A stretch of DNA of 64,000 nucleotides from Marinobacter sp. HL-58 (GTDB taxonomy: Bacteria > Pseudomonadota > Gammaproteobacteria > Pseudomonadales > Oleiphilaceae), in assembly GCF_001314605.1 (NCBI RefSeq), contig NZ_LIHP01000016.1, positions 434,001 to 498,000 of the forward strand, given 5' to 3'. This document shows positions 1 to 64,000 of the stretch, piece by piece (positions within the stretch are counted from its first letter, which is position 1; each line of letters starts with the position of its first letter). The notes beneath the pieces are model-generated. The model was not told the DNA's origin. It did not search any database and saw only the letters and a list, made by a program, of their open reading frames with translations. A program made the position numbers and the translations under genes.

Positions 1-113
1 GTGACCTGACGATGGATGACCTGGTCAGCGCCGCGGACACGGCCCTTTACAGGGTCAAGGCTAGCGGCAGAAACAGTATCGCCTGTGAGCCGGTCGGCAC
101 AACGGTGCGCTAA
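1..113 (+). CDS. GGDEF-domain protein, C-terminal fragment
   Basis: The reading frame is open from the window edge and ends at TAA 111-113. The last 36 residues include 'AADTALYRVKASGRN', the typical end of a GGDEF (diguanylate cyclase) domain, where the final helix and the 'GRN' turn follow the active site. The catalytic GGDEF motif and any sensor domain lie outside the window, so cyclase activity cannot be judged. The gene converges on yjbQ with about 10 bases between the stops. Confidence 0.8.
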   Translation, partial: DLTMDDLVSAADTALYRVKASGRNSIACEPVGTTVR

Positions 114-123
114 CAGCAGCGCT

Positions 124-549
124 TTACCATCGCCCCTGCAACGTAGCCACGATCCTTCGGCCGCCGGCATTGTCCCGGTGTTCACAGAGGTAGATACCCT
201 GCCAGGTACCCAACGCCAGGTGGCCATCGCTCACAGGGATCGTCAGGGAAGGGCCTACAAGAACACTCTTTATATGGGCGGGCATGTCATCCGGCCCTTC
301 GGTGATGTGCTCATAGTAGGGTGCATTCTCCGGAACCATCACATTGAAATGCCGCTCCAGGTCTCCGCGCACGTCCGGGTCGGCATTTTCGTTGATGGCC
401 AGCGACGCGGACGTATGCTGGATGAACAGATGCAGGAGCCCCACCTGGCAATTCTGAAGATCAGGCGCCCGGGCGAGGATTTCATTGGTCACCAGGTGAA
501 AGCCCCGCGGCAGGGGCGCGAGCTCGATAAAAGTCTGATCCCAGATCAT
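124..549 (-). CDS. yjbQ: YjbQ family protein (UPF0047)
   Basis: This 141-residue protein matches the YjbQ/UPF0047 family over its full usual length. Visible family motifs are HTSASL (about residue 45), NENADPDVR, EGPDDMPAHIKS and GTWQGIYLCEHR near the end; the conserved His and Glu residues form the presumed active centre. Family members show weak thiamine-phosphate synthase activity, but the physiological role is unsettled. I start it at ATG 549 because GGAGG sits six bases upstream; a GTG codon just before is too close to that site. It is the last gene of a minus-strand run, 14 bases behind the aspartoacylase-like gene, so it is probably cotranscribed with rimK. Confidence 0.9.
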   Translation of the reverse strand: MIWDQTFIELAPLPRGFHLVTNEILARAPDLQNCQVGLLHLFIQHTSASLAINENADPDVRGDLERHFNVMVPENAPYYEHITEGPDDMPAHIKSVLVGPSLTIPVSDGHLALGTWQGIYLCEHRDNAGGRRIVATLQGRW

Positions 550-563
550 CACGCACCTCCCGA

Positions 564-1631
564 TTATTTCTGGCGGTCATCCCAAGGGTGAACGGGGACA
601 ACATCGTCGCCCACATCCCCTTCGTAGCTGCTGCGGAAGTAATCCATGGCTTTCTCCGCCTCGCTGAGTTCGTCGAACCGGGCAATGTGATAGATCGCCT
701 CACCCTCATTGACCAGCGGCAGGTTATTCACGCAGATCACAATACCCGAGCAGGGCGAGAGCACAGCGGTTTCCGACTCGCCGAACGGATCTGCCACCAT
801 GGCCAGCTTCTGGCCCTTGCGTACCTTCTGGCCCAGGCTGGCCACCGGTCGCATGATGCCGTCTGTATCGGTCCGCACCCACTGGGAGTTGGCGGCGGTT
901 TCAGAACGTTTTCTCGGCGCCTTAGGGCCTTTTTTCGCGGGAATCATTTCCAGTTCCCGCATTACCCGGATCACACCTTTCACACCACTGGAAATCACCA
1001 CATCATCAAATCGCAGGGCCTCGCCCCCTTCGAACGTGACCACGGGAATATCCTGGGAGTCGGCGTAGGCGCGCAGGCTGCCTTCCCGAAGGCTGGCGTT
1101 GATAATAATCGGTGCGCCGAAGGCCTCCGCCATGCGGATGGTTTCCGGGTTGGTCAGTTCGGCACGTATCTGCGGCAGGTTGAAGCGGTGTATGGCCCCC
1201 GTGTGCAGGTCAATAATGTGAGTGACATTTTCCATGATCTGGGTACGCAGCAGGTAGGCGATGCGCCCGCCCAGGGAACCGGACTCAGTACCCGGAAAGC
1301 AGCGATTCAGATCCCTGCGGTCCGGCAGGTATCGGGTACGCTGCACAAAACCGAAGATGTTGACAATGGGCACGGCCACCAGGGTGCCCCGCAGATGCCG
1401 CAGAGCCGAGTTGGTCAGCACCCGGCGTACGATCTCCACGCCGTTGATTTCGTCCCCGTGAATGGCACCGCACACCATCAACACGGGGCCGCTGCGGCGG
1501 CCATGGACCACTTCCACCGGAACGTGGAGCGGCGTGTGGGTGTACAGCTTGGCTACGGGTATTTCCACGGTTTGCCGGGTTCCGGCCTTTATCTCGTTGC
1601 CGGCCATGACGAAGGGGGCACGGGCGGCCAT
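564..1631 (-). CDS. Succinylglutamate desuccinylase/aspartoacylase-family zinc hydrolase
   Basis: This 355-residue protein belongs to the AstE/AspA group of M14-like zinc hydrolases. The metal site is visible as 'GAIHGDEINGVE' (His58, Glu61) with a third ligand in 'IIDLHTG' (His143). 'RRDLNRCFPG' (about 105-114) and 'TFEGGEA' (about 199-205, with the likely catalytic Glu) complete the fold. The C-terminal third (about 256-330) looks like a biotinyl/lipoyl-type beta barrel. The gene starts one base after the rimK stop, so it is translationally linked to a ligase that makes glutamate tails. Family enzymes cleave amide bonds of N-acyl amino acids. A substrate related to glutamylated protein is attractive but is only inference. 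Confidence 0.85.
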   Translation of the reverse strand: MAARAPFVMAGNEIKAGTRQTVEIPVAKLYTHTPLHVPVEVVHGRRSGPVLMVCGAIHGDEINGVEIVRRVLTNSALRHLRGTLVAVPIVNIFGFVQRTRYLPDRRDLNRCFPGTESGSLGGRIAYLLRTQIMENVTHIIDLHTGAIHRFNLPQIRAELTNPETIRMAEAFGAPIIINASLREGSLRAYADSQDIPVVTFEGGEALRFDDVVISSGVKGVIRVMRELEMIPAKKGPKAPRKRSETAANSQWVRTDTDGIMRPVASLGQKVRKGQKLAMVADPFGESETAVLSPCSGIVICVNNLPLVNEGEAIYHIARFDELSEAEKAMDYFRSSYEGDVGDDVVPVHPWDDRQK

Positions 1632-1632
1632 C

Positions 1633-2538
1633 TCAGCCTCTCCCCTTGGTGCGGGTTTTCCAGGGTTGCTGGTTCTTTTCCGTCCAGTTCATGATCATGC
1701 CGGCCACATTCTTGCCCGTGGCATTTTCGATGCCTTCCAGACCCGGCGAGGAGTTCACCTCCATCACCAGGGGACCGCGGCTGGAGCGCAGCAAATCCAC
1801 GCCGGCTACGTTCAGGCCCATGGATTTCGCCGCCGTAATCGCCGTACGGCGTTCTTCCGGCGTAATGCGAACGAGCGACGCGGTGCCGCCCCGGTGCAGG
1901 TTGGAGCGGAACTCACCCTCGCCGCCCTGTCGCTTCATGGCTGCAATTACCTTGTCACCAATCACGAAACAGCGGATATCAGCGCCACCGGCTTCCTTGA
2001 TGAATTCCTGCACCAGGATGTCGGCCTTCAGGCCCATAAAGGCCTCGATTACACTTTCCGCCGCCTTGCGGGTTTCCGCCAGTACCACTCCGATACCCTG
2101 GGTACCCTGCAGCAGCTTGATCACCACCGGGGCACCCCCCACCATCTTCAGCAGTTCCGGCACGTTATCCGGCTTGTTGGCAAATCCGGTCACCGGCATG
2201 CCGACACCTTTGCGGGCCAGCAACTGCAATGAACGCAGCTTGTCGCGGGAACGGGTAATGGCGACGGACTCGTTGACCGGAAAAACACCCATCATCTCGA
2301 ACTGGCGCAACACCGCCGTGCCATAAAAAGTAACCGACGCGCCAATCCTGGGGATCACCACGTCAAAATCTTCCAGCACTTCCTCATGGTAATGGATCCG
2401 CGGATCCGCAGAGGTAATGTTCATGGAGCAATGCAGGCAGTCGATAACCTTTACCTCATGGCCCCGGTTAACCCCCTCCTCCACCAGTCGACGTGTTGAG
2501 TAGAGATGACGGTTTCGCGACAGAATCGCAATCTTCAT
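1633..2538 (-). CDS. rimK: RimK, ribosomal protein S6 L-glutamate ligase
   Basis: At 301 residues this matches E. coli RimK (300). It is an ATP-grasp ligase that adds glutamates to the C-terminus of ribosomal protein S6. The N-terminal '[22 protein letters not shown]' region, '[14 protein letters not shown]' (ATP-grasp loop), '[17 protein letters not shown]' and the metal-binding '[17 protein letters not shown]' near the C-terminus are all in place. The start codon overlaps the rimB stop as ATGA, and the next gene follows by one base. The S6 gene in this window (39923-40339) ends in three Glu codons, so the presumed target is present. Confidence 0.95.
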
Positions 2539-3032
2539 TTTATCGTCCTTAGGGCCGGCTCACCGGCAAGATAGGAACATTCAGGAAGTACAATGGCACG
2601 TCTGGCCATTGCCGTTCGACCAAGCAGCATACGAAAACGCATGGAGTCACGATTGGTCAGGGTCATTTCAATGGGCCACTCCGTATTACCAATGACCAGG
2701 CGGGTTTCGATAACCAGCCGCAGTTCTTTATGGCCTCCGGAGTCCGACACATTGCGTTCATCCAGTACCAGTGCATCGCATTCCACCACATGATGCAGAT
2801 CGTTCTGCACCGGGTGAACCCAGAAACGGACCCGGCGTTCTCCATTTTCGGTATAGGGCTCCGTCCGGAAGGTATGGAGGCAGGAAGTGCGGGCCCCGGT
2901 ATCCACTTTGGCCTTGATGCGGGAGATATCAAAATCCGGCAAGGCTACCCATTCTCGCCAGCCAAGGGCCAGTTTTCCGCCTGTGTCCGGCACCTGGCCG
3001 GCTGTTCTGGACTCATCCTTTCGGGTCGGCAT
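2535..3032 (-). CDS. rimB: RimB-type retropepsin-like protease (PF05618 family)
   Basis: This 165-residue protein belongs to the family once annotated as 'ATP-dependent zinc protease'. The sequence instead shows an aspartic-protease signature, 'KVDTGARTS' (Asp44-Thr-Gly-Ala), and a later 'MLLGRTAM' that fits the second hydrophobic-Gly element of a retropepsin fold. In Pseudomonas the neighbouring homologue RimB is reported to remove the glutamate tail added by RimK. I chose ATG 3032 because AAGGGAG lies just upstream; a longer reading frame would run further into mscS. The 5' end overlaps the mscS 3' end by 20 bases and the stop overlaps the rimK start. Confidence 0.85.
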
Positions 3033-3900
3033 CCGGATCTCCCTTGCTGGTTGTGGTTTCCGGGCGGAGCAGTTGCACCCGGAATGGCTCGGAATGGCTT
3101 CCGGCATAGATACTTGTATGAGGAAAAGGTATTTCAATCCCTTCCTCGTCCAACGCTTTCTTGATAGCGACCATCATCTGACTTCGACCTTCCAGTACCT
3201 GATTGCCCGGCACCCAGAAAGAAAACTGCAGGTCTACCGAGGATGGACCAAATCCGGTCACCAATACAAACGCCCTGGGCTCTTCCAGGCAGGCGCTGTT
3301 CTGCCTGGCCAGATCCAGAAGCAGTTTTTCCACCCGCTCCACATCTTCTGCGTAGGCGATGCCAACCGTCAGGTCCATACGGCGGATGGGAAAGCGCGAG
3401 CGGTTGACGACCCGGGTCTTGATCAGTGTTTCATTGGGAATGCGCACATAGAGGTTGTCCGGCGTGCGCAACTTTACACTCAGCATATCAATAGAGATCA
3501 CTTCACCGACAGTGTTCTCCACCTCAATAAAGTTGCCAATTTCAAAGGGTTTTTCCACCAGCAGGAACAGGCCACTGATCATGTTGGAAGCGGAAGTCTG
3601 GGATGCAAAACCGATGGCAACGGTCAGTATGCCGGCAGCACCCAGCACTACGTCCAGGGAAAAACCGGCCTCCCGCAGTGCGGCGACGAAGAACAGCACC
3701 AGTATAAGGTAGAAAACCAGCCGCCTGATCATGACGGTGTGATGCCTCGAGGCCCGGTCCTCCATAAAACGGGAGACGCCACGGGCAGCAAATGATGCCA
3801 GCAAAACGCCAAGAATCAACAGGAACAGGGTGCTGAACCACTTGCCCCAGGCGATGGCACCAAAAAACTGCATCAGACTGCCTTCAAGTGACTCTATCAA
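3013..3900 (-). CDS. mscS: MscS-family small mechanosensitive channel
   Basis: This 295-residue membrane protein has three predicted membrane helices in roughly the first 90 residues. The pore-lining helix carries '[31 protein letters not shown]', rich in Gly and Ala as in MscS TM3. The beta domain follows ('[18 protein letters not shown]', '[17 protein letters not shown]'). Such channels open under membrane tension and release solutes on hypo-osmotic shock, which suits a marine organism. The start is TTG at 3900, supported by GGAG eight bases upstream; the first ATG is ten codons in. It sits between a DUF432-like gene and rimB. Confidence 0.92.
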
Positions 3901-3948
3901 GTAACTGACTCCATCCGCTGTGTAGGTGTCGGTGCCTGACGGCTAGCA

Positions 3949-4773
3949 TCAGCCAAAAATTCGATCGTAGGCACGCACCAACCCGCCACGGGCCGATTGC
4001 TCCCGGGCCGGAGCAACCAGCGTACAACGCCCGGCGGCACTGATGAGTTGCTGGTCAATTTTCAGGCGTGCAGAGCTCATGTCGGTCTCACAGGTTACGG
4101 TCACGCCGGGCGTCCAGAGCTGGCCCTTGTCGTTGCGATGCAGTGACAGCAAAGGGGTCGGAAGATTGAATCGTTCCAGCAACAGCGGTTCGTGTCGCTG
4201 ATTGACAATCCGTACCGGCGTTACAGCCCGCCAGGGGCGCTTGGGAACGGCGTCCAACACCAGCCTGGCAAAGGTTGCAGCGGCATAACAGAGCTCGCCC
4301 TCCATGGTGGTCCGGCCCACCCAGGTCAGTGACGGATCCGCCAGCGGCAGTTCCATCAGGTGCATCTTCCGGCTCCCGGCCAGAATCCGCATCCACAGCA
4401 ACGTCCCCACGTATATTGTGCATTCACTGTCGGCCGGGATGGTTAAAGGTTGGAAGGGACGAATCACCGTGGCAAGACTCGACATCGCCGGCAGGTACTC
4501 AATTTCATTACCGTCGTCCGGACGCACGAAACGCTGAACGCTCAGATCGGGATCCGGTGAGGCGCCAATCACCCCTTGCAGCCAGCGCTCCAGATCTTCC
4601 TCTTCAGGCATCCGCTGGTAGCGAATCTGCCATTCCTGCTCCAGCAGCGTTACCCAGACCCGGGTATGGCTGAGCTCATGGTACTGGGTCTGTCCGGGTT
4701 CCAGTGTATAGGGTGTTGCCCATTGGCCGTCCTGCATCGTGCGCTGCGTTTCCAGACTCGTTGTCATCCTCAC
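3949..4773 (-). CDS. DUF432-like protein of unknown function
   Basis: The product is about 274 residues, soluble, without signal peptide or membrane helices. I assign it tentatively to DUF432 from its length, all-beta character and position 48 bases upstream of an mscS gene, a pairing I recall for that family. The central part, 'ECTIYVGTLLWMRI', followed by 'WVGRTTMEGELCYA' and 'PVRIVNQRHEPLLLERFNLP', reads as repeated beta strands. No catalytic motif is visible. The first possible start is GTG 4773 with ATG two codons later (4767); neither has a well-spaced ribosome site. A role linked to the channel is inference from context. Confidence 0.6.
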   Translation of the reverse strand: MRMTTSLETQRTMQDGQWATPYTLEPGQTQYHELSHTRVWVTLLEQEWQIRYQRMPEEEDLERWLQGVIGASPDPDLSVQRFVRPDDGNEIEYLPAMSSLATVIRPFQPLTIPADSECTIYVGTLLWMRILAGSRKMHLMELPLADPSLTWVGRTTMEGELCYAAATFARLVLDAVPKRPWRAVTPVRIVNQRHEPLLLERFNLPTPLLSLHRNDKGQLWTPGVTVTCETDMSSARLKIDQQLISAAGRCTLVAPAREQSARGGLVRAYDRIFG

Positions 4774-4777
4774 CCTT

Positions 4778-4806
4778 TATCCATGGATTCTGGCATTAAC
4801 TATAAT
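4778..4806 (+). promoter_or_regulatory. Likely sigma-70 promoter of the photolyase gene
   Basis: A perfect -10 box TATAAT lies at 4801-4806, 17 bases after a weak -35 (TATCCA, 4778-4783). A ten-base perfect palindrome, ATCCATGGAT (4779-4788), overlaps the -35 and could be an operator. The photolyase start is 68 bases downstream. Confidence 0.45.
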
Positions 4807-4873
4807 CCAATCAGCACGTTCCAGCGAATATCCCGCCGTGCCCGTGAATTCTTCATCCAACACAGGAACCACA

Positions 4874-6274
4874 ATGACTCAGCTCGTCTGGTTCAGAAAT
4901 GATCTTCGTGCCGCCGATAACCCTGCCCTCACGGCCGCCTGCAAAAGCCGGCATCCGCTAAAGGCCTGTTTCATTGTTACGCCGGAACAGTGGCGAGAGC
5001 ACGACTGGTCACCGGCACGGGTCCGTTTCGTGCTCGACCACGCCAATGCCTTGTCGGAAGAACTGTCCGGGCTGGGCATTCCGCTGTCGTTCATCACGGC
5101 ATCGAGGTTCACGGACAGCGTTGAAAAACTGGAGGAGTTCTGCCGGCGCGAGAGTATCCGGCATGTACACTTCAACGAGGAATACGGAGTTAACGAAAGA
5201 CGCAGGGACAAGGCTGTCAAACAGGCGCTGGACGATACCGGCATTGCCGTCAACAAGTACCGGGACCAGACCGTGGCGCCTGTCGGCAGCATCCTGACCC
5301 GGCAGAACGAGCCCTACTCCGTGTTCACGCCCTTCTCGCGACGCTGGCGCAGCTGGATTGACGAGGCCCGCCCGACCCTGTTTCCTGTACCCGAACCGGT
5401 TGGCGATCCGGTGGAACCAGCCCGTTATGACGACTACCCGCCAGGCTTTGACAATCCGCCGCCGGGGCTGGTGGCGATCGGAGAAGACTCTGCCCATCAG
5501 CGCCTGGAGCAGTTCCTGGATAACCGCGTAGGCGACTACAAAAACCTTCGCGACCTGCCATCGGTGGACGGCACCAGCCTGTTGTCGCCCTACCTGGCCA
5601 ACGGCGTGCTGTCCGGCAGGCAGTGCCTGATCGCTGCCCGCCAGCATCAGGGCCTTGGTGGCAACCAGGAAGGCCTGGCCACCTGGACTAACGAAATCGC
5701 CTGGCGGGATTTCTACATCAATATTCTCTACCACTATCCGCGGGTGAGCATGCACCGGGCTTTCAAGCCGGAGACCGAGGCGCTGAAATGGAATACGCCC
5801 GGTGAAAAGTTTGAAGCCTGGAAAGCCGGCAATACCGGCATTCCCATTGTTGATGCAGCCATGCGCCAGCTTAACCAGACCGGCTGGATGCACAACCGCC
5901 TGCGCATGATTACGGCGATGTTCCTGACCAAGAATCTGTTTATTGACTGGCGCCTGGGTGAGGCATATTTCATGTCGAAACTGGTGGACGGATTCCTGGC
6001 CTCAAACAACGGCGGCTGGCAATGGAGTGCGTCCACCGGTACGGATGCGGCACCCTATTTTCGCGTGTTCAACCCAGCCACGCAGAGTGAGCGGTTCGAC
6101 CCTGACGGCGAATTCATCCGCAAATATGTTCCAGAACTGGCAAAACTGGATAACAAGCGAATTCATCAGCCTTGGACCTCTGGTGTCATTCCCGGCAGAT
6201 ACCCGAGACCGATTGTTGACCTTAAGGAAAGCAGAAAAGAAGCGATAGCAAAGTTTCAGGCACTGAAGAACTAG
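4874..6274 (+). CDS. phrB: Deoxyribodipyrimidine photolyase (class I)
   Basis: This 466-residue enzyme repairs UV-induced cyclobutane pyrimidine dimers using blue light. The N-terminal antenna domain begins 'MTQLVWFRNDLRAADNPAL'. The FAD-binding C-terminal domain shows 'TNEIAWRDFYINILYHYP', 'MRQLNQTGWMHNRLRM', 'DWRLGEAYFMSKLVDGFLASNN' and 'YFRVFNPATQSERFDPDG', all diagnostic for class I photolyases and cryptochromes. The CPD-repair set is intact, so repair rather than signalling is likely. ATG 4874 has AGGAA six bases upstream; the longer open frame is not needed. It is a single gene, convergent with moeB, and a structured repeat fills the gap. Confidence 0.95.
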   Translation: MTQLVWFRNDLRAADNPALTAACKSRHPLKACFIVTPEQWREHDWSPARVRFVLDHANALSEELSGLGIPLSFITASRFTDSVEKLEEFCRRESIRHVHFNEEYGVNERRRDKAVKQALDDTGIAVNKYRDQTVAPVGSILTRQNEPYSVFTPFSRRWRSWIDEARPTLFPVPEPVGDPVEPARYDDYPPGFDNPPPGLVAIGEDSAHQRLEQFLDNRVGDYKNLRDLPSVDGTSLLSPYLANGVLSGRQCLIAARQHQGLGGNQEGLATWTNEIAWRDFYINILYHYPRVSMHRAFKPETEALKWNTPGEKFEAWKAGNTGIPIVDAAMRQLNQTGWMHNRLRMITAMFLTKNLFIDWRLGEAYFMSKLVDGFLASNNGGWQWSASTGTDAAPYFRVFNPATQSERFDPDGEFIRKYVPELAKLDNKRIHQPWTSGVIPGRYPRPIVDLKESRKEAIAKFQALKN

Positions 6275-6280
6275 GGGAAT

Positions 6281-6379
6281 CGGCGGGCAGGCTCTGCCAA
6301 AACCGTGCGGAGCCATGGATGGCGGAGCCGAGCGTACAGGGAGGTATTCACAGCGTGTTTTGGCAGAGCCTGCCCGCCG
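6281..6379 (+). repeat. Structured repeat, copy A
   Basis: A perfect 23-base inverted repeat (6281-6303 with 6357-6379) encloses a 53-base core. The core holds two small hairpins: GCC/GGC around loop ATGGAT, then TAC/GTA around loop AGGGAG, followed by GTATTCACAGCGT. The same core, with unrelated but self-complementary outer arms, recurs at 29892-29995 and 30058-30160. It starts six bases after the photolyase stop, between convergent genes. There is no U-tract, so it is not a standard terminator. Confidence 0.85.
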
Positions 6380-6395
6380 GTTCCGACTCCCAAGC

Positions 6396-7145
6396 CTAAC
6401 GGCCTGAGCAGACAGGGCAACCTTGGTCTCTTGAAAGTTTCATTTCCCGCCATTCCATTTGCCACGCATCCAGAATCAAGAGCCGACCAATCAAGGGCTT
6501 GCCGACGCCGGTGACCACTTTAATAGCCTCCATGGCCTGGGAGGCACCGATCATGCCTACCAGCGGCCCGATAACCCCTGCTTCGGAACAGGTGAGGTCC
6601 TCATTACCCTGCTCTGGATATAAACAATGGTAACAAGGGCTCGCTTCGTCACGAACGTCATATACCGATAATTGGCCTTCTCCACGAATAGCCGCACCCG
6701 ACACCAACGGAACGCGGGCTGCAACACAGGCTCGATTTAGGGCGAAGCGGGTGTTGAAGTTGTCGGTGCAGTCAACCACCAGGCTGGCAGATGCAACCTG
6801 ACGCTGGAGTTCGTCTCCTGCGAGGCGCTCGGTCAGAGTTGTTACTGAAACCTCCGGGTTTATCCGCCGTACCCGGTCCGCCAGGCGTTCGGCCTTGGAT
6901 TGGCCAATATCGGACTGTTCAAACGCAATCTGGCGTTGCAGGTTGGCGATCTCCACTTCATCGTCGTCAACCAGGGTGAGATGGCCGATCCCGGCCGCGC
7001 CAAGGTAGAGGGCTACCGGGCAACCCAGGCCGCCGGCGCCTACTACCAGAACCCGGGCGGATTTCAGTCTGGTCTGGCCGGCGATGTCGAACCGGGGCAT
7101 CAGGATCTGGCGGCTGTAGCGCAGCAGTTCTTCATCGTTCAGCAT
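6396..7145 (-). CDS. moeB: Molybdopterin-synthase adenylyltransferase (MoeB/ThiF family)
   Basis: This 249-residue E1-like enzyme adenylates the C-terminus of a small sulfur carrier such as MoaD or ThiS. The nucleotide-binding 'VLVVGAGGLGCPVALYLGAAG' is near residue 32, followed by 'DDDEVEIANLQRQIAF' and 'DCTDNFNTRFALNRAC'. Two CXXC pairs (CYHC and the C-terminal CPVC) form the structural zinc site. The length matches E. coli MoeB (249). ATG 7145 has GGGAG eight bases upstream and overlaps prmC by 14 bases. No molybdopterin or thiamine genes are nearby; this position after prmC is common in gammaproteobacteria. A thiamine role is also possible. Confidence 0.88.
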   Translation of the reverse strand: MLNDEELLRYSRQILMPRFDIAGQTRLKSARVLVVGAGGLGCPVALYLGAAGIGHLTLVDDDEVEIANLQRQIAFEQSDIGQSKAERLADRVRRINPEVSVTTLTERLAGDELQRQVASASLVVDCTDNFNTRFALNRACVAARVPLVSGAAIRGEGQLSVYDVRDEASPCYHCLYPEQGNEDLTCSEAGVIGPLVGMIGASQAMEAIKVVTGVGKPLIGRLLILDAWQMEWREMKLSRDQGCPVCSGR

Positions 7146-7983
7146 GGTGTTTTCTCCCGAGGGTAAAGCGGTCGCGCCGGCCATAGTCCTGGCGTGTTTC
7201 CACACTGGTCAGTCCCGCGCTGGTAAAAAGCGCTCGCACCGCTTCACCCTGATCGTAGCCATGTTCCAGTATCAGCCAGCCGCCGGCGTTGAGCCAGGCC
7301 GGTGCTTCGGCGGTAATGTGGCGGATATCATCAAGGCCGTCGTTACCGGACACCAGGGCTGACGCCGGCTCAAACCGCACATCCCCCTCACCCAGGTGAT
7401 GGTCGTCGCCTGCAATGTACGGGGGGTTGGAAATAATCAGATCAAACGTAGCAGCCGGTAGGCCTGCGAACCAGTTACTCTGCGATATTGTCACCGGCAG
7501 GCCGAGCCGGGCGGCATTTTCGGTTGCCAGTTCCACTGCCGCCTCGATGGCGTCGGATGCGGTGACACGCCAGCCGGGTCGTTCACTGGCCAGGGCCAGG
7601 GCGATGGCGCCGGTGCCTGTACCAAGATCCAGCACATTGGAATGTTCCGGCAGATCCAGAATCAGGGCGGCTTCCACCAGGCACTCGGTATCCGGCCGGG
7701 GGATGAGTGTGGACGGGTTAACTTTCAGTGGGAGTGACCAGAATTCCTGTTCGCCAAGCAGGTGCGCTACCGGATGGCCAGTCCGGCGCAATTCCACAAG
7801 TCTGTAAAAGCGGGCGATGTCAGTAGCGCTTACCTTACGCTCCGGCCAGGCCCGAAAGGCGGTACGGGACCAACCGGTCACAGAACCCAGCAACAGTTCC
7901 GCATCCAGGCGCGGGGTATCGCCTCCGATAACCTCGGCGGCCTCTTTCAGCAGGGATTCACAGGACAGGGTCTGATCAGTCAT
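7132..7983 (-). CDS. prmC: Release factor glutamine methyltransferase PrmC
   Basis: This 283-residue SAM-dependent enzyme methylates the Gln of the GGQ motif in peptide release factors RF1 and RF2. The SAM site '[16 protein letters not shown]' is at about 117-132 and the catalytic 'NPPY' at 186-189. The helical N-terminal domain carries the family pattern 'RLDAELLLG' and 'PRPDTE'. ATG 7983 overlaps the prfA stop by eight bases, so substrate and modifying enzyme are translationally coupled. The longer upstream frame lies inside prfA and is rejected. Confidence 0.95.
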
Positions 7984-9061
7984 CAGCCAGGGAGGCCAGA
8001 AGATCAGCCTGATGTTCCTGCTGCAGGGGGACGATGACAGCGTCCAGGTCACCGGTGATCACTTCATCCAGTTTGTACAGGGTCAGGTTGATGCGGTGGT
8101 CGGTAACCCTTCCCTGGGGGAAGTTGTAGGTGCGGATGCGTTCTGACCGGTCGCCGCTGCCCACCAGGCTTTTACGGGTGGCGGCCATGGTTTTCTGCTG
8201 CCGCTCGATTTCTTCGTTCTGGAGGCGGGAGGCCAGAAAACTCATGGCCTTGGCCCGGTTCTTGTGCTGGGACCGCTCTTCCTGGCACTCCACCACGATA
8301 CCCGTGGGGATATGAGTGATGCGAATAGCGGAATCGGTCTTGTTGACATGCTGGCCGCCGGCGCCGGAGGCGCGGAAGGTGTCCACCCGCAGGTCGGATT
8401 TGTTGATCTCGACTGCCTCGGCTTCGTCCGCTTCCGGCATCACCGCCACTGTGCAGGCCGAGGTATGAATTCGGCCCTGGGACTCGGTTTCCGGCACCCG
8501 TTGAACCCGGTGTGCACCGGATTCGAACTTCAGAGCACCGTATACGGCACTGCCGGCTATGCGGGCGATGATTTCCTTGTACCCGCCATGCTCTCCCTCA
8601 CTCGCGCTGATAACCTCCACCTGCCAGCCCTGACGCTCGGCGTAGCGCATGTACATCCTGAACAGGTCACCGGCAAATATGGCCGCCTCGTCGCCACCGG
8701 TACCGGCGCGAATCTCCAGGAACACGTTCTTGCCGTCGTTGGGGTCCTTCGGCAGCATCAGGCGCTGGAGTTCTTCGTCCAGTTCTTCACTTTTCCGCTC
8801 TGCCAGGGTCAGTTCTTCTTCCGCCATGGCGCGCATGTCTGCGTCACCATCCCGGGCCAGTTCGGCGGCCTCTTTCATATCCTCGCGGGTTTGCTGCCAG
8901 GCCTGGAAGCAATGAACAATGGGTTCGATTTCTGCAAACTCCCGGGAAAGATCCCGGAACCTGTCCTGATTGGCAATCGTCTGCTGATCGCTCAGCAACG
9001 CGCTGACCTCCTCGAAGCGGTCAACAAGCTGCTCAAGGCGGGACTGGATCGATGACTTCAT
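7976..9061 (-). CDS. prfA: Peptide chain release factor 1
   Basis: This 361-residue protein terminates translation at UAA and UAG. The peptidyl-tRNA hydrolysis motif GGQ is at 235-237 ('[12 protein letters not shown]'). The stop-codon recognition tripeptide is PET (190-192, '[12 protein letters not shown]'), of the PxT type that marks RF1 rather than RF2. Length and domain order match E. coli RF1. The start overlaps the hemA stop as ATGA, so it belongs to the hemA-prfA-prmC-moeB operon. Confidence 0.97.
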
Positions 9062-10347
9062 AGTTTTTCCGGAATGATGGGCGCGTCGGCATCCAGTACG
9101 TCAAGCTGATGCAATTCTCTGAGCCATTCAGTAACTTCGGTCCTGCCTTCCGTGGTCGCTTTGCGCACCTGGATGGAAGGCTCGTGGAGCAGTTTGTTGG
9201 TCAGCCCCCGGGCCATGCTTCTCAGCACTGTCTCCGGGTCGGCGCCATTGCGCAGAGCCCGGACAGCCTTTTCGGTTTCCGCATCCCGCAGGGTTTCCGC
9301 CCGCTGGCGGAACTGCTTGAGGGTAGACACCGCATCCAGCGCCCGCAACTGGCTGAGGAACTGCTGCACACCGTCGGTTATGAGGTTTTCTGCTTCCCTG
9401 GCGGCACCCTCACGGGAGCGCACGTTCTCCTCGATAACCTGGCGCAGGTCATCGACGGTATAGAGGTAGACATCCGCCAGGGAACTGACTTCCGGCTCGA
9501 TATCCCTGGGCACGGCAATATCCACCATGAAATAGGGGCGGTGCTTGCGTTTCTTGAGTGCTCTCTCCACGGCGCCCTTGCCCAGAATCGGCAGGGGGCT
9601 GGCGGTGGAGGAAATAATGATATCCACATCGGCCAGGTGGTCGGGAATATCCGAGAGCAGAATGCCTTGCCCGCCCCGGGATTCAGCCAGTGCCTGGGCA
9701 CGCTCCAGGGTGCGGTTGGCCACCAGGAAGTTGCGGACGCCGGCATCGGCCAGATGCCGGGAAACCAGCTCGATGGTCTTGCCGGCACCAATCAGCAATG
9801 CCTTGTTCCGGGACATGTCTGCAAAGATATGATGCGCCATGCTCACCGCAGCGTAGGCCACAGACACCGGATTCTCACCAATGGCGGTTTGCGTGCGAAC
9901 CCGCTTGGCCACCGAGAAAGTCTGCTCGAACAGGCGCGACAGGAAGGCACCACTGGCGCCGTGTTCCCGGGCCATAGCGTAGGCATCCTTGAGCTGCCCC
10001 AGTATCTGGGGCTCACCCAGCACCATGGAGTCCAGCCCCGCCGCCACCCGCATCATATGACGAACGGCGTCCGCATCCCGGTGCACGTAAAGTACTTCTT
10101 CCAGGTCCCCGGCTTCCATATCATGAAAACCCGCCAGCCAGCGCAACACGGCTGGTGCACAATCGTCGTCCCCGGCCAGGTATAGCTCGGTACGGTTGCA
10201 GGTGGAAAGAATGGCCGCTTCGCTGGCACCGGACGTCGCACGCAATTCGGCGAAGGCTTCGGCCATACGCTCGGGAGTGAACGCGACGCGCTCACGCAAC
10301 TCGACCGGTGCGGTACGATGGTTGATTCCGAGGGTGACCAGTGCCAT
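9058..10347 (-). CDS. hemA: Glutamyl-tRNA reductase
   Basis: This 429-residue enzyme makes glutamate-1-semialdehyde from Glu-tRNA, the first step of heme synthesis. The catalytic Cys50 sits in '[11 protein letters not shown]', with '[13 protein letters not shown]' at the start and '[20 protein letters not shown]' for substrate binding. The NADPH domain has '[17 protein letters not shown]', and the C-terminal dimerisation helices follow. It leads the operon with prfA and is divergent from a TPR lipoprotein gene. The 233-base spacer contains an A/T-rich inverted repeat with core TACCGGTA (near 10383-10401) that could be part of the promoter region. Confidence 0.96.
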
Positions 10348-10580
10348 ATCGGGGTTAGACTGCCTTATGCCTGAAGAAGACGTAATATTACCGGTATTTT
10401 AACGGTCAGGGGCTTCCATCGCCACCCAAAACCGCCATGGTATCGGGAACTGCTGACAGGTTGGGCAATATCAGGCGCTTGTGCCATCATAGAACCTCGT
10501 TGCTTTACGCCACATCTGAGACTGCCGCCAGAGTCAGCCCGGCCGATCAGGTGCACTGTACACAGATCATGGGATGTTGC

Positions 10581-12335
10581 ATGCAAAAGTCCGCATTACT
10601 GCTTGTTACCTGCCTGTTTGGGCTCTCACTGTCCGGCTGCGCTTTCCTCCAGGGTGACCAGGAACAGCAACCCGACTCCTCGCAGGAGGATACCGGAAAC
10701 ACTGAGGCGCAGGCTGAACAGGAGCCAGAAATCCGCTACGCCGACTTCGAGCCAGAAGAACTGTACCTGCTGCTTTCCGGCGAGGTAGCCGCCCAACGGG
10801 GCCGTTTCGACGTAACGCTTGTCAACTACATGAAAGCGGCACAACTATCCCGCGACAAGGCGGTGATCGAGAGAACCATGCGCATTGCCCAGTCCCTCAA
10901 CGCAGACAATGCGCAGAAGAAACTGGCCACGTTATGGCTGGATGTCGACCCCGACAACATGCAGGCGCACCGGGTCTCAGCTATCCAGGCAGTGAAGGAG
11001 AACGACCTGGAAACCGCCCTTGGCCATATGGAGCGCATCATGGATCTGGGCGGCGATGCTGATTTTGACAGCCTTGCTGCCATGGCCGGCAACCTGCCAC
11101 CGGAGCAACAGCAGGAACTGCTGCGGCTATACCGGCAGATGGAGGAACGGCACCCGGACGATCCGGAGCTTCAGTACAGCATCGCGCTTCTGTTAAAGGT
11201 CACCGGTGAACCGGAACAGGCCCTGGACGAACTGGCGCCTCTGCTTGACCGGGAACCGGACTTCCAGCCCGCGCTGGTGCTCAAGGGTGACCTGCTGTAC
11301 CAGACCGGCGAGAAACGCCAGGCACTGGACCACCTGCTCAGCAATACCCGGCGCTTTCCGGACAACCGCCAGATGGGCACCCTCTATGGCCGTATGCTGA
11401 TCGGCGAAGGTGAACTGCAGGCGGCACAGGATGAGTTCAGCAGACTGGTCAGGCGCTTCCCCGACGTTCCGGGCCTGCGCCTCTCCCACGCCCTGGTGGC
11501 GCTCGAGAATGACCAGACCGACCTTGCCCGGGAGGAACTGACCCGGCTGATAGAACAGGGCCACCACACGGATGAAGCCCACTATTACCTGGGACGGATT
11601 GCCGATGAACAAAGCGACGCCGAGCAGGCCATCGGCTACTACAACAACGTAGAGAAGGGTAACTACTACTTCCCGGCCCTGGCGCGGGCGAGCGAACTCA
11701 TGGCGGAACAGGGCGAGCTTGATGAAGCACTCACCGCAATACGGGAACTGAGAGACAACAATCCCGATCAGGAAGAGAATTTCCACCTGCTGGAAATAAA
11801 CCTGCTCCTGGACCAGGAAGTGAACGAGCAGGCCCTGGAGGCCGCCAACAGTGCCCTGGAAGACTACCCGGACAATGTCCGCATCCGCTACGCCCGGGCC
11901 ATGCTGCTGGACTCCATGGATCAGTCGGACCAGGCAGAGGCAGACCTGAGACGGATCATCGACGAGCAACCAGAAAATGCCGTAGCGCTCAACGCCCTTG
12001 GCTACATCATCACCACCCGCTCTGATCGCTATGACGAAGCAAGAGACTATATAGAACGGGCACTGGAGATCGACCCGGAAAACCCCGCCATCCTCGATAG
12101 CATGGGCTGGGTTCTCTATCAGCAGGGTGAAATCGAAGAGGCTCTGGAATATCTTTCCCGCGCCTGGGAAGCCTATGCCGACCCGGAAGTGGCCGCGCAT
12201 CTGGGCGAAGTGCTCTGGCAGACCGGCGAGCGGGAACAGGCACGAATGATCTGGGAAGAAGGTTTTGAGCTGGACTCCGACCACCCGATACTGATCGAGA
12301 CCGTTGAGCGGCTGACGGGGGAGCAGTCCCCGTGA
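10581..12335 (+). CDS. TPR-repeat outer-membrane-type lipoprotein
   Basis: This 584-residue protein begins with a lipoprotein signal, 'LFGLSLSGCAF', with the lipidated Cys at about residue 20. An acidic, Gln-rich linker follows. The rest is a long array of tetratricopeptide-type helical repeats; one clear unit near the C-terminus is 'ALEIDPENPAILDSMGWVLY', followed by 'ALEYLSRAWEAYADPEVAAHLGEVL'. Such repeats mediate protein contacts. I use ATG 10581 because GGA lies about eight bases upstream, unlike ATG 10569. It overlaps lolB by four bases (GTGA), and an equivalent gene before lolB is common in pseudomonads. The partner is unknown. Confidence 0.85.
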   Translation: MQKSALLLVTCLFGLSLSGCAFLQGDQEQQPDSSQEDTGNTEAQAEQEPEIRYADFEPEELYLLLSGEVAAQRGRFDVTLVNYMKAAQLSRDKAVIERTMRIAQSLNADNAQKKLATLWLDVDPDNMQAHRVSAIQAVKENDLETALGHMERIMDLGGDADFDSLAAMAGNLPPEQQQELLRLYRQMEERHPDDPELQYSIALLLKVTGEPEQALDELAPLLDREPDFQPALVLKGDLLYQTGEKRQALDHLLSNTRRFPDNRQMGTLYGRMLIGEGELQAAQDEFSRLVRRFPDVPGLRLSHALVALENDQTDLAREELTRLIEQGHHTDEAHYYLGRIADEQSDAEQAIGYYNNVEKGNYYFPALARASELMAEQGELDEALTAIRELRDNNPDQEENFHLLEINLLLDQEVNEQALEAANSALEDYPDNVRIRYARAMLLDSMDQSDQAEADLRRIIDEQPENAVALNALGYIITTRSDRYDEARDYIERALEIDPENPAILDSMGWVLYQQGEIEEALEYLSRAWEAYADPEVAAHLGEVLWQTGEREQARMIWEEGFELDSDHPILIETVERLTGEQSP

Positions 12336-12970
12336 GATTACCGGTTATTGCCCTCACTCTCGCCACACTGATCGCCGGAGGTTGCACCTCATTTCAGGTT
12401 GAGCCGCTGCCGGATGGCCTGACAGAGCAACCACCGGCAGGCTGGAATGAAGACCGCGCCCAACTCGACCGGTTCCGGCAGTGGGAGCTCAGCGGCAAAC
12501 TCGCGGTCAAGCAGCCTTCCGACAGTGGTACTGCGGTGATCAACTTCTGGAAGCAGGACGAAGACGCCTACGAACTGGAACTCTCCTCGGCATTTCTCGG
12601 CATGGGTCGCACAACCCTTGAAGGCGTGCCAGGCTTCATAGAGCTTACGCTACCGGGTGGCGACCAGTATCGGTCCGGCGACCCTGAAGCCCTGATTGAG
12701 TCAGCTACCGGCTGGCTGCTACCGATCAACAGCCTGACCTGGTGGATTCGCGGGCTGCCCGGCCCCGATGGTGACTTCCGGCTGTTCTTTGACGAACAGG
12801 ACAAGCTGGCAATGATTCGCCAACAGGGCTGGGAAATCCGCTACGACCGCTGGAAAACATTTATCGACGATTACCCGCCATTGCCAGCCCGGATAACCGC
12901 CGTCAAAGGCGAGAAGCGCGTCAGGCTGGTTGTCAGCAACTGGCAGCAGCTCGACGGAGAAACCCGGTGA
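12332..12970 (+). CDS. lolB: Outer-membrane lipoprotein insertase LolB
   Basis: This 212-residue lipoprotein accepts lipoproteins from LolA and inserts them into the outer membrane. The signal 'LTLATLIAGGCTS' has a lipobox Cys at about residue 18. Later elements 'WELSGKLAVKQPSDSGTAVINFWKQ', 'LLPINSLTWWIRGLPGP' and 'GWEIRYDRW' match the LolB beta-barrel. Start is GTG, overlapping the preceding stop (GTGA), with GGGGAG upstream. It overlaps ispE by four bases. Coupling to the upstream TPR lipoprotein suggests joint expression of envelope lipoproteins. Confidence 0.92.
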   Translation: MRLPVIALTLATLIAGGCTSFQVEPLPDGLTEQPPAGWNEDRAQLDRFRQWELSGKLAVKQPSDSGTAVINFWKQDEDAYELELSSAFLGMGRTTLEGVPGFIELTLPGGDQYRSGDPEALIESATGWLLPINSLTWWIRGLPGPDGDFRLFFDEQDKLAMIRQQGWEIRYDRWKTFIDDYPPLPARITAVKGEKRVRLVVSNWQQLDGETR

Positions 12971-13824
12971 GCTCTCTGACACTGCCCTCACCGGCGAAAC
13001 TGAACCTGTTCCTGCATATCCTGGAGCGCCGGCCTGACGGCTACCACGAGCTGCAAACCCTGTTTCAGTTTCTGGATTACGGTGACACCATTACCCTGAC
13101 ACCCCGGGCCGACCGCCGCATCGTCATGGAGCAGTCGGTGCCGGGCGTAGCCGACGAAGACAACCTGGTTATCCGCGCTGCCCGACAGCTGGCGGCAACC
13201 ACAAACACAGCGGTCGGTGGTGTCAGTATTGCCATCGACAAGCGCCTACCGATGGGGGGTGGCCTGGGTGGTGGCAGCTCCAATGCCGCCACCACACTGC
13301 TGGGGCTGAACCGTCTGTGGGGGCTCAATCATTCCCTGGATGAGCTGGCAGAACTGGGCCTGTCCCTGGGCGCCGATGTACCGGTGTTCGTTCACGGGCA
13401 CGCCGCATGGGGCGAAGGTGTCGGTGAACAACTGACTGACGCCAATCCACCGGAAGACTGGTTCGTGGTTATAAAGCCACCCTGTGATATAAGCACGAAA
13501 GAGATTTTTTCCGAGCAAGGGTTGACAAGGGATACCCCCGGAATCAAAATAGCGCCCGCTTTTGAGGGAGACGCCTCGAGGTACCGAAACGACTGTGAGG
13601 ATGTAGTTCGAAGACTGTATCCTGAGGTTCATCAAAGCCTGGAGTGGCTTGCACAATTCGGACCTGCAAGATTAACCGGAACCGGGGCTTGCATATTTGG
13701 ACGTTTCCCGACAGAATCCGCAGCCCGGATTATCTGGGAAAGCAAACCCTCCGGCATCACGGGGTTCGTAGCTCAAGGGGTGAACATTTCACCACTTCAC
13801 AAAAAGCTGACAGAGCTGAAATGA
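12967..13824 (+). CDS. ispE: 4-diphosphocytidyl-2-C-methyl-D-erythritol kinase
   Basis: This 285-residue GHMP kinase phosphorylates CDP-methylerythritol in the MEP pathway for isoprenoids. It begins '[32 protein letters not shown]' and carries the glycine-rich ATP loop '[22 protein letters not shown]' (about 95-116). A C-terminal '[12 protein letters not shown]' motif completes the GHMP set. The start is GTG overlapping the lolB stop, with GGAG seven bases upstream. The gene ends 19 bases before tRNA-Gln. The last third (about 13490-13820) is visibly more AT-rich than the start. Confidence 0.95.
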
Positions 13825-13843
13825 TGCCAAAAAAGCACGATAC

Positions 13844-13918
13844 TGGGGTGTCGCCAAGTGGTAAGGCAACGGGTTTTGATCCCGTCATGCGCAGGTTCGA
13901 ATCCTGCCACCCCAGCCA
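13844..13918 (+). tRNA. tRNA-Gln (anticodon TTG)
   Basis: The 75-base cloverleaf has acceptor arms TGGGGTG/CACCCCA, the anticodon stem ACGGG/CCCGT around loop TTTTGAT, T-loop sequence GGTTCGAATCC, discriminator G and an encoded CCA end. The anticodon TTG is at 13876-13878. It lies between ispE and prs, the usual place in gammaproteobacteria. Confidence 0.96.
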
Positions 13919-13970
13919 CCTTTCTCCCGCTTCTTCTGAATCAAACGCCGTTACCGAGAAGGATGCCGTC

Positions 13971-14921
13971 GTGTCCAAACTGATGATTTTCACTGGCAAC
14001 GCCAACCCTGAGCTTGCCAAAGCCATCGCCCAGAAACTCCACATCCCCATGGGCCAGGCCACCGTTGGAAGGTTCAGCGACGGTGAAACCACCGTCGAAA
14101 TCAACGAAAACGTTCGCGGGCATGATGTCTTTATCATCCAGCCCACCTGCAACCCCACCAACGACAACCTGATGGAGCTGATTGTGATGGCTGACGCCCT
14201 GCGTCGTGCCTCCGCCACCCGGGTTACCGCGGTTATTCCCTACTACGGCTATGCCCGTCAGGACCGCCGCGTTCGCTCCACCCGTGTTGCCATCAGTGCG
14301 AAAGTGGTTGCAGACATGATTTCCAGTATTGGCGTCGACAGGGTTTTGACACTGGACCTGCACGCTGACCAGATTCAGGGGTTCTTCGACATTCCGGTGG
14401 ACAACATCTACGCCACCCCGGTCATGCTGGAAGATATCGAGAAGCAGCGTTTTGAAAACTTTATCGTGGTATCACCGGACGTGGGCGGTGTGGTTCGGGC
14501 CCGCGCCGTGGCGAAACGCCTTGATGACGCCGACCTGGCCATCATCGACAAGCGTCGCCCGAAAGCGAATGTATCGCAGGTCATGCACATTATCGGCGAT
14601 GTGAAAGACAAGACCTGTATCCTGGTGGACGATATCATCGATACTGCGGGCACCCTCTGCAAAGCCGCCAATGCGCTGAAAGAGCATGGCGCTGCCAAGG
14701 TCGTTGCCTACATCACCCATCCTGTCCTGTCCGGGCCGGCTGTCGACAACCTGAATGCCTCCGAACTGGACGAACTGGTTGTCTGTGACACCATCCCGCT
14801 GGGTGACAAAGCGCGCAATTGTGATAAGATCCGCATCCTCAGTATGGCTGGCCTGCTTGCGGAATCCATTCGTCGCGTCAGTAACGAAGAATCCATCAGC
14901 GCGATGTTTGAGAACGCCTGA
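13971..14921 (+). CDS. prs: Ribose-phosphate pyrophosphokinase
   Basis: This 316-residue enzyme makes PRPP from ribose-5-phosphate and ATP for nucleotide, His and Trp synthesis. '[21 protein letters not shown]' starts the protein, 'RQDRR' binds ATP, '[13 protein letters not shown]' is the family signature and '[14 protein letters not shown]' is the PRPP loop. The start is GTG 13971 with AGGA seven bases upstream; the frame extends further up through the tRNA but that part is not coding. A strong terminator follows. Confidence 0.95.
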
Positions 14922-14954
14922 TCAGCTAACAGCCTGATTTACAGAGAAGAATCC

Positions 14955-14988
14955 AGACCGGGAGCCCAGTGGGCTCCCGGTCTGTTTA
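14955..14988 (+). terminator. Rho-independent terminator after prs
   Basis: A 13-base-pair perfect stem (14955-14967 with 14971-14983) with a three-base AGT loop is followed by GTTT. It separates prs from rplY. Confidence 0.8.
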
Positions 14989-14992
14989 GTCC

Positions 14993-15041
14993 GCCGGAAA
15001 AGCTTCCGGCATTTCGCAAATGTCACCTGTCCAGGACCTGG
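14993..15041 (+). promoter_or_regulatory. Inverted repeats in the rplY leader
   Basis: GCCGGAA-AAGC-TTCCGGC (14993-15010) and CCAGG-A-CCTGG (15031-15041) lie between the prs terminator and rplY. They could form leader hairpins or a weak second terminator; no known ribosomal leader motif is recognised. Confidence 0.35.
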
Positions 15042-15077
15042 TCGCGGGCCGTTCGGGTGAAAATTGAGGTTATAACC

Positions 15078-15725
15078 ATGTCTCAGGAATTTCTTATTGA
15101 AGCATTTCCTCGTGGTGATCAGGGGAGAGGTGCGAGCCGCCGCCTGCGTCGTGAGGAGCGTAAAATTCCGGCCATTATCTATGGCGGGAAGAAAGAAGCC
15201 ACTCCGATTTCCATCTGGCACAATGAACTGAAAAAAGCCCTGGAAAACGAAGCCTTCTTTTCACACGTTCTGACCATCGAACTGGAAGGCAAGAAGGAAA
15301 GCGTGATCCTGAAGGACCTGCAGCGTCATCCGTACAAGCCGCTGCTGACCCACGCCGACTTCCTGCGCGTTGACAAGGATCACGAGATCCACGTTAACGT
15401 ACCGCTGCACTTCCTGAATGAAGACTCTGCTGCAGCCATCAAGCTCCAGGGCGGCGTTGCCAACCACCAGATCACCGAAGTGGAAGTGATCTGTCTGCCG
15501 CAGAACCTGCCCGAGTTCATCGAAGTCGACATGGCTGAAGTGGAAATGGACCAGGTCGTTCACCTGAGCGACCTGAAACTGCCGAAGGGCGTTCGTGTTG
15601 CCGCCCTGCTGCAGGGTGAAGACCACGACCTGCCGGTTGTCGCCATCCACAAGCCTCGCGGCGCCAAGGTTGACGACGAAGCAGAAGACGGCGAAGAAGG
15701 TGAAGAAGGCGAAGACAAGGAGTAA
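15078..15725 (+). CDS. rplY: 50S ribosomal protein L25 (Ctc form)
   Basis: This 215-residue protein is the two-domain (Ctc/TL5-like) version of L25, longer than the 94-residue E. coli form. The N-terminal 5S rRNA-binding domain has 'GRGASRRLRREERKIPAIIYGG', and the C-terminal domain has 'LPEFIEVDMAEVEMDQVVHLSDLKLP'. It ends in a Glu/Asp-rich tail. ATG 15078 has GAGG eight bases upstream. It precedes pth by 30 bases, a common pairing. Confidence 0.95.
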   Translation: MSQEFLIEAFPRGDQGRGASRRLRREERKIPAIIYGGKKEATPISIWHNELKKALENEAFFSHVLTIELEGKKESVILKDLQRHPYKPLLTHADFLRVDKDHEIHVNVPLHFLNEDSAAAIKLQGGVANHQITEVEVICLPQNLPEFIEVDMAEVEMDQVVHLSDLKLPKGVRVAALLQGEDHDLPVVAIHKPRGAKVDDEAEDGEEGEEGEDKE

Positions 15726-15755
15726 TCACTCCTGGAAGGATGAGGGCAGCGGCAA

Positions 15756-16346
15756 ATGGCACAGGATATCCTCATGGTGGTGGGGCTGGGTAACCCCGGC
15801 CCTGACTATGCGAATACCCGCCATAACGCCGGCGCCCTTTTCGTCGAAGCTCTGGCCCGTGAAGCGGGCCAGACGCTCCGCCCCGAAAAGAAGTTCCACG
15901 GGCTCTACGCCCGCATTCAGATGCAGGACCTTGAACTGCACCTGCTGAATCCCGCCACCTATATGAACCGCAGCGGCCTGGCTATCAAGGCACTGGCGGA
16001 CTTTTTCAAGATTCAGCCCCAACAGATTCTGGTCGCCCACGACGAGCTCGACCTGCCTCCCGGCACCGCCAAACTCAAGAAAGGCGGCGGCCACGGCGGA
16101 CACAACGGCCTGCGGGATACCATCGCCCACCTGGGCACCAACGACTTCCAGCGCCTGCGCATCGGTATAGGCCACCCCGGCGACAGCCGCCAGGTCACCG
16201 GCTATGTGCTCGGCCGCCTGGGCAAACAGGAAACCGAAGAGCTCAACGCCGTGATCGACGAGATCATCCGCGTACTGCCGGATGCCGCCAGCGGCAAGCT
16301 TCCGGCCGCGATGAACCGGCTCCATAGTTTCAAGCCAACCCCCTGA
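15756..16346 (+). CDS. pth: Peptidyl-tRNA hydrolase
   Basis: This 196-residue enzyme recycles peptidyl-tRNAs that drop off the ribosome. Active-site residues are visible: Asn13 and His23 in 'VGLGNPGPDYANTRHNAG', Asn71 in 'YMNRSG' and Asp96 in 'VAHDELDLPPG'. The 'GGGHGGHNGLRD' loop is present. The start at ATG 15756 is near GAGG; an internal ATG at 15774 would leave a shorter N-terminus. Confidence 0.96.
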   Translation: MAQDILMVVGLGNPGPDYANTRHNAGALFVEALAREAGQTLRPEKKFHGLYARIQMQDLELHLLNPATYMNRSGLAIKALADFFKIQPQQILVAHDELDLPPGTAKLKKGGGHGGHNGLRDTIAHLGTNDFQRLRIGIGHPGDSRQVTGYVLGRLGKQETEELNAVIDEIIRVLPDAASGKLPAAMNRLHSFKPTP

Positions 16347-16378
16347 GCCTGTCCGCGCGCCGGGCGCATTGCACTTTG

Positions 16379-16456
16379 TTGGATTACGCCTGCGGCTAAT
16401 CCAACCTACGATTTAACAGGCCTGGAGTAGGTCGGATTAGCGAAGCGTAATCCGAC
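16379..16456 (+). repeat. Dispersed palindromic repeat (GGATTA.../...TAATCC type)
   Basis: Two related palindromes occur in the pth-ychF gap: TTGGATTA...TAATCCAA (16379-16404) and GTCGGATTA GCGAAGCG TAATCCGAC (16431-16456). Their arms share GGATTA. I recall this 'GGATTAGCG...CGTAATCC' unit as widely dispersed in proteobacterial intergenic DNA; the function is unknown. Confidence 0.75.
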
Positions 16457-16541
16457 ACCCCTGAAGATTTCCCTTATTCGCTTACACCCCCATACACCGG
16501 TATAATCCGCCCAAATTTTTCATACCCAGCAGAGGCACTCC

Positions 16542-17633
16542 ATGGGATTTAACTGCGGCATCGTCGGCCTCCCCAACGTCGGCAAATCCACCCTGTTCAA
16601 CGCATTGACCAAATCCGGCATCGGTGCAGAGAACTTTCCCTTCTGCACCATTGAGCCTAACGCAGGCGTCGTGGCCATGCCGGACCCTCGCCTGAACAAG
16701 CTCGCCGAGATCGTGAAGCCGGAGAAGGTGGTGGCAACCACCATGGAGTTCGTCGATATCGCAGGCCTTGTGGAGGGCGCCTCGAAAGGCGAAGGCCTGG
16801 GCAACCAGTTCCTGGCCAACATCCGCCAGACCGACGCCATTGCCCATGTGGTGCGCTGCTTCGAGGACGACAACGTCATTCACGTTGCCAACAAGATTGA
16901 TCCGGCTTCGGATATAGAAATCATCAACACAGAACTGGCCCTGGCTGACCTGGATACCGTCGAGAAAGCCATCAAGCGGGTTCAGCGAGTCGCGAAAAGC
17001 GGCGACAAAGAGGCCAAAGCCCAGCTTGAAGTCTTCGAAACCCTGCTTCCGGTGCTGAACGAAGGCAAGCCGGTCCGCAGCATGAACCTCGACAAAGAGA
17101 AGATGGCGCTGATCCGCGAACTCTGCCTGCTCACCGTCAAGCCGACCATGTACATTGCCAACGTCAGCGAAGACGGATTCGAGAATAACCCTCACCTGGA
17201 CACCGTCAAAAGGATTGCGGAATCCGAGAACGCGGTTGTTGTACCTATCTGTAACAAGATAGAAGCTGAAATCTCCGAACTGGAAGACGATGAGAAATCC
17301 ATGTTCCTGGAAGAAATGGGTATGAATGAACCTGGCCTGGACCGGGTAATTCGCAGCGGCTACGGCCTGCTGAATCTTCAGACCTACTTCACCGCGGGCG
17401 TCAAGGAAGTCCGCGCTTGGACGGTAAAAGTGGGCGCTACGGCACCCCAGGCGGCAGGCGTGATACACACCGACTTCGAGCGCGGCTTCATCCGCGCCGA
17501 AGTGGTGAGCTACGAGGATTTCGTCAGGTACAACGGCGAAGCCGGCGCCAAGGAAGCCGGCAAGTGGCGCCTGGAAGGCAAGGAATACATCGTGCAGGAC
17601 GGCGACGTCATCCACTTCCGGTTTAACGTGTAA
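16542..17633 (+). CDS. ychF: YchF, OBG-family redox-regulated ATPase
   Basis: This 363-residue P-loop protein matches YchF in length. Walker A is '[17 protein letters not shown]' (about 5-21) and the switch region has '[21 protein letters not shown]'. The usual NKxD specificity motif is replaced by 'CNKIEAE', as expected for YchF, which prefers ATP to GTP. A coiled-coil insert (about 125-200) and a C-terminal TGS domain follow. Family members are linked to oxidative stress and ribosome function. It often sits next to pth, as here. Confidence 0.95.
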
Positions 17634-17722
17634 TTTTCTGAAAAAGCGGGCCCCAAGCCTTGACAGCGGGGGCCCAAATACTGAAAATACGCGCCTCGTT
17701 TGGGCTTGTCCCATAACGAAAT

Positions 17723-17799
17723 GGCAAGGTAGCTCAGTTGGTTAGAGCACGGCACTCATAATGCCGGGGTCGGCGGTTCGACTCCGCCCCTTGCTACCA
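17723..17799 (+). tRNA. tRNA-Met (anticodon CAT, elongator type)
   Basis: The 77-base cloverleaf has acceptor arms GGCAAGG/CCTTGCT (one G-T wobble at the end), anticodon stem CGGCA/TGCCG, loop CTCATAA with CAT at 17757-17759, variable loop GGGTC, and an encoded ACCA. It lacks the initiator features (unpaired first base, three G-C pairs). The variable loop and stem resemble elongator Met rather than tRNA-Ile(CAT). Confidence 0.9.
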
Positions 17800-17805
17800 G
17801 TATTC

Positions 17806-17838
17806 AAAAAGCCTGGCTCGAGAGAGTCAGGCTTTTTT
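17806..17838 (+). terminator. Terminator after tRNA-Met, between convergent units
   Basis: AAAAAGCCTGGCTC / GAGTCAGGCTTTTTT forms a stem with one G-T pair, a GAGA loop and a T-run. The A-run on the other side means it could also serve the opp operon from the opposite strand. Confidence 0.85.
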
Positions 17839-17855
17839 CATTCCTGGCACCCCTT

Positions 17856-18860
17856 CTACCTATCTTCCCGCTCCACATAATGGCAAGCCACCCAATGCCC
17901 TGCTCCGGTCTTGTCTTCCAGTACCGGCACTTCCTTACTGCAATACTCCGTTGCCAACGGGCAGCGCGTGCGAAACACACACCCACTGGGCGGATTCATG
18001 GGTGAAGGCAGGTCCCCGTCCAGTATTGGTGGTGTTTTAGCCTGTTCCCTGTCCGGGTCCGGGACTGGTACGGCGGCCATCAGGGCCCGGGTATAAGGGT
18101 GCCTGGGGCCGGCGTACAGGTCAGCGCGGGAAGCGGTTTCCATTACCTTGCCCAGGTAAAGCACCATGACCCGGTCACTGATGTGCTTCACCACGCTCAG
18201 GTCGTGGGCAATGAAAATCAGTGACAGCCCCATTTCCCGTTGAAGGCTTTTCAGCAGGTTGATCACCTGGGCCTGCACGGACACATCCAGTGCGGAGACG
18301 GGTTCGTCGCAGATAATCAGTTTCGGCTCCAGGATCAGCGCCCGGGCGATGCCTACCCGCTGGCACTGGCCGCCGGAGAATTCGTGGGGATAGCGGTTCT
18401 TCTGGTGGGAGTGCAGGCCGACGCGGTCCATGATGGCGTCCACTTTCTCCCGCAGCTCGGCGCCCTTGATATCCGGGTAGTGAGTACGCAGCGGTTCGGC
18501 AATGATGTCGCCAACGGTCATTCGCGGTGACAGCGACGCAAGCGGATCCTGGAACACCATCTGCAGACGCTGGCGCCGTTTACGCACCTGTTTCAGGTTC
18601 AGCCCCTGCAGGTCTTCACCAAGCCAGACCACCTTCCCCGACTGACTGGGCACCATGCCCATGATCGCCCGTGCCAGTGTGGACTTGCCGCAGCCGGATT
18701 CGCCCACAATACCCAGGGTCTCCCCTTCGTTCAGGGTGAAGTTGACGTTATTCACCGCCCGCAGCTGCTGCGGTCTGCTCCAGGGCCAGGCGTTACGGGG
18801 CATGATATCGAAGGTCACCTGCAGGTTCTCCACCACCAGCAGGGGCTGGCGTTCGCTCAT
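17856..18860 (-). CDS. oppF: Oligopeptide/dipeptide ABC transporter ATPase OppF
   Basis: This 334-residue cytoplasmic ATPase powers peptide import. Walker A is 'GIVGESGCGKSTLARAI', the signature is 'EFSGGQCQRVGIARAL' and Walker B is 'LIICDEPVSALDVSVQAQ'. The C-terminal peptide-transporter extension has 'PPSGCVFRTRCPLATEYC', with Cys residues like those that bind an iron-sulfur cluster in this family. It is the last gene of oppABCDF and overlaps oppD by four bases. Confidence 0.93.
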   Translation of the reverse strand: MSERQPLLVVENLQVTFDIMPRNAWPWSRPQQLRAVNNVNFTLNEGETLGIVGESGCGKSTLARAIMGMVPSQSGKVVWLGEDLQGLNLKQVRKRRQRLQMVFQDPLASLSPRMTVGDIIAEPLRTHYPDIKGAELREKVDAIMDRVGLHSHQKNRYPHEFSGGQCQRVGIARALILEPKLIICDEPVSALDVSVQAQVINLLKSLQREMGLSLIFIAHDLSVVKHISDRVMVLYLGKVMETASRADLYAGPRHPYTRALMAAVPVPDPDREQAKTPPILDGDLPSPMNPPSGCVFRTRCPLATEYCSKEVPVLEDKTGAGHWVACHYVEREDR

Positions 18861-19825
18861 CGGATCGCCTCCCGTGGCAGATTACAGACCCTTATCCTGT
18901 CCGGTTCAAAATGCTCCGGAGGATCCAGCTCGTGGTAACAACGGGGCTCGGCAACCGGGCAACGGTCGCAGAACGGACAACCCGGTGGCAGGTTCATCAG
19001 GTTGGGCGGATTACCGGGAATCGTGACCAGCTCTTCAATCTGCTCGTCGATACGGGGAATGGCGCCCATGAGCCCCTTTGTGTAGGGGTGTGACGGATCC
19101 CGGAACAGGTCCCGGGTGGCGGCGTATTCCATCATCTGTCCGCCATACATCACCAGGGTCTGGTCGCAACTGCCGGCCACCACGCCCAGGTCATGGGTGA
19201 TCAGTATGATGGCGGTGCTGAATTCCTGTTGCAGCTCCCGCAGCAGGGCCATCACCTGCGCCTGTACGGTGACATCCAGGGCGGTGGTGGGCTCGTCGGC
19301 AATCAGCAGCTGAGGGCGGCACAACAGGGACATGGCAATCATCACCCGCTGGCGCATACCCCCCGAGAACTCATGGGGGTAGCGGTGGATGCGGTTGCGG
19401 GCCTCGGGGATACGCACCGCGTCCAGCATCTGCAGGGACTCCTGCAGCGCCTGCTTGCGGCTGATGCCCTTGTGTTGCACCAGTACCTCGGTGAGCTGGT
19501 CACTGACTTTCATGAACGGGTTCAGGGAGGTCATCGGGTCCTGAAAGATCATGCCGATACGGGCTGCACGAATCCGGTTCATCTGTTTTTCCGGCAGGTT
19601 CAGCAACTCCTCCCCTTCGAACATCACCTCACCGCTCACCCGGGCGTTGTCCGGCAGCAGCCCCATCAGGGCAAACACACCCTGACTCTTGCCGGCGCCG
19701 GACTCCCCCACAATCCCCAGGGTCTGCCCGGCCTCGAGTCGGTAGCTGAGCCCCCGCACCGCCTGCAGGGTGCCGTCGGGCGTGTCAAACGCCACTTTCA
19801 GGTTGTTCACTTCAAGCATTGCCAT
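18857..19825 (-). CDS. oppD: Oligopeptide/dipeptide ABC transporter ATPase OppD
   Basis: This 322-residue protein is the second ATPase of the importer. It has Walker A '[19 protein letters not shown]', signature '[16 protein letters not shown]' and Walker B '[18 protein letters not shown]'. The C-terminal '[19 protein letters not shown]' is the Cys-rich element shared with OppF. It pairs with OppF on the OppB/OppC pore. The start lies 19 bases after the oppC stop. Confidence 0.93.
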
Positions 19826-19844
19826 AGAACGGAATCCTGCCGGC

Positions 19845-20777
19845 TCAGCGGTCTTTGGGGTCCAGGGCGTCCCGCAGCCCGTCGCCGAGGAAATTGAAAC
19901 AGAACAGGGTAAGCACCAGCATCAGCATGGGGAAAATCAGCGTCCAGGGGGCTGTCCACATGGCATCCGCACCCTCGGAAATCAGCGCACCCCACGATGT
20001 GTAAGGCTCCGACACCCCCAGCCCCAGAAATGAAATAAACGACTCGAACAGGATCATTTCCGGCACCAACAGGGTCGCGTAGACAATCACCACCCCCAGC
20101 ACATTCGGCACAACGTGCCGGACCACAATCAGGAACGGGTGCACCCCGATGGCCATGGCCGCTTCGATGAATTCCTTGCGCTTCAGGCTGAGGGTCTGCC
20201 CCCGCACGATCCGGGCCATATTGAGCCAGCTGACAGCGCCGATGGCGACAAAGATCAACAGTACATTTCGCCCGAACACCGCCATCAGCACAATTACCAG
20301 GAACATGAACGGAAACGCGCTGAGTACTTCCAGGGTGCGCATCATGATGGCGTCCGTACGCCCGCCAACGTAGCCGGAAATGGCACCATAGAGGGTGCCG
20401 ATAATAACGGCGGTGAGCGCACCCAGCACACCCACCATCAGGGAAATCCGGCTGCCCTGCACGGTGCGCTGGTAAAGATCTCGGCCGATGGGGTCCAGGC
20501 CAAAATAGTGCTGGCTGGCCAGGCCCGGCGCGCCGTCTTCATCCAGGTTGGGCAGGCTGGCCCAGTCGATGGACTCATTGTCCCAGGGGGACAGATACTG
20601 GCCAAAGACGGCGAACAACAGCAACAGCGCCAGTACCGCCAGGCTCGCCACTGCGGCCCGGTGTTGCATGAACCGGCGGCGGGCATCACGCCACAGGCTG
20701 CGGCCTTCGGTGTAGGCATCGTCCGCCAGGGCATCCGCCAACTCGCCCATCCCGGCGTGTTTATCTGAAAACAGCAT
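19845..20777 (-). CDS. oppC: Oligopeptide ABC transporter permease OppC
   Basis: This 310-residue inner-membrane permease has an N-terminal cytoplasmic part, a first membrane helix at about 40-60, a periplasmic stretch with 'YFGLDPIGRDLYQRTVQGSRISL', then about five further helices. The coupling motif 'EAAMAIGVHPFLIVVRHVVPN' (EAA loop) contacts the ATPases. ATG 20777 overlaps the oppB stop by one base (TGATG). The much longer open frame upstream is an artefact inside oppB. Confidence 0.93.
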   Translation of the reverse strand: MLFSDKHAGMGELADALADDAYTEGRSLWRDARRRFMQHRAAVASLAVLALLLLFAVFGQYLSPWDNESIDWASLPNLDEDGAPGLASQHYFGLDPIGRDLYQRTVQGSRISLMVGVLGALTAVIIGTLYGAISGYVGGRTDAIMMRTLEVLSAFPFMFLVIVLMAVFGRNVLLIFVAIGAVSWLNMARIVRGQTLSLKRKEFIEAAMAIGVHPFLIVVRHVVPNVLGVVIVYATLLVPEMILFESFISFLGLGVSEPYTSWGALISEGADAMWTAPWTLIFPMLMLVLTLFCFNFLGDGLRDALDPKDR

Positions 20778-21697
20778 CAGTAACGCACCCTCGGGTCCAG
20801 CCAGGTGTAGAGGATATCCACCGCGGCGTTGAAGATGATGGTCAGCACGCCCACCAGGATGGTGACCCCGAGAATCAGCGAGTAATCCCGGTTGATGGCA
20901 CCATTGACGAAGTGCTGGCCGATACCACCGGTGGAGAACACCTGATCGATGATCACCGAGCCGGTAATGATGCCCACAAAGGCCGGCCCCAGATAGGACA
21001 CTACCGGGATAAGGGAAGGCTTGAGGGCGTGGCGCAGGACAATCTTGTGGCGCGGGATGCCCTTGGCCCGGGCCGTGCGGATAAACGGGCTGCGCATGGT
21101 CTCGATCATGCTGCTGCGGGTGATACGCGCCACCTGGGCAATGTAGGACGTGGCCATGGCAATGATAGGCAGTACGATGTATTCCACCTGCCCGCCTTCC
21201 CAGCCACCGGCGGGCAACCAGCGCAGGGTGACGGCGAACAGCAGAACCAGCAGTGGTGCCATGACGAAATTGGGGAACACCACCCCGGTCATGGCGGCGG
21301 TCATCACGGTGTAGTCCGGCCAACGGTTCTGTTTGAGGGCGGCGATGATGCCCAGTCCCACCCCGAACACCACCACAAACAGGAAGGACCAGGCACCGAT
21401 ATAGGCGGAACGGGGAAAGCTGGATTCAATCAGTTCATTGACCGTGAAATCCTTGTAGCGAAATGAGGGGCCCAGATCTCCCTGTGCCACGTTACCCACG
21501 TAGATGAAGTACTGCTGCCACAGGGGTTTGTCCAGATTGTACTTGGCCTCGATGTTTTCCATCACCGCCTCCGGCACATTGCGCTCGTTGGTGAACGGGC
21601 CGCCGGGCGCTGCGTGCATCAGCACGAAAGACACGGTAATCAACGCCAGTATGGTCGGCACGGCGACAGCCAGACGCCGGATAATGAAACTGAACAT
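20777..21697 (-). CDS. oppB: Oligopeptide ABC transporter permease OppB
   Basis: This 306-residue permease starts with a membrane helix ('RLAVAVPTILALITVSFVLMHAAPGGPF'), the standard OppB/DppB beginning. About six helices are predicted. The EAA loop reads 'RTARAKGIPRHKIVLRHALKPSLIP'. It forms the pore with OppC. It lies eight bases after oppA, so the five genes form one operon. Confidence 0.94.
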   Translation of the reverse strand: MFSFIIRRLAVAVPTILALITVSFVLMHAAPGGPFTNERNVPEAVMENIEAKYNLDKPLWQQYFIYVGNVAQGDLGPSFRYKDFTVNELIESSFPRSAYIGAWSFLFVVVFGVGLGIIAALKQNRWPDYTVMTAAMTGVVFPNFVMAPLLVLLFAVTLRWLPAGGWEGGQVEYIVLPIIAMATSYIAQVARITRSSMIETMRSPFIRTARAKGIPRHKIVLRHALKPSLIPVVSYLGPAFVGIITGSVIIDQVFSTGGIGQHFVNGAINRDYSLILGVTILVGVLTIIFNAAVDILYTWLDPRVRY

Positions 21698-21705
21698 GGC
21701 TTCTC

Positions 21706-23448
21706 TCAGTCAGCAGTAATGTACATATCCTTGCTGTAGATGATGTTCCGGGGATTCTCTTTCGGGTACCCCCTCAACACCGGGCTTACCAGCGCCACCG
21801 TGGTGTTGAAATACACCGGTAGCACGGGAAACTCCTGCCACAGGATGTCCTCAGCCCTGGCATAGTAGGCATTGGGGTCCCCGCTGGAGCGGGCTTCCTT
21901 CAACAGCTGATCGTATTCGGAATTGCTCCAGCCACCATCATTGTTACCACTGTCACCGGTCAGCAGGGTCAGGAAGGTGGAGGCTTCATTGTAGTCTCCT
22001 TTCCAGCCGAAGCGGGCCATCCCGTAATTGCCTGCCTGCTTCTCGGACAGGAAGGTTTTCCATTCCAGATTGCTGATCGTCACCCGGGCCCCGAGCTTTT
22101 CCTTCCACATCTGGCTGACCACAATAGCCAGTGCCTTGTGGCTTTCATCGGTGTTGTAGAGCAGCTCGAATTCCAGCGGGTTGTCTTCATTGTAGCCGGC
22201 CTTCTCCAGTTCCCTGCGCGCCTCCTCATCACGCCGGGTCTGGCTCCAGGTTGCATACTCCGGCTGCCGGAAGTCGAAACCGCTGACATAGGGTGGCGTC
22301 AGCGTGTAGGCGGGCATCTGGTTACCCCGGGTGATGTAATTCACGATCACGTTACGGTCGATGGCATAGGTCAATGCCCGGCGCACCCGCACATCGTCAA
22401 ACGGTGGCCGCTGCACATTGAAGGCGTACATATAGGTGGCGATGCTGGGAGCCATTACCAGTTCGTCCGGCCGCTCCTTCTTCAGTCTCGCCATCTGTGA
22501 TACCGGCACCGTGGATGTCATGTGGAGTTCGCCACTGGCGTATCGCTGCAATTCCGCGGAGGAGGACTCGATGGGAAGATACACCACCCGGTCGATAATG
22601 GTCGCTTCGTTGTCCCGGTAGTGGGGATTACGGGCAGCGACCAGCTTCTCGCCCAGATGCCAGGTATCCAGCTGGAAGGCGCCGTTCGAAACCATGTGCC
22701 CGGGCTTGGTCCAGTCCGTACCGTGGGTTTCAATCGCCTCTCGTGGCGCGGGGAACATGGTGTAGTGAACGGTCATGTCCGGCAGGTAGGTAATCGGCTC
22801 GCTCAGGGACACTTCAAAGGTAAAGTCATCGACGGCACGTACACCCAGTGTTTCCGGCGCTTTTTCCCCGGCAATAATCTTCGCGGCATTTTTCACCCCG
22901 GCTGATTCAATGTAGTAGGCGTAGTTGGAACCCACCTGCGGGTCCACCGCACGCTGCCAGCCGTAAACGAAATCATGGGCGGTTACGGTGGACCCGTCGC
23001 TCCAGCGGCCGTCTTCCCTCAGCCTGAAGGTCCAGGTCAGGTTGTTATCCGACGCAGACCAGGACCGGGCCAGTGCTGGCTCGGTATCACCATCAGGGCC
23101 ACTGCGGGTGAGGCCCTCGAAGAGATCAACAACAATGGCTCCACCCACGGTGTCTTCCACCAGATGGGGGTCAAGTGACGCCGGCTCACTGGCATTACCC
23201 CGAACCAGCACCTGCTTGCGGGCCAGCTTCTCTCCGGTTACCGGATGCTCTCTCAGGAGGGTATCCGGCACATCAATATCCGCTGCGGCCAGGGCCTCGT
23301 CACCGGCCTCCTCCTGCCCGCTTTCACCGCAGCCAGCCAGCATGATGATTGCCAGAAACACTATGGTTGCGGCGATACAACGGCCAGCACCGGCCTCCAT
23401 GGGCGGTAGCTGGCTGAGGGTATCTGTTGGCAGGCAGTTGGCGGTCAT
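21706..23448 (-). CDS. oppA: Periplasmic peptide-binding lipoprotein OppA
   Basis: This solute-binding protein of the SBP_bac_5 family has up to 580 residues and captures peptides for OppBCDF. A lipoprotein signal 'IVFLAIIMLAGCGES' precedes an acidic linker. Family features include 'NASEPASLDPHLVEDTVGG', 'GWQRAVDPQVGSNYAYY', 'VRRALTYAIDRNVIVNYI' and 'GWKGDYNEASTFLTLL', close to E. coli OppA. The start is uncertain: codon 23448 gives 40 residues before the lipobox Cys, while ATG 23400 gives a more usual signal length. Neither has a clear ribosome site. It is divergent from metY. Confidence 0.92.
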   Translation of the reverse strand: MTANCLPTDTLSQLPPMEAGAGRCIAATIVFLAIIMLAGCGESGQEEAGDEALAAADIDVPDTLLREHPVTGEKLARKQVLVRGNASEPASLDPHLVEDTVGGAIVVDLFEGLTRSGPDGDTEPALARSWSASDNNLTWTFRLREDGRWSDGSTVTAHDFVYGWQRAVDPQVGSNYAYYIESAGVKNAAKIIAGEKAPETLGVRAVDDFTFEVSLSEPITYLPDMTVHYTMFPAPREAIETHGTDWTKPGHMVSNGAFQLDTWHLGEKLVAARNPHYRDNEATIIDRVVYLPIESSSAELQRYASGELHMTSTVPVSQMARLKKERPDELVMAPSIATYMYAFNVQRPPFDDVRVRRALTYAIDRNVIVNYITRGNQMPAYTLTPPYVSGFDFRQPEYATWSQTRRDEEARRELEKAGYNEDNPLEFELLYNTDESHKALAIVVSQMWKEKLGARVTISNLEWKTFLSEKQAGNYGMARFGWKGDYNEASTFLTLLTGDSGNNDGGWSNSEYDQLLKEARSSGDPNAYYARAEDILWQEFPVLPVYFNTTVALVSPVLRGYPKENPRNIIYSKDMYITAD

Positions 23449-23494
23449 ATCTGACCGAAACTAGCGCGAATCCGGCCAAGTCACAAGCCAACGG

Positions 23495-23522
23495 GGTGAA
23501 GATGAAACGGTGAAGATGAAAC
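23495..23522. repeat. Perfect 14-bp tandem repeat in the oppA-metY promoter region
   Basis: GGTGAAGATGAAAC occurs twice without spacing (23495-23508, 23509-23522). It ends just upstream of a candidate metY promoter (-35 TGCTCA 23525-23530, 17-base spacer, -10 CATACT 23548-23553). The TGAA steps recall half-sites of regulators such as MetR, but the arrangement is direct rather than inverted. It is a plausible activator site for metY or oppA. Confidence 0.6.
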
Positions 23523-23607
23523 TCTGCTCACAATCCGTTAGCTGTGGCATACTCGTCCGGAACGCTCACACTCAAACCCAGCACGTAATAAAAAGGGATG
23601 CACCATC

Positions 23608-24885
23608 ATGAAACCGGAAACTCTTGCCCTCCACGCGGGCTTTAAAGGCGACCCGGCAACCAACGCAGCCACTACGCCCATTTACCAGACAACCTCCTAT
23701 ACCTTTGACGACACCCAGCATGGTGCCGACCTGTTTGACCTGAAGGTTCAGGGCAACATTTATACCCGCATCATGAACCCCACCAACGCTGTACTGGAAG
23801 AGCGTATGGCGCAGCTTGAAGGCGGCATTGGCGCGCTTGCGGTGGCCTCCGGTATGGCCGCTATCCTGTACAGCCTGCAGACTATCTGCAAGGTGGGCAA
23901 TAACATTGTCAGCACCGGCCAGCTCTATGGTGGCACCTACAACCTGTTTGCCCACTCCCTGCCAAACCAGGGTATTGACTGCCGCATGGTCAGGCACGAT
24001 GACTTCGACGCCGTGGAAAAGGCCATCGACGACAACACCCGTGCGCTGTTCTGCGAGTCCATCGGCAACCCTGCCGGTAACGTCGTGGACATCCAGCGCT
24101 GGGCGGAGATTGCCCATAAACACGGCATTCCACTGATCGTCGACAACACCGTGGCAACACCATTCCTGTGCCGGCCCTTCGAGCATGGCGCTGACATCGT
24201 GGTTCATTCACTCACCAAATACATTGGCGGACACGGCACCACGGTTGCAGGCGTTGTGGTGGATTCCGGAAAATTTGACTGGGCCGCCAACAAGGCGAAA
24301 TTCCCGATGCTGAACGAGCCAGACCCGTCCTACCATGGCGTGGTCTACACCGAGGCACTGGGAGAAGCCGCCTTCATCGGCCGCTGCCGAGTGGTGCCCC
24401 TGCGCAACACTGGCGCTGCCCTGTCTCCGTTCAACGCTTTTCTGATCATGCAGGGCCTGGAAACGCTTGGCCTGCGGATGGAGCGCCACTGCGAGAACGC
24501 AGAAAAAGTGGCCAACTACCTGCAGAACCATCCTTCCGTTGAATGGGTCAATTACGCCACCCTGGCGGACAGCCCCTACAAGGCCACCTGTGACAAGATC
24601 TGTGGCGGCCGCGCCTCCGGCATCCTGAGCTTTGGCATCACCGGCGGCCTGGAGAACGGGGCGAAGTTTATCGATGCCCTGCAACTGATCTACCGCCTGG
24701 TGAACATCGGCGACGCCAAGTCCCTGGCCTGCCACCCGGCCACGACAACCCACCGCCAGTTGAACCCGGAAGAGCTGGCAAGTGCGGGTGTCAGCGAGGA
24801 TCTGGTGAGACTGTCCATCGGCATTGAACATGTGGATGACATTATTGCCGATATCAGTCAGGCGCTGGACAAGGCGACCGCCTGA
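23608..24885 (+). CDS. metY: O-acetylhomoserine sulfhydrylase
   Basis: This 425-residue PLP enzyme makes homocysteine from O-acetylhomoserine and sulfide. The opening '[32 protein letters not shown]' and the PLP lysine in '[22 protein letters not shown]' are diagnostic for the Cys/Met metabolism PLP family. The large '[15 protein letters not shown]' region and the overall length favour MetY over MetB/MetC (about 380-400). It is monocistronic, preceded by a tandem repeat and followed by a stable hairpin. Confidence 0.93.
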
Positions 24886-24891
24886 TCAGCC

Positions 24892-24919
24892 TGCGGGTAC
24901 GACGAAAGTCGTGCCCGCA
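24892..24919 (+). terminator. Stable GAAA-capped hairpin after metY
   Basis: A 12-base-pair stem (24892-24903 with 24908-24919, one G-T pair) is closed by a GAAA tetraloop, seven bases after the metY stop. No T-run follows, so it may be a 3' stabiliser or an imperfect terminator. Confidence 0.5.
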
Positions 24920-25030
24920 ATCCCAGTGATTATCCGTAGCTGCCTTGTATCCTCCACGGGGGCGGATTACCCTTTAAGGTCAGACAAGCCCCGAGGCAGC
25001 CAAACAGGCCAAACAGAGAGTCCCGTTGTA

Positions 25031-26077
25031 ATGAGCGACAGTGCCAAATCCCGTGTCACCAGTGGTTCCAAGTTCCGGAATGAACATGGTTTTTCCGCCA
25101 TCAAGGACGGGATCAAACGGTCAGGCTCAGGCATTATCGATACCACAACCCAGCGCAAGCCCTCCTGGCTCAGAGCGCGCATGCCCGGTGGTGAGCGTTA
25201 CGAGGCCGTTCGCAAGAACGTCAGCCAACACCGGCTGAGCACGGTTTGCCAGGAATCCCACTGCCCCAATATTGGGGAATGCTGGTCCAATGGTACCGCT
25301 ACCATCATGGTGATGGGCTCGGTATGCACCCGGGCCTGCCGCTTCTGTGCCGTGGATACCGGCAATCCAAAAGGCTGGCTGGACCACGAAGAGCCGGAAA
25401 ATACCGCCAAATCCGTCGAACTGATGGGCCTGCGCTACATCGTACTCACCTCTGTTGACCGGGACGACCTCGACGACGGCGGCGCCGCCCATTACGCAGC
25501 GTGCGTATCGGCCATCAAGCAGCGCACGCCGGAAGTGGCAGTGGAAGCCCTGACACCGGATTTTGACGCCGTGATGGAGCACGTGGAGAAAGTTGTGGAC
25601 TCTGGCCTGGACGTGTTTGCCCAGAACGTGGAAACCGTGAAACGCCTGACCACCCGCGTGCGGGACCCACGTGCCGGCTATGAAAAAACCCTCAGTGTTC
25701 TGGCCCATGCCAAGCAATACCGCCCGGACGTACTCACCAAGACCAGCCTGATGCTGGGATTGGGTGAAACCGAGGAAGAAATCCTGGAAACCATGGATGA
25801 CCTGCGGGCCATTGGTGTCGACATCCTCACCCTCGGCCAGTACCTGCGCCCCACCCCGAACCACCTGCCGGTGGAAAAGTATGTGACTCCGGAAGACTTC
25901 AACCGCTACCGGGAGATCGGCCTGGAGAAAGGCTTCATGGAAGTGCCCTCGGGCCCCATGGTGCGCTCCAGCTATCGTGCCGACCGGGTGTTCGAAAAGA
26001 ACAACCTTGGCCTTGCCGTGCCGGAAGTCCCCGTTTCTTCGAAGGCCCAGCAGATTCCCGTCAAAGCCGTGGACTGA
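25031..26077 (+). CDS. lipA: Lipoyl synthase
   Basis: This 348-residue radical-SAM enzyme inserts two sulfurs into octanoyl groups on lipoyl domains. It has both iron-sulfur sites: the auxiliary cluster '[13 protein letters not shown]' (CX4CX5C) and the radical-SAM 'CTRACRFC' (CX3CX2C), with 'GEC' and 'LTSVDRDDL' of the family. '[10 protein letters not shown]' near the end matches the third ligand of the auxiliary cluster (RSSYxA). It is separate from lipB (57041-57673). Seven bases separate its stop from the next start, suggesting cotranscription with a chemotaxis-type gene. ATG 25031 has only a weak ribosome site. Confidence 0.95.
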
Positions 26078-26084
26078 GAACGCC

Positions 26085-27305
26085 ATGCTTCAACTGCTCA
26101 GGAATGCCCGGCTTAAATACAAGTTCTGGCTGCTCAACATTGTTGTGTTCGCGGTACTCTGCCTGCTGGTGATCTTCGCCATGCACACCATTGCCGGAAT
26201 GACTGACCAGTCTTTCTCTGCCGTTTTCCAGGAAACCGCCGGACGTTTTGCACTGGTTGTCGCGATACTGATGGTACTGGAAATGGCCGGTTCCCAGTTG
26301 CTGATTTCCTTTATCGAGCGGCATGTGTACAGACTGAAAAAAACCATGGTGTCGGTACAGGCATCCGGCAATCTCAGTGAACGGGCCGAGGTGGACTCCA
26401 CGGACGAAATCGGCGAAATGGCCGGGGCCTTCAATGCCATGCAGGACCGCACCATGGGTGTGGTCAGGAGCATGAAACAGGCAATTGAACACCTTCACAA
26501 CGAAGTACGCGAGCTGACAACCGCCGCGGACGCCCGCCGGGATGATCTCAGCCGCCAGCAATCGGGCGCCGATCGCAGTGCCGAAGTGGTGGAAACCATG
26601 CTGCAGAGCTTTACCGGCATTGCCGAACAGGCAGGCATCGCCAAGACCCTGTCTCACGAAGCGCGAAACGCGGCCGTGGACGGCAGCGAGCGGGTGGCCC
26701 GCAGTGCGGACTCCATTCGCCACCTCGCCACCGCCATCCAGACATCGGCCAACAGCGTGCAGGCACTGGCAGAGAACAGCCATGAAATCAGCCATGCAGT
26801 TGCTGAAATCAAGGGCATAGCCGAGCAGACCAACCTGCTGGCACTGAACGCCGCCATTGAGGCCGCCCGAGCAGGAGAACAGGGCCGGGGCTTTGCCGTG
26901 GTCGCCGACGAAGTACGCAATCTGGCCCAGCGGGTGCAGGACTCCACCGACCAGATCCAGGGCACCATCGACCGGCTGCTCACCGCCATGGACGCTGCAG
27001 TCACCCAGATGACCGGCAGCTCGGAAGACGCCTCCCGTTGCGTGGATGAATCCGACGAGGCTCGCCAATCCCTGGACGCCATCAACTCGGTGGTAAGCCG
27101 CATCGACGAAACCAACCAGGAAATCGCCAATGTATCCGCGGACCAGACGGCATCCACCGATGACGTACAGGCCAATGTTCAGAGCATCCGCGACACCACG
27201 CAAAGCATGGTGACCCAGCTTACCGAAAGCGCGGATATGAGCAGGCGCCTGAAACAACTGATCGATTCCCTGGAAGAAGCATCCAACAGAGTCACCGTCG
27301 ACTGA
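26085..27305 (+). CDS. Methyl-accepting chemotaxis-type transducer without periplasmic sensor
   Basis: This 406-residue protein has two membrane helices (about 14-35 and 54-77) with a loop of only about 18 residues, then a HAMP-like linker (about 78-130) and a long signalling coiled coil. The hairpin tip '[42 protein letters not shown]' is the highly conserved CheA/CheW-contact region. With no ligand-binding domain, it may sense membrane or cytoplasmic conditions. No Che genes are nearby. It starts seven bases after lipA, an unusual partner. Confidence 0.88.
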
Positions 27306-27357
27306 AACTTTGTGGCACACTCTGCACTCGATTTCATAGTGAAGGGTGTTGTTTTCA

Positions 27358-29844
27358 ATGTCGTGGCTTCGATTATTCTATGACCGGCTGATATTCCCAC
27401 GTCCTGTTGTCATATTGCTTCTGTTCGGTGTACTGCTCGTGATTGCCAGCCTGCGCCTGGATCAGTTCCGGCTGGACGCCTCCGCAGAATCCCTGGTTCT
27501 TGAAAACGACCGATCGCTGGAACAGTATCGCGAGGTCAACCGGCGCTTTACCACCTCTGACGACTTCCTGGTGGTCACCTTCACCCCCCGGGAGGAACTG
27601 TTCAGCGACGACGGTCTTGCACTGCTGAAATCCCTCCGGGATGAACTGGAAGCGCTGGACAACGTCAGCTCCACCAACAGCATACTCAACGTCCCCCTGC
27701 TCCACAGCCCGGACCTGACCCTGGACACCGTGGACTCGGAGATCAAGAACATCGACGAGGATGGCGTTGCCCCGGAAACCGCCCGCAAGGCCTTGCTCGA
27801 CAACCCCCTCTACCCCAACCTCCTGATCAGCGAGGATGCACGCACCACCGCCATCCAGGTCAACCTGCCGACCCCGGAACGCTATTTCAAACTGCTGCGC
27901 GAGCGCAACAGCCTGCGAGACAAGGTCGACAGCAACGAGGCCACCCCGGAGGATCGCCAGAAACTGGAAGCGGTAAGCCGTGAGTTTATCGAGTTCACCG
28001 AAGCCCAGGGGGAGGAGCGCGACCGCACCATTGATGAGGTTCGGGGTATTCTCGATAAGTACCGTGACGGCGCCGAGATCTACCTGGGTGGCGTGCCAAT
28101 GATCGTCGCCGACATGATTCGCTTTATCGAGAATGACCTGTCCACCTTCGGTATCGGGGTGCTGATTTTCCTGCTGCTGACACTGGCGGTCATCTTCCGC
28201 CAGTGGCGGTGGGTTCTGGTGCCATTGCTATGCTGCAGCTTTACCGTCTGGCTGGTGATCGGCTACCTGAGCTGGGCCCGCTGGCCGATCACGGTGATTT
28301 CCTCCAACTTCGTCTCACTGCTGCTGATCATGACCCTGTCGCTGACGATTCATCTGATCGTCCGCTACCGGGAATTCCAGCACGATAACCCGGAGGCCGC
28401 GCCCAGGGATATCCTTCGCAACACGCTACTGGCGATGATCAAGCCCTGTTTCTACATGGCCATCACCACCATCGTTGCCTTCGGTTCACTGACGTTCAGC
28501 GGTATTCGCCCGGTCATCGACTTTGGCTGGATGATGACCATAGGCCTCGCCGTGGCCTTCCTTATCACCTTCGTGATCTTCCCGGCGTTGCTGATGCTGT
28601 TGCCACCACCGGTGGACGAGCGGGTTCGCTCGGACCGGATACCGTTTACGGATATGTTTGCCCGGTTTACGGAGAACTATGGCAAGACCGTTGTTTTCGG
28701 CTCTGTCATCATCGCCGTACTCTGTGTAATCGGCCTCAACCGCCTGACCGTGGAAAACAGCTTTATTGATTACTTCAAATCCTCCACAGAAATCCACCAG
28801 GGCATGATCACCATCGACGACCGCCTGGGGGGCACCACCCCCCTGGACGTGGTGATCACGGACGACAAGCCCCCTGAAAGCGACGGCAGCGACGACCCGT
28901 TTGCCAGTGATTGTGATCCGTTTGTAGACGACTGCGAGGAAGCGGAGGAGTACCGGGACACCTGGTTCACCTACCAGAAGATGGAGCGGCTCAGTGAGGT
29001 TCACGATTACCTGGACAGCCTGCCGGAAACCGGCAAGGTCCAGTCCATCAGCACCACGCTCGACATACTGGCCCAGGTCAACGGTGGTGAGCCTCTGGAC
29101 GCACTGGAACTGGCCTTCGTGCCCTCCGCGGTGCCGGATGACCTGCAGGACATCCTGCTGACCCCCTACATCAGCGAGGAACATGACCAGGCCCGTTTCA
29201 GTATCCGCATACTGGAAACCTCGCCGGATCTGCGCCGCCAGGAGCTGCTGGACGGTATTCGCAATCATCTCACCGGAGAAATGGGCTTTGACGACGACCA
29301 GGTGCAGCTCACGGGCATGACGGTGATGTACAACAATATGCTGCAGAGCCTGTTCGATTCCCAGATCAAGACCCTGGGCGTGGTGTTCCTGGCCATCATG
29401 ATCATGTTCCTGATTCTGTTCCGTTCCATCAAGCTGGCGCTGATCGGGATGGCGCCCAACCTGATTGCGGCAGGCTCGGTGCTGGGCCTGATGGGCTGGC
29501 TGGGCATTCCGCTGGATATGATGACGATTACGGTGGCGGCGATTACGGTGGGGATTGCGGTGGACGATACCATTCACTATATCCACCGTTTCAAAACGGA
29601 ATTCGAGAAGGACGGTGACTACATCGCCACCATGCACCGCTGCCACCGCAGCATCGGGCAGGCGATGTTCTTTACCTCGCTGACGATCATTACCGGGTTT
29701 TCCATTCTGGTGCTGTCGAACTTTATCCCGACCATCTACTTCGGGTTGTTCACCGGCTTCGCCATGTTCATGGCCCTGATTGGTGCGCTTACCCTGTTGC
29801 CACGGCTTATCGTGCTCGTTAAACCGTTTGGTGTTAAGGGCTAG
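27358..29844 (+). CDS. MMPL/RND-family exporter
   Basis: This 828-residue membrane protein has the duplicated layout of MMPL/RND exporters: one helix, a large periplasmic domain (about 35-250), five or six helices ('GIGVLIFLLLTLAVIFRQWR' onwards), then the same again. The second half has 'ITVAAITVGIAVDDTIHYIHRFKTE', with the paired Asp residues used for proton coupling. A short acidic insert at about 502-520 repeats 'DPFxxDC'. Related proteins export lipids or hopanoids; the substrate here is unknown. ATG 27358 is preferred to the GTG four codons earlier, which abuts its only ribosome-site candidate. Confidence 0.88.
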   Translation: MSWLRLFYDRLIFPRPVVILLLFGVLLVIASLRLDQFRLDASAESLVLENDRSLEQYREVNRRFTTSDDFLVVTFTPREELFSDDGLALLKSLRDELEALDNVSSTNSILNVPLLHSPDLTLDTVDSEIKNIDEDGVAPETARKALLDNPLYPNLLISEDARTTAIQVNLPTPERYFKLLRERNSLRDKVDSNEATPEDRQKLEAVSREFIEFTEAQGEERDRTIDEVRGILDKYRDGAEIYLGGVPMIVADMIRFIENDLSTFGIGVLIFLLLTLAVIFRQWRWVLVPLLCCSFTVWLVIGYLSWARWPITVISSNFVSLLLIMTLSLTIHLIVRYREFQHDNPEAAPRDILRNTLLAMIKPCFYMAITTIVAFGSLTFSGIRPVIDFGWMMTIGLAVAFLITFVIFPALLMLLPPPVDERVRSDRIPFTDMFARFTENYGKTVVFGSVIIAVLCVIGLNRLTVENSFIDYFKSSTEIHQGMITIDDRLGGTTPLDVVITDDKPPESDGSDDPFASDCDPFVDDCEEAEEYRDTWFTYQKMERLSEVHDYLDSLPETGKVQSISTTLDILAQVNGGEPLDALELAFVPSAVPDDLQDILLTPYISEEHDQARFSIRILETSPDLRRQELLDGIRNHLTGEMGFDDDQVQLTGMTVMYNNMLQSLFDSQIKTLGVVFLAIMIMFLILFRSIKLALIGMAPNLIAAGSVLGLMGWLGIPLDMMTITVAAITVGIAVDDTIHYIHRFKTEFEKDGDYIATMHRCHRSIGQAMFFTSLTIITGFSILVLSNFIPTIYFGLFTGFAMFMALIGALTLLPRLIVLVKPFGVKG

Positions 29845-29891
29845 GTTTGGAGTTGCCCTCCCCACCCAGCCTGCAAGTTAAGGTGGTAGTC

Positions 29892-29995
29892 GCACCGGCG
29901 CCCTTCCTTCCCGGAAACGCTACAAGCACATCCCTGTGCGCTTGACTTCGGCCGTCCCTGGCCGAAGACATTCCGGGAAGGAAGGGCGCCGGCGC
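29892..29995 (-). repeat. Structured repeat, copy C (inverted)
   Basis: Arms 29892-29916 and 29971-29995 are complementary over 25 bases with one mismatch. Read on the minus strand, the core has two hairpins: CTTCGGCC/GGCCGAAG around AGGGAC, and GCAC/GTGC around AGGGAT, followed by GTAGCGTTT. This is the layout of copies A and B with different stem sequences. It lies about 60 bases from copy B in opposite orientation, in the convergent gap after the MMPL gene. Confidence 0.85.
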
Positions 29996-30057
29996 TCCTG
30001 CATCTTTCGTGATATCGCCTTTGAAACGCCATGGCGCTTCCACGGAGTTTGAACGAA

Positions 30058-30160
30058 GCGGCGGGGCAAGCGTTCAGAAACCGTGGAGCGCCAGGGATGG
30101 CGCGACCGAGCCCTACAGGGACGTATTCACGGGCGTGTTTCTGAACGCTTGCCCCGCCGC
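30058..30160 (+). repeat. Structured repeat, copy B
   Basis: A perfect 24-base inverted repeat (30058-30081 with 30137-30160) encloses hairpins GCGCC/GGCGC around loop AGGGAT and TAC/GTA around loop AGGGAC, then GTATTCACGGGCGT. A further GGAGT/ACTCC pairing (30044-30048, 30166-30170) can extend the stem. AAACCGTG before hairpin 1 and GTATTCAC after hairpin 2 are shared with copy A. Confidence 0.85.
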
Positions 30161-30210
30161 TGACGACTCCTAGCTATCAGGCTTACAAACCAGCAGGCTA
30201 CAGGCAATAA

Positions 30211-30246
30211 AAAAACCGCCAAAGCCACAGGCCAAGGCGGTTTTCG
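30211..30246 (-). terminator. Bidirectional terminator between MMPL gene and Spy-like gene
   Basis: AAAACCGCC (to 30220) pairs with GGCGGTTTT (30236-30244), with a 15-base loop. On the minus strand it is followed by a run of seven Ts after the stem, fitting termination of the Gln-rich gene; the plus strand also has TTTT. Confidence 0.8.
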
Positions 30247-30291
30247 TAAAACCCCGGATTCGATCCGGGGGATAGTCAGTACAGCAGTCGC

Positions 30292-30777
30292 TTACTGCAT
30301 CTGCTGCTGTTGCTGCGGTTGCTGCTGCATCTGCTGTTGCTGCATCTGCTGCTGTTGCTGCTGCATTTCTTCCATACGCTTGTTCAGCTCATCGCGCTGC
30401 TCTTCAGTGAACACGGCATCTACCCTGGCCTGCATCAGAGTAGACAGTGCAGTCATCTCGCCCGTTACTTCACCCAGCTTCTCGGCGTTGTCGCGAATAG
30501 TGCCTTCGTCATAGTCCGGCTTGATCTCACCCTGGATCTGCTGCTGCAACTGCTGTGCTTCGCCCTGAAGCTCCTCAATCTCAGTCTGCATTTCCTCGAT
30601 GATGCCGCGAATTTCCTTTTGCTGATCATCGCTCAGACCAACCATCTCTGCCAGCTGATCGACCTGGTCCGGTTGCCCTCCGGCCTGGCCCGCCTGGCCA
30701 GACTGCTGCTGCGCCATAGCGGTAGAAGACAGCCCAAGTGCAATCAGGGCGATTCCGAACAGTTTCACAAGCTTCAT
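30292..30777 (-). CDS. Gln-rich Spy/CpxP-like periplasmic protein
   Basis: This 161-residue protein has a clear signal peptide, 'LFGIALIALGLSSTAMAQQ', cleaved after AMA. The mature part is all-helical with two LTxxQ-like motifs, 'LSDDQQKEI' and 'FTEEQRDEL', which mark the Spy/CpxP periplasmic chaperone and stress-sensor fold. The C-terminal 27 residues are almost only Gln and Met. ATG 30777 has GGAG seven bases upstream. It has its own terminator. A role in envelope stress or metal binding is suggested by the fold and Met content, but no Cpx or metal genes adjoin. Confidence 0.75.
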   Translation of the reverse strand: MKLVKLFGIALIALGLSSTAMAQQQSGQAGQAGGQPDQVDQLAEMVGLSDDQQKEIRGIIEEMQTEIEELQGEAQQLQQQIQGEIKPDYDEGTIRDNAEKLGEVTGEMTALSTLMQARVDAVFTEEQRDELNKRMEEMQQQQQQMQQQQMQQQPQQQQQMQ

Positions 30778-30996
30778 AGATATCTCCAATAATCGTTTGA
30801 TTAATTCACTTCGTGTTTCCAAGCCCTACACCCTAAAACAAAACAATGAAGAATTTCACCCCGAACCCCCTTCTTTTTGTACATACTTCACATCGTCATT
30901 GCCGAAGCTCCCGCCACAGGCGGCTTCAGAGAAATGTGAAAATTTGGTCATTCACGTCCATAATGGCGCCATTCAGCCATTTCCGGAGTATCACAC

Positions 30997-31884
30997 ATGG
31001 CCATCAACTGGTTTCCAGGGCATATGCACAAGGCCCGCAAGGAGATCAAAAAAGTAATGCCCCAGATGGATCTCATCATTGAGGTGGTCGACGCACGGCT
31101 GCCGTTCAGCAGTGAGAATCCGCTGGTGCCGTCGCTGCGGGGCGATACCCCGGTGATCAAGGTGCTTAACAAGCGTGATCTTGCCGATCCGGATATCACT
31201 GACCGGTGGCTGGCCTGGCTGGAGAAGGAGCGGGGCGTACGTGCCATTACCATGACCCACAACCAGCGGGCGGAGGCGCTGGATATCCTGCGCCTGGCGG
31301 GTGAGATGACGCCAGGCCATGACCGTCAGAAGCGGGCGCTGCGGGTGATGATTCTGGGGATTCCCAATGTCGGCAAATCGACGCTGATCAATACCCTCGC
31401 CGGGCGGCCTGCCGCCAAAACCGGTAATGAGCCGGCGGTCACCCGTGCGCAGCAGGCCATCAAGCTGCCGGACAATGTATTGCTCTACGACACCCCCGGC
31501 TTCCTCTGGCCCAAGCTTTCTCCGGAAGCCTGTGGTTACCGCCTGGCCATCAGTGGCGCTATCCGCAGTGCGGTTATCGAGTTCGAGGATGTCGCCCTGT
31601 TCGAGGCGGATTATCTGCTGGAAGCCTATCCGGAGCTGGTCATGGCGCGCTACGGCTTTGAGGAAAGGCCACGGGATGGGCTTGCGCTGATGGATGGCAT
31701 TGCCCTGAAACGACGCTTCCTTGGCCGTGGTGGCGTTCCCGACCTGCACAAGGTGTCGGAAATACTGCTGAATGAATTCCGGTCCGGGAAGCTGGGCCGC
31801 ATTTCCCTGGAGACGCCCGAAATGATTGAGCGGGAAGCCCGGGAAGAAGCCGAACGCCAACGCGCCAGGAACGAGAGCCCCTGA
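30997..31884 (+). CDS. ylqF: YlqF/RbgA-family ribosome biogenesis GTPase
   Basis: This 295-residue protein has the circularly permuted GTPase order: G4 'NKRDLADP' (about 58-65) comes before G1 '[17 protein letters not shown]' (about 124-140) and G3 'DTPGF' (about 164). It begins with the family signature 'INWFPGHMHKARKEIKK'. Homologues help mature the large ribosomal subunit. The C-terminal region lacks a long extension. It is a single gene, 219 bases from the divergent Spy-like gene, with a small hairpin (30904-30927) in the spacer. Confidence 0.92.
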   Translation: MAINWFPGHMHKARKEIKKVMPQMDLIIEVVDARLPFSSENPLVPSLRGDTPVIKVLNKRDLADPDITDRWLAWLEKERGVRAITMTHNQRAEALDILRLAGEMTPGHDRQKRALRVMILGIPNVGKSTLINTLAGRPAAKTGNEPAVTRAQQAIKLPDNVLLYDTPGFLWPKLSPEACGYRLAISGAIRSAVIEFEDVALFEADYLLEAYPELVMARYGFEERPRDGLALMDGIALKRRFLGRGGVPDLHKVSEILLNEFRSGKLGRISLETPEMIEREAREEAERQRARNESP

Positions 31885-32022
31885 CCCTTCCTTCAGGCTT
31901 TCTTCGGTCCCTTACCAAGGTCAAATATCGCCCGGGCCTCAAAGCGCCTAGACTGGTGGTTATAGTCAGAGATAAAAAGGATCTGCCCGGCTCCCGGTGC
32001 AGGCCTTGTTAAGGAGGAAGGT

Positions 32023-33231
32023 ATGAGACGGGTTGTAATCACCGGCATGGGCATTGTTTCCTGCCTGGGCAACTCCACGGATGCGGTTCTGGAAAGCCTC
32101 AAGGCGGGTAAATCCGGTATCCGGTTCAACGAGACCTATCGGGACATGGGCTTTCGCAGCCAGATTGCGGGGTCCATTGATGCAGACACCTCGGTCATCG
32201 ACCGCAAGACGCGGCGATTCATGGGCCAGTCCGCGATGTACAGTTTCCTTGCCATGGAACAGGCCATCGCCTCCTCCGGGCTGACAGACGACATGATTTC
32301 CAATGACCGTACCGGCCTGATCGCCGGATCGGGCGGCGCGTCCAGTGCCAGCCAGGTGGAAGCCGTGGACATCATGCGGGAGAAAGGCGTAAAGCGCATC
32401 GGGCCCTACATGGTGCCCCGGATCATGACCAGCACGGTATCGGCCTGCCTGGCCACGGCGTTCCGGATTCGCGGCGTCAACTACTCCATGTCGTCAGCCT
32501 GTGCTACCAGTGCCCACTGTATCGGCCATGCCGCCGAACAGATTCAGGCTGGCAAGCAGGACATTGTGTTTGCCGGTGGTGGCGAAGAGGAAGACTGGAG
32601 CCTGACCATGCTGTTCGACGCCATGGGCGCCCTGTCCACCAAGTACAACGAAGCCCCTGAAACCGCCTCCAGGCCTTTCGATACCGGCCGCGACGGCTTT
32701 GTGATCGCCGGTGGCGGTGGCATGGTGGTGGTTGAGGAAATGGAGCATGCCATAAAGCGTGGCGCGCCCATCATCGCGGAACTGGTCGGTTACGGCGCCA
32801 CGTCCGATGGCCACGATATGGTAGCCCCGTCCGGGGAAGGTGCCATGCGCTGCATGCAACAGGCGCTGTCCACGGTGAACACCGGGGTGGACTATATCAA
32901 TGCCCATGGCACCAGCACGCCGGTGGGCGATGTGGCAGAAATGAAAGCGGTCCGTAACGTCTTCCGCGACAAAATACCACAGATCTCCTCCACCAAATCC
33001 CTGTCCGGCCATTCACTGGGTGCATCCGGGGTACATGAGGCGATCTACTCACTGATCATGTTGCAGAACGGGTTCATCGCCGGCACCAAAAACCTGGCGA
33101 ACCTGGATGAAACCATTTCCGGCATGCCAGTGGTGGGGCCGGATTCAGTCCCCGCAGAGCTGAACACGGTGATGTCCAACAGCTTCGGGTTTGGCGGCAC
33201 CAATGCCTCCCTGGTATTCCGGAAAGTCTGA
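32023..33231 (+). CDS. fabB: Beta-ketoacyl-ACP synthase I
   Basis: This 402-residue condensing enzyme elongates acyl-ACP and is needed for unsaturated fatty acids. The Cys-His-His triad is visible in '[15 protein letters not shown]', '[11 protein letters not shown]' and '[18 protein letters not shown]'. It is closer to FabB than FabF in its start ('[17 protein letters not shown]'). A strong ribosome site, AAGGAGG, precedes ATG 32023. No fabA lies next to it. A perfect terminator follows. Confidence 0.94.
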
Positions 33232-33239
33232 AGCCTGCC

Positions 33240-33283
33240 GACCGGTTCGGACATCGCCACAGGCGTCCGAACCGGTCTTTTAT
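33240..33283 (+). terminator. Terminator after fabB
   Basis: A perfect 13-base-pair stem (33240-33252 with 33265-33277) with a 12-base loop is followed by TTTTAT, nine bases after the fabB stop. Confidence 0.9.
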
Positions 33284-33300
33284 ATACCCGAACGGTATAT
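33282..33300. promoter_or_regulatory. Inverted repeat upstream of anr
   Basis: ATATACC-CGAAC-GGTATAT is a perfect seven-base inverted repeat directly after the fabB terminator and 28 bases upstream of the anr -35. It may be a regulator site; no specific regulator is recognised. Confidence 0.4.
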
Positions 33301-33327
33301 GCATATCGTTGTCAAGGACATTAGTCA

Positions 33328-33356
33328 TTGGCAAAGCCCACCGTTCGTAATACAGT
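33328..33356 (+). promoter_or_regulatory. Likely anr promoter
   Basis: -35 TTGGCA (33328-33333), 17-base spacer and -10 TACAGT (33351-33356) predict a start near 33363. Confidence 0.5.
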
Positions 33357-33362
33357 ACGGTT

Positions 33363-33376
33363 TTGACATGAATCAA
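33363..33376. promoter_or_regulatory. Anr/Fnr box overlapping the anr transcription start
   Basis: TTGACATGAATCAA matches the Fnr/Anr consensus TTGAT-N4-ATCAA in nine of ten positions. It sits at the predicted start site, 20 bases before the anr ATG, which fits negative autoregulation as known for E. coli fnr. Confidence 0.7.
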
Positions 33377-33396
33377 TAATGGATGGTTCATCTACC

Positions 33397-34143
33397 ATGG
33401 CTCAACCTATCAGACTTCACCAGGTATCCCCTCTGAAGGCGTCTTGCCACCAGTGCAGTCTCAGCAATCTTTGCCTTCCGCTTGCGATAGAAGAAAACGA
33501 ACTCGACCGGCTGGAAGATATTGTCCAGCAGGGCCGTATTTTCAACCGTGGTGAGCACATCTTTGACCAGAGCACGCCTTTCCGCTCCTGCTTTGCGGTC
33601 AAGAGTGGCGCGATCAAGACTTCCATTATCAGCGAGAACGGCGAGGAGCAGGTAACAGGATTCTTCATGCCCGGTGAGCTGGTCGGGCTGGACAGCATGG
33701 GCAGCAAACACTATGCCTGCACTGCCAGGGCCCTGGAGCGAACCAGTGTGTGCGAGTTTCCGGTCGATAAACTGGAAGAACTCACAGGTAAACTGCCTGA
33801 CCTTCAGCACCACATGTATCATCTGATGAGCCAGGAAATTCAGGGCAGCCATCAGCTGGCCATGCTGCTGAGCAAGAATACGGCCGAGGAACGGATTGCA
33901 GCACTGCTATTGTCCCTGTCCAGCCGCTTTCAGCGTCGCCGGATGTCGGCCACCAACTTCAGCCTGCCCATGGCCAGAAACGACATCGCCAATTTCCTCG
34001 GCCTCGCCGTGGAAACCGTCAGCCGGGTGTTCACCCGTTTCCAGAACCAGGGCATTATCAGTGCCCGGGGGCGGGAAGTGGAACTGCTGGATGTGGAAGC
34101 CCTGCAGACGGTTACGCGGGAATTCTCACGGCAGAACAGCTGA
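33397..34143 (+). CDS. anr: Anr/Fnr oxygen-sensing transcription regulator
   Basis: This 248-residue Crp-family regulator switches on anaerobic genes. Four cluster-ligating Cys candidates match Fnr: 'CHQCSLSNLC' (Cys17, 20, 26) and 'TSVCEFP' (Cys119), so an oxygen-labile 4Fe-4S cluster is expected. The cyclic-nucleotide-like barrel is followed by a helix-turn-helix whose recognition helix 'LAVETVSRVFTRFQ' keeps the E-x-x-S-R set that reads TTGAT. ATG 33397 aligns with the family; an in-frame ATG at 33379 would add six residues. An Anr box lies just upstream. Confidence 0.93.
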   Translation: MAQPIRLHQVSPLKASCHQCSLSNLCLPLAIEENELDRLEDIVQQGRIFNRGEHIFDQSTPFRSCFAVKSGAIKTSIISENGEEQVTGFFMPGELVGLDSMGSKHYACTARALERTSVCEFPVDKLEELTGKLPDLQHHMYHLMSQEIQGSHQLAMLLSKNTAEERIAALLLSLSSRFQRRRMSATNFSLPMARNDIANFLGLAVETVSRVFTRFQNQGIISARGREVELLDVEALQTVTREFSRQNS

Positions 34144-34178
34144 CCTCAATGCTCTGGCAATTCACGAACTGGCGAGCC

Positions 34179-35057
34179 TCAGCTGGCCGGTTCGTCGGTC
34201 AGTTCCTTCTTCCCGTTCAGCGACAGTAACTCCAGCTCCTCGGCCAGGCCTGAACGCCAGGGCAGTTGCTTGACGCCGAACGTGTTGCGGATTTTGGTGC
34301 AGATCATGGCAGTGTTGGCCGGTTCCAGAGCGGCCCAGGCCGGCATTTCATCCACCACACGGATCCTGTCGGGAATACCATTCAGCCCGGTGATGGCCAG
34401 GCCGAGCTCGTAAAGAGAGATATCCTCCGCGCCGGCATACTGGTAAGTACCCCACACCTCGGCACCGCAATCTATCTGCTGGACAATCGCGGTAATCACC
34501 CTGGCAAGATCACTGACCGTTACTGGCTGACCGTGGCACTTTCCGGGCAGCTTGATAACGTCGGAGCCGGCCGCCACCGACTGCACCTTGCGAATAAAGC
34601 GCCCCAGGCTCCAGCCGGTTCGCAGGATGATATGCCTGGGCAGAAGAGTCCGCACCGCCTGTTCACATTCCCATTGCCAGTTACCCAACTCGTTACAGGG
34701 CTGGCCGGGATTGGAGGCAATGTAGGGGTTCTGTTTGCGGCCATCGAACACGTAGCAGGTCGACAGCTGGAGCAGTGCAATGCTGCGGTCACGGGCGTAT
34801 TCGGCCAACGCTACCGGAAGCGAAAAGGCGACCTTGTGAGCGGACTCCGGATCCTGTTCCGCAACTTCCGGGTCAGCCAGCCACAATGCGTTCACGATCA
34901 GGTCAGTATCGTGGGGAATCCAGCCTTCCAGCGCGGTGAGGTCCGCTGTTTCCAGCTCACTGATCAGCAATGGGCTGACATGAAGCGAGGTTTTTCTCAG
35001 GCGCTCCAGCAATACCCGCCCCAGGGGGCCATAATCATGAACAACAAGAACGTGCAC
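34179..35057 (-). CDS. RmlD-like NAD(P)-fold protein lacking the catalytic Tyr/Lys
   Basis: This 292-residue protein follows the dTDP-4-dehydrorhamnose reductase (RmlD) plan: nucleotide loop 'HDYGPLGRVLLERL', then 'LIVNALWLAD' and 'LLQLSTCYVFDGRKQNPYI'. Where RmlD has YGxxK, this protein has 'ELGNWQWECE', so the active Tyr and Lys are both missing. 'ILRTGWSLG' and 'GTYQYAGAEDISLYELG' keep the rest of the fold. It may be a structural or regulatory relative rather than a reductase. The start appears to be GTG, with GGAGG 12 bases upstream. No sugar-nucleotide genes are nearby. Confidence 0.75.
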   Translation of the reverse strand: MHVLVVHDYGPLGRVLLERLRKTSLHVSPLLISELETADLTALEGWIPHDTDLIVNALWLADPEVAEQDPESAHKVAFSLPVALAEYARDRSIALLQLSTCYVFDGRKQNPYIASNPGQPCNELGNWQWECEQAVRTLLPRHIILRTGWSLGRFIRKVQSVAAGSDVIKLPGKCHGQPVTVSDLARVITAIVQQIDCGAEVWGTYQYAGAEDISLYELGLAITGLNGIPDRIRVVDEMPAWAALEPANTAMICTKIRNTFGVKQLPWRSGLAEELELLSLNGKKELTDEPAS

Positions 35058-35261
35058 GAGCGCTCACTGCCTCCGGTTTCGGTGGTTTATATTCATCCAA
35101 CACTGTAATCGTTCACATCCGCTGTTGGAACGCATACCCGGGATTTCACTGATATGACGGACAACGGTGACCACTCAAGCCAATGGTACTTCCGCCCCAA
35201 CCCATAGAATACGTATCGGAAATCAAGCAGGCCTGACGAGCATACAACAACAGGATCCCAC

Positions 35262-35621
35262 ATGCTGAAACAACAAAGCCATATCGTTGCACCAATACCG
35301 GATGAACTGCGCACCCGCGCCCTGTACACCGTCGACGAACTCCGTAAACGGGGCAAGGCCGACAAGGAGGCCATCGACAAGCTGTTCGAGCTGATCGTCG
35401 AGATGACCGATAACGGCCTCGACTTCTTCTTCCTGGAGCCCCTGCGCCGTCTCAACGCCAGCAGCATGCTCATGGGCATGGCCAGAATGGGCATCAGCAG
35501 CATGCTCAAGGGCAGCAAAATGGTCGTGCACAAGGTACTGAAGAAACTGGATGACCGCAGCCTGGCTGCCATTCTCGATTTTATCGAGGAAATCATCCAC
35601 GAGCCGGAAGCCGCTTCCTGA
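35262..35621 (+). CDS. Conserved-type hypothetical protein, helical
   Basis: I do not recognise this 119-residue protein. It is predicted all-helical, with a charged first half ('LRTRALYTVDELRKRGKADK') and an amphipathic, Met-rich segment 'SSMLMGMARMGISSMLKG' (about 67-84), then 'KVLKKLDDRSLAAILDFIEEII'. There is no signal peptide. AGGA lies six bases upstream of ATG 35262. It ends one base before the convergent alr gene. Real coding is supported by the ribosome site and by the absence of a better frame; function is unknown. Confidence 0.7.
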   Translation: MLKQQSHIVAPIPDELRTRALYTVDELRKRGKADKEAIDKLFELIVEMTDNGLDFFFLEPLRRLNASSMLMGMARMGISSMLKGSKMVVHKVLKKLDDRSLAAILDFIEEIIHEPEAAS

Positions 35622-35622
35622 C

Positions 35623-36720
35623 CTACTCCACGGGATCGCTGTCGTTGCCATACAGCCTGGGCACCCGGGCTGTAACGCCGGTAAGCAGCTCGTAGGCAAT
35701 AGTGCCGGCGTGCCGTGCCACTTCATCGACACTCACGTGCCTGCCCCAGAGCTCCACGGTATCGCCTTCAGAGGCCGCCGGAGCGTTGGTCAGGTCCACC
35801 GCCAGCATGTCCATGGACACCCGGCCAATCAGGCGTATGCGATTACCTGCCACCCAGGCCGGAGTATCCGTGCCGGCGTGGCGGGGATAGCCGTCGCCAT
35901 AGCCGATGGCCACGATCCCCATCCGGGTGTCCTGTTCCGCTATCCAGCTGCAGCCATAGCCCACCGCCTCGCCGGGCCTGAGGGTGCGCACGGCTGTCAG
36001 CGGCGCTTCCAGTGACATTACCGGCTTCAGGCCGAGTTGCGGCCCCGTCTTCTCCAGCATGGGAGAAGCGCCGTAAAGCATGATGCCGGGGCGGCTCCAG
36101 TCAAACATTGGCTGCCCGGGCAGGAAATGGGCAGCGGAATTGGCTGCGCTTTTTTCCAGTAACGGCCAGTCAACCACGGCCTCGGCAAACCGGCGGGTCT
36201 GCTCATCGGTAAAGCCGCTGGCGGCATCGTCCGCGCAGGCAAAGTGGGTCACGAAACCAGTCACCTTTTGCGCCAGGCCCCGGCTTCCCAGCCGTGCCAT
36301 GATCGACCCAAGCATCCCTGGAGGAAAGCCCAGCCGGTTCATGCCGGTGTTTACCTTGAGCCAGAGCGCCGGCACCTGCTCGCACTGCGCCAGCCAGTCC
36401 AGCTGGTAGTCACTGTGCAGCACCACCTCAAAACCTTCACGGGCACAGATGCCCACGTCATCAGCACAATGCATGCCCTGCAGCAGAACCACCGGATGAT
36501 TGACACCGGCCTCACGTATGGCCAGGGCTTCTTCGAGACAGGCAACGGCAAACTTCGGTGCCTCGTCCGCCAGCGCTGTTGCCACTTCACCTATACCATG
36601 GCCGTAGCCATCAGCCTTGATAACCGCCATGACCCGGGCCTGGCCGGCCAGGCGGCAGGCCAGGCGATAGTTGTGGCGAAGTGCCTCGGTATCAATGCGG
36701 GCGAGGGTTTTCCGCGGCAT
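35623..36720 (-). CDS. alr: Alanine racemase
   Basis: This 365-residue PLP enzyme makes D-alanine for peptidoglycan. The PLP lysine is Lys35 in 'VMAVIKADGYGHGIG'. The second catalytic base, Tyr, is in 'MGIVAIGYGDGYPRHAG', and 'RLIGRVSMDMLAVDL' follows as in the family. ATG 36720 overlaps the dnaB stop by one base (TGATG), so it is translated together with dnaB, a known gammaproteobacterial arrangement. Confidence 0.95.
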   Translation of the reverse strand: MPRKTLARIDTEALRHNYRLACRLAGQARVMAVIKADGYGHGIGEVATALADEAPKFAVACLEEALAIREAGVNHPVVLLQGMHCADDVGICAREGFEVVLHSDYQLDWLAQCEQVPALWLKVNTGMNRLGFPPGMLGSIMARLGSRGLAQKVTGFVTHFACADDAASGFTDEQTRRFAEAVVDWPLLEKSAANSAAHFLPGQPMFDWSRPGIMLYGASPMLEKTGPQLGLKPVMSLEAPLTAVRTLRPGEAVGYGCSWIAEQDTRMGIVAIGYGDGYPRHAGTDTPAWVAGNRIRLIGRVSMDMLAVDLTNAPAASEGDTVELWGRHVSVDEVARHAGTIAYELLTGVTARVPRLYGNDSDPVE

Positions 36721-38117
36721 CAATAATCCCCGCCGTAGTCACCGTGGGCCAGGTCCTCAAACTTGGTGTACTTGCCGATAAAGGCCAGGCGAACCGTACC
36801 AATGGGACCATTACGCTGCTTGCCGATAATGATCTCGGCAATGCCCTTGTCGGAAGTATCCTCGTTATAGACCTCGTCTCGGTAGACGAACATGATCACG
36901 TCGGCGTCCTGCTCGATGGCGCCGGATTCCCGCAGGTCCGAGTTTACAGGCCGTTTGTTGGGGCGCTGCTCGAGGCTACGGTTAAGCTGTGACAGTGCCA
37001 CCACCGGACAACTGAGTTCCTTCGCCAGCCCCTTCAGGGACCGGGAGATTTCAGATATCTCGGCGGTACGGCCTTCGGTATTGCCCGGCACCCGCATCAG
37101 CTGCAGGTAATCCACCATGATCAGGCCCAGCTGGCCGTCATTCTCCCGGGCGATACGGCGGGCCCGGGATCTCATTTCCGTCGGGCTCAGGCCGGGTGTG
37201 TCATCAATATAAAGCGGTTTGTCCTTCAGCAGGCTGACGGCGGACGTCAGCCTGGGCCAGTCATCCTCCTCCAGCTTGCCGCTGCGGATCCGGCTCTGGT
37301 CGATACGCCCCAGTGACGACAGCATACGCATGACCAGCGCATCCGCGGGCATCTCCATGCTGAACACCAGAATCGGCGCCCCGGTGCTGATCAGGGCGTT
37401 CTCGACAATGTTCATGGCAAAGGTGGTCTTACCCATGGATGGACGGCCCGCCACAATCAACAGATCCGCCGGCTGCATGCCTGACGTCCATTCATCCAGG
37501 TCCTTGAAGCCGGTGGTCAGGCCCGTGGTGGTTTCGCCGGATTCAAACAGTTCCTCAATCCTGCTGAGCGCCTTGGTCAGTATCGGATTGATGGTCTGGG
37601 GACCGGTCCCCTCCTTGACCCTGGATTCCGCAATCTTGAAAACATTACGCTCCGCCTCATCAAGCACTTCACTGCTGGTGCGCCCGAGTGGATTGAACGC
37701 GGAGTCTGTTATGGCGCCGGACACCTCCACCAGCTGGCGAAGTATGGAACGCTCCCGGACAATTTCCGCGTAGGCCCGGATATTGGCGGCGCCCGGCGTC
37801 TTCTCGGCCAGTTCCGCCAGGTAGGACAGGCCGCCGGCGTCTTCAATATCCCCGGCTCTCTCCAGAAACTCGGTCAGCGTTACGACATCCAGGGGCTCAC
37901 TCTCACTGGCAAGACGCTCGGCAGCCCCGAAGATAAGGCGGTGGTCCTGCCGGTAAAAATCCACAGCAGAGATAATTTCAGCGATTTCATCAAAGCGGCG
38001 GTTATCCAGCATCAGGCCACCAAGAACCGCCTGCTCGGCTTCCACGGAGTGAGGCGGAACCTTGATACGGCTGGTTTCAGGGTCGCTGTTTACCGGTTTG
38101 AAATTCGGGTTGGCCAT
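36720..38117 (-). CDS. dnaB: Replicative DNA helicase DnaB
   Basis: This 465-residue hexameric helicase unwinds DNA at the fork. The N-terminal domain begins 'KVPPHSVEAEQAVLGGLMLD'. Walker A is 'LLIVAGRPSMGKTTFAMNI', Walker B is 'LIMVDYLQLM', and 'LSQLNRSLEQRPNKRPVNSDLRESGAIEQDADVIMFVYRDE' is the conserved C-terminal block. No intein is present. It lies downstream of rplI with a hairpin in the spacer and upstream of alr. Confidence 0.97.
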   Translation of the reverse strand: MANPNFKPVNSDPETSRIKVPPHSVEAEQAVLGGLMLDNRRFDEIAEIISAVDFYRQDHRLIFGAAERLASESEPLDVVTLTEFLERAGDIEDAGGLSYLAELAEKTPGAANIRAYAEIVRERSILRQLVEVSGAITDSAFNPLGRTSSEVLDEAERNVFKIAESRVKEGTGPQTINPILTKALSRIEELFESGETTTGLTTGFKDLDEWTSGMQPADLLIVAGRPSMGKTTFAMNIVENALISTGAPILVFSMEMPADALVMRMLSSLGRIDQSRIRSGKLEEDDWPRLTSAVSLLKDKPLYIDDTPGLSPTEMRSRARRIARENDGQLGLIMVDYLQLMRVPGNTEGRTAEISEISRSLKGLAKELSCPVVALSQLNRSLEQRPNKRPVNSDLRESGAIEQDADVIMFVYRDEVYNEDTSDKGIAEIIIGKQRNGPIGTVRLAFIGKYTKFEDLAHGDYGGDY

Positions 38118-38218
38118 GGAAACATCTTCATCTGGGCATCACATCCGCAACATTTTACGGGGATTGTCGATGCGATGGGAGAGCTAGGGTAACGACAAAT
38201 CATACACCACAAAGCAAC

Positions 38219-38252
38219 AGGCCCGGAATCCACCAAAGCGGATTCCGGGCCT
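38219..38252 (-). terminator. Hairpin after the rpsF-rplI operon
   Basis: AGGCCCGGAATCC (38219-38231) pairs perfectly with 38240-38252 over 13 bases. On the minus strand it is followed by GTTGCTTT, a modest T-run. It could end the ribosomal operon or partly attenuate dnaB. Confidence 0.7.
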
Positions 38253-38301
38253 GTATGGCTACCGACGGGCTGAAGCCCGGCGTTACCGCATGAGGAGCAA
38301 T

Positions 38302-38748
38302 TTACTCGGCAACAACGGCCAGGTTAATCACAACGCTCACGTCGGAGTGCAGCTGAAGCTCGATCTCGTACTCGCCAACCACACGCAGCGGGCCTTCCGG
38401 CAGACGAACTTCACTTTTCTCGACTTCTGTACCGGCAGCGGTAATTGCATCAGCAATGTCGCGCACGCCGATAGAGCCAAACAGCTTGCCTTCTTCACCA
38501 GCCTTGGACGTGATGGTGACAGACGCACCTTCCAGAGCCTCGGCACGAGCCTGGGCGGCAGACAGCTTCTCGGCTGCTGCTTTTTCCAGCTCTGCACGGC
38601 GCTCTTCGAAGGCCTTCAGGTTGTCGGCAGTTGCCGGAACAGCCTTGCCATAGGGCAGCAGAAAATTACGACCGTAACCGGCCTTGACCTTGACCTTGTC
38701 ACCAAGTGAACCAAGGTTTGCTACTTTTTCGAGCAGAATAACTTCCAT
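38302..38748 (-). CDS. rplI: 50S ribosomal protein L9
   Basis: This 148-residue protein begins '[36 protein letters not shown]', the L9 signature, with a long central helix and a C-terminal domain. It matches E. coli L9 (149). It is the last gene of rpsF-rpsR-DUF2232-rplI. Confidence 0.97.
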
Positions 38749-38768
38749 CTCGTTAACCTCTTCGTGCT

Positions 38769-39635
38769 TTATTCAGCCGGGCCGGAGGGCTTTATTCGTC
38801 TCCGGATATCCAGCCAGCTATCCACAAAAGCCAGAACTACCAACAGAATCATCAGGGTTGGACCAAGCAGTACCAGCGCCAGATAGAACATGATCAGCCA
38901 CTGACCGCTCAGGTTTTTACGACCCACAACGCCATGAACCAGGGCCAGGGCTGCCAGAATCAGCGGCAAGCCTCCCGCCCAGCCCAGCAGCATGGAATTC
39001 AGCCCGAGAACGGGCCCTGCCAACATGGTAATCACACAGATAACCGCGATTGCCGGTGACAGCCGAAGCGAGTGGAACTCGGTCCGGAATCCGCCCGGGT
39101 TATACAACCCGGCCTGCCAGGATCTCGCCAGCATGGTCATACCCACTCCGATTACCAGGTAGGTACCGGCCATGCTCGCGTTCATGGTCTGCCGAATGAC
39201 TGTTTCCAGCCTGTCGCCAAGACTGCTTGCGACTTCGGCGTTGTACTCTTCGTAAAACCTGACCCCGGTCTGCACCAGATCGTTCAAAAGATCCGGATAC
39301 AGCAGGGGCAGCATCATGCCTGTCACAATACCCAGGAAACTGCCTGCCAGGAGCGCTTTCTCCCAGGACAGGGTCGTTCGCAGAATGGAGGCAATCAACA
39401 TTACCTGAAGCAATACCGCCAGTGCTGTCGGGTCCTGCCCGAACCAGCTCCAGCCCAGTGCCGGAAGCAATGCCCAGAGGCCGATGTTAAGCCCCTGGCT
39501 AATACCCAGCCTGAGAATGACCAGGCCAACTACCGCTGCACCAATCCAGAACAACAGGGGTATCGCAGTGGTAACTGCCGCAACCCCGCCTGCCTGCAGA
39601 GGACCGCGCATTACAAACTGTGCCAGTGCACGCAT
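38769..39635 (-). CDS. DUF2232-type integral membrane protein
   Basis: This 288-residue protein has about eight membrane helices, for example '[23 protein letters not shown]' and '[13 protein letters not shown]'. It sits between rpsR and rplI, where pseudomonads carry a DUF2232 (YybS-like) membrane protein. '[15 protein letters not shown]' is the longest cytoplasmic or loop segment. Function is unknown. Gaps of 27 and 20 bases to its neighbours place it in the ribosomal operon. Confidence 0.85.
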
Positions 39636-39662
39636 GGTCCCGGGTCCTGTTTATTCTGTTAC

Positions 39663-39893
39663 TTAGTTATCGTGGCTGTCCGAATACGGCAGCAGTGCCA
39701 GGTAGCGGGCACGCTTGATAGCGGTAGCCAGCTGACGCTGATAGCGTGCCTTGGTGCCGGTGATACGGCTGGGCACGATTTTGCCGGTCTCAGTGATGTA
39801 ACCTTTCAGGGTGTCCAGATCCTTGTAATCGATCTCTTTGACACCTTCTGCCGTGAAGCGGCAGAACTTACGACGTCTGAAAAAACGAGCCAT
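39663..39893 (-). CDS. rpsR: 30S ribosomal protein S18
   Basis: This 76-residue basic protein has '[22 protein letters not shown]' and '[28 protein letters not shown]', the S18 pattern. It binds 16S rRNA together with S6, encoded just upstream. Confidence 0.97.
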
Positions 39894-39922
39894 AACTTAA
39901 CTCCTCAACTCCGGTGATGGTT

Positions 39923-40339
39923 TTACTCTTCTTCGTCCTGGGTTTCAGCCTGCTGACGGGACTCGTCAGATTCAGCTGAACGACGCGGACGATCATCGCC
40001 GCCACGACGATCTTCACGGGACTCGGAAGCTTTCATCGGGGACAGGTCCGTATCGGCACCATCGCGGCGCAGGATCATGTCGCGGATGATGGCATCGTTG
40101 AAACGGAAGTTGTGAGTCAGCTCGTCCATCGCGGCCTGTGAACATTCAACGTTCATCAGCACGTAGTGAGCCTTGTGAATCTTGTTGATCGGGTAAGCCA
40201 GGTGACGACGGCCCCAATCTTCCAGGCGATGTACCTTGCCGCCATCTTCATTGATGACACCGGTATAACGCTCGATCATCGCGGGCACCTGCTCGCTCTG
40301 ATCCGGGTGTACCATAAATACGATTTCGTAGTGACGCAT
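39923..40339 (-). CDS. rpsF: 30S ribosomal protein S6 with acidic, Glu-ended tail
   Basis: This 138-residue protein starts '[18 protein letters not shown]', with the S6 fold to about residue 97, then a long charged tail rich in Arg, Asp, Glu and Ser that ends 'ETQDEEE' (Glu codons 39926-39934). Terminal glutamates are where RimK adds more, and rimK with a RimB-type protease are in this window. It leads the rpsF-rpsR-DUF2232-rplI operon. Confidence 0.97.
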
Positions 40340-40401
40340 GAGTTCTCCCTACGGTTTAAACAGCCTCCAGCAAAGCACAGAAACAGACCGGGCCAATGCA
40401 G

Positions 40402-40436
40402 GAAGCAAGGAGGTGGCAGACACAGCTGCCGGCTTC
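40402..40436 (-). ncRNA. Candidate S6:S18 mRNA leader motif
   Basis: About 63 bases upstream of rpsF, the transcript can fold as GAAG / CTTC enclosing an inner stem GCAG / CTGC with loop CTGTGT. A CCG triplet lies in the internal loop on the 5' side. A bulged CCG is the hallmark of the S6:S18 autoregulatory leader, which mimics the 16S rRNA site. The match is by eye only. Confidence 0.4.
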
Positions 40437-40474
40437 TGGTATCCGATGCCCCGATTTCAGGCAATACAGAACCG

Positions 40475-40491
40475 CCCCCTGAAAAAGGGGG
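40475..40491 (-). terminator. Short hairpin between rlmB and rpsF
   Basis: CCCCC (40475-40479) pairs with GGGGG (40487-40491) around a seven-base loop. On the minus strand it lies 28 bases after rlmB and has only a weak T-rich tail, so it is at best a partial terminator. Confidence 0.35.
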
Positions 40492-40518
40492 TCACGTATT
40501 CTAGGCGTGTGGAGGGCA

Positions 40519-41256
40519 CTATGCAAGCCGCTGGCGCAAAGCTTCGTAGAGGCAAACACCGGTGGCGACGGAAACGTTGAGACTGTCCACGTGGCCCAGC
40601 ATGGGAATGTTGATCAGCAGGTCACAATGCTCGCGGGTCAGCCGCCGCATACCCTTGCCTTCGGCACCCATCACCAGCGCGACCGGGCCGGTAAAGTCCG
40701 CCTGGTAAAGGGTACTGTCTGCCTCGCCTGCAGTGCCGATCAGCCAGACACCATCATCCCTGATGGTTCGCATGAACCTTGCAAGATTTGTCACCCGCAC
40801 CAGTGGCACTGTTTCCGCAGCCCCGCAGGCGACTTTGCGAACCGTTGGAGACAATGACGCGGACTTGTCTTTCGGCACCACCACAGCCTGCACGCCTACT
40901 GCATCGGCGGTGCGCAGGCAGGCCCCCAGATTGTGGGGATCAGTGACGCCGTCCAGAATCAACAGAAACGGAGGCTTGCCAGAAGCGGCCAGCATGGCGA
41001 ACAGATCGTCCTCGCTCCATTCGCGGCTTTCGGACACGGCGGCCACAATGCCCTGGTGAACCCCGGCAACCCGCTGATCCAGCTCCTTCCGGTGCACCAC
41101 CTGCCAGCGCACCCCCAGCTCGTTCAGCGCATCAGTAACGGTTTTAACCCGGCGATCTTCCCGGCCGGTCTGGATCCAGACCTGCTGCAACCGTTCCGGC
41201 TCACGCTTGAGAACGGCTTCAACCGCATGCCAGCCAAAAATAAACTCTTCAGACAC
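40519..41256 (-). CDS. rlmB: 23S rRNA (guanosine-2'-O-)-methyltransferase RlmB
   Basis: This 245-residue SpoU-type knotted methyltransferase modifies G2251 of 23S rRNA. The N-terminal domain starts '[28 protein letters not shown]'. The three SpoU motifs are '[20 protein letters not shown]', '[15 protein letters not shown]' and '[24 protein letters not shown]'. It follows rnr by three bases, the usual rnr-rlmB pair. Confidence 0.95.
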
Positions 41257-41259
41257 GGC

Positions 41260-43884
41260 TTATTTTCCTGACTTGCGAGGCTTTCGTTTCTTGTCGGCTC
41301 CGGCAGCCTTGCCCGTTGCCTTCTTGCCCTTACCCTTGCCGAGGGCCAGCTTGGCGGCTTCCGCCACCAGCTTGTCACGGGCTGACAACTCACCATCATC
41401 CTCGAATGTGGGTACCGCCTCCCCGGAGCCCTGGGACTTGCCGGCTGACTTCGGCGCTGAACCTTTCCGGCGACGGGGCTTTGCCGGTGCATCCGCGGTG
41501 TTGTCGCGGCCACCCCTATCCCCTTTATCCCGGGCACTCCTGGACCCTCGTCCAGCAGCGGCTTTTCCACCCTTGCCCCTGCCTTTACCCTTGTCTCTGG
41601 GTTCGCGCTTGGTGATTTCCAGGGCATCCCGGTCCGCTTGGCGGTGCTGGGGATCACTCACCAGCTCAAGATCAATCTTGCGGTCTTCCATGCCCACCCG
41701 CACCACTTTCACCCGGACATCGTCACCCAGGCGGAAACTCATGGCGGTACGCTCGCCAATCAGGCGGTGCTTGGCGGAGTCATGATGGAAATAGTCACCG
41801 CTCAGCGTCGATACATGGACAAGCCCTTCGATATAAACCCCGGACAGCTCCACGAAGAAACCGAATGGTACGACCGCGGCAATAACGCCATCGTACTCCT
41901 CGCCGACATGATCCTTCAGGTACTCACACTTGAGCCACGCCATGACATCGCGCGTGGCATCGTCGGCCCGGCGCTCGGTCATCGAGCAGTGCTCACCCAG
42001 CTGATGCATACGGGGTGTATCGTAGGGGTAATCCGCAAGCTCCGGGTCCCGTTTTGGCGGAACAACCACATCCTTGCTGCCTTCCTCGCCATGCACCACG
42101 GACTTGATACCACGGTGCACGATCAGGTCCGGATAGCGGCGGATCGGCGATGTGAAATGGGCATAGCTGGAAAAGCCAAGGCCAAAATGACCGCCCTCAT
42201 CAGGGCTGTACACCGCCTGACTGAGAGAGCGCAGCATCACGGTCTGGATTACGTTGGCGTCAGAGCGGTCGGAAATGCTGGACAACAGCTCCTGGTAATC
42301 TGCCGAGGTCGGCTTGTCGCCACCGCCCAGCTGCAGGCCCAGCTCGCTGAGAAACAACCGCACTGCATTAAGACGCTCTTCCGAGGGGCCGTCGTGAACG
42401 CGATACAGCGACGGCACCTTGTGCTTCTTGAGGAAACGCGCGGTGGCGACGTTGGCCGCCAGCATGCATTCCTCGACAATCTTGTGGGCATCGTTGCGCT
42501 GGACCGGAACAATTTCCTCGATCTTGCGGTTTGCATCGAACACCACCTTGGTTTCCGTGGTCTCAAAATCGATGGCACCCCGCTCGGTTCTGGCCTTGCG
42601 CAGCAACTTGTAGAGGTTGTAGAGATTATGCAGGTGCGGCAGAACGTGAGCGTACTGCTCCGACAGCCGGTACCCCGGCTCGGAATCCGGCCGCTCCAGC
42701 ATGTCGCTGACCTTGTTGTAGGTCAGCCGCGCATGGCTGTGCATCACCGCCTGATAGAAGGTGTAACCACTGATGGCCCCGGCAGCGCTGATGGTCATGT
42801 CTGCCACCATACACAGCCGGTCCACGCCCGGGTTCAGTGAACACAGGCCGTTGGACAGCTTTTCCGGCAGCATCGGCACCACATGGTCGGGGAAATACAC
42901 CGAATTGCCACGATTGATCGCCTCCTCATCCAGGGGAGTCCCGGGGCGTACGTAGTGGGACACATCCGCTATGGCCACCAGCAGGCGATACCCCCCGCGC
43001 GGACGGGGCTCGCAATAAATAGCGTCGTCAAAATCACGGGCGGATTCGTCATCAATGGTCACCAGGCGCAGGTTGCGGATGTCCACCCGGTTCTGCTTGT
43101 CTTTCTCGGTGACTTCCTCGGGAATGCCCGCCGCCTGCTCACCCACTGCCGGCGGCCAGCTGTGGGGGATGTCATAGGAGCGGATGGCAACGTCGATCTC
43201 CATGCCCGGTGCCATATGCTCGCCCAGCACTTCGACCACCTTGCCGGTGGGCTGGGTACGCACGGTGGGCTGGCGCAGGATGTCCACAACAACGTACTGG
43301 CCGTGGCGCGCGCCGTTAATATGTTCGGCGGGGATCAGAACCTCGTGGTTGATGCGGGCATTTTCAGGCACCACGAAGGAGATGCCGCTTTCCTGGAACA
43401 GGCGACCAACGGTCTGGTGGGTACGGTATTCCAGCACCTCGACAATCACACCCTCGCGGCGGCCACGGTCGTCCACCCGGTCTACCCGCGCCGCGACCCG
43501 GTCGCCATGAAAAACCTGGCGCATCTGGCGGGCCGTCAGGAACAGATCCGAGCCGCCATCATCCGGAACCAGAAACCCGAACCCGTCCTTGTGCCCTGTC
43601 ACCCGCCCCGTTACCAGGTCAGCCTCTTCAATGGGCAGATAGGCTCCACGGCGGTTACAGATCAGCTGCCCGTCGCGACACATGGCGATCAGCCGCCGGC
43701 GCAGGGCCTCTATGCCCTCTTCAGAGTTCTGCCCCAGTTCCTCGCACAGGGTTTCATGAGTGGCCGGCGCGCCCCGCTCTTTCAGGTGATCGAGAATAAA
43801 CTCGCGGCTCTGGATCGGGTTGTCGTATTTGCTGGCCTCACGCTGGGCGTAAGGGTCATTATCTGTCTTTTTCCTGGAAACCAT
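41260..43884 (-). CDS. rnr: Ribonuclease R with long basic tail
   Basis: This 874-residue 3'-5' exoribonuclease degrades structured RNA. Cold-shock domains are followed by the RNB catalytic block 'RDFDDAIYCEPRPRGGYRLLVAIADVSHYV', carrying the metal-binding Asp cluster, and an S1 domain ('YDGVIAAVVPFGFFVELSGVYIEGLVHVSTL'). The last 110 or so residues are a Lys/Arg/Gly/Ala-rich tail, longer than in E. coli (813). ATG 43884 is preferred because AAGG precedes it by six bases; ATG 43911 has no ribosome site. Confidence 0.95.
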   Translation of the reverse strand: MVSRKKTDNDPYAQREASKYDNPIQSREFILDHLKERGAPATHETLCEELGQNSEEGIEALRRRLIAMCRDGQLICNRRGAYLPIEEADLVTGRVTGHKDGFGFLVPDDGGSDLFLTARQMRQVFHGDRVAARVDRVDDRGRREGVIVEVLEYRTHQTVGRLFQESGISFVVPENARINHEVLIPAEHINGARHGQYVVVDILRQPTVRTQPTGKVVEVLGEHMAPGMEIDVAIRSYDIPHSWPPAVGEQAAGIPEEVTEKDKQNRVDIRNLRLVTIDDESARDFDDAIYCEPRPRGGYRLLVAIADVSHYVRPGTPLDEEAINRGNSVYFPDHVVPMLPEKLSNGLCSLNPGVDRLCMVADMTISAAGAISGYTFYQAVMHSHARLTYNKVSDMLERPDSEPGYRLSEQYAHVLPHLHNLYNLYKLLRKARTERGAIDFETTETKVVFDANRKIEEIVPVQRNDAHKIVEECMLAANVATARFLKKHKVPSLYRVHDGPSEERLNAVRLFLSELGLQLGGGDKPTSADYQELLSSISDRSDANVIQTVMLRSLSQAVYSPDEGGHFGLGFSSYAHFTSPIRRYPDLIVHRGIKSVVHGEEGSKDVVVPPKRDPELADYPYDTPRMHQLGEHCSMTERRADDATRDVMAWLKCEYLKDHVGEEYDGVIAAVVPFGFFVELSGVYIEGLVHVSTLSGDYFHHDSAKHRLIGERTAMSFRLGDDVRVKVVRVGMEDRKIDLELVSDPQHRQADRDALEITKREPRDKGKGRGKGGKAAAGRGSRSARDKGDRGGRDNTADAPAKPRRRKGSAPKSAGKSQGSGEAVPTFEDDGELSARDKLVAEAAKLALGKGKGKKATGKAAGADKKRKPRKSGK

Positions 43885-44024
43885 TCGTATCCTTAATTCC
43901 GACTTCCCCATGGAAACCGGTCGTTATTTTGCATTTGCCGGAGAGTATAACGCCGCCAGCGGCTGCCTGCCTAACCGGCGAACAAAAATAGGTGCAAAAA
44001 CCGGCATTGGCCGGCAAAAAATAT

Positions 44025-44053
44025 TTGACAGCGTTTTTCCGAATGATTAAAGT
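44025..44053 (+). promoter_or_regulatory. Strong sigma-70 promoter of tRNA-Leu
   Basis: A consensus -35 TTGACA (44025-44030), exact 17-base spacer and -10 TAAAGT (44048-44053) precede a GC-rich discriminator (ACGCGCC), typical of stringently controlled stable-RNA promoters. tRNA-Leu begins about 100 bases downstream. Confidence 0.8.
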
Positions 44054-44156
44054 ACGCGCCATCGGTTGACGGCATTGCCTGTCGCCGGGGCAGAAATACC
44101 GGAAATTCAACAAGCTAACGCTTTTGAATCCCCACCGGAGAGACTGCAAATCACCT

Positions 44157-44243
44157 GCCGAGGTGGTGAAATTGGTAGACACGCTAGCTTCAGGTGCTAG
44201 TGGGGGCAACCCCGTGGAGGTTCAAGTCCTCTCCTCGGCACCA
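44157..44243 (+). tRNA. tRNA-Leu (anticodon CAG)
   Basis: This 87-base class II tRNA has acceptor arms GCCGAGG/CCTCGGC, D-arm sequence ATTGGTAGAC, anticodon loop CTTCAGG with CAG at 44191-44193, a long variable arm (GGGGGCAACCCC region), T-loop GTTCAAGTC and encoded CCA. Confidence 0.96.
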
Positions 44244-44270
44244 CTTCCTCCCTCAGGAAGTGTTGAATTA
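44242..44270 (+). terminator. Terminator of tRNA-Leu
   Basis: CACTTCCT (44242-44249) pairs with AGGAAGTG (44255-44262) around CCCTC, followed by TTGAATT. It overlaps the last two bases of the tRNA CCA end. Confidence 0.6.
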
Positions 44271-44364
44271 CTGTTAAATTTCCGAAATCCAGATACGCAC
44301 ATGTCGCAGCCTTTCCTTGGCCTTGATGCGACAACTCCCCGGTGTTACCCGAGGAGTCTCCGGC

Positions 44365-46257
44365 CTACTCCACCAGCCCTGTAAGATATTCGGAAAGCCG
44401 CTGATAGGTGTAGTCGACCCTGGCATAAGCTGCAGAGGGCATCCTTTCAAACACCCTGCCACAGTCCCGGCTGCCGCCATATTCGTTCAGAAAGGCGGTG
44501 GCGATCAGGTTGGGCTGGTCCTCCACATAATCATTCGAGGCTTCAGAGGGGTAGTAGAATGCCCAGTCGAAACCGTCAGGGTTGTCGACGCCCAGGGTCT
44601 CGTCCTGAAAACCGAACCGGAGCAGACGCCCCCGCTCATCGCGGTCATCAAACTCCAGCGCCAGGGAATCAAACCCGTCCGGCTGCGTGATAGAGCCTGA
44701 TACGGTAAATGGCTGCCTGGCGGATACCACCAGTGGAGCATCGCGGTCATCTTCTTCAATTGTGCTCTCGCAGTCGTCCATGCTGCCCAAAGTTACAACC
44801 TCTTCCTGATCCTCTTCCCCCTCAACGCTGACGGTGCGAGTGAAGCCGAAAAAGGGGTCGCGATGCTCGTCTTCATCGGGCTCCAGCACTGAAAGGTTGT
44901 CAGGTTCCAGCACTTCAGTCTTCCCGTCTGAGGTTGCGGTCACAGACTGAACCTTTGCATCAGCCACGTCCCACTCATAGGTTATATCCGCGGGACCGCC
45001 CAGCTCCGTGGAGGAGGGCCCGAGTTCCGGATGGCAGGTGGTGGCACTTTCAAACGTTGCCTCACCCTTCTGCCAGTCAAATACCAGGCGCTCGTCGGCC
45101 CCTTCATCTTTGTAGAATATGGCACTCTGCTCGGACAGGGAGATGCCCGGGATCCACTGAATACCGGTATCGGCAATCTTTCCTCCTGCTGCGACCAGGC
45201 GGGCAATTTCTCTCAGCGACGGCTTCATGCAACCGTGCGCCGTAACAGACTTCACCCGGCCATCTTCCGAGTAATCGAATACCAGCTCCGCCGAAACGCT
45301 CAGGTTGGACATGGATGCCGGCAGGCCACCTTCATCCTCACTCTGTGCCAGCACCGTTTGCCGCTCAAGTATCACAGGATCCTCCAGCTCAATAGGCACT
45401 TCCGGCAAACCCAGGTCGTCAACATCGACGTTCTCGTAGTTACCCTGGGGCGCGGCTTCGTCAACCGCCTTGACCACGTCCAGCGCGTTCCGGACAAAAG
45501 ATACGCCCAGCAAATAAGCCGCCTCCTTGCTCAAATACCACTCCAGACCGTCGCTATCGCGCAATTGTTCAGCAGTGCTCTCCGGAAACTGACTCCCCAG
45601 AAAGCGGGCGAACGCACGGGCATAGGCATGGGCCCGGTGGTCTCCGGATTTTACGTAGTCGCTGACCAGGTTCACATTCCCCAGCGCATCGGACAACTCG
45701 TTAGTCGTGGCGGTCAGATCCTGCACACCGATTACCCGGCGCTGGCGCACCAATGTGCTGAGCGGTGTGACATTACGAACGCCCGGAGGTGCGCTGAGGA
45801 TGTAGGCGACGTCCACATCCACCTCGCCGATACGGGTTTGTTCCAGCGTCTGGCCGGGGAGAGTGACCGCAAACAGCGGATAATCCCGCGGATCAATGTC
45901 GGGTGATACCAGGGGATCCTGCACCAGCTCGGAGATGTCGAGGGCAAACTTGCCATCTTCGCCGGTCATGGCCGTGGGTTCGCCATTTTCAAGGGTAATT
46001 TCCGTGCCGGAGCTGTTCTCAATGGTCATCGGCCCCGCGGTGTACTGGCCGTCGCCGTCCATATCCAGCCAGACGCGGGCATTGCGCAGATAGCCGTCAA
46101 TCACGCGCCCGGTATAGGGTGCCGGCTCACTGAAGTTTTCAGCGTCAAAATCGCGGCCGTCCACCGGTGACTCGTCGGATTCCTCACCGCAACCGGCCAG
46201 GGCAAGCGTAAACAGGGTAACTGAAATGGGGAGCAGGCGTTTCATTGCGGCAACCAT
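44365..46257 (-). CDS. Large lipoprotein of unknown function
   Basis: This 630-residue protein has a lipoprotein signal ('VTLFTLALAGCGEES') followed by an acidic linker. At about 46-100 a carboxypeptidase-regulatory-like beta domain reads 'GRVIDGYLRNARVWLDMDGDGQYTAG', with an EF-hand-like DMDGDG. The middle part is helical ('TPLSTLVRQRRVIG' onward) and the C-terminal half is beta-rich with scattered Cys pairs. I recognise no enzyme motif. Start 46257 has AAGG close upstream; ATG 46245 is possible. It stands alone between tRNA-Leu and an acyl-CoA dehydrogenase gene. Confidence 0.75.
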   Translation of the reverse strand: MVAAMKRLLPISVTLFTLALAGCGEESDESPVDGRDFDAENFSEPAPYTGRVIDGYLRNARVWLDMDGDGQYTAGPMTIENSSGTEITLENGEPTAMTGEDGKFALDISELVQDPLVSPDIDPRDYPLFAVTLPGQTLEQTRIGEVDVDVAYILSAPPGVRNVTPLSTLVRQRRVIGVQDLTATTNELSDALGNVNLVSDYVKSGDHRAHAYARAFARFLGSQFPESTAEQLRDSDGLEWYLSKEAAYLLGVSFVRNALDVVKAVDEAAPQGNYENVDVDDLGLPEVPIELEDPVILERQTVLAQSEDEGGLPASMSNLSVSAELVFDYSEDGRVKSVTAHGCMKPSLREIARLVAAGGKIADTGIQWIPGISLSEQSAIFYKDEGADERLVFDWQKGEATFESATTCHPELGPSSTELGGPADITYEWDVADAKVQSVTATSDGKTEVLEPDNLSVLEPDEDEHRDPFFGFTRTVSVEGEEDQEEVVTLGSMDDCESTIEEDDRDAPLVVSARQPFTVSGSITQPDGFDSLALEFDDRDERGRLLRFGFQDETLGVDNPDGFDWAFYYPSEASNDYVEDQPNLIATAFLNEYGGSRDCGRVFERMPSAAYARVDYTYQRLSEYLTGLVE

Positions 46258-46341
46258 TATCCTTGTTAGAGGTTGTGCCGCTACTTTAGGGGATGTTCAC
46301 CCGGGGAACCTTGATAGGTTTGGCAATTTGTAAACTTTGGT

Positions 46342-46377
46342 AACGAAAACGCGTGGACGGGAACCCCCGTCCACGCG
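46342..46377 (-). terminator. Terminator of the acyl-CoA dehydrogenase gene
   Basis: A perfect 12-base-pair stem (46350-46361 with 46366-46377) with an AACC-type loop is followed on the minus strand by TTTTCGTT. Confidence 0.85.
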
Positions 46378-46397
46378 CCATCGAAACACGGCGCGGC

Positions 46398-47543
46398 TCA
46401 GAACGAGCGTGCAACGATCTCTTTCATGATCTCGTTGGTGCCGGCATAGATGCGCTGCACCCGGGAGTCGGCCCAGGCCCGGGCAATGGGGTATTCCCAC
46501 ATATAGCCATAGCCACCGTGAAGCTGGACGCATTCGTCCATGACCTTACATTGCAGGTCGGTGGTGTGCTGTTTCAGCATGGCGGCGGTGGGGATATCCA
46601 GTTTCTTTTCCAGGTGCAGCTCCAGGCAACGGTCACAGAACACCCGGGCTGCGGTGATCTCCGCTTTCATCTCCGCCATCTTGAAGCGGGTGTTCTGGAA
46701 CGCGATCACCGGCTTGCCAAAGGCCTTGCGTTCCTTGACGTAATCCAGGGTCCATTGCCAGGCGGCTTCTGCTGCGGCGACCGCGGTCAGCGCCACCTGC
46801 AAACGCTCGGCGGGCAGCTCCGACATCAACTGGAAAAAGCCCTGGCCTTCCATGGAGCCCAGCAGTTTGTCGGCCGGCACCTTCACATCCTGAAAGAACA
46901 GCTCGGAGGTATCCTGGGCCTTCATCCCCACCTTGTTCAGGTTCTGGCCTTTCTCGAAACCTTCCCAGGCGCTTTCCACCAGCAGAAGACTGGTGCCCTT
47001 GGCGCCTTCTTTCGGATCCGTCTTGGCCACCACAATCACCAGATCCGCCAGCTGGCCATTGGTGATAAACGTTTTGGAGCCATTGAGCACGTAGTGGTCG
47101 CCGGTGTCGCTCTTCACCGCCGTGGTTTTTACCCCCTGGAGATCGGAGCCGGCGCCAGGCTCGGTCATGGCGATGGCACCGATCATCTCCCCCGTGGCCA
47201 GTTTCGGCAGGTAATACTGTTTCTGCTCTTCGGAGCCATAGTTGAGGATATAGGGGGCAACAATGTCCGAATGCAGAGTCCAGCCGATGCCGGACAGGCC
47301 GGCCCGGGATACCTCTTCCATGATCACCGCGCTGTAACGGAAATCCGCACCTACCCCGCCATACTCTTCCGGCATGGTGGGGCAGAGAAAGCCAAGCTCC
47401 CCGGCCTTGGTCCACAGCTCGCGGCTGACCTGGCCGTCCTTTTCCCATTGTTCGTGGTACGGCGCTGCTTCCTGCTGCAGAAACTTGCGGACGGAATCCC
47501 GGAAACCTTCAAGGTCGGCATCGAAGAGTGTGCGTGGAATCAT
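46398..47543 (-). CDS. Acyl-CoA dehydrogenase, long-chain (LCAD/IVD) type
   Basis: This 381-residue flavoenzyme introduces the first double bond in acyl-CoA oxidation. FAD and substrate motifs '[18 protein letters not shown]' and '[16 protein letters not shown]' are present. The base at the MCAD position is replaced by Ala ('[12 protein letters not shown]'), while Glu247 in '[10 protein letters not shown]' takes over, as in long-chain and isovaleryl-CoA dehydrogenases. ATG 47543 has GAGG six bases upstream. It is a single gene. Fatty-acid or alkane use would suit the organism, but the chain length is inferred. Confidence 0.9.
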
Positions 47544-47661
47544 GGTGAACCTCGGTGAATGACTGTCTTGTGGTTGTCGTTCACCAAGTCTCGGGGGAGC
47601 GGGGTTTTCGCTCAATGATGAAAAACATCAATCGGGCTGGCCAAAACCATCGCCGGGCAGA

Positions 47662-48309
47662 TCAGTCGGAGTGCTTCGCTTTCAGCCGTTCCTCGCCCCA
47701 GCGGGGCACCAGCGCCTGGGGCAGCCCCAGGTGATCCAGCAACCGGGCGACGATAAAATCCACCAGATCATTTACCGACTGCGGCTGGTGATAGAAGCCG
47801 GGGCTGGCCGGCATGATGACCGCACCCATGCGGGTCAGGCGCAGCATGTTTTCCAGGTGAACCTCGGAATACGGGGCTTCCCGGGGTACCAGAATCAGTT
47901 GCCGGCGCTCCTTCAGGGCGACATCACCGGCACGCTCAATGAGGTTATTGCTGGCCCCGGTAGCCAGCGCGGAAAGGGTGCCGGTACTGCACGGACAAAT
48001 CACCAGCGGCGCTTTCTCACCGGATCCGGAAGCCGGCGGCGAAAACCAGTCTTCCCGCCCGAATACCAGCACCTGCCCCGGATCGGCGCCGGCATAACTG
48101 GCAAGCGCTTCCTGCATGGCGGGGGTGTTTCCTGGCAGCTTCAGCTCTGTTTCAGTAGCAATGACCACCTGGGCGGCCTTGCTGACCATCACATGCACCC
48201 GGCAGCCTGCGGCTACCAGGCACTGGAGCAGGCGCAGGCCATACTGTGCGCCGGAGGCGCCGGTAAAAGCCAGATTGATCACCCGCTGGTTTTCTGATGC
48301 TGCTGTCAT
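47662..48309 (-). CDS. ubiX: Flavin prenyltransferase UbiX
   Basis: This 215-residue protein makes prenylated FMN for the UbiD decarboxylase in ubiquinone synthesis. '[20 protein letters not shown]' is the FMN-binding start, with '[44 protein letters not shown]' and '[15 protein letters not shown]' typical of the family. ATG 48309 has GGGA about nine bases upstream; a TTG upstream would overlap mpl. It follows mpl by 37 bases. ubiD is not in the window. Confidence 0.95.
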
Positions 48310-48346
48310 GCTGAGGTTTCCCGATTGGCTGGAGGCAAGCGCCCTG

Positions 48347-49741
48347 TCAGCCGGTTTTACGTTCAAGTTCCGCGATCAGCTTCTGATGAATGCCACCAAA
48401 CCCACCATTGCTCATGATGACAATATGGCAGGGGCCAGACACCTGTTCCAGAACCCGGCCAATCAGGGCATCAACGGTGGACTCCACGCAGTGCCGCCCC
48501 GGCGCTTCCGTGGTGGCGTTGTGGCCTTCGATCAACGCGGGCAGCCAGTCCATCTGATTCAGGTTGGCCCAGATCACCCGGTCGGCCGCTGCCGCGCTGG
48601 GCAGCAGGGTTTGCTTGTGTACCCCCTGCTGCATGGTATTGGAACGGGGCTCGATCAGGGCAAGGATCGTCTCCTCCCCCACCTTGTTGCGCAACCCTTC
48701 AAGGGTGGTGGTAATGGCGGTGGGGTGATGGGCAAAGTCGTCGTAGACATGAACACCGTCGATCTCCGCCAGCAACTCCATCCTGCGTTTGACCCCGGAA
48801 AACCGGCACAGAGCGGCAACCGCATGGTCCGGCGTCACCCCCACATGGCGAGCCGCAGCGATGGCGGCCAGGGCGTTACGGACATTGTGCAGCCCGGTCT
48901 GCGACCAGCTTACCGTGGCAACCGGCTGCTCGTGGTGAACCACCATGAAGCGGCTGCCATCCTCTGCCAGTAACTCGGCACGCCAATCCGCCATGTAGGG
49001 CACTTCACTACCCACCGATGTAGCCTGGACGGGACTCCAGCAGCCCAGTTCCAGGGCCCGGTCGAGATGGGTGTCCAGTGCCGGGCGTATGATCAGCCCC
49101 CGGGAAGGAACGGTTCGGACCAGATGGTGAAACTGGCGCTCGATAGCCTCCACATTGTCGAAAATATCGGCGTGATCGAACTCCAGGTTGTTGAGGATCA
49201 GGGTGTGTGGCCTGTAGTGAATGAACTTCGAGCGCTTGTCAAAAAAGGCGCTGTCGTATTCATCCGCTTCAATCACAAAGAAGTCGCTGTTTCCCAGCCG
49301 GGCTGACACCGGGAAATCGTTGGGCACGCCACCCACCAGATAGCCGGCCTCGAAGCCCGCCTGCTCCAGGATCCAGAGCAGCATCGCGGTTGTGGTGGTT
49401 TTGCCGTGGGTGCCGGCCACTGCCAGCACCCAGCGATGGCGCAGTACCTCCCGGGCCAGCCATTCCGGACCGGACATGTAGTCGATATTCTGGTTCAGTA
49501 CCGATTCCACCTCCGGATTCCCTCGGGACATGGCGTTACCAATCAGTACCAGGTCTGGCCGGGGCTTGAGGTTGTCAGGATGGTAACCTTCCATCAGGCC
49601 GATACCCTGGGCTTCCAGCTGTGTGCTCATAGGTGGATAGACCCCCTGATCGGAGCCGGTCACGGTGTGCCCGAGTTCCCTGGCCAGCACAGCCAGGCTG
49701 CCCATGAAGGTGCCACAGATTCCCAGGATATGAATATGCAT
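48347..49741 (-). CDS. mpl: Murein peptide ligase Mpl
   Basis: This 464-residue ligase joins recycled tripeptide (L-Ala-D-Glu-meso-DAP) to UDP-MurNAc. The N-terminal domain is '[31 protein letters not shown]', and the ATP loop is '[19 protein letters not shown]'. '[22 protein letters not shown]' and '[12 protein letters not shown]' are typical of Mpl rather than MurC. ATG 49741 has AGAGGT upstream. It is divergent from the phosphofructokinase gene and links to the wall-synthesis genes at the window end. Confidence 0.95.
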
Positions 49742-49895
49742 TCGGTTATCGACCTCTTGGATGAAACCTGCAAAGCGTCCCGTATAGAGCACAGGTCGTC
49801 AAGCGTTCCTTACGACGTTTGATGCCATGAAAAAAAACAGCGATTGGCGTATCATCTGCCGCAATCGATGAAACTGCAGGAGGCACCAGCCGGAA

Positions 49896-51158
49896 ATGGC
49901 CACCAGAAACGCATTCTATGCCCAGTCAGGCGGTGTGACCGCCGTCATTAACGCCAGTGCCTGCGGGGTCATTCAGACCGCCCGCAAGTACCCGGACCGG
50001 ATCGGAAAGGTCTACGCCGGGCGCAATGGTATTATCGGCGCACTGAAAGAAGAACTGATCGATACCAGCCTGGAAACAGACGACGAGATCCAGGCCCTGA
50101 TCCACACCCCCGGCGGTGCGTTCGGGTCCTGTCGCCACAAGCTGAAAAATTTCTCCGAGAACAGGCGGGAATACGAGCGGCTGATCGAAGTGTTCCGCGC
50201 CCATGATATCGGCTATTTCTTCTACAATGGCGGCGGAGACTCCCAGGATACCGCCTACAAGGTATCGCAGCTTGCCGAAAAGATGGGCTATCCGATTACC
50301 TGCATCGGCATTCCCAAAACGGTCGACAACGACCTGCCCTTTACCGACTGCTGCCCCGGCTTTGGCTCTGTGGCCAAGTACATTGCCACATCTACCCTGG
50401 AAGCCAGCCTGGACATCCGTTCCATGTGCGAAACTTCCACCAAGGTATTCATCCTTGAAGTCATGGGGCGCCATGCCGGCTGGATTGCGGCATCGGGCGG
50501 CCTTGCCGGCAAGGGAGAGGGCGAGCCTCCCCACGTTATTCTGTTCCCGGAAGTTCCGTTCGAGCGGGAGCGCTTTCTTGAGCGGGTGGATTTCTGCGTC
50601 AAGGAATACGGTTATTGCGTGGTGGTCGCCTCCGAAGGCGCCCAGTACGAAGACGGCCGCTTCCTGGCGGACGCCGGCGCCAAGGATGCCTTCGGCCATA
50701 CCCAGCTTGGTGGCGTAGCCCCTGCCCTGGCCAACATGGTGCGCCAGGCCCTGGGCCACAAGTACCACTGGGCGGTTGCCGACTACCTTCAACGCAGCGC
50801 CCGCCATATCGCCTCCGCCACGGATGTCGAGCAGGCCTACAAGGTTGGCGAGGTAGCCGTGGAGATGGCCATGGCCGGCAAACAGGCGCTGATGCCCACG
50901 ATTGTCCGTGAACAGTCACGGCCCTATCGCTGGCATATTGGCGAGGCGCCTCTGGCAGACGTTGCCAACCAGGAAAAGAAAATGCCGATCCACTTCATTA
51001 CCGATGACGGCTACGGCATCACCCAGGATTGCCGCGACTACCTGGAGCCGTTGATTTACGGTGAGAGCTTCCCGCCCTTCGATAATGGCCTGCCACGCGT
51101 GGCGAAGCTGAAAAACCAGTTGATTGAAAAGAAACTGAAGGCCGACTTCCAGCTCTGA
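49896..51158 (+). CDS. pfp: Phosphofructokinase, pyrophosphate-dependent type
   Basis: This 420-residue enzyme phosphorylates fructose-6-phosphate. Two specificity signs point to pyrophosphate instead of ATP: 'GGGDS' (112-116), which puts Asp where ATP enzymes have Gly, and 'GIPKTVDND' (138-146), where Lys141 replaces the Gly of the ATP-type PGTIDND. The sugar-binding 'EVMGRHAGWIAA' is intact. Such enzymes are reversible. AGGAGG lies about 12 bases before ATG 49896. It is a single gene with a strong terminator. Confidence 0.9.
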   Translation: MATRNAFYAQSGGVTAVINASACGVIQTARKYPDRIGKVYAGRNGIIGALKEELIDTSLETDDEIQALIHTPGGAFGSCRHKLKNFSENRREYERLIEVFRAHDIGYFFYNGGGDSQDTAYKVSQLAEKMGYPITCIGIPKTVDNDLPFTDCCPGFGSVAKYIATSTLEASLDIRSMCETSTKVFILEVMGRHAGWIAASGGLAGKGEGEPPHVILFPEVPFERERFLERVDFCVKEYGYCVVVASEGAQYEDGRFLADAGAKDAFGHTQLGGVAPALANMVRQALGHKYHWAVADYLQRSARHIASATDVEQAYKVGEVAVEMAMAGKQALMPTIVREQSRPYRWHIGEAPLADVANQEKKMPIHFITDDGYGITQDCRDYLEPLIYGESFPPFDNGLPRVAKLKNQLIEKKLKADFQL

Positions 51159-51188
51159 CCGGCCTGCCGGCACAACCAGCAGGCAACA

Positions 51189-51229
51189 AAAAGGGGCGCT
51201 GCCGGATTATCCGGGGCGCCCCTTTTTTT
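51189..51229 (+). terminator. Bidirectional terminator between pfp and grx
   Basis: AAAAAGGGGCGC pairs with GGCGCCCCTTTTT around a loop that itself contains CCGG...CCGG; a seven-T run follows on the plus strand, and the A-run serves the opposite strand. Confidence 0.9.
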
Positions 51230-51241
51230 CTGGATTGGAGC

Positions 51242-51493
51242 TCAGCCGGCGAAGGTGCCAGCCCTTTCCAGGTATTCGGAAAAGTGATCAAAGCCGCCTA
51301 CATGCTCCTGGCCCACGAAAATCTGTGGAACCGTATAAACCGGCTTGCCAATGGTTTTCGAAAGGTCTTCCTTGCTGATCCCCTCTTCAACGATGTCGAC
51401 GTAGCGATAGGGAAGATCGTTAATTTCGCAAAGCTGCCTTGCACGCGTACAGAAACCACAGGAAGCGCGGCCAAAAATAGTGACTTGCTCCAT
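51242..51493 (-). CDS. grxA: Glutaredoxin, GrxA-like, with CGFC active site
   Basis: This 83-residue thiol oxidoreductase uses glutathione to reduce disulfides. The dithiol active site is CGFC (residues 12-15) instead of the usual CPYC. 'YVDIVEEGISKEDLSKTIGKPVYTVPQIFVGQEHVGGFDHF' matches E. coli Grx1 more than Grx3 in wording and length. The TVP cis-proline and GGFD glutathione-binding elements are intact. Confidence 0.9.
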   Translation of the reverse strand: MEQVTIFGRASCGFCTRARQLCEINDLPYRYVDIVEEGISKEDLSKTIGKPVYTVPQIFVGQEHVGGFDHFSEYLERAGTFAG

Positions 51494-51655
51494 AATTCAA
51501 CTCCTGGTCCGGAAAATAGGCGGGCCATCACAGCCTCGGATAAGCGCCATTATGATCGCATGTTTGGCGAAAAATAAAATTGATGGGCTGAATGATACCG
51601 ATAGCAACAGACGATATACCCTCTGCTGACGCTTATCCTTCCAGCCCGGGCCTGA

Positions 51656-53782
51656 TCAGGTCTTGAGGCGGCTCAGCTCGGAATCCAGCGTGCGCACCTG
51701 CTCATCCAGAGTTCGCCCGCTGCTGCTGACCCGTTGCGAGAGAGCCCGCAGATCATTGGCGGCATCGCCGATACGGGTGAGGTTCTGGTTGATTTCTTCG
51801 CTGACGCTGCTCTGCTCCTCTGCCGCTGTCGCCACATGGGTCACATGCTCCACGATCGTTGCGATACGCTCGACCACCGAAGCCAGTGAGTGGTCTGCCT
51901 CACGGGTACCATCAACCGCCCGGGTTGCCCGGTCAACACCACTCTGGATCACATTGACCGCACCATTCACGTCCGCTTGCAGGCCATCAATCATCTGGCT
52001 GATTTCGTCCGTCGATTCACGGGTGCGGGAAGCAAGGGTTCTGACCTCGTCCGCCACAACGGCAAAACCCCGGCCCTGTTCCCCGGCCCGGGCCGCTTCG
52101 ATAGCGGCGTTCAGGGCCAGCAGGTTGGTCTGCTCGGCAATACCACGGATGACTTCAAGAATGCGGTTGATATCCTCACTGCGGGTGGCCACATGTCCGA
52201 TAGCGGTGCTGGCCTCGTCCATATCCCCGGCCAGCGCACTGACACCATCCAGGGCTGCAGTCAGTGTATCCTGGGTGAAGCGGATACCGTCCTGGGCCAT
52301 CTGGGCGTTTTCCGCGGCTTCCCCCGCAAACCCTGCAACTTCGCCCGCGGCTGCTGACATCTCGTTCATGGCGGTGACAACGCTCTCGATATCCTGGTGC
52401 TGACGCTCGGTCTGGTCGTCGGTTTCTCCGGCAATCGCGCCCACATCGGCGGCCTGCTGGCTGACCTGGCTGTTGACCTCTTTCAGGTCATTGATCATTT
52501 CCCGCAGCCGGCCGAGGAAGCGATTGAAGCCGCCGGCGAGCTCTATCAGTTCCTGATGGGTGTCGATATCCAGCTCCCGGGTCAGATCACCCTCCGCGCT
52601 GGCCAGATTTTTCATGCGGTCGCGAATCTCATTGAGTGGCCTGGTGACCGACCTCACCAGCACCACCAGCACCAGAATCGCGACAATCGATACCAGCACA
52701 CCCACCATGGTCTGCCGCCCTGCGGTGGCATCGACCTCGCTGGACAGCAGTCCGGTAATCTCGGCCACATCCGCAAGGGCTATGTCACGGGGCAGCTCTA
52801 TCAGCAGCGACCATTCGGTATCCGGCAGGGCAATTTCGATGGGGTACGACACCGCCAGGGTTTGCCCGTCGTCGTAGGTGCCATCGCCACGGTGCAGGGA
52901 TGTGTATTCATCGGCCTGTTCCGGCAGCGCATCCGACAGTGGCCGGCCCAGGTGCTCGCCGTAGTGGCTGGAGGCAGCAATCAGCCCCTTGTTACTGAGC
53001 AGGGTAACCCGGGACTCACCATCATAAAGCTCCCGGCTGACCCTCTGGACGGTTTCCTGCAGCGTCGACAGGTTGATATCAACCCCGGCCACACCCGCGA
53101 ACTCGTCGCCCCTGAGGATGGGCACCACCAGGCTGGTCATCAGCTCGGAATAGCCCTCCTCGATTTCATATTCGTAGGGTTCCATGATGCAGGGCTTCCC
53201 GGAATCTCTGGAGCACAGGTACCATTCCGCCTCGCGAATTCCGAACTCGTTACGCTCGTCCAGATACTTGGTGGCGGGGTCTTCGGTGCGGCTGAACCTT
53301 ACATCTCCCTCCGGTGTACGGTAGTAATAGATCTCCAGCGTGCCTTCATCACTGCTGTGCTCTTCCACGCCGTCTGTGAAGTAACGGTCCTGGCCATCAT
53401 AGGCATCGGGCTCGAACTGGGCGTAGATGGAACTCAGGCTGTTCTGCTCCTCCAGTATTGCCCCGATGGTTTCCTGCAGGTCGATACGGCTGATACGCCC
53501 GGAGCTGTCGGCCTGGATATTACGGCTAACCACATTGCGGACAACTTCCGGCGTCCGGTAGGCTGTTGCAAACAGGCCGCTGACCAACTCGCCATACTGG
53601 CCTGCGGTGGCGCTCAGACGTTCGATGGCCATATCCTGAACGGTTTCACGGGTTTCGGAGGTAATTCTCTGTTCCATCTGCCCCAGGGACAGCTGCGCGG
53701 TCACGACGATACTGATTCCCATAACCAGCAGCAGGGTGATAACAAGGGCGTAAAGCTTGAAGCGAAGGGACAGCTTTTTCAT
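51656..53782 (-). CDS. Methyl-accepting chemotaxis protein with dCache sensor
   Basis: This 708-residue chemoreceptor has a membrane helix at about 10-30, a periplasmic double-Cache domain (about 40-320, with '[23 protein letters not shown]' as the Cache core), a second helix near 340-360, a HAMP domain and a long coiled coil. The tip reads '[39 protein letters not shown]'. dCache receptors usually bind small amino acids, amines or organic acids; the ligand here cannot be named. The receptor stands alone. Confidence 0.93.
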
Positions 53783-53885
53783 CGGTACGACAACCTGTCT
53801 TGATACGGAAGTACATTTTCAGCGTAGTGCCCCTGGAGGCTCCGGCGCCATTCGGGCTTGACGGTATTCATTTCGAGGAGTCACA

Positions 53886-54326
53886 TTGGCCTATCTAACC
53901 CTTTTCATGACCGCTCTGGCCGCCGCAACACTGCTGCCGGCCTACTCCGAATTACTGCTCGGCGGTATGGTCACGCAAGGCTATTCCCTGTGGTGGATCT
54001 GGTTCTGGGCCACCGCAGGTAATACCGCCGGCTCGGTGATTAATGGGGTTATCGGCAGGCAGGTAGATCGCTTTAAGCACAAACGCTGGTTTCCCATCAC
54101 TGAAATCCAGCTGGAGAAAGCCCGGGTTCGCTTCAATCGCTATGGCCAGTGGTCCCTGCTCATGGGGTGGTTGCCCATTGGTGGCGACGCCCTGACCCTG
54201 GTGGGGGGCATTATGCGCGTCCCCTGGCTCAACTTCGTGGTGCTGGTGGGTATCGGAAAGGGTATACGCTACGCCTTTGTTATCTGGCTGGTACTGGAGG
54301 CGTCCGGAGCCCCCGGGTCGCCATAG
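53886..54326 (+). CDS. yqaA: YqaA-family (DedA-like) small membrane protein
   Basis: This 146-residue membrane protein has about four helices and matches the YqaA branch of the DedA/SNARE-associated family: 'LLPAYSELLLGGMVTQGYS', 'GNTAGSVINGVIGR' and 'WLPIGGDALTLVGGIMRVP'. The start is TTG 53886, well supported by GAGGAG seven bases upstream. Its last 58 bases overlap the 3' end of the convergent ABC1 kinase gene. Family members affect lipid or membrane balance; the exact job is unknown. Confidence 0.85.
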   Translation: MAYLTLFMTALAAATLLPAYSELLLGGMVTQGYSLWWIWFWATAGNTAGSVINGVIGRQVDRFKHKRWFPITEIQLEKARVRFNRYGQWSLLMGWLPIGGDALTLVGGIMRVPWLNFVVLVGIGKGIRYAFVIWLVLEASGAPGSP

Positions 54327-55711
54327 AGGTATTCACGCAGCAGGTCCTCGCCGTTGAACTCGGCGTTGAGTACAGCAATAAAGGTGTACACACCGATCAA
54401 CTTGCGGTTGAGAAAGACAAATTCCTTCGGCGGCACCTTGAAGTAACGGCTGATGGCAGACTTCGCCGCCTGGCGGGCAACCCGGGATGGCAGATCGCTC
54501 TGTTTCCAGCGGTACTGCCCCTTGTCGTTGATGGCATACTCCGGCCATGCACTCCGGTCCCCCGATAGAGGCTCGAGCACGGACATACAGACCGAACCGA
54601 ACTTTTCCAACACATCCGTTGGCCATTCCCGGCTCATGAAGCGGAGCTTCACGCCACCATCAATGACCGCCTCAAGGTCTCCCTCGTAGGAGGCCCGGAT
54701 CATCTGGATAACCGGATCAAGAAACGTTGCCGAATAGGCCTGCACCGCACCAAAGTCCAGCAACACGATCTGATCATGCTCGTTGTCGGCGCCACTTTCA
54801 CCGGCAATACGGATGCGATAGTTGCCGAAGTTCGGATCCGTCTGGATTTCTCCCCAGACAAACAGCTCCCTGAAAAACAGTTCCAGCGCAGCGCGGCCCA
54901 GCTCACTACGGCGTTCCAGGGGCAACTCCCTGACCGCCACTGAACTCACGGAATGCCCGCGTTCGTAGGTAGAGGCAATCACATGGGCCGTGCAATATTC
55001 TTCCAGGACGCGGGGCACCACAAAACGGGGATCACCCGACAACATCTGCCGGAATTTCTCCGTGGTGGTGGCCTCAAGGCGATAGTCCACTTCCCGGTGC
55101 ATCATGTCCCGCACTTCTTCCAGCCAGTCGTTGAACTCCGGGCCAAAAGAAACCAGCCGCGCAACCCTGAGCAATTGGGCAACCGAATTCAGGTCACTGT
55201 CGACTGCCTCGTCGACACCCGGATACTGGACCTTCAGCACCAGCTCCAGCCCGTCACTTCGCCGCCGTGCCCGATGAACCTGCCCCAGGGAAGCGGCACC
55301 GATCGGATCGGGGTCCACCTCCAGTTCTGCCAGCCGCCGGGTACCCAGCTCGTCTTTCAGCACCCTCTCAATGGACGGCCATTCCAGCCAGGTGGTCTGG
55401 TCCTCGAGGGTGTGCAGCGCTTCGGTCACTTCTTCCGGCAGGAAGTGCTCGCCATACAGGGCCATCACCTGTCCGATTTTGACCACGCTACCTTTGAGCT
55501 TGCCAAGTTCGTCCACCAGGAATTCAGCCTGGCTGGACAGCATGGCGCGATGCCTGGCATCCCGCTTGTCCTTGCTGCCAAACCAGTTGGTGGCCATGTG
55601 GGAAGCCATCCGCGTACCGGCAAAGAGTCCGGCCCTTGTAAGGGAGAGCCGGCGCTCGAAGCTTCCGGTCTTTATACGTGCGACGGAGGTGCTTTTGGGT
55701 CTGGATGCCAT
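54269..55711 (-). CDS. ABC1/AarF-family atypical kinase
   Basis: This 480-residue protein has the UbiB/ABC1 kinase hallmarks: 'KLKGSVVKIGQVM' (KxGQ, about 72-83), the Ala-rich loop 'PIGAASLGQVHRA' in place of the Gly-rich loop, 'LVLKVQYPG' with the ATP-binding Lys, 'QTDPNFGN' and 'VLLDFGAVQ'. It lacks the C-terminal membrane anchors of UbiB, so it is probably a different paralogue. ATG 55711 follows a TTG. A TATAAT -10 lies at 55762-55767. Substrate unknown; quinone or lipid metabolism is the family theme. Confidence 0.88.
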   Translation of the reverse strand: MASRPKSTSVARIKTGSFERRLSLTRAGLFAGTRMASHMATNWFGSKDKRDARHRAMLSSQAEFLVDELGKLKGSVVKIGQVMALYGEHFLPEEVTEALHTLEDQTTWLEWPSIERVLKDELGTRRLAELEVDPDPIGAASLGQVHRARRRSDGLELVLKVQYPGVDEAVDSDLNSVAQLLRVARLVSFGPEFNDWLEEVRDMMHREVDYRLEATTTEKFRQMLSGDPRFVVPRVLEEYCTAHVIASTYERGHSVSSVAVRELPLERRSELGRAALELFFRELFVWGEIQTDPNFGNYRIRIAGESGADNEHDQIVLLDFGAVQAYSATFLDPVIQMIRASYEGDLEAVIDGGVKLRFMSREWPTDVLEKFGSVCMSVLEPLSGDRSAWPEYAINDKGQYRWKQSDLPSRVARQAAKSAISRYFKVPPKEFVFLNRKLIGVYTFIAVLNAEFNGEDLLREYLYGDPGAPDASSTSQITKA

Positions 55712-55761
55712 CAAAAACCTGCCCGGTTCAGTAATTGTCAGCGTTATCGGCCTTTATACGC

Positions 55762-55767
55762 ATTATA
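55762..55767 (-). promoter_or_regulatory. Possible -10 box for the ABC1 kinase gene
   Basis: TATAAT on the minus strand, 50 bases before the kinase ATG. The expected -35 region (AGGTTT-like) is weak. Confidence 0.35.
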
Positions 55768-55970
55768 CGGATACCTCCTCACTCAAACCTAACCCACGCG
55801 CCGTCAAAACCGTGACGTTGAGGCCAATGCAAACGCTTTCCCTCATGTTTACTCATGAAAAGGGCTAGCGGTTTACGTTTTTACACAGATCCTTTGATTA
55901 AAGGCGTTTAGTATGGAAACGCGGACTGCAGACGTACCGCTGATGACCAAAACAACAACAGATCCCTGAA

Positions 55971-57044
55971 ATGACACAAGCTACCAGCAGAACACCGGAC
56001 ACCGAACTGTCGCAGTTCCGGGTAAAAGGTGAAATCCCTGTTCCCATGCTGATCGGGCGCCTCACACTGGCGGCCATACCAATCCTTTTGCTATTTACGT
56101 GGCGCTCTCTGGAACGCGGGCTCACCGGGTCTGCCGCGATCCTGGTCATTTTCGCGGTGCTGCTCAGCCTGAACGGTATTGCCTATCTTGCCAGCCATAA
56201 CAGCACGCTACAGCGTCGCGGATTCATTACGATTATTACGGTGCTGTTTACCTACCTGGCTGTCAATGCGGTAGAAGATGGCTCCGCCATTATCTGGCTG
56301 TTTGCCTACCCGCCCATCATCTTCTACATCAGCGAGGCGAGAGTGGGCGTGATCGCCTGTGCCGGCGGGCTGGCCGCGGTAGCGGCTCTGTTCAGCCCGC
56401 TGGGTGACATGGTGTTCGATTCTCCCTACAGTACCAGTTTCCGGCTGACCATGCTGGCGGTGCTCGGCTTTGAAATGTCCACCTGCTATGTCCTGGATCA
56501 GAGCCGGCGGCGCAGCAAACTTGGATTGCTCAAACTGGCCGCCGAGTTCGAGTATGCCGCCAAACACGATGCACTGACAGGGCTGGCCAACAGGCGCGAG
56601 GCCCATGAGCAGCTGGAGGCGGAATATCAGCGCTATCTTCGTAACCGGCGCCCGTTTTCAGTCCTGCTGATGGACATTGATCTGTTCAAGTCTGTTAACG
56701 ACTCCTATGGCCATCATGTCGGCGATCAGGCCATCATCATGGTCGCGCGCACACTACAGGAACAAAGCAGGAAAGTGGACACCCTGTCTCGCTGGGGTGG
56801 TGAGGAATACCTGGTACTTTTACCTGAAACCGACACATCTGATGCCGTCCAGACTGCCAACAGGATACGCCAGAAAATTGCCTCGACACCGGTGAATGCC
56901 GATGGCCACAGCATCAACACCACCATCAGCATCGGCGTTGCGACAATCGAGGGGTCGGAGTCTGTTGACCGTTTGCTGCAGCGGGCGGACGAGGCCCTCT
57001 ACCGTGCGAAATCCGGAGGTCGCAACCAGGTGTGTGAGTACTAG
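55971..57044 (+). CDS. Membrane-bound diguanylate cyclase
   Basis: This 357-residue protein has about six membrane helices in its first 175 residues and a GGDEF domain after '[18 protein letters not shown]'. The active site is GGEEY ('[16 protein letters not shown]') and the inhibitory RxxD site is present five residues before it ('RKVD'), so feedback by c-di-GMP is expected. '[14 protein letters not shown]' and '[14 protein letters not shown]' complete the fold. Its TAG stop overlaps the stop of lipB on the other strand in the palindrome CTAG. Confidence 0.9.
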
Positions 57045-57673
57045 GAAACTCTGCGAACAGTGTCGTGGCCCAGACTGGCGGCAAGTTCTCCGGACAGAAC
57101 GCGGGTCACCTCGCCGATGCCTGTCCCGGGAGCGAAGTCACTGACCTGGCACATGCGCATGCCGGCGTAGCCACAGGGATTGATGCGATGAAACGGCTCC
57201 ATATCCATTGCCACATTCAGCGCCAGACCATGAAAAGAGCAGCCGCGCTTCACTCGCAGGCCGAGAGACGCGATTTTCGCGTCATCAACATACACACCCG
57301 GCGCATCCGGCCGTGGTGCGGCATTTATTCCGAACTCCGCCAGGGTCTGAACAATGGATTTCTCAATCACATCCACCAGCGTTCGTACTCCAAGCCGATG
57401 CCGGGTCAGGTCGATCATCAGATAGACCACCAGTTGCCCGGGGCCGTGGTAAGTAACCTGGCCGCCCCGGTCAACCTGTATGACCGGAATATCACCCGGA
57501 GCAAGAATGTGTTCGGCCTTTCCTGCCTGCCCCTGGGTGTACACCCGTGGATGCTCCAGCAACCAGATTTCATCGGGAGTTGAAGCATCTCTTCCGGCGG
57601 TGAACGCCTTCATCGCCTCCCAGGTTTCCAGGTATGGCTGCTCGCCGAGCGTACGAACAATCAATTCGTCCAT
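57041..57673 (-). CDS. lipB: Octanoyltransferase LipB
   Basis: This 210-residue enzyme moves octanoyl groups from ACP to lipoyl domains, the step before LipA. '[23 protein letters not shown]' binds the acyl group; the catalytic pair is Lys in '[16 protein letters not shown]' and Cys in '[13 protein letters not shown]'. ATG 57673 lies four bases after the ybeD stop. It ends the dacA-ybeD-lipB run. lipA is 31 kb away in this window. Confidence 0.95.
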
Positions 57674-57677
57674 CAGT

Positions 57678-57947
57678 TCACAACACCATGTGCACCCGGC
57701 CACTGTCTTTGAGCTCTTCGAACAGTGCCTTGAGCTGCGGCTCGCCAGTGGCAACAATGGTCAGGTTCACTGAAGAGAAACGGCCCCCCCTGCTCTCCCT
57801 GACAAAGACATCTTTCTCGGAAATTCCGGGCGCGTGCTGTTCCACAACGGCCACCACAAACTCAACGAAATCGGGAGCGGAGTCCCCGATCACCTTGATG
57901 GTGTAGTCACAGGGAAACTCGATTTTGGGTGCCTTTGGCTCACTCAT
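57678..57947 (-). CDS. ybeD: YbeD/DUF493 family protein
   Basis: This 89-residue protein has '[32 protein letters not shown]' and '[30 protein letters not shown]', the DUF493 pattern with an ACT-like fold. It may bind a small ligand or act as a regulator, but its function is not established. ATG 57947 has GGGAGA eight bases upstream. The position between dacA and lipB is conserved in gammaproteobacteria. Confidence 0.9.
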
Positions 57948-57966
57948 CGCAGAATTCTCCCGGCCG

Positions 57967-59133
57967 TTACTCAAATAACTGCATGAAGAACAGCTTGATG
58001 GCGTCCCAGATGCGCTTGAACAATCCTCCTTCTGGCACATCACTGAGGGCAAGCACCGGCAGATCAACCACCACGTCATCGTCCAGCTTCACGGTTACCT
58101 GTCCCAGTTCATCTCCTTTGGCCACCGGTGCCTTGATTACCGAGTCCAGCTCCACGGTGGAGTCCAGAGAGTCGCGGGAGCCTCTCGGAATGGTGACGTG
58201 AACGTCCTCCATAAGGCCAACGGAGAGCTTGTCGCTCTCACCACCCCAGATCCTTGCCTCCAGCAACTCCTGGCCGTCGCGGAAAAGGCGTTCTGTCTGG
58301 TAGTAACGGAAGCCGTAGTTCAGCATTTTCTGAACTTCCTGGGCACGGGCAGCCGAACTGTCGGTACCCATTACCACGGCGATCATGCGGGTATCATTAC
58401 GCTTGGCCGATGCTACCAGGCAGTAGCCCGCTTCTTCAGTGTGGCCTGTTTTCAGGCCGTCAACGCTGTTGTCGCGCCACAGCAGGCTGTTTCGGTTTGG
58501 CTGTCGTATGTTATTGAAAGTGAAATGTTTCTCCGCATACAACGGATAGTTTTCCGGGTAATCGTTGATGATGGCCTTGGCCAGCAGTGCCAGGTCGTAC
58601 GCGGTCGAAAAGTTATCGGGTGATGGCAGGCCGGTGGCATTGGCAAAACTGGTATCGTCCATGCCCAGGATTTCCGCCTGCTGGTTCATGATATCGACGA
58701 AGGCGTCCTCGCTGCCGGCAACGAACTCGGCCAGGGCAACAGACGCGTCGTTACCCGACTGGATAATGATTCCCTTCAGCAGGTCCTCCACGGATACCTG
58801 GGTGCCTTCCTGCACGAACGTGCGCGACCCTTCAGTGCGCCATGCGTCTTCGCTGATGGGAACCATGTCCGACATGGATATCCGGCCCTCATCCAGCTCA
58901 CGCTCGACGATATAGGCTGTCATCATCTTGGTCAGGCTTGCCGGAGGCAGGCGCTCATTACTGTTTGACTCCATGATGATGCGCCCGGAAAGCGGGTCCA
59001 TCAGAATGTAGGAGCTCGCTGCTATCTGGGGCGGCGAGGGAATCAGCACAGACTGCGCCATGACCGGCGTTGCCACCGTCAGGGCGAGAAGGATAACAGC
59101 GGTAAAGGCGCGTAACAGGTTGTTTATTGCCAT
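57967..59133 (-). CDS. dacA: D-alanyl-D-alanine carboxypeptidase (PBP5/6 type)
   Basis: This 388-residue enzyme trims the terminal D-Ala from peptidoglycan stem peptides. The signal peptide ends 'ATPVMA' before Gln27. The active-site set is SLTK (66-69), SGN (126-128) and KTG (228-230). A beta-rich C-terminal domain and an amphipathic end, 'FKRIWDAIKLFFMQLFE', anchor it to the inner membrane. ATG 59133 is preferred to an upstream TTG. It follows rlpA by 31 bases. Confidence 0.94.
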   Translation of the reverse strand: MAINNLLRAFTAVILLALTVATPVMAQSVLIPSPPQIAASSYILMDPLSGRIIMESNSNERLPPASLTKMMTAYIVERELDEGRISMSDMVPISEDAWRTEGSRTFVQEGTQVSVEDLLKGIIIQSGNDASVALAEFVAGSEDAFVDIMNQQAEILGMDDTSFANATGLPSPDNFSTAYDLALLAKAIINDYPENYPLYAEKHFTFNNIRQPNRNSLLWRDNSVDGLKTGHTEEAGYCLVASAKRNDTRMIAVVMGTDSSAARAQEVQKMLNYGFRYYQTERLFRDGQELLEARIWGGESDKLSVGLMEDVHVTIPRGSRDSLDSTVELDSVIKAPVAKGDELGQVTVKLDDDVVVDLPVLALSDVPEGGLFKRIWDAIKLFFMQLFE

Positions 59134-59164
59134 GGGTCCATTCGATATCAAGTAGGTGACTGGT

Positions 59165-60037
59165 TCAATGTGTGTCGGTCAGCAATATTGACTGGCCGAA
59201 TCCTTTGTTTTCAAGCAGGTTCTGGGCTCTCAGCGCTTCATCTTCATCACTGAACGGCCCGACCTGAACTCGGTGGAAGCGACCGGAAGCGGTTTCCACT
59301 TCCCTCACTCTCATGGGATCCTCAATACTCTGCCGAGCCCGCTTCAGTAACACTTCCGCCGGGCTGCGCTGGCTGAACGAGCCCAACTGGACAAACAAAG
59401 CCTTGCTGCCCTTCGCGGATTCAGCCAGGCGTTCTGCCGGAACCGTTGCCTTGCCGTCGGGAAACGGTTTGCCTGCCAGAGTCATCGAGCCATCCTGTTT
59501 GACGGTTATAGCGGCAACTTCCACCCTCGCGGTGCCCTTACCCTGGTAGCCGAGCTTCTTGGCGGCTGCATAGGACAGGTCGATCAGGCGATCACCGTGG
59601 AAAGGGCCGCGGTCATTCACCCTGACGATCACGGAACGTCCGTTATCAAGGTTGGTTACGCGGGCATACCCCGGAATCCTGAGACTTTTATGGGCCGCCG
59701 ACATCTCATACATGTCAAAAACCTCTCCATTGGAGGTTTTATGCCCGTGAAACTTTTCCCCGTACCAACTGGCAACGCCCCGCTGGACATAACCGTCGTT
59801 ACTGCTCCGGACAGTGTACTCCTTGCCCCAGACCTTATAGGGCGACTTGTTACCGGCGTTCCTGGGTTCCTCATACTCTGGCTTGGCGTCTTCGAGCCCG
59901 GACACATCAAAATTGCCGGGCGGTGCCTTGTCCTGGGACATGGTGTACCTGGAGGAGTGGTCCGGTTCCGGCGATGAAGCGCATCCTGCCAGAACCAGTG
60001 CGCCTATTACGACCGACAGGAAATGACGTATCCTCAC
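59165..60037 (-). CDS. rlpA: Septal/periplasmic lipoprotein RlpA
   Basis: This 290-residue lipoprotein (signal 'VVIGALVLAGCASS') has a double-psi beta-barrel, 'GVASWYGEKFHGHKTSNGEVFDM' and 'VRVNDRGPFHGDRLIDLSYAAAKKLG', with the catalytic Asp of lytic RlpA enzymes. A C-terminal SPOR domain ('LFVQLGSFSQRSPAEVLLKRA') binds denuded glycan at division sites. In Pseudomonas RlpA is a lytic transglycosylase. Its start overlaps the mltB stop by four bases. Confidence 0.92.
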   Translation of the reverse strand: MRIRHFLSVVIGALVLAGCASSPEPDHSSRYTMSQDKAPPGNFDVSGLEDAKPEYEEPRNAGNKSPYKVWGKEYTVRSSNDGYVQRGVASWYGEKFHGHKTSNGEVFDMYEMSAAHKSLRIPGYARVTNLDNGRSVIVRVNDRGPFHGDRLIDLSYAAAKKLGYQGKGTARVEVAAITVKQDGSMTLAGKPFPDGKATVPAERLAESAKGSKALFVQLGSFSQRSPAEVLLKRARQSIEDPMRVREVETASGRFHRVQVGPFSDEDEALRAQNLLENKGFGQSILLTDTH

Positions 60038-61059
60038 GTGTTGCTACCTACCCCGTTTTGTTGTTCTGACTGACCGGCCTTTTCGCCCAGTGCATTGGCC
60101 AGCTGGAATACCGCCATGGCGTAAAGATGACTGTGATTGTAGCGGGTTATCACATAAAAGTTATGATATGTGAGCCAAAGCTCCGGCCCGCCTGCACCGG
60201 CAAGACGGACTGCCCTGGCTTTGGCATCATCGTCCATGCCTTCGTCCGGGGCCAGCCCGGCTTGCCGGTAATCATTGACTGTCAGGCCTGGCTTCAGTTC
60301 CCGGGTCAGCAGTGGCGAGTCTTCCGGCAGCACGTTCCGTACCTGTTCCGCAACGGGTTCCCCCGGTTGCCAGTGGTGGGCGCGGAAGTAATTGGCCACA
60401 CTGCCGATAGCATCCACCGGATTGTTGAGAATGTCGGCGACGCCATCATCATCAAAATCGACGGCATAATGCCGGTAGCTGCTGGAAATGAACTGACCAT
60501 ACCCCATTGCGCCCGCATAGGAGCCAATAAGCTCTTCAGGGTCAAAGCCCTGCTCGCGGGTCATCAGCAGATACTGCGCCAGCTCACTGCGGAAAAAACG
60601 GCTCCGCGGGGGATAGTCGAACGCCAGCGTTGCCAGCGCGTCCAGAACCCTGTGCTTGCCCTTGTACCGGCCATACCAGGTTTCCACGCCGATGATCGCG
60701 GCGATAACCTCTGCCGGCACCCCGTACTCGGCCTCTGCCCGCTCGAATGCTTCCCGGTACTGCTGGAGGAATTCGACACCCTGCTCGATTCTTTCCTGCC
60801 GCATGAAGATCTCGCGGTACTGGTGCCACTCCAGCGTTTTCTCTGCCGGCCGGCTGATAGCATCCAGAATCGACTCCTTGCGCTCGGCTTCGGCCAGCAG
60901 CGATTCGACCCGACTGGCCTCAAAACCAAATTGCTCTACCATGTCCTGAATAAAGGCCTGGCCCTCGGAGGTTTCGTGATACTGGGCCATTGCCAGTGAC
61001 GGCAACAGAAAAAGAGCGGCTGCCAGCCCATGACGCACCCTGTTAATGACTGATTTCAT
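60034..61059 (-). CDS. mltB: Lytic murein transglycosylase B
   Basis: This 341-residue enzyme cleaves peptidoglycan glycan chains. A signal peptide ends 'LPSLAMA' before Gln; there is no lipobox Cys, so unlike E. coli MltB it appears soluble in the periplasm. The catalytic Glu126 is in 'AAIIGVETWYGRYKGKHRVLDALATLAFDYP', and 'GAMGYGQFISSSYRHYAVDFDDDG' is the family core. ATG 61059 has GGGA seven bases upstream. The larger open frame upstream is an artefact. Confidence 0.93.
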   Translation of the reverse strand: MKSVINRVRHGLAAALFLLPSLAMAQYHETSEGQAFIQDMVEQFGFEASRVESLLAEAERKESILDAISRPAEKTLEWHQYREIFMRQERIEQGVEFLQQYREAFERAEAEYGVPAEVIAAIIGVETWYGRYKGKHRVLDALATLAFDYPPRSRFFRSELAQYLLMTREQGFDPEELIGSYAGAMGYGQFISSSYRHYAVDFDDDGVADILNNPVDAIGSVANYFRAHHWQPGEPVAEQVRNVLPEDSPLLTRELKPGLTVNDYRQAGLAPDEGMDDDAKARAVRLAGAGGPELWLTYHNFYVITRYNHSHLYAMAVFQLANALGEKAGQSEQQNGVGSNT

Positions 61060-61148
61060 CTGTATCCCTGAGAGGCTGAGGCCGCCAAGATTACCATGGC
61101 GGCCAGGCTGGCAACCATTACCCGCTGTCCATACTGGCGCGGCTGCCC

Positions 61149-62291
61149 TCATGCAGTAATCATCCGTCTGTGAGTCTGTATGGACATAAGCACCCCAAAG
61201 GCAGCCATCAGCGTGACGCTGGAGGTGCCGCCAAAGCTGACGAGGGGTAGGGGAACCCCCACTACCGGAAGCAACCCGCTGACCATCCCCACATTGACAA
61301 ATACGTAGAGGAAGAAAGTCATCGTCAGCGCTCCCGCCAGCAGACGGCTGAACGAGTCCTGAGCCGTGGCGGCGATATACAGACAGCGCAGGATAATCAG
61401 CAGGTAAAGCACAAGCAACGCAAGCACACCGATAAAACCGAATTCCTCGGCAAGCACAGCGACAATAAAATCGGTATGGCTTTCCGGCAAAAACTCCAGG
61501 TGGGACTGGGTTCCCTGAAGCCAGCCCTTGCCATCCATGCCACCGGACCCGATAGCAGTCTTGGATTGCATGATGTTCCAACCCGCACCCAGTGGATCAC
61601 TCTGCGGGTCGAGCAGGGTTAATACCCGCTGCTTCTGGTATTCGCGCATCCCAAAAAACCACATCAGTGGCGCTGTTACCGACACCATGGCGAAAAAAGC
61701 CCCGATCAGGCGCCAGCTTATGCCGGCAAAAAATACCGCGAAAACCCCCGCGGCCCCGACCAACAAAGAGGTTCCAAGATCAGGCTGGAGGATAATCAAC
61801 ACCATGGGCACCAGGGCGACCAGAAGCGCTACTCCGAGGTGCCGTAGTCGGGGGGGCAGGTAATGGCGCGACAGATACCAGGCAACCATCATGGGGACCA
61901 CCAGTTTCATCAGCTCTGAGGGCTGAAACCGCGGCAACCCCGGAATGGCCAGCCAACGCTGGGCACCCTTGGCGCCCACCCCCACAAGCAGTACAGCGAT
62001 CAGGCCAGCGAGACCGAGCGCATACAACCAGGGCGCCCAGCGCCGGAATACAGCAGGGTCAAACTGGGCAAAGACCAGCATGACAGCCAGGGCAATACCC
62101 ATACGGATCCCCTGGGCCTTTACCACCGCCATGTTCTGGTCTGCACCGCTGTACAACACCACCAGACCTCCGGCAATCAGTATCAGCAGCAACAGCATCA
62201 GCAACGGATCGATATGCAGCGCAGACCAGATGCCCCTGGAGCGGGATAAGGGATGCGTTGCAGAGTGGTTGAATATGCCGCCGGCCGCCAT
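61149..62291 (-). CDS. rodA: Rod-shape SEDS glycosyltransferase RodA
   Basis: This 380-residue membrane protein has about ten helices and polymerises glycan strands for side-wall growth with PBP2. Family motifs include 'FQPSELMKLVVPMMVAWYLSR', 'LQPDLGTSLLVGAAGVF' and 'TIGSGG'-like 'KTAIGSGGMDGKGWLQGTQSHLEFLPESHTDFI'. ATG 62291 overlaps the mrdA stop by one base (TGATG), so it is translated together with its partner. Confidence 0.96.
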   Translation of the reverse strand: MAAGGIFNHSATHPLSRSRGIWSALHIDPLLMLLLLILIAGGLVVLYSGADQNMAVVKAQGIRMGIALAVMLVFAQFDPAVFRRWAPWLYALGLAGLIAVLLVGVGAKGAQRWLAIPGLPRFQPSELMKLVVPMMVAWYLSRHYLPPRLRHLGVALLVALVPMVLIILQPDLGTSLLVGAAGVFAVFFAGISWRLIGAFFAMVSVTAPLMWFFGMREYQKQRVLTLLDPQSDPLGAGWNIMQSKTAIGSGGMDGKGWLQGTQSHLEFLPESHTDFIVAVLAEEFGFIGVLALLVLYLLIILRCLYIAATAQDSFSRLLAGALTMTFFLYVFVNVGMVSGLLPVVGVPLPLVSFGGTSSVTLMAAFGVLMSIQTHRRMITA

Positions 62292-64000
62292 CAGTTCGCC
62301 CCCTCTTCAGGCTCGCCTACGATAAGCGCCTCACCTTCTTCCGGGAAACCCAGCAACCAGGCATCGAACAACGCCCGCGCGACTGGAGCTGCCGTACCAC
62401 TGCCACTGCCACCGTTCTCCACAATGACAGCAACGGCAATCTGCGGATCATCCACCGGCGCAAAACCAACAAACAGGGCGTGATCCCGCAAACGCTCGCG
62501 CACCTCTTCCTCTTCGTATTCTTCATCCTCGGCAAGGCTGAACACCTGAGCCGTCCCAGTCTTGCCCGCCATGCGATAGGGTGCATCCTTGGCAGCACCG
62601 CGGGCCGTGCCTTTGCTGCCATGCATCACTGCCTCCATGGTATCCACTATAAACTCCCAGTCGCCCTGATTCTTCAGCTCAATGGATTTGTGAGTGCCGG
62701 AAGGCAGCACATCATCGGTGGCACGGTCCCCCATGACATCCCTGAGGAGCCGCGGCTCATGCCAACTGCCACGGTTAGCAATAACCGATGTTGCCGTGGC
62801 CAGTTGCAGGGGTGTTGCCAGCATATATCCCTGGCCTATACCCAGGTTGACCGAATCGCCGGGATACCAGGGCTCATTGTGCACGGCACGCTTCCAGTCC
62901 TTTGAAGGCAGCAGCCCGCTCAGGGCGCCCGAGACGTCCAGCGTAGCATCCTCACCAAAGCCGAAGGCGGAAAGATATTCGTGCATGGTGTCTATGCCCA
63001 TTTCAACGCCCACCTGGTAAAAATAGGTGTCAGTGGACTGAGCCATGGAATCCATCAGGTTGACCCAGCCGTGGCCTGTGCGCTTCCAGTTCCGGTAACG
63101 CCGACCGCCCTCTTTCAACTGAAAGTAGCCCGGATCCCAGATTGTTTTCTCACGGGTAGTAACGCCACTGTCCAGCGCAGCGACGGCCAGCATGGGTTTG
63201 AGCGTCGAACCGGGCGGGTACTGCCCGCGGAGGGCGCGATTAAACAGGGGCCTGTCAATGCTTTCACTGAGCGAACGATACGCCTCGACGCCAATACCGG
63301 TCACAAATTGATTGGCATCGAATCCCGGTACACTGGCCAGGGCCAGAATCCCGCCACTGGAGGGTTCTATCGCTATGATGGCACCACGCCGGCCATCCAG
63401 CAGTTCGTGGGCCAGCCGCTGCAGCCGCAAATCCATATGCAGGCGTATGTCTTCTCCGGGGACAGGATTCTGGCGCTCCAACACCCTCAGTGTTCTGCCC
63501 CGGGCATTGGTTTCAACATGCTCATAGCCCACCCGACCATGAAGAAGCTCTTCATAGAAACGCTCAACACCGGATTTGCCAATGTAGTTGGTGCCGGCAT
63601 AGTTGATCGGGTCGATTCGCTGCAGCTCCTCACGGTTGATCCGCCCGACATAGCCCAGGGCATGGGCCGTCAATTCGCTATGGGGATAGTAGCGAACCAG
63701 CTCGGCGGATACCTCAACGCCGGGCAACTCGTGACGGTGAACCGCAAGCCGGGCAATTTCCTGTTCAGTCAGGTCATATCGCAGGGGCAGTTCCTGGAAC
63801 GGCCGGCGGGGCTCCAACAGACGCCGCCGGAACCGCTCCATATCTTCATCGGAAATGTCCAGCATGCGGTGGAGCTTGGCAAGTGTTTCTTCCATATCGC
63901 CAACACGTTCAGGAACCAGGGTGACACTGAACACCGGGCGGTTTTCGGCAAGAAGCTGGTCATTGCGGTCGTAAATCAGCCCCCGGGGAGGTGCGACCGA
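62291..64000 (-). CDS. mrdA: Penicillin-binding protein 2, 5' end missing
   Basis: The frame is open to the window edge, giving at least 569 residues. The visible start 'SVAPPRGLIYDRNDQLLAENRP' is the PBP2 motif normally found after the membrane anchor, so only some 40-60 N-terminal residues are missing. The transpeptidase site is STLK ('PGSTLKPML'), 'SMAQSTDTYFYQVG' (SxD) and KTGTAQ. It crosslinks new side-wall peptidoglycan with RodA. No disruption is seen. Confidence 0.96.
   Translation of the reverse strand, partial: SVAPPRGLIYDRNDQLLAENRPVFSVTLVPERVGDMEETLAKLHRMLDISDEDMERFRRRLLEPRRPFQELPLRYDLTEQEIARLAVHRHELPGVEVSAELVRYYPHSELTAHALGYVGRINREELQRIDPINYAGTNYIGKSGVERFYEELLHGRVGYEHVETNARGRTLRVLERQNPVPGEDIRLHMDLRLQRLAHELLDGRRGAIIAIEPSSGGILALASVPGFDANQFVTGIGVEAYRSLSESIDRPLFNRALRGQYPPGSTLKPMLAVAALDSGVTTREKTIWDPGYFQLKEGGRRYRNWKRTGHGWVNLMDSMAQSTDTYFYQVGVEMGIDTMHEYLSAFGFGEDATLDVSGALSGLLPSKDWKRAVHNEPWYPGDSVNLGIGQGYMLATPLQLATATSVIANRGSWHEPRLLRDVMGDRATDDVLPSGTHKSIELKNQGDWEFIVDTMEAVMHGSKGTARGAAKDAPYRMAGKTGTAQVFSLAEDEEYEEEEVRERLRDHALFVGFAPVDDPQIAVAVIVENGGSGSGTAAPVARALFDAWLLGFPEEGEALIVGEPEEGAN

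Follow-up and report, generated by a model that had tools for sequence, protein, structure and literature searches.

A very abundant, arm-variable inverted repeat of Marinobacter shares the core of YPAL/RU-2 and is a possible CsrA ligand

YPAL, also known as RU-2, is an enterobacterial repeat (Yersinia; Pectobacterium, or Erwinia) that is multi-copy, intergenic and palindromic. In the part of its description drawn on here (PMC2229807), YPAL is a mobile element with both occupied and vacant sites; its target duplications vary in length (3-26 bp), it inserts at or close to dyad symmetry, and it is suggested to affect the stability of upstream transcripts. RU-2 is 168 nt (or 130 bp) long with one conserved sequence; in the Y. 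pestis RU-2 sequence given in one table of PMC2759123 (Table 1b), a hairpin with an AAGGAT loop is followed by a GAGC linker and then by TACATGGATGTATTTACGGCG. Ysr224 (Rfam RF02770) is temperature-responsive and expressed from several copies, according to extracts of two reports (PMC9029176, PMC12112432). TwoAYGGAY RNA (RF01731, of clan CL00106, common to PrrB_RsmZ) has an outer stem and two AYGGAY hairpins, and CsrA binding was independently proposed for it in the section of PMC4333381 used here. REP/REPIN sequences with RAYT proteins are likewise palindromic and intergenic, and form inverted pairs in one fixed arrangement. Finally, CsrB/RsmZ-type CsrA sponge RNAs present several ANGGAN loops in one RNA, with many GGAs at one locus, whereas the element described below spreads its GGAs, two in each, over 143 or more copies.

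The whole stretch of DNA analysed, called the window (64,000 nt), holds three copies of this element. Each has arms of 25-28 bp, 96-100% complementary, around a core of 53-55 nt with two ANGGAN-loop hairpins. A covariance model built from 48 copies of the genome (R1) recovers all three, and over the whole window it gave nothing at E < 0.05 besides them and their opposite-strand hits. The copies and their parts are as follows.

6276..6384, + strand (core on +): copy 1, whole element; R1 115.2 bits, E 3.5e-23; inverted repeat I1
6276..6303, + strand: copy 1 left arm, 28 nt, 96% complementary to 6357-6384
6312..6323, + strand: copy 1 hairpin 1, GCC-ATGGAT-GGC, from sequence
6335..6346, + strand: copy 1 hairpin 2, TAC-AGGGAG-GTA, from sequence; absent from the minimum-free-energy fold of the isolated core
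6357..6384, + strand: copy 1 right arm, partner of 6276-6303
29889..29998, - strand (core on -): copy 2, whole element; R1 78.2 bits, E 4.3e-15
29971..29995, - strand: copy 2 left arm in the sense of the core, 25 nt, 96% complementary to 29892-29916
29946..29967, - strand: copy 2 hairpin 1, CTTCGGCC-AGGGAC-GGCCGAAG, from sequence; core fold z -4.05
29923..29944, - strand: copy 2 hairpin 2, loop AGGGAT at 29930-29935, from sequence and predicted fold
29892..29916, - strand: copy 2 right arm in the sense of the core, partner of 29971-29995
30054..30164, + strand (core on +): copy 3, whole element; R1 98.0 bits, E 2e-19
30057..30081, + strand: copy 3 left arm, 25 nt, 100% complementary to 30137-30161
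30088..30103, + strand: copy 3 hairpin 1, GCGCC-AGGGAT-GGCGC, from sequence
30114..30125, + strand: copy 3 hairpin 2, TAC-AGGGAC-GTA, from sequence; folded alone, the core instead pairs CCC with GGG in its minimum-free-energy structure
30137..30161, + strand: copy 3 right arm, partner of 30057-30081

Folding z-scores of the three copies, on both strands, range from -8.5 to -10.3. A preliminary description of the window had proposed a repeat family with a two-hairpin core and six-base loops (ATGGAT once, AGGGAT, AGGGAC or AGGGAG otherwise), and all three copies bear this out. It had also noted the lack of T-runs, and indeed no T-run of the kind expected of an intrinsic terminator follows the stem in the sequence of the three copies; a terminator scan of 29800-30300 flagged nothing. 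All three sit between convergent open reading frames, the stop codon of a + strand gene (6272-6274) lying one base before copy 1, and copies 2 and 3 form a pair in minus-then-plus order. Between copy 3 and the convergent gene 30292-30822, a hairpin (CCGCC..GGCGG, 30209-30244) was seen with an A-run before it and a T-run after it; the terminator scan did not flag it. Given this hairpin, transcripts reaching copies 2 and 3 may come mainly from the left gene.

The covariance search that the preliminary description had advised extended the family well beyond the window. In blast comparisons of named contigs with the 4.24 Mb genome, M. denitrificans (88.9% over 2 kb) and M. iranensis (83% over 5.5 kb) point to Marinobacter as its genus. 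Within this genome, R1 detected at least 143 copies with E-values up to 1e-3 and scores down to 76.5 bits; the figure is a lower bound, at most 150 candidates having been scored, and the list is without window copy 2. A 17-letter pattern from the second hairpin and the tail (TACANGGANGTATTNAC) had 72 exact matches in the whole genome, and its reversed control 5 matches at up to 2 mismatches. A model-free scan of 400 kb of the genome for inverted repeats (16-bp arms with 1 mismatch allowed, 44-75 nt spacers) found 15, of which 11 were members of the family with two GGA loops and 4 belonged to two other repeats; on two block-shuffled controls the same scan found none. Separately, a second long inverted-repeat family with variable arms was noticed at G000:C1 220373-220460, 387697-387786 and 391725-391819, its arms ending in a GGGGGTAT..TTT-type stretch around a common core near GTGTCTGAGCGAAGCGAGTTCTTTTTCC; it is also present in genomes G016 and G007. 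A further repeat, GTAGGTCGGATTAG / CTAATCCGACCTAC, often in inverted pairs, lies beside or between element pairs (G000:C1 335589-335676; pair spacers in L040, L421, L430, L432 and L060), and its 6-mers head the left-flank counts.

Of the 143 copies, 140 were readable, three being too close to a locus end. The unit measures about 110 nt, with arms mostly of 25-30 bp and a core of 52-55 nt in most copies. Two ANGGA motifs are present in 139 of the 140 copies, 20-22 nt apart from GGA to GGA in 133 of 139, and by complementarity both hexaloops are closed by at least three Watson-Crick pairs in 131 of 140, in a set gathered by a pattern and a model that already contain loop letters. The hairpin stems, on the other hand, come in several types: GCC/GGC with flanking purines, CAAAAAC/GTTTTTG, GCGCC/GGCGC and CGTAAAAAAC/GTTTTTTACG for hairpin 1, and TAC/GTA, CAC/GTG and CCC/GGG for hairpin 2. 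Single pairs change accordingly (hairpin 1 pair 2: CG 101, AT 28, GC 6, TA 3; hairpin 2 pair 2: AT 114, CG 22; pair 3: TA 80, CG 47). Within the loops, the variable letters are the two N of ANGGAN, and at loop position 2 G is nearly as frequent as T.

Predicted folds agree with this anatomy in part. Minimum-free-energy folds of isolated cores contain the hairpin-2 hexaloop in three of five sequences (copy 2 and core types B and D) and lack it in copies 1 and 3. Cores did not fold clearly better than shuffles for copy 1 (z +0.88), copy 3 (-1.31) and type B (-0.69), and RNAalifold on the 48 copies preferred a different pairing at hairpin 2. In this 48-copy set hairpin 2 is invariant because the collecting pattern fixed most of it. 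The putative hexaloop form of hairpin 2 is drawn from the wider set, where its pairs vary but remain complementary, with the folds lending it support in part.

The preliminary description could name no described family. This is right insofar as no Rfam gathering score was reached at the window copies or at the element copies of 14 further genome loci; however, YPAL/RU-2 and Ysr224 hold the same core. R1 finds copies in Yersinia similis, two Pectobacterium and Samsonia (E 9e-11 to 7e-13), and in Yersinia, Pectobacterium and Samsonia these copies are also hit by Ysr224, which lies on the other strand from R1. The Ysr224 model scores 129.9, 91.3, 84.7 and 73.3 bits on the enterobacterial copies, above its gathering score of 70, and at best 32.5 bits, far below it, in 14 loci of the host genome. 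Unlike RU-2 with its one sequence, the element has arms that vary by copy. TwoAYGGAY resembles it further in an AAG-type linker and a GCGU-type tail, as seen in the alignment of the host element, but its model has longer hairpins, host loops have G nearly as often as T where it has Y, and RF01731 reached at best 29.3 bits in the 14 host loci against a gathering score of 43, unrelated families scoring equally high below their thresholds in the same search. We regard the element as a new branch of the YPAL/RU-2 kind, highly abundant and variable in its arms, and there is a testable case for the shared core as a CsrA site.

The element was found in all 41 genomes of the genus that were searched, in 3 to at least 94 copies. 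At class level, with at most 14 candidates scored per genome, matches were obtained in 50 of 274 genomes (45 of 222 genera). The guess that similar cores occur in other marine gammaproteobacteria was right. Named genomes carrying the core pattern, among the matches listed (80 of at least 119 stretches), belong to Marinobacter, Pseudomonas, Halopseudomonas, Stutzerimonas, Stenotrophomonas, Shewanella, Oceanisphaera, Microbulbifer, Pectobacterium, Samsonia and Yersinia. The Shewanella, Oceanisphaera and Zobellella copies (L248, L249, L257, L258, L285, L287) have short ungapped arms of 4-14 bp, and their core apparently lies within a differently built repeat.

The outer arms differ between copies yet stay complementary, as first noted on three copies. 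Over 48 copies, none of the 27 arm pairs is without a two-sided change in at least one copy. Pairing holds in 96.2% of arm cells, and the structure covariation score is 0.794, against 0.200 when shuffled and at most 0.186 when slid. The covariation is real, but taking it directly as an indication of selection on structure was too quick, because template switching (quasipalindrome correction) can also keep long near-perfect palindromes perfect. Between orthologous copies, arms change about four times faster than cores (0.218 versus 0.057 per site, 63 pairs with at most 10 arm differences). For pairs with at most 8 arm differences and equal core length, 137 arm cells had changed on both sides to another Watson-Crick pair, 2 on both sides otherwise and 21 on one side only (G.U 13, A.C 1, other 7); these comparisons are pairwise, and pairs that share genomes are not independent. 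At the thiG locus (L389-L392), all four arm differences read by eye are matched on the other arm. The core also flips between orthologues of the copy-1 locus (10 in plus and 7 in minus orientation among the 17 of 30 loci that carry the element), as fold-back replication or recombination between arms would give; no flips were seen at thiG (5 loci) or at the first phoU element (4 loci). It could well be, although we lean somewhat the other way, that the arm covariation is largely mutational, changes being copied from one arm to the other by template switching with no need for RNA selection. The rarity of one-sided changes, with few G.U intermediates, suggests that such correction at least contributes.

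A strand-blind process such as template switching should leave G.U and A.C mismatches in equal numbers on the core strand. This is not what is observed: with G.U and A.C scored symmetrically when arms were placed, the 140 copies hold 40 G.U, 3 A.C and 27 other mismatches besides 3010 Watson-Crick cells (p 3e-9), and the one-sided orthologue changes are skewed in the same direction. In copies antisense to both neighbours, within a set of 72 copies, the count is 9 G.U versus 1 A.C over 22 pairs. It therefore looks as if the core strand is under some selection, whether in RNA or in single-stranded DNA; alternatively, the excess may come from a mutation process that is linked to the element and favours one strand. 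The excess of G.U over A.C is a better sign of one-strand selection than covariation is, and template switching may explain the perfection of the arms, not the strand asymmetry.

Arms and cores are decoupled between copies. In 292 copy pairs with at most 3 core differences, arms differ at a mean of 12.2 of 26 positions, compared with 14.4 for all pairs. In 49 orthologue pairs with equally close cores, 31 of them from the copy-1 locus and all taken without filtering by arm difference, the mean is 5.9 of 26 and the maximum 12. Either a new copy gets its arms where it lands, or existing copies swap cores. Near-identical cores with very different arms would fit a purely selfish, YPAL- or MITE-like miniature element, whose core and hairpins are a signal for a mobilising enzyme on folded single-stranded DNA and which has no role for the host. 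So would the core shared with YPAL/RU-2 (sequence in PMC2759123), which the cited portion of PMC2229807 describes as mobile, the spread of copy numbers within one genus and the patchy occurrence in the class. We find a purely selfish element doubtful, since a mobility signal alone leaves unexplained why the variable loop letters are those that CsrA ignores (see below). With one 65-base query, no match was obtained in phages or in E. coli, and a single one in plasmids (Marinobacter adhaerens HP15). In the one 400 kb stretch compared, the differences readable by eye look like deletions that removed the element and not like gains. Some such losses are clear: at 463.9-464.2 kb, all that three relatives retain is remnants, mainly of one arm, one of the three also with the end of the core.

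Mobilisation by a RAYT (Y1) transposase, a link that the preliminary description had proposed looking for, is unsupported. Y1_Tnp presence and copy number, counted up to 94 per genome, were uncorrelated over the 41 genus genomes (Spearman -0.02); a Y1 protein is present in 24 of them, and 13 of the 17 genomes without one still carry at least 45 copies. REPs are also smaller, 20-40 bp in the abstract consulted against units of about 110 nt here.

Copies less than 400 bp apart always occur in minus-then-plus order: 20 of 20 pairs in the genome itself and 10 of 10 in the single-contig relative G035, some of the latter orthologous to the former. Window copies 2 and 3 add one more pair of this kind. 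Such an order is what a composite mobile unit would show, and it too is compatible with a selfish element. Gene contexts of the 17 of the 20 own-genome pairs looked at are mixed (++ 6, -- 5, +- 4, -+ 2), and gene orientation does not account for the rule. In G035, with the origin set at dnaA and the terminus assumed opposite, copies showed no replication-strand bias (42 leading, 50 lagging, p 0.47).

Hairpins may be landing sites, as two loci hint. After phoU, the element of one relative (G007) is enclosed by a stem that in another (G036, L361) forms a plain 13-bp hairpin. After thiG, the place that the element occupies in the host and four close relatives is taken by a short hairpin in at least 7 of 30 loci (L395, L398, L399, L400, L401, L405, L410); both comparisons were made by eye and offered no clean empty site. 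A central deletion fits the phoU case (L361) equally. Insertion into pre-existing long palindromes was considered and rejected: with 20-bp arms, at most 2 mismatches and spacers of up to 20 nt, such palindromes are nearly absent (1, 2, 2 and 0 in four 400 kb stretches), so that no reservoir of long-palindrome targets exists; short hairpins may have served as targets. We infer that the element was probably mobile in the genus in the past. Two irregularities were also noted among intergenic sites. At L114 (G037), downstream of a ThiF/MoeB-like gene, extra hairpin-like sequence seems, by eye, to lie between the second loop and the right arm, and GGGGTCAGATGAAAGCTTTCATCTGACCCC-like or GGGGACAGACTTGAAGTCTGTCCCC-like palindromes, often repeated, occupy the same intergenic sites at L372, L373, L396 and L397, and at L121 and L125.

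In order to describe the genomic context, 72 copies were examined with a simple home-made gene caller, which makes the contexts approximate. None lies inside a called gene. One has no left gene; the remaining 71 lie in ++ (22), -- (19), convergent (18) and divergent, -+ (12) gaps. Convergent gaps are enriched (18 of 71 copies versus 16 of 159 gaps of at least 80 nt in 400 kb, Fisher p 0.004), yet they are a minority, and the preliminary statement that all copies lie in them is true of the window and not of the genome. In 49 of the 72 copies, a neighbour's stop codon, pointing at the copy, is within 100 nt of an arm. Such proximity would suit a structural role at 3' ends, the long hairpin stabilising or terminating transcripts and CsrA having no part in it, as would the ordinary short hairpin found at the same place in some phoU and thiG relatives and the proposal, in the part of PMC2229807 used, that YPAL influences the stability of upstream transcripts. 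This explanation is improbable in our view: the three window copies have no T-run, 12 of 71 copies lie between divergent genes, and a stem would serve with any loop, yet both ANGGAN tips are kept.

What the tips may be for is suggested by a feature that the preliminary description had not pointed out: the two ANGGAN hexaloops of each core match the form of CsrA (RsmA) targets. In the part of PMC7652899 used here, the CsrA SELEX consensus is RUACARGGAUGU with ACA and GGA invariant, loops are mostly of six bases on at most 4 pairs, and CsrA bridges two sites 10-63 nt apart with an optimum above 18 nt. The spacing of 20-22 nt in the element falls within this bridging range, and its paired short-stemmed loops fit a CsrA site of high affinity that one dimer could bridge. 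The letters ACANGGANGU, built on the best-conserved part of the consensus, are present in 121 of 140 cores, and the complete consensus in 9 of 140. The letters that are free in CsrA recognition are the letters that are free in the loops of the element, with the stems compensating. The host has csrA (PF02599 at G000:C2:13426-13581, E 7e-26).

Loops, spacing, free letters and compensating stems together lead us to take any copy that is transcribed for a bivalent ligand of CsrA on a rigid stalk. The copies would be old, dispersed, formerly mobile repeats, the Marinobacter branch of a group that includes enterobacterial YPAL/RU-2. In a transcript of the core strand, which we suppose is made in the host, the core would fold into two short ANGGAN hexaloop hairpins 20-22 nt apart, presented as a pair at the tip of a 25-30 bp stem, and one CsrA dimer could clamp both loops. 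The stem would keep the tip folded and exposed, its sequence being free and its pairing constrained. Each transcribed copy might then act as a CsrA decoy, mark the untranslated RNA in which it lies for CsrA, or do both, and in this way touch the CsrA regulon. The strand asymmetry of the arm mismatches, the CsrA binding proposed for TwoAYGGAY and the reported expression of Ysr224 also speak for this reading. Our confidence in the bivalent CsrA site is tentative, the arguments for and against it being close to balance.

Several results speak against it. The core shows no preference for the sense of its neighbours: in co-directional gaps, 19 copies are antisense to both genes and 22 are sense. 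This would also fit a selfish element. No excess of sigma70-like promoters was found 5' of the element with a sigma70 matrix (mean best score 4.16, versus 4.22 on the 3' side). The folds are mixed, the core flips at the copy-1 locus, and the Ysr224 model represents the other strand, not the one with the GGA loops. Across genomes, csrA is not significantly commoner with the element (46 of 50 element-bearing genomes versus 189 of 224 genomes, p 0.19), and one element-bearing genome (G236, 98% complete) is missing from the 235 in which csrA was matched. No paper in the collection searched contains both words, CsrA and YPAL, and among the papers listed by a broader search (12 of 134) none connects the two in its title or the opening of its abstract.

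A bolder version of the CsrA reading is that one mobile lineage (YPAL/RU-2, Ysr224 and perhaps TwoAYGGAY) spread a bivalent CsrA site, and that its copies form a distributed CsrA sponge; we think this rather unlikely on present grounds. If it were true, a high-copy genome would supply some 280 CsrA sites, and copy number together with local transcription would set free CsrA, in place of one CsrB-type RNA. If the CsrA reading is right, the copy numbers of sister species, 3 to at least 94, are a natural experiment on CsrA titration. Abundant 'junk' palindromes would be tied to one of the best-studied global regulators, and a repeat long known from enterobacteria would join one or more Rfam families in a single group. 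Even without CsrA, the element offers a clean system in which selection at the RNA level can be told apart from correction of long palindromes by template switching, and its strict minus-plus pair rule is a mechanistic clue.
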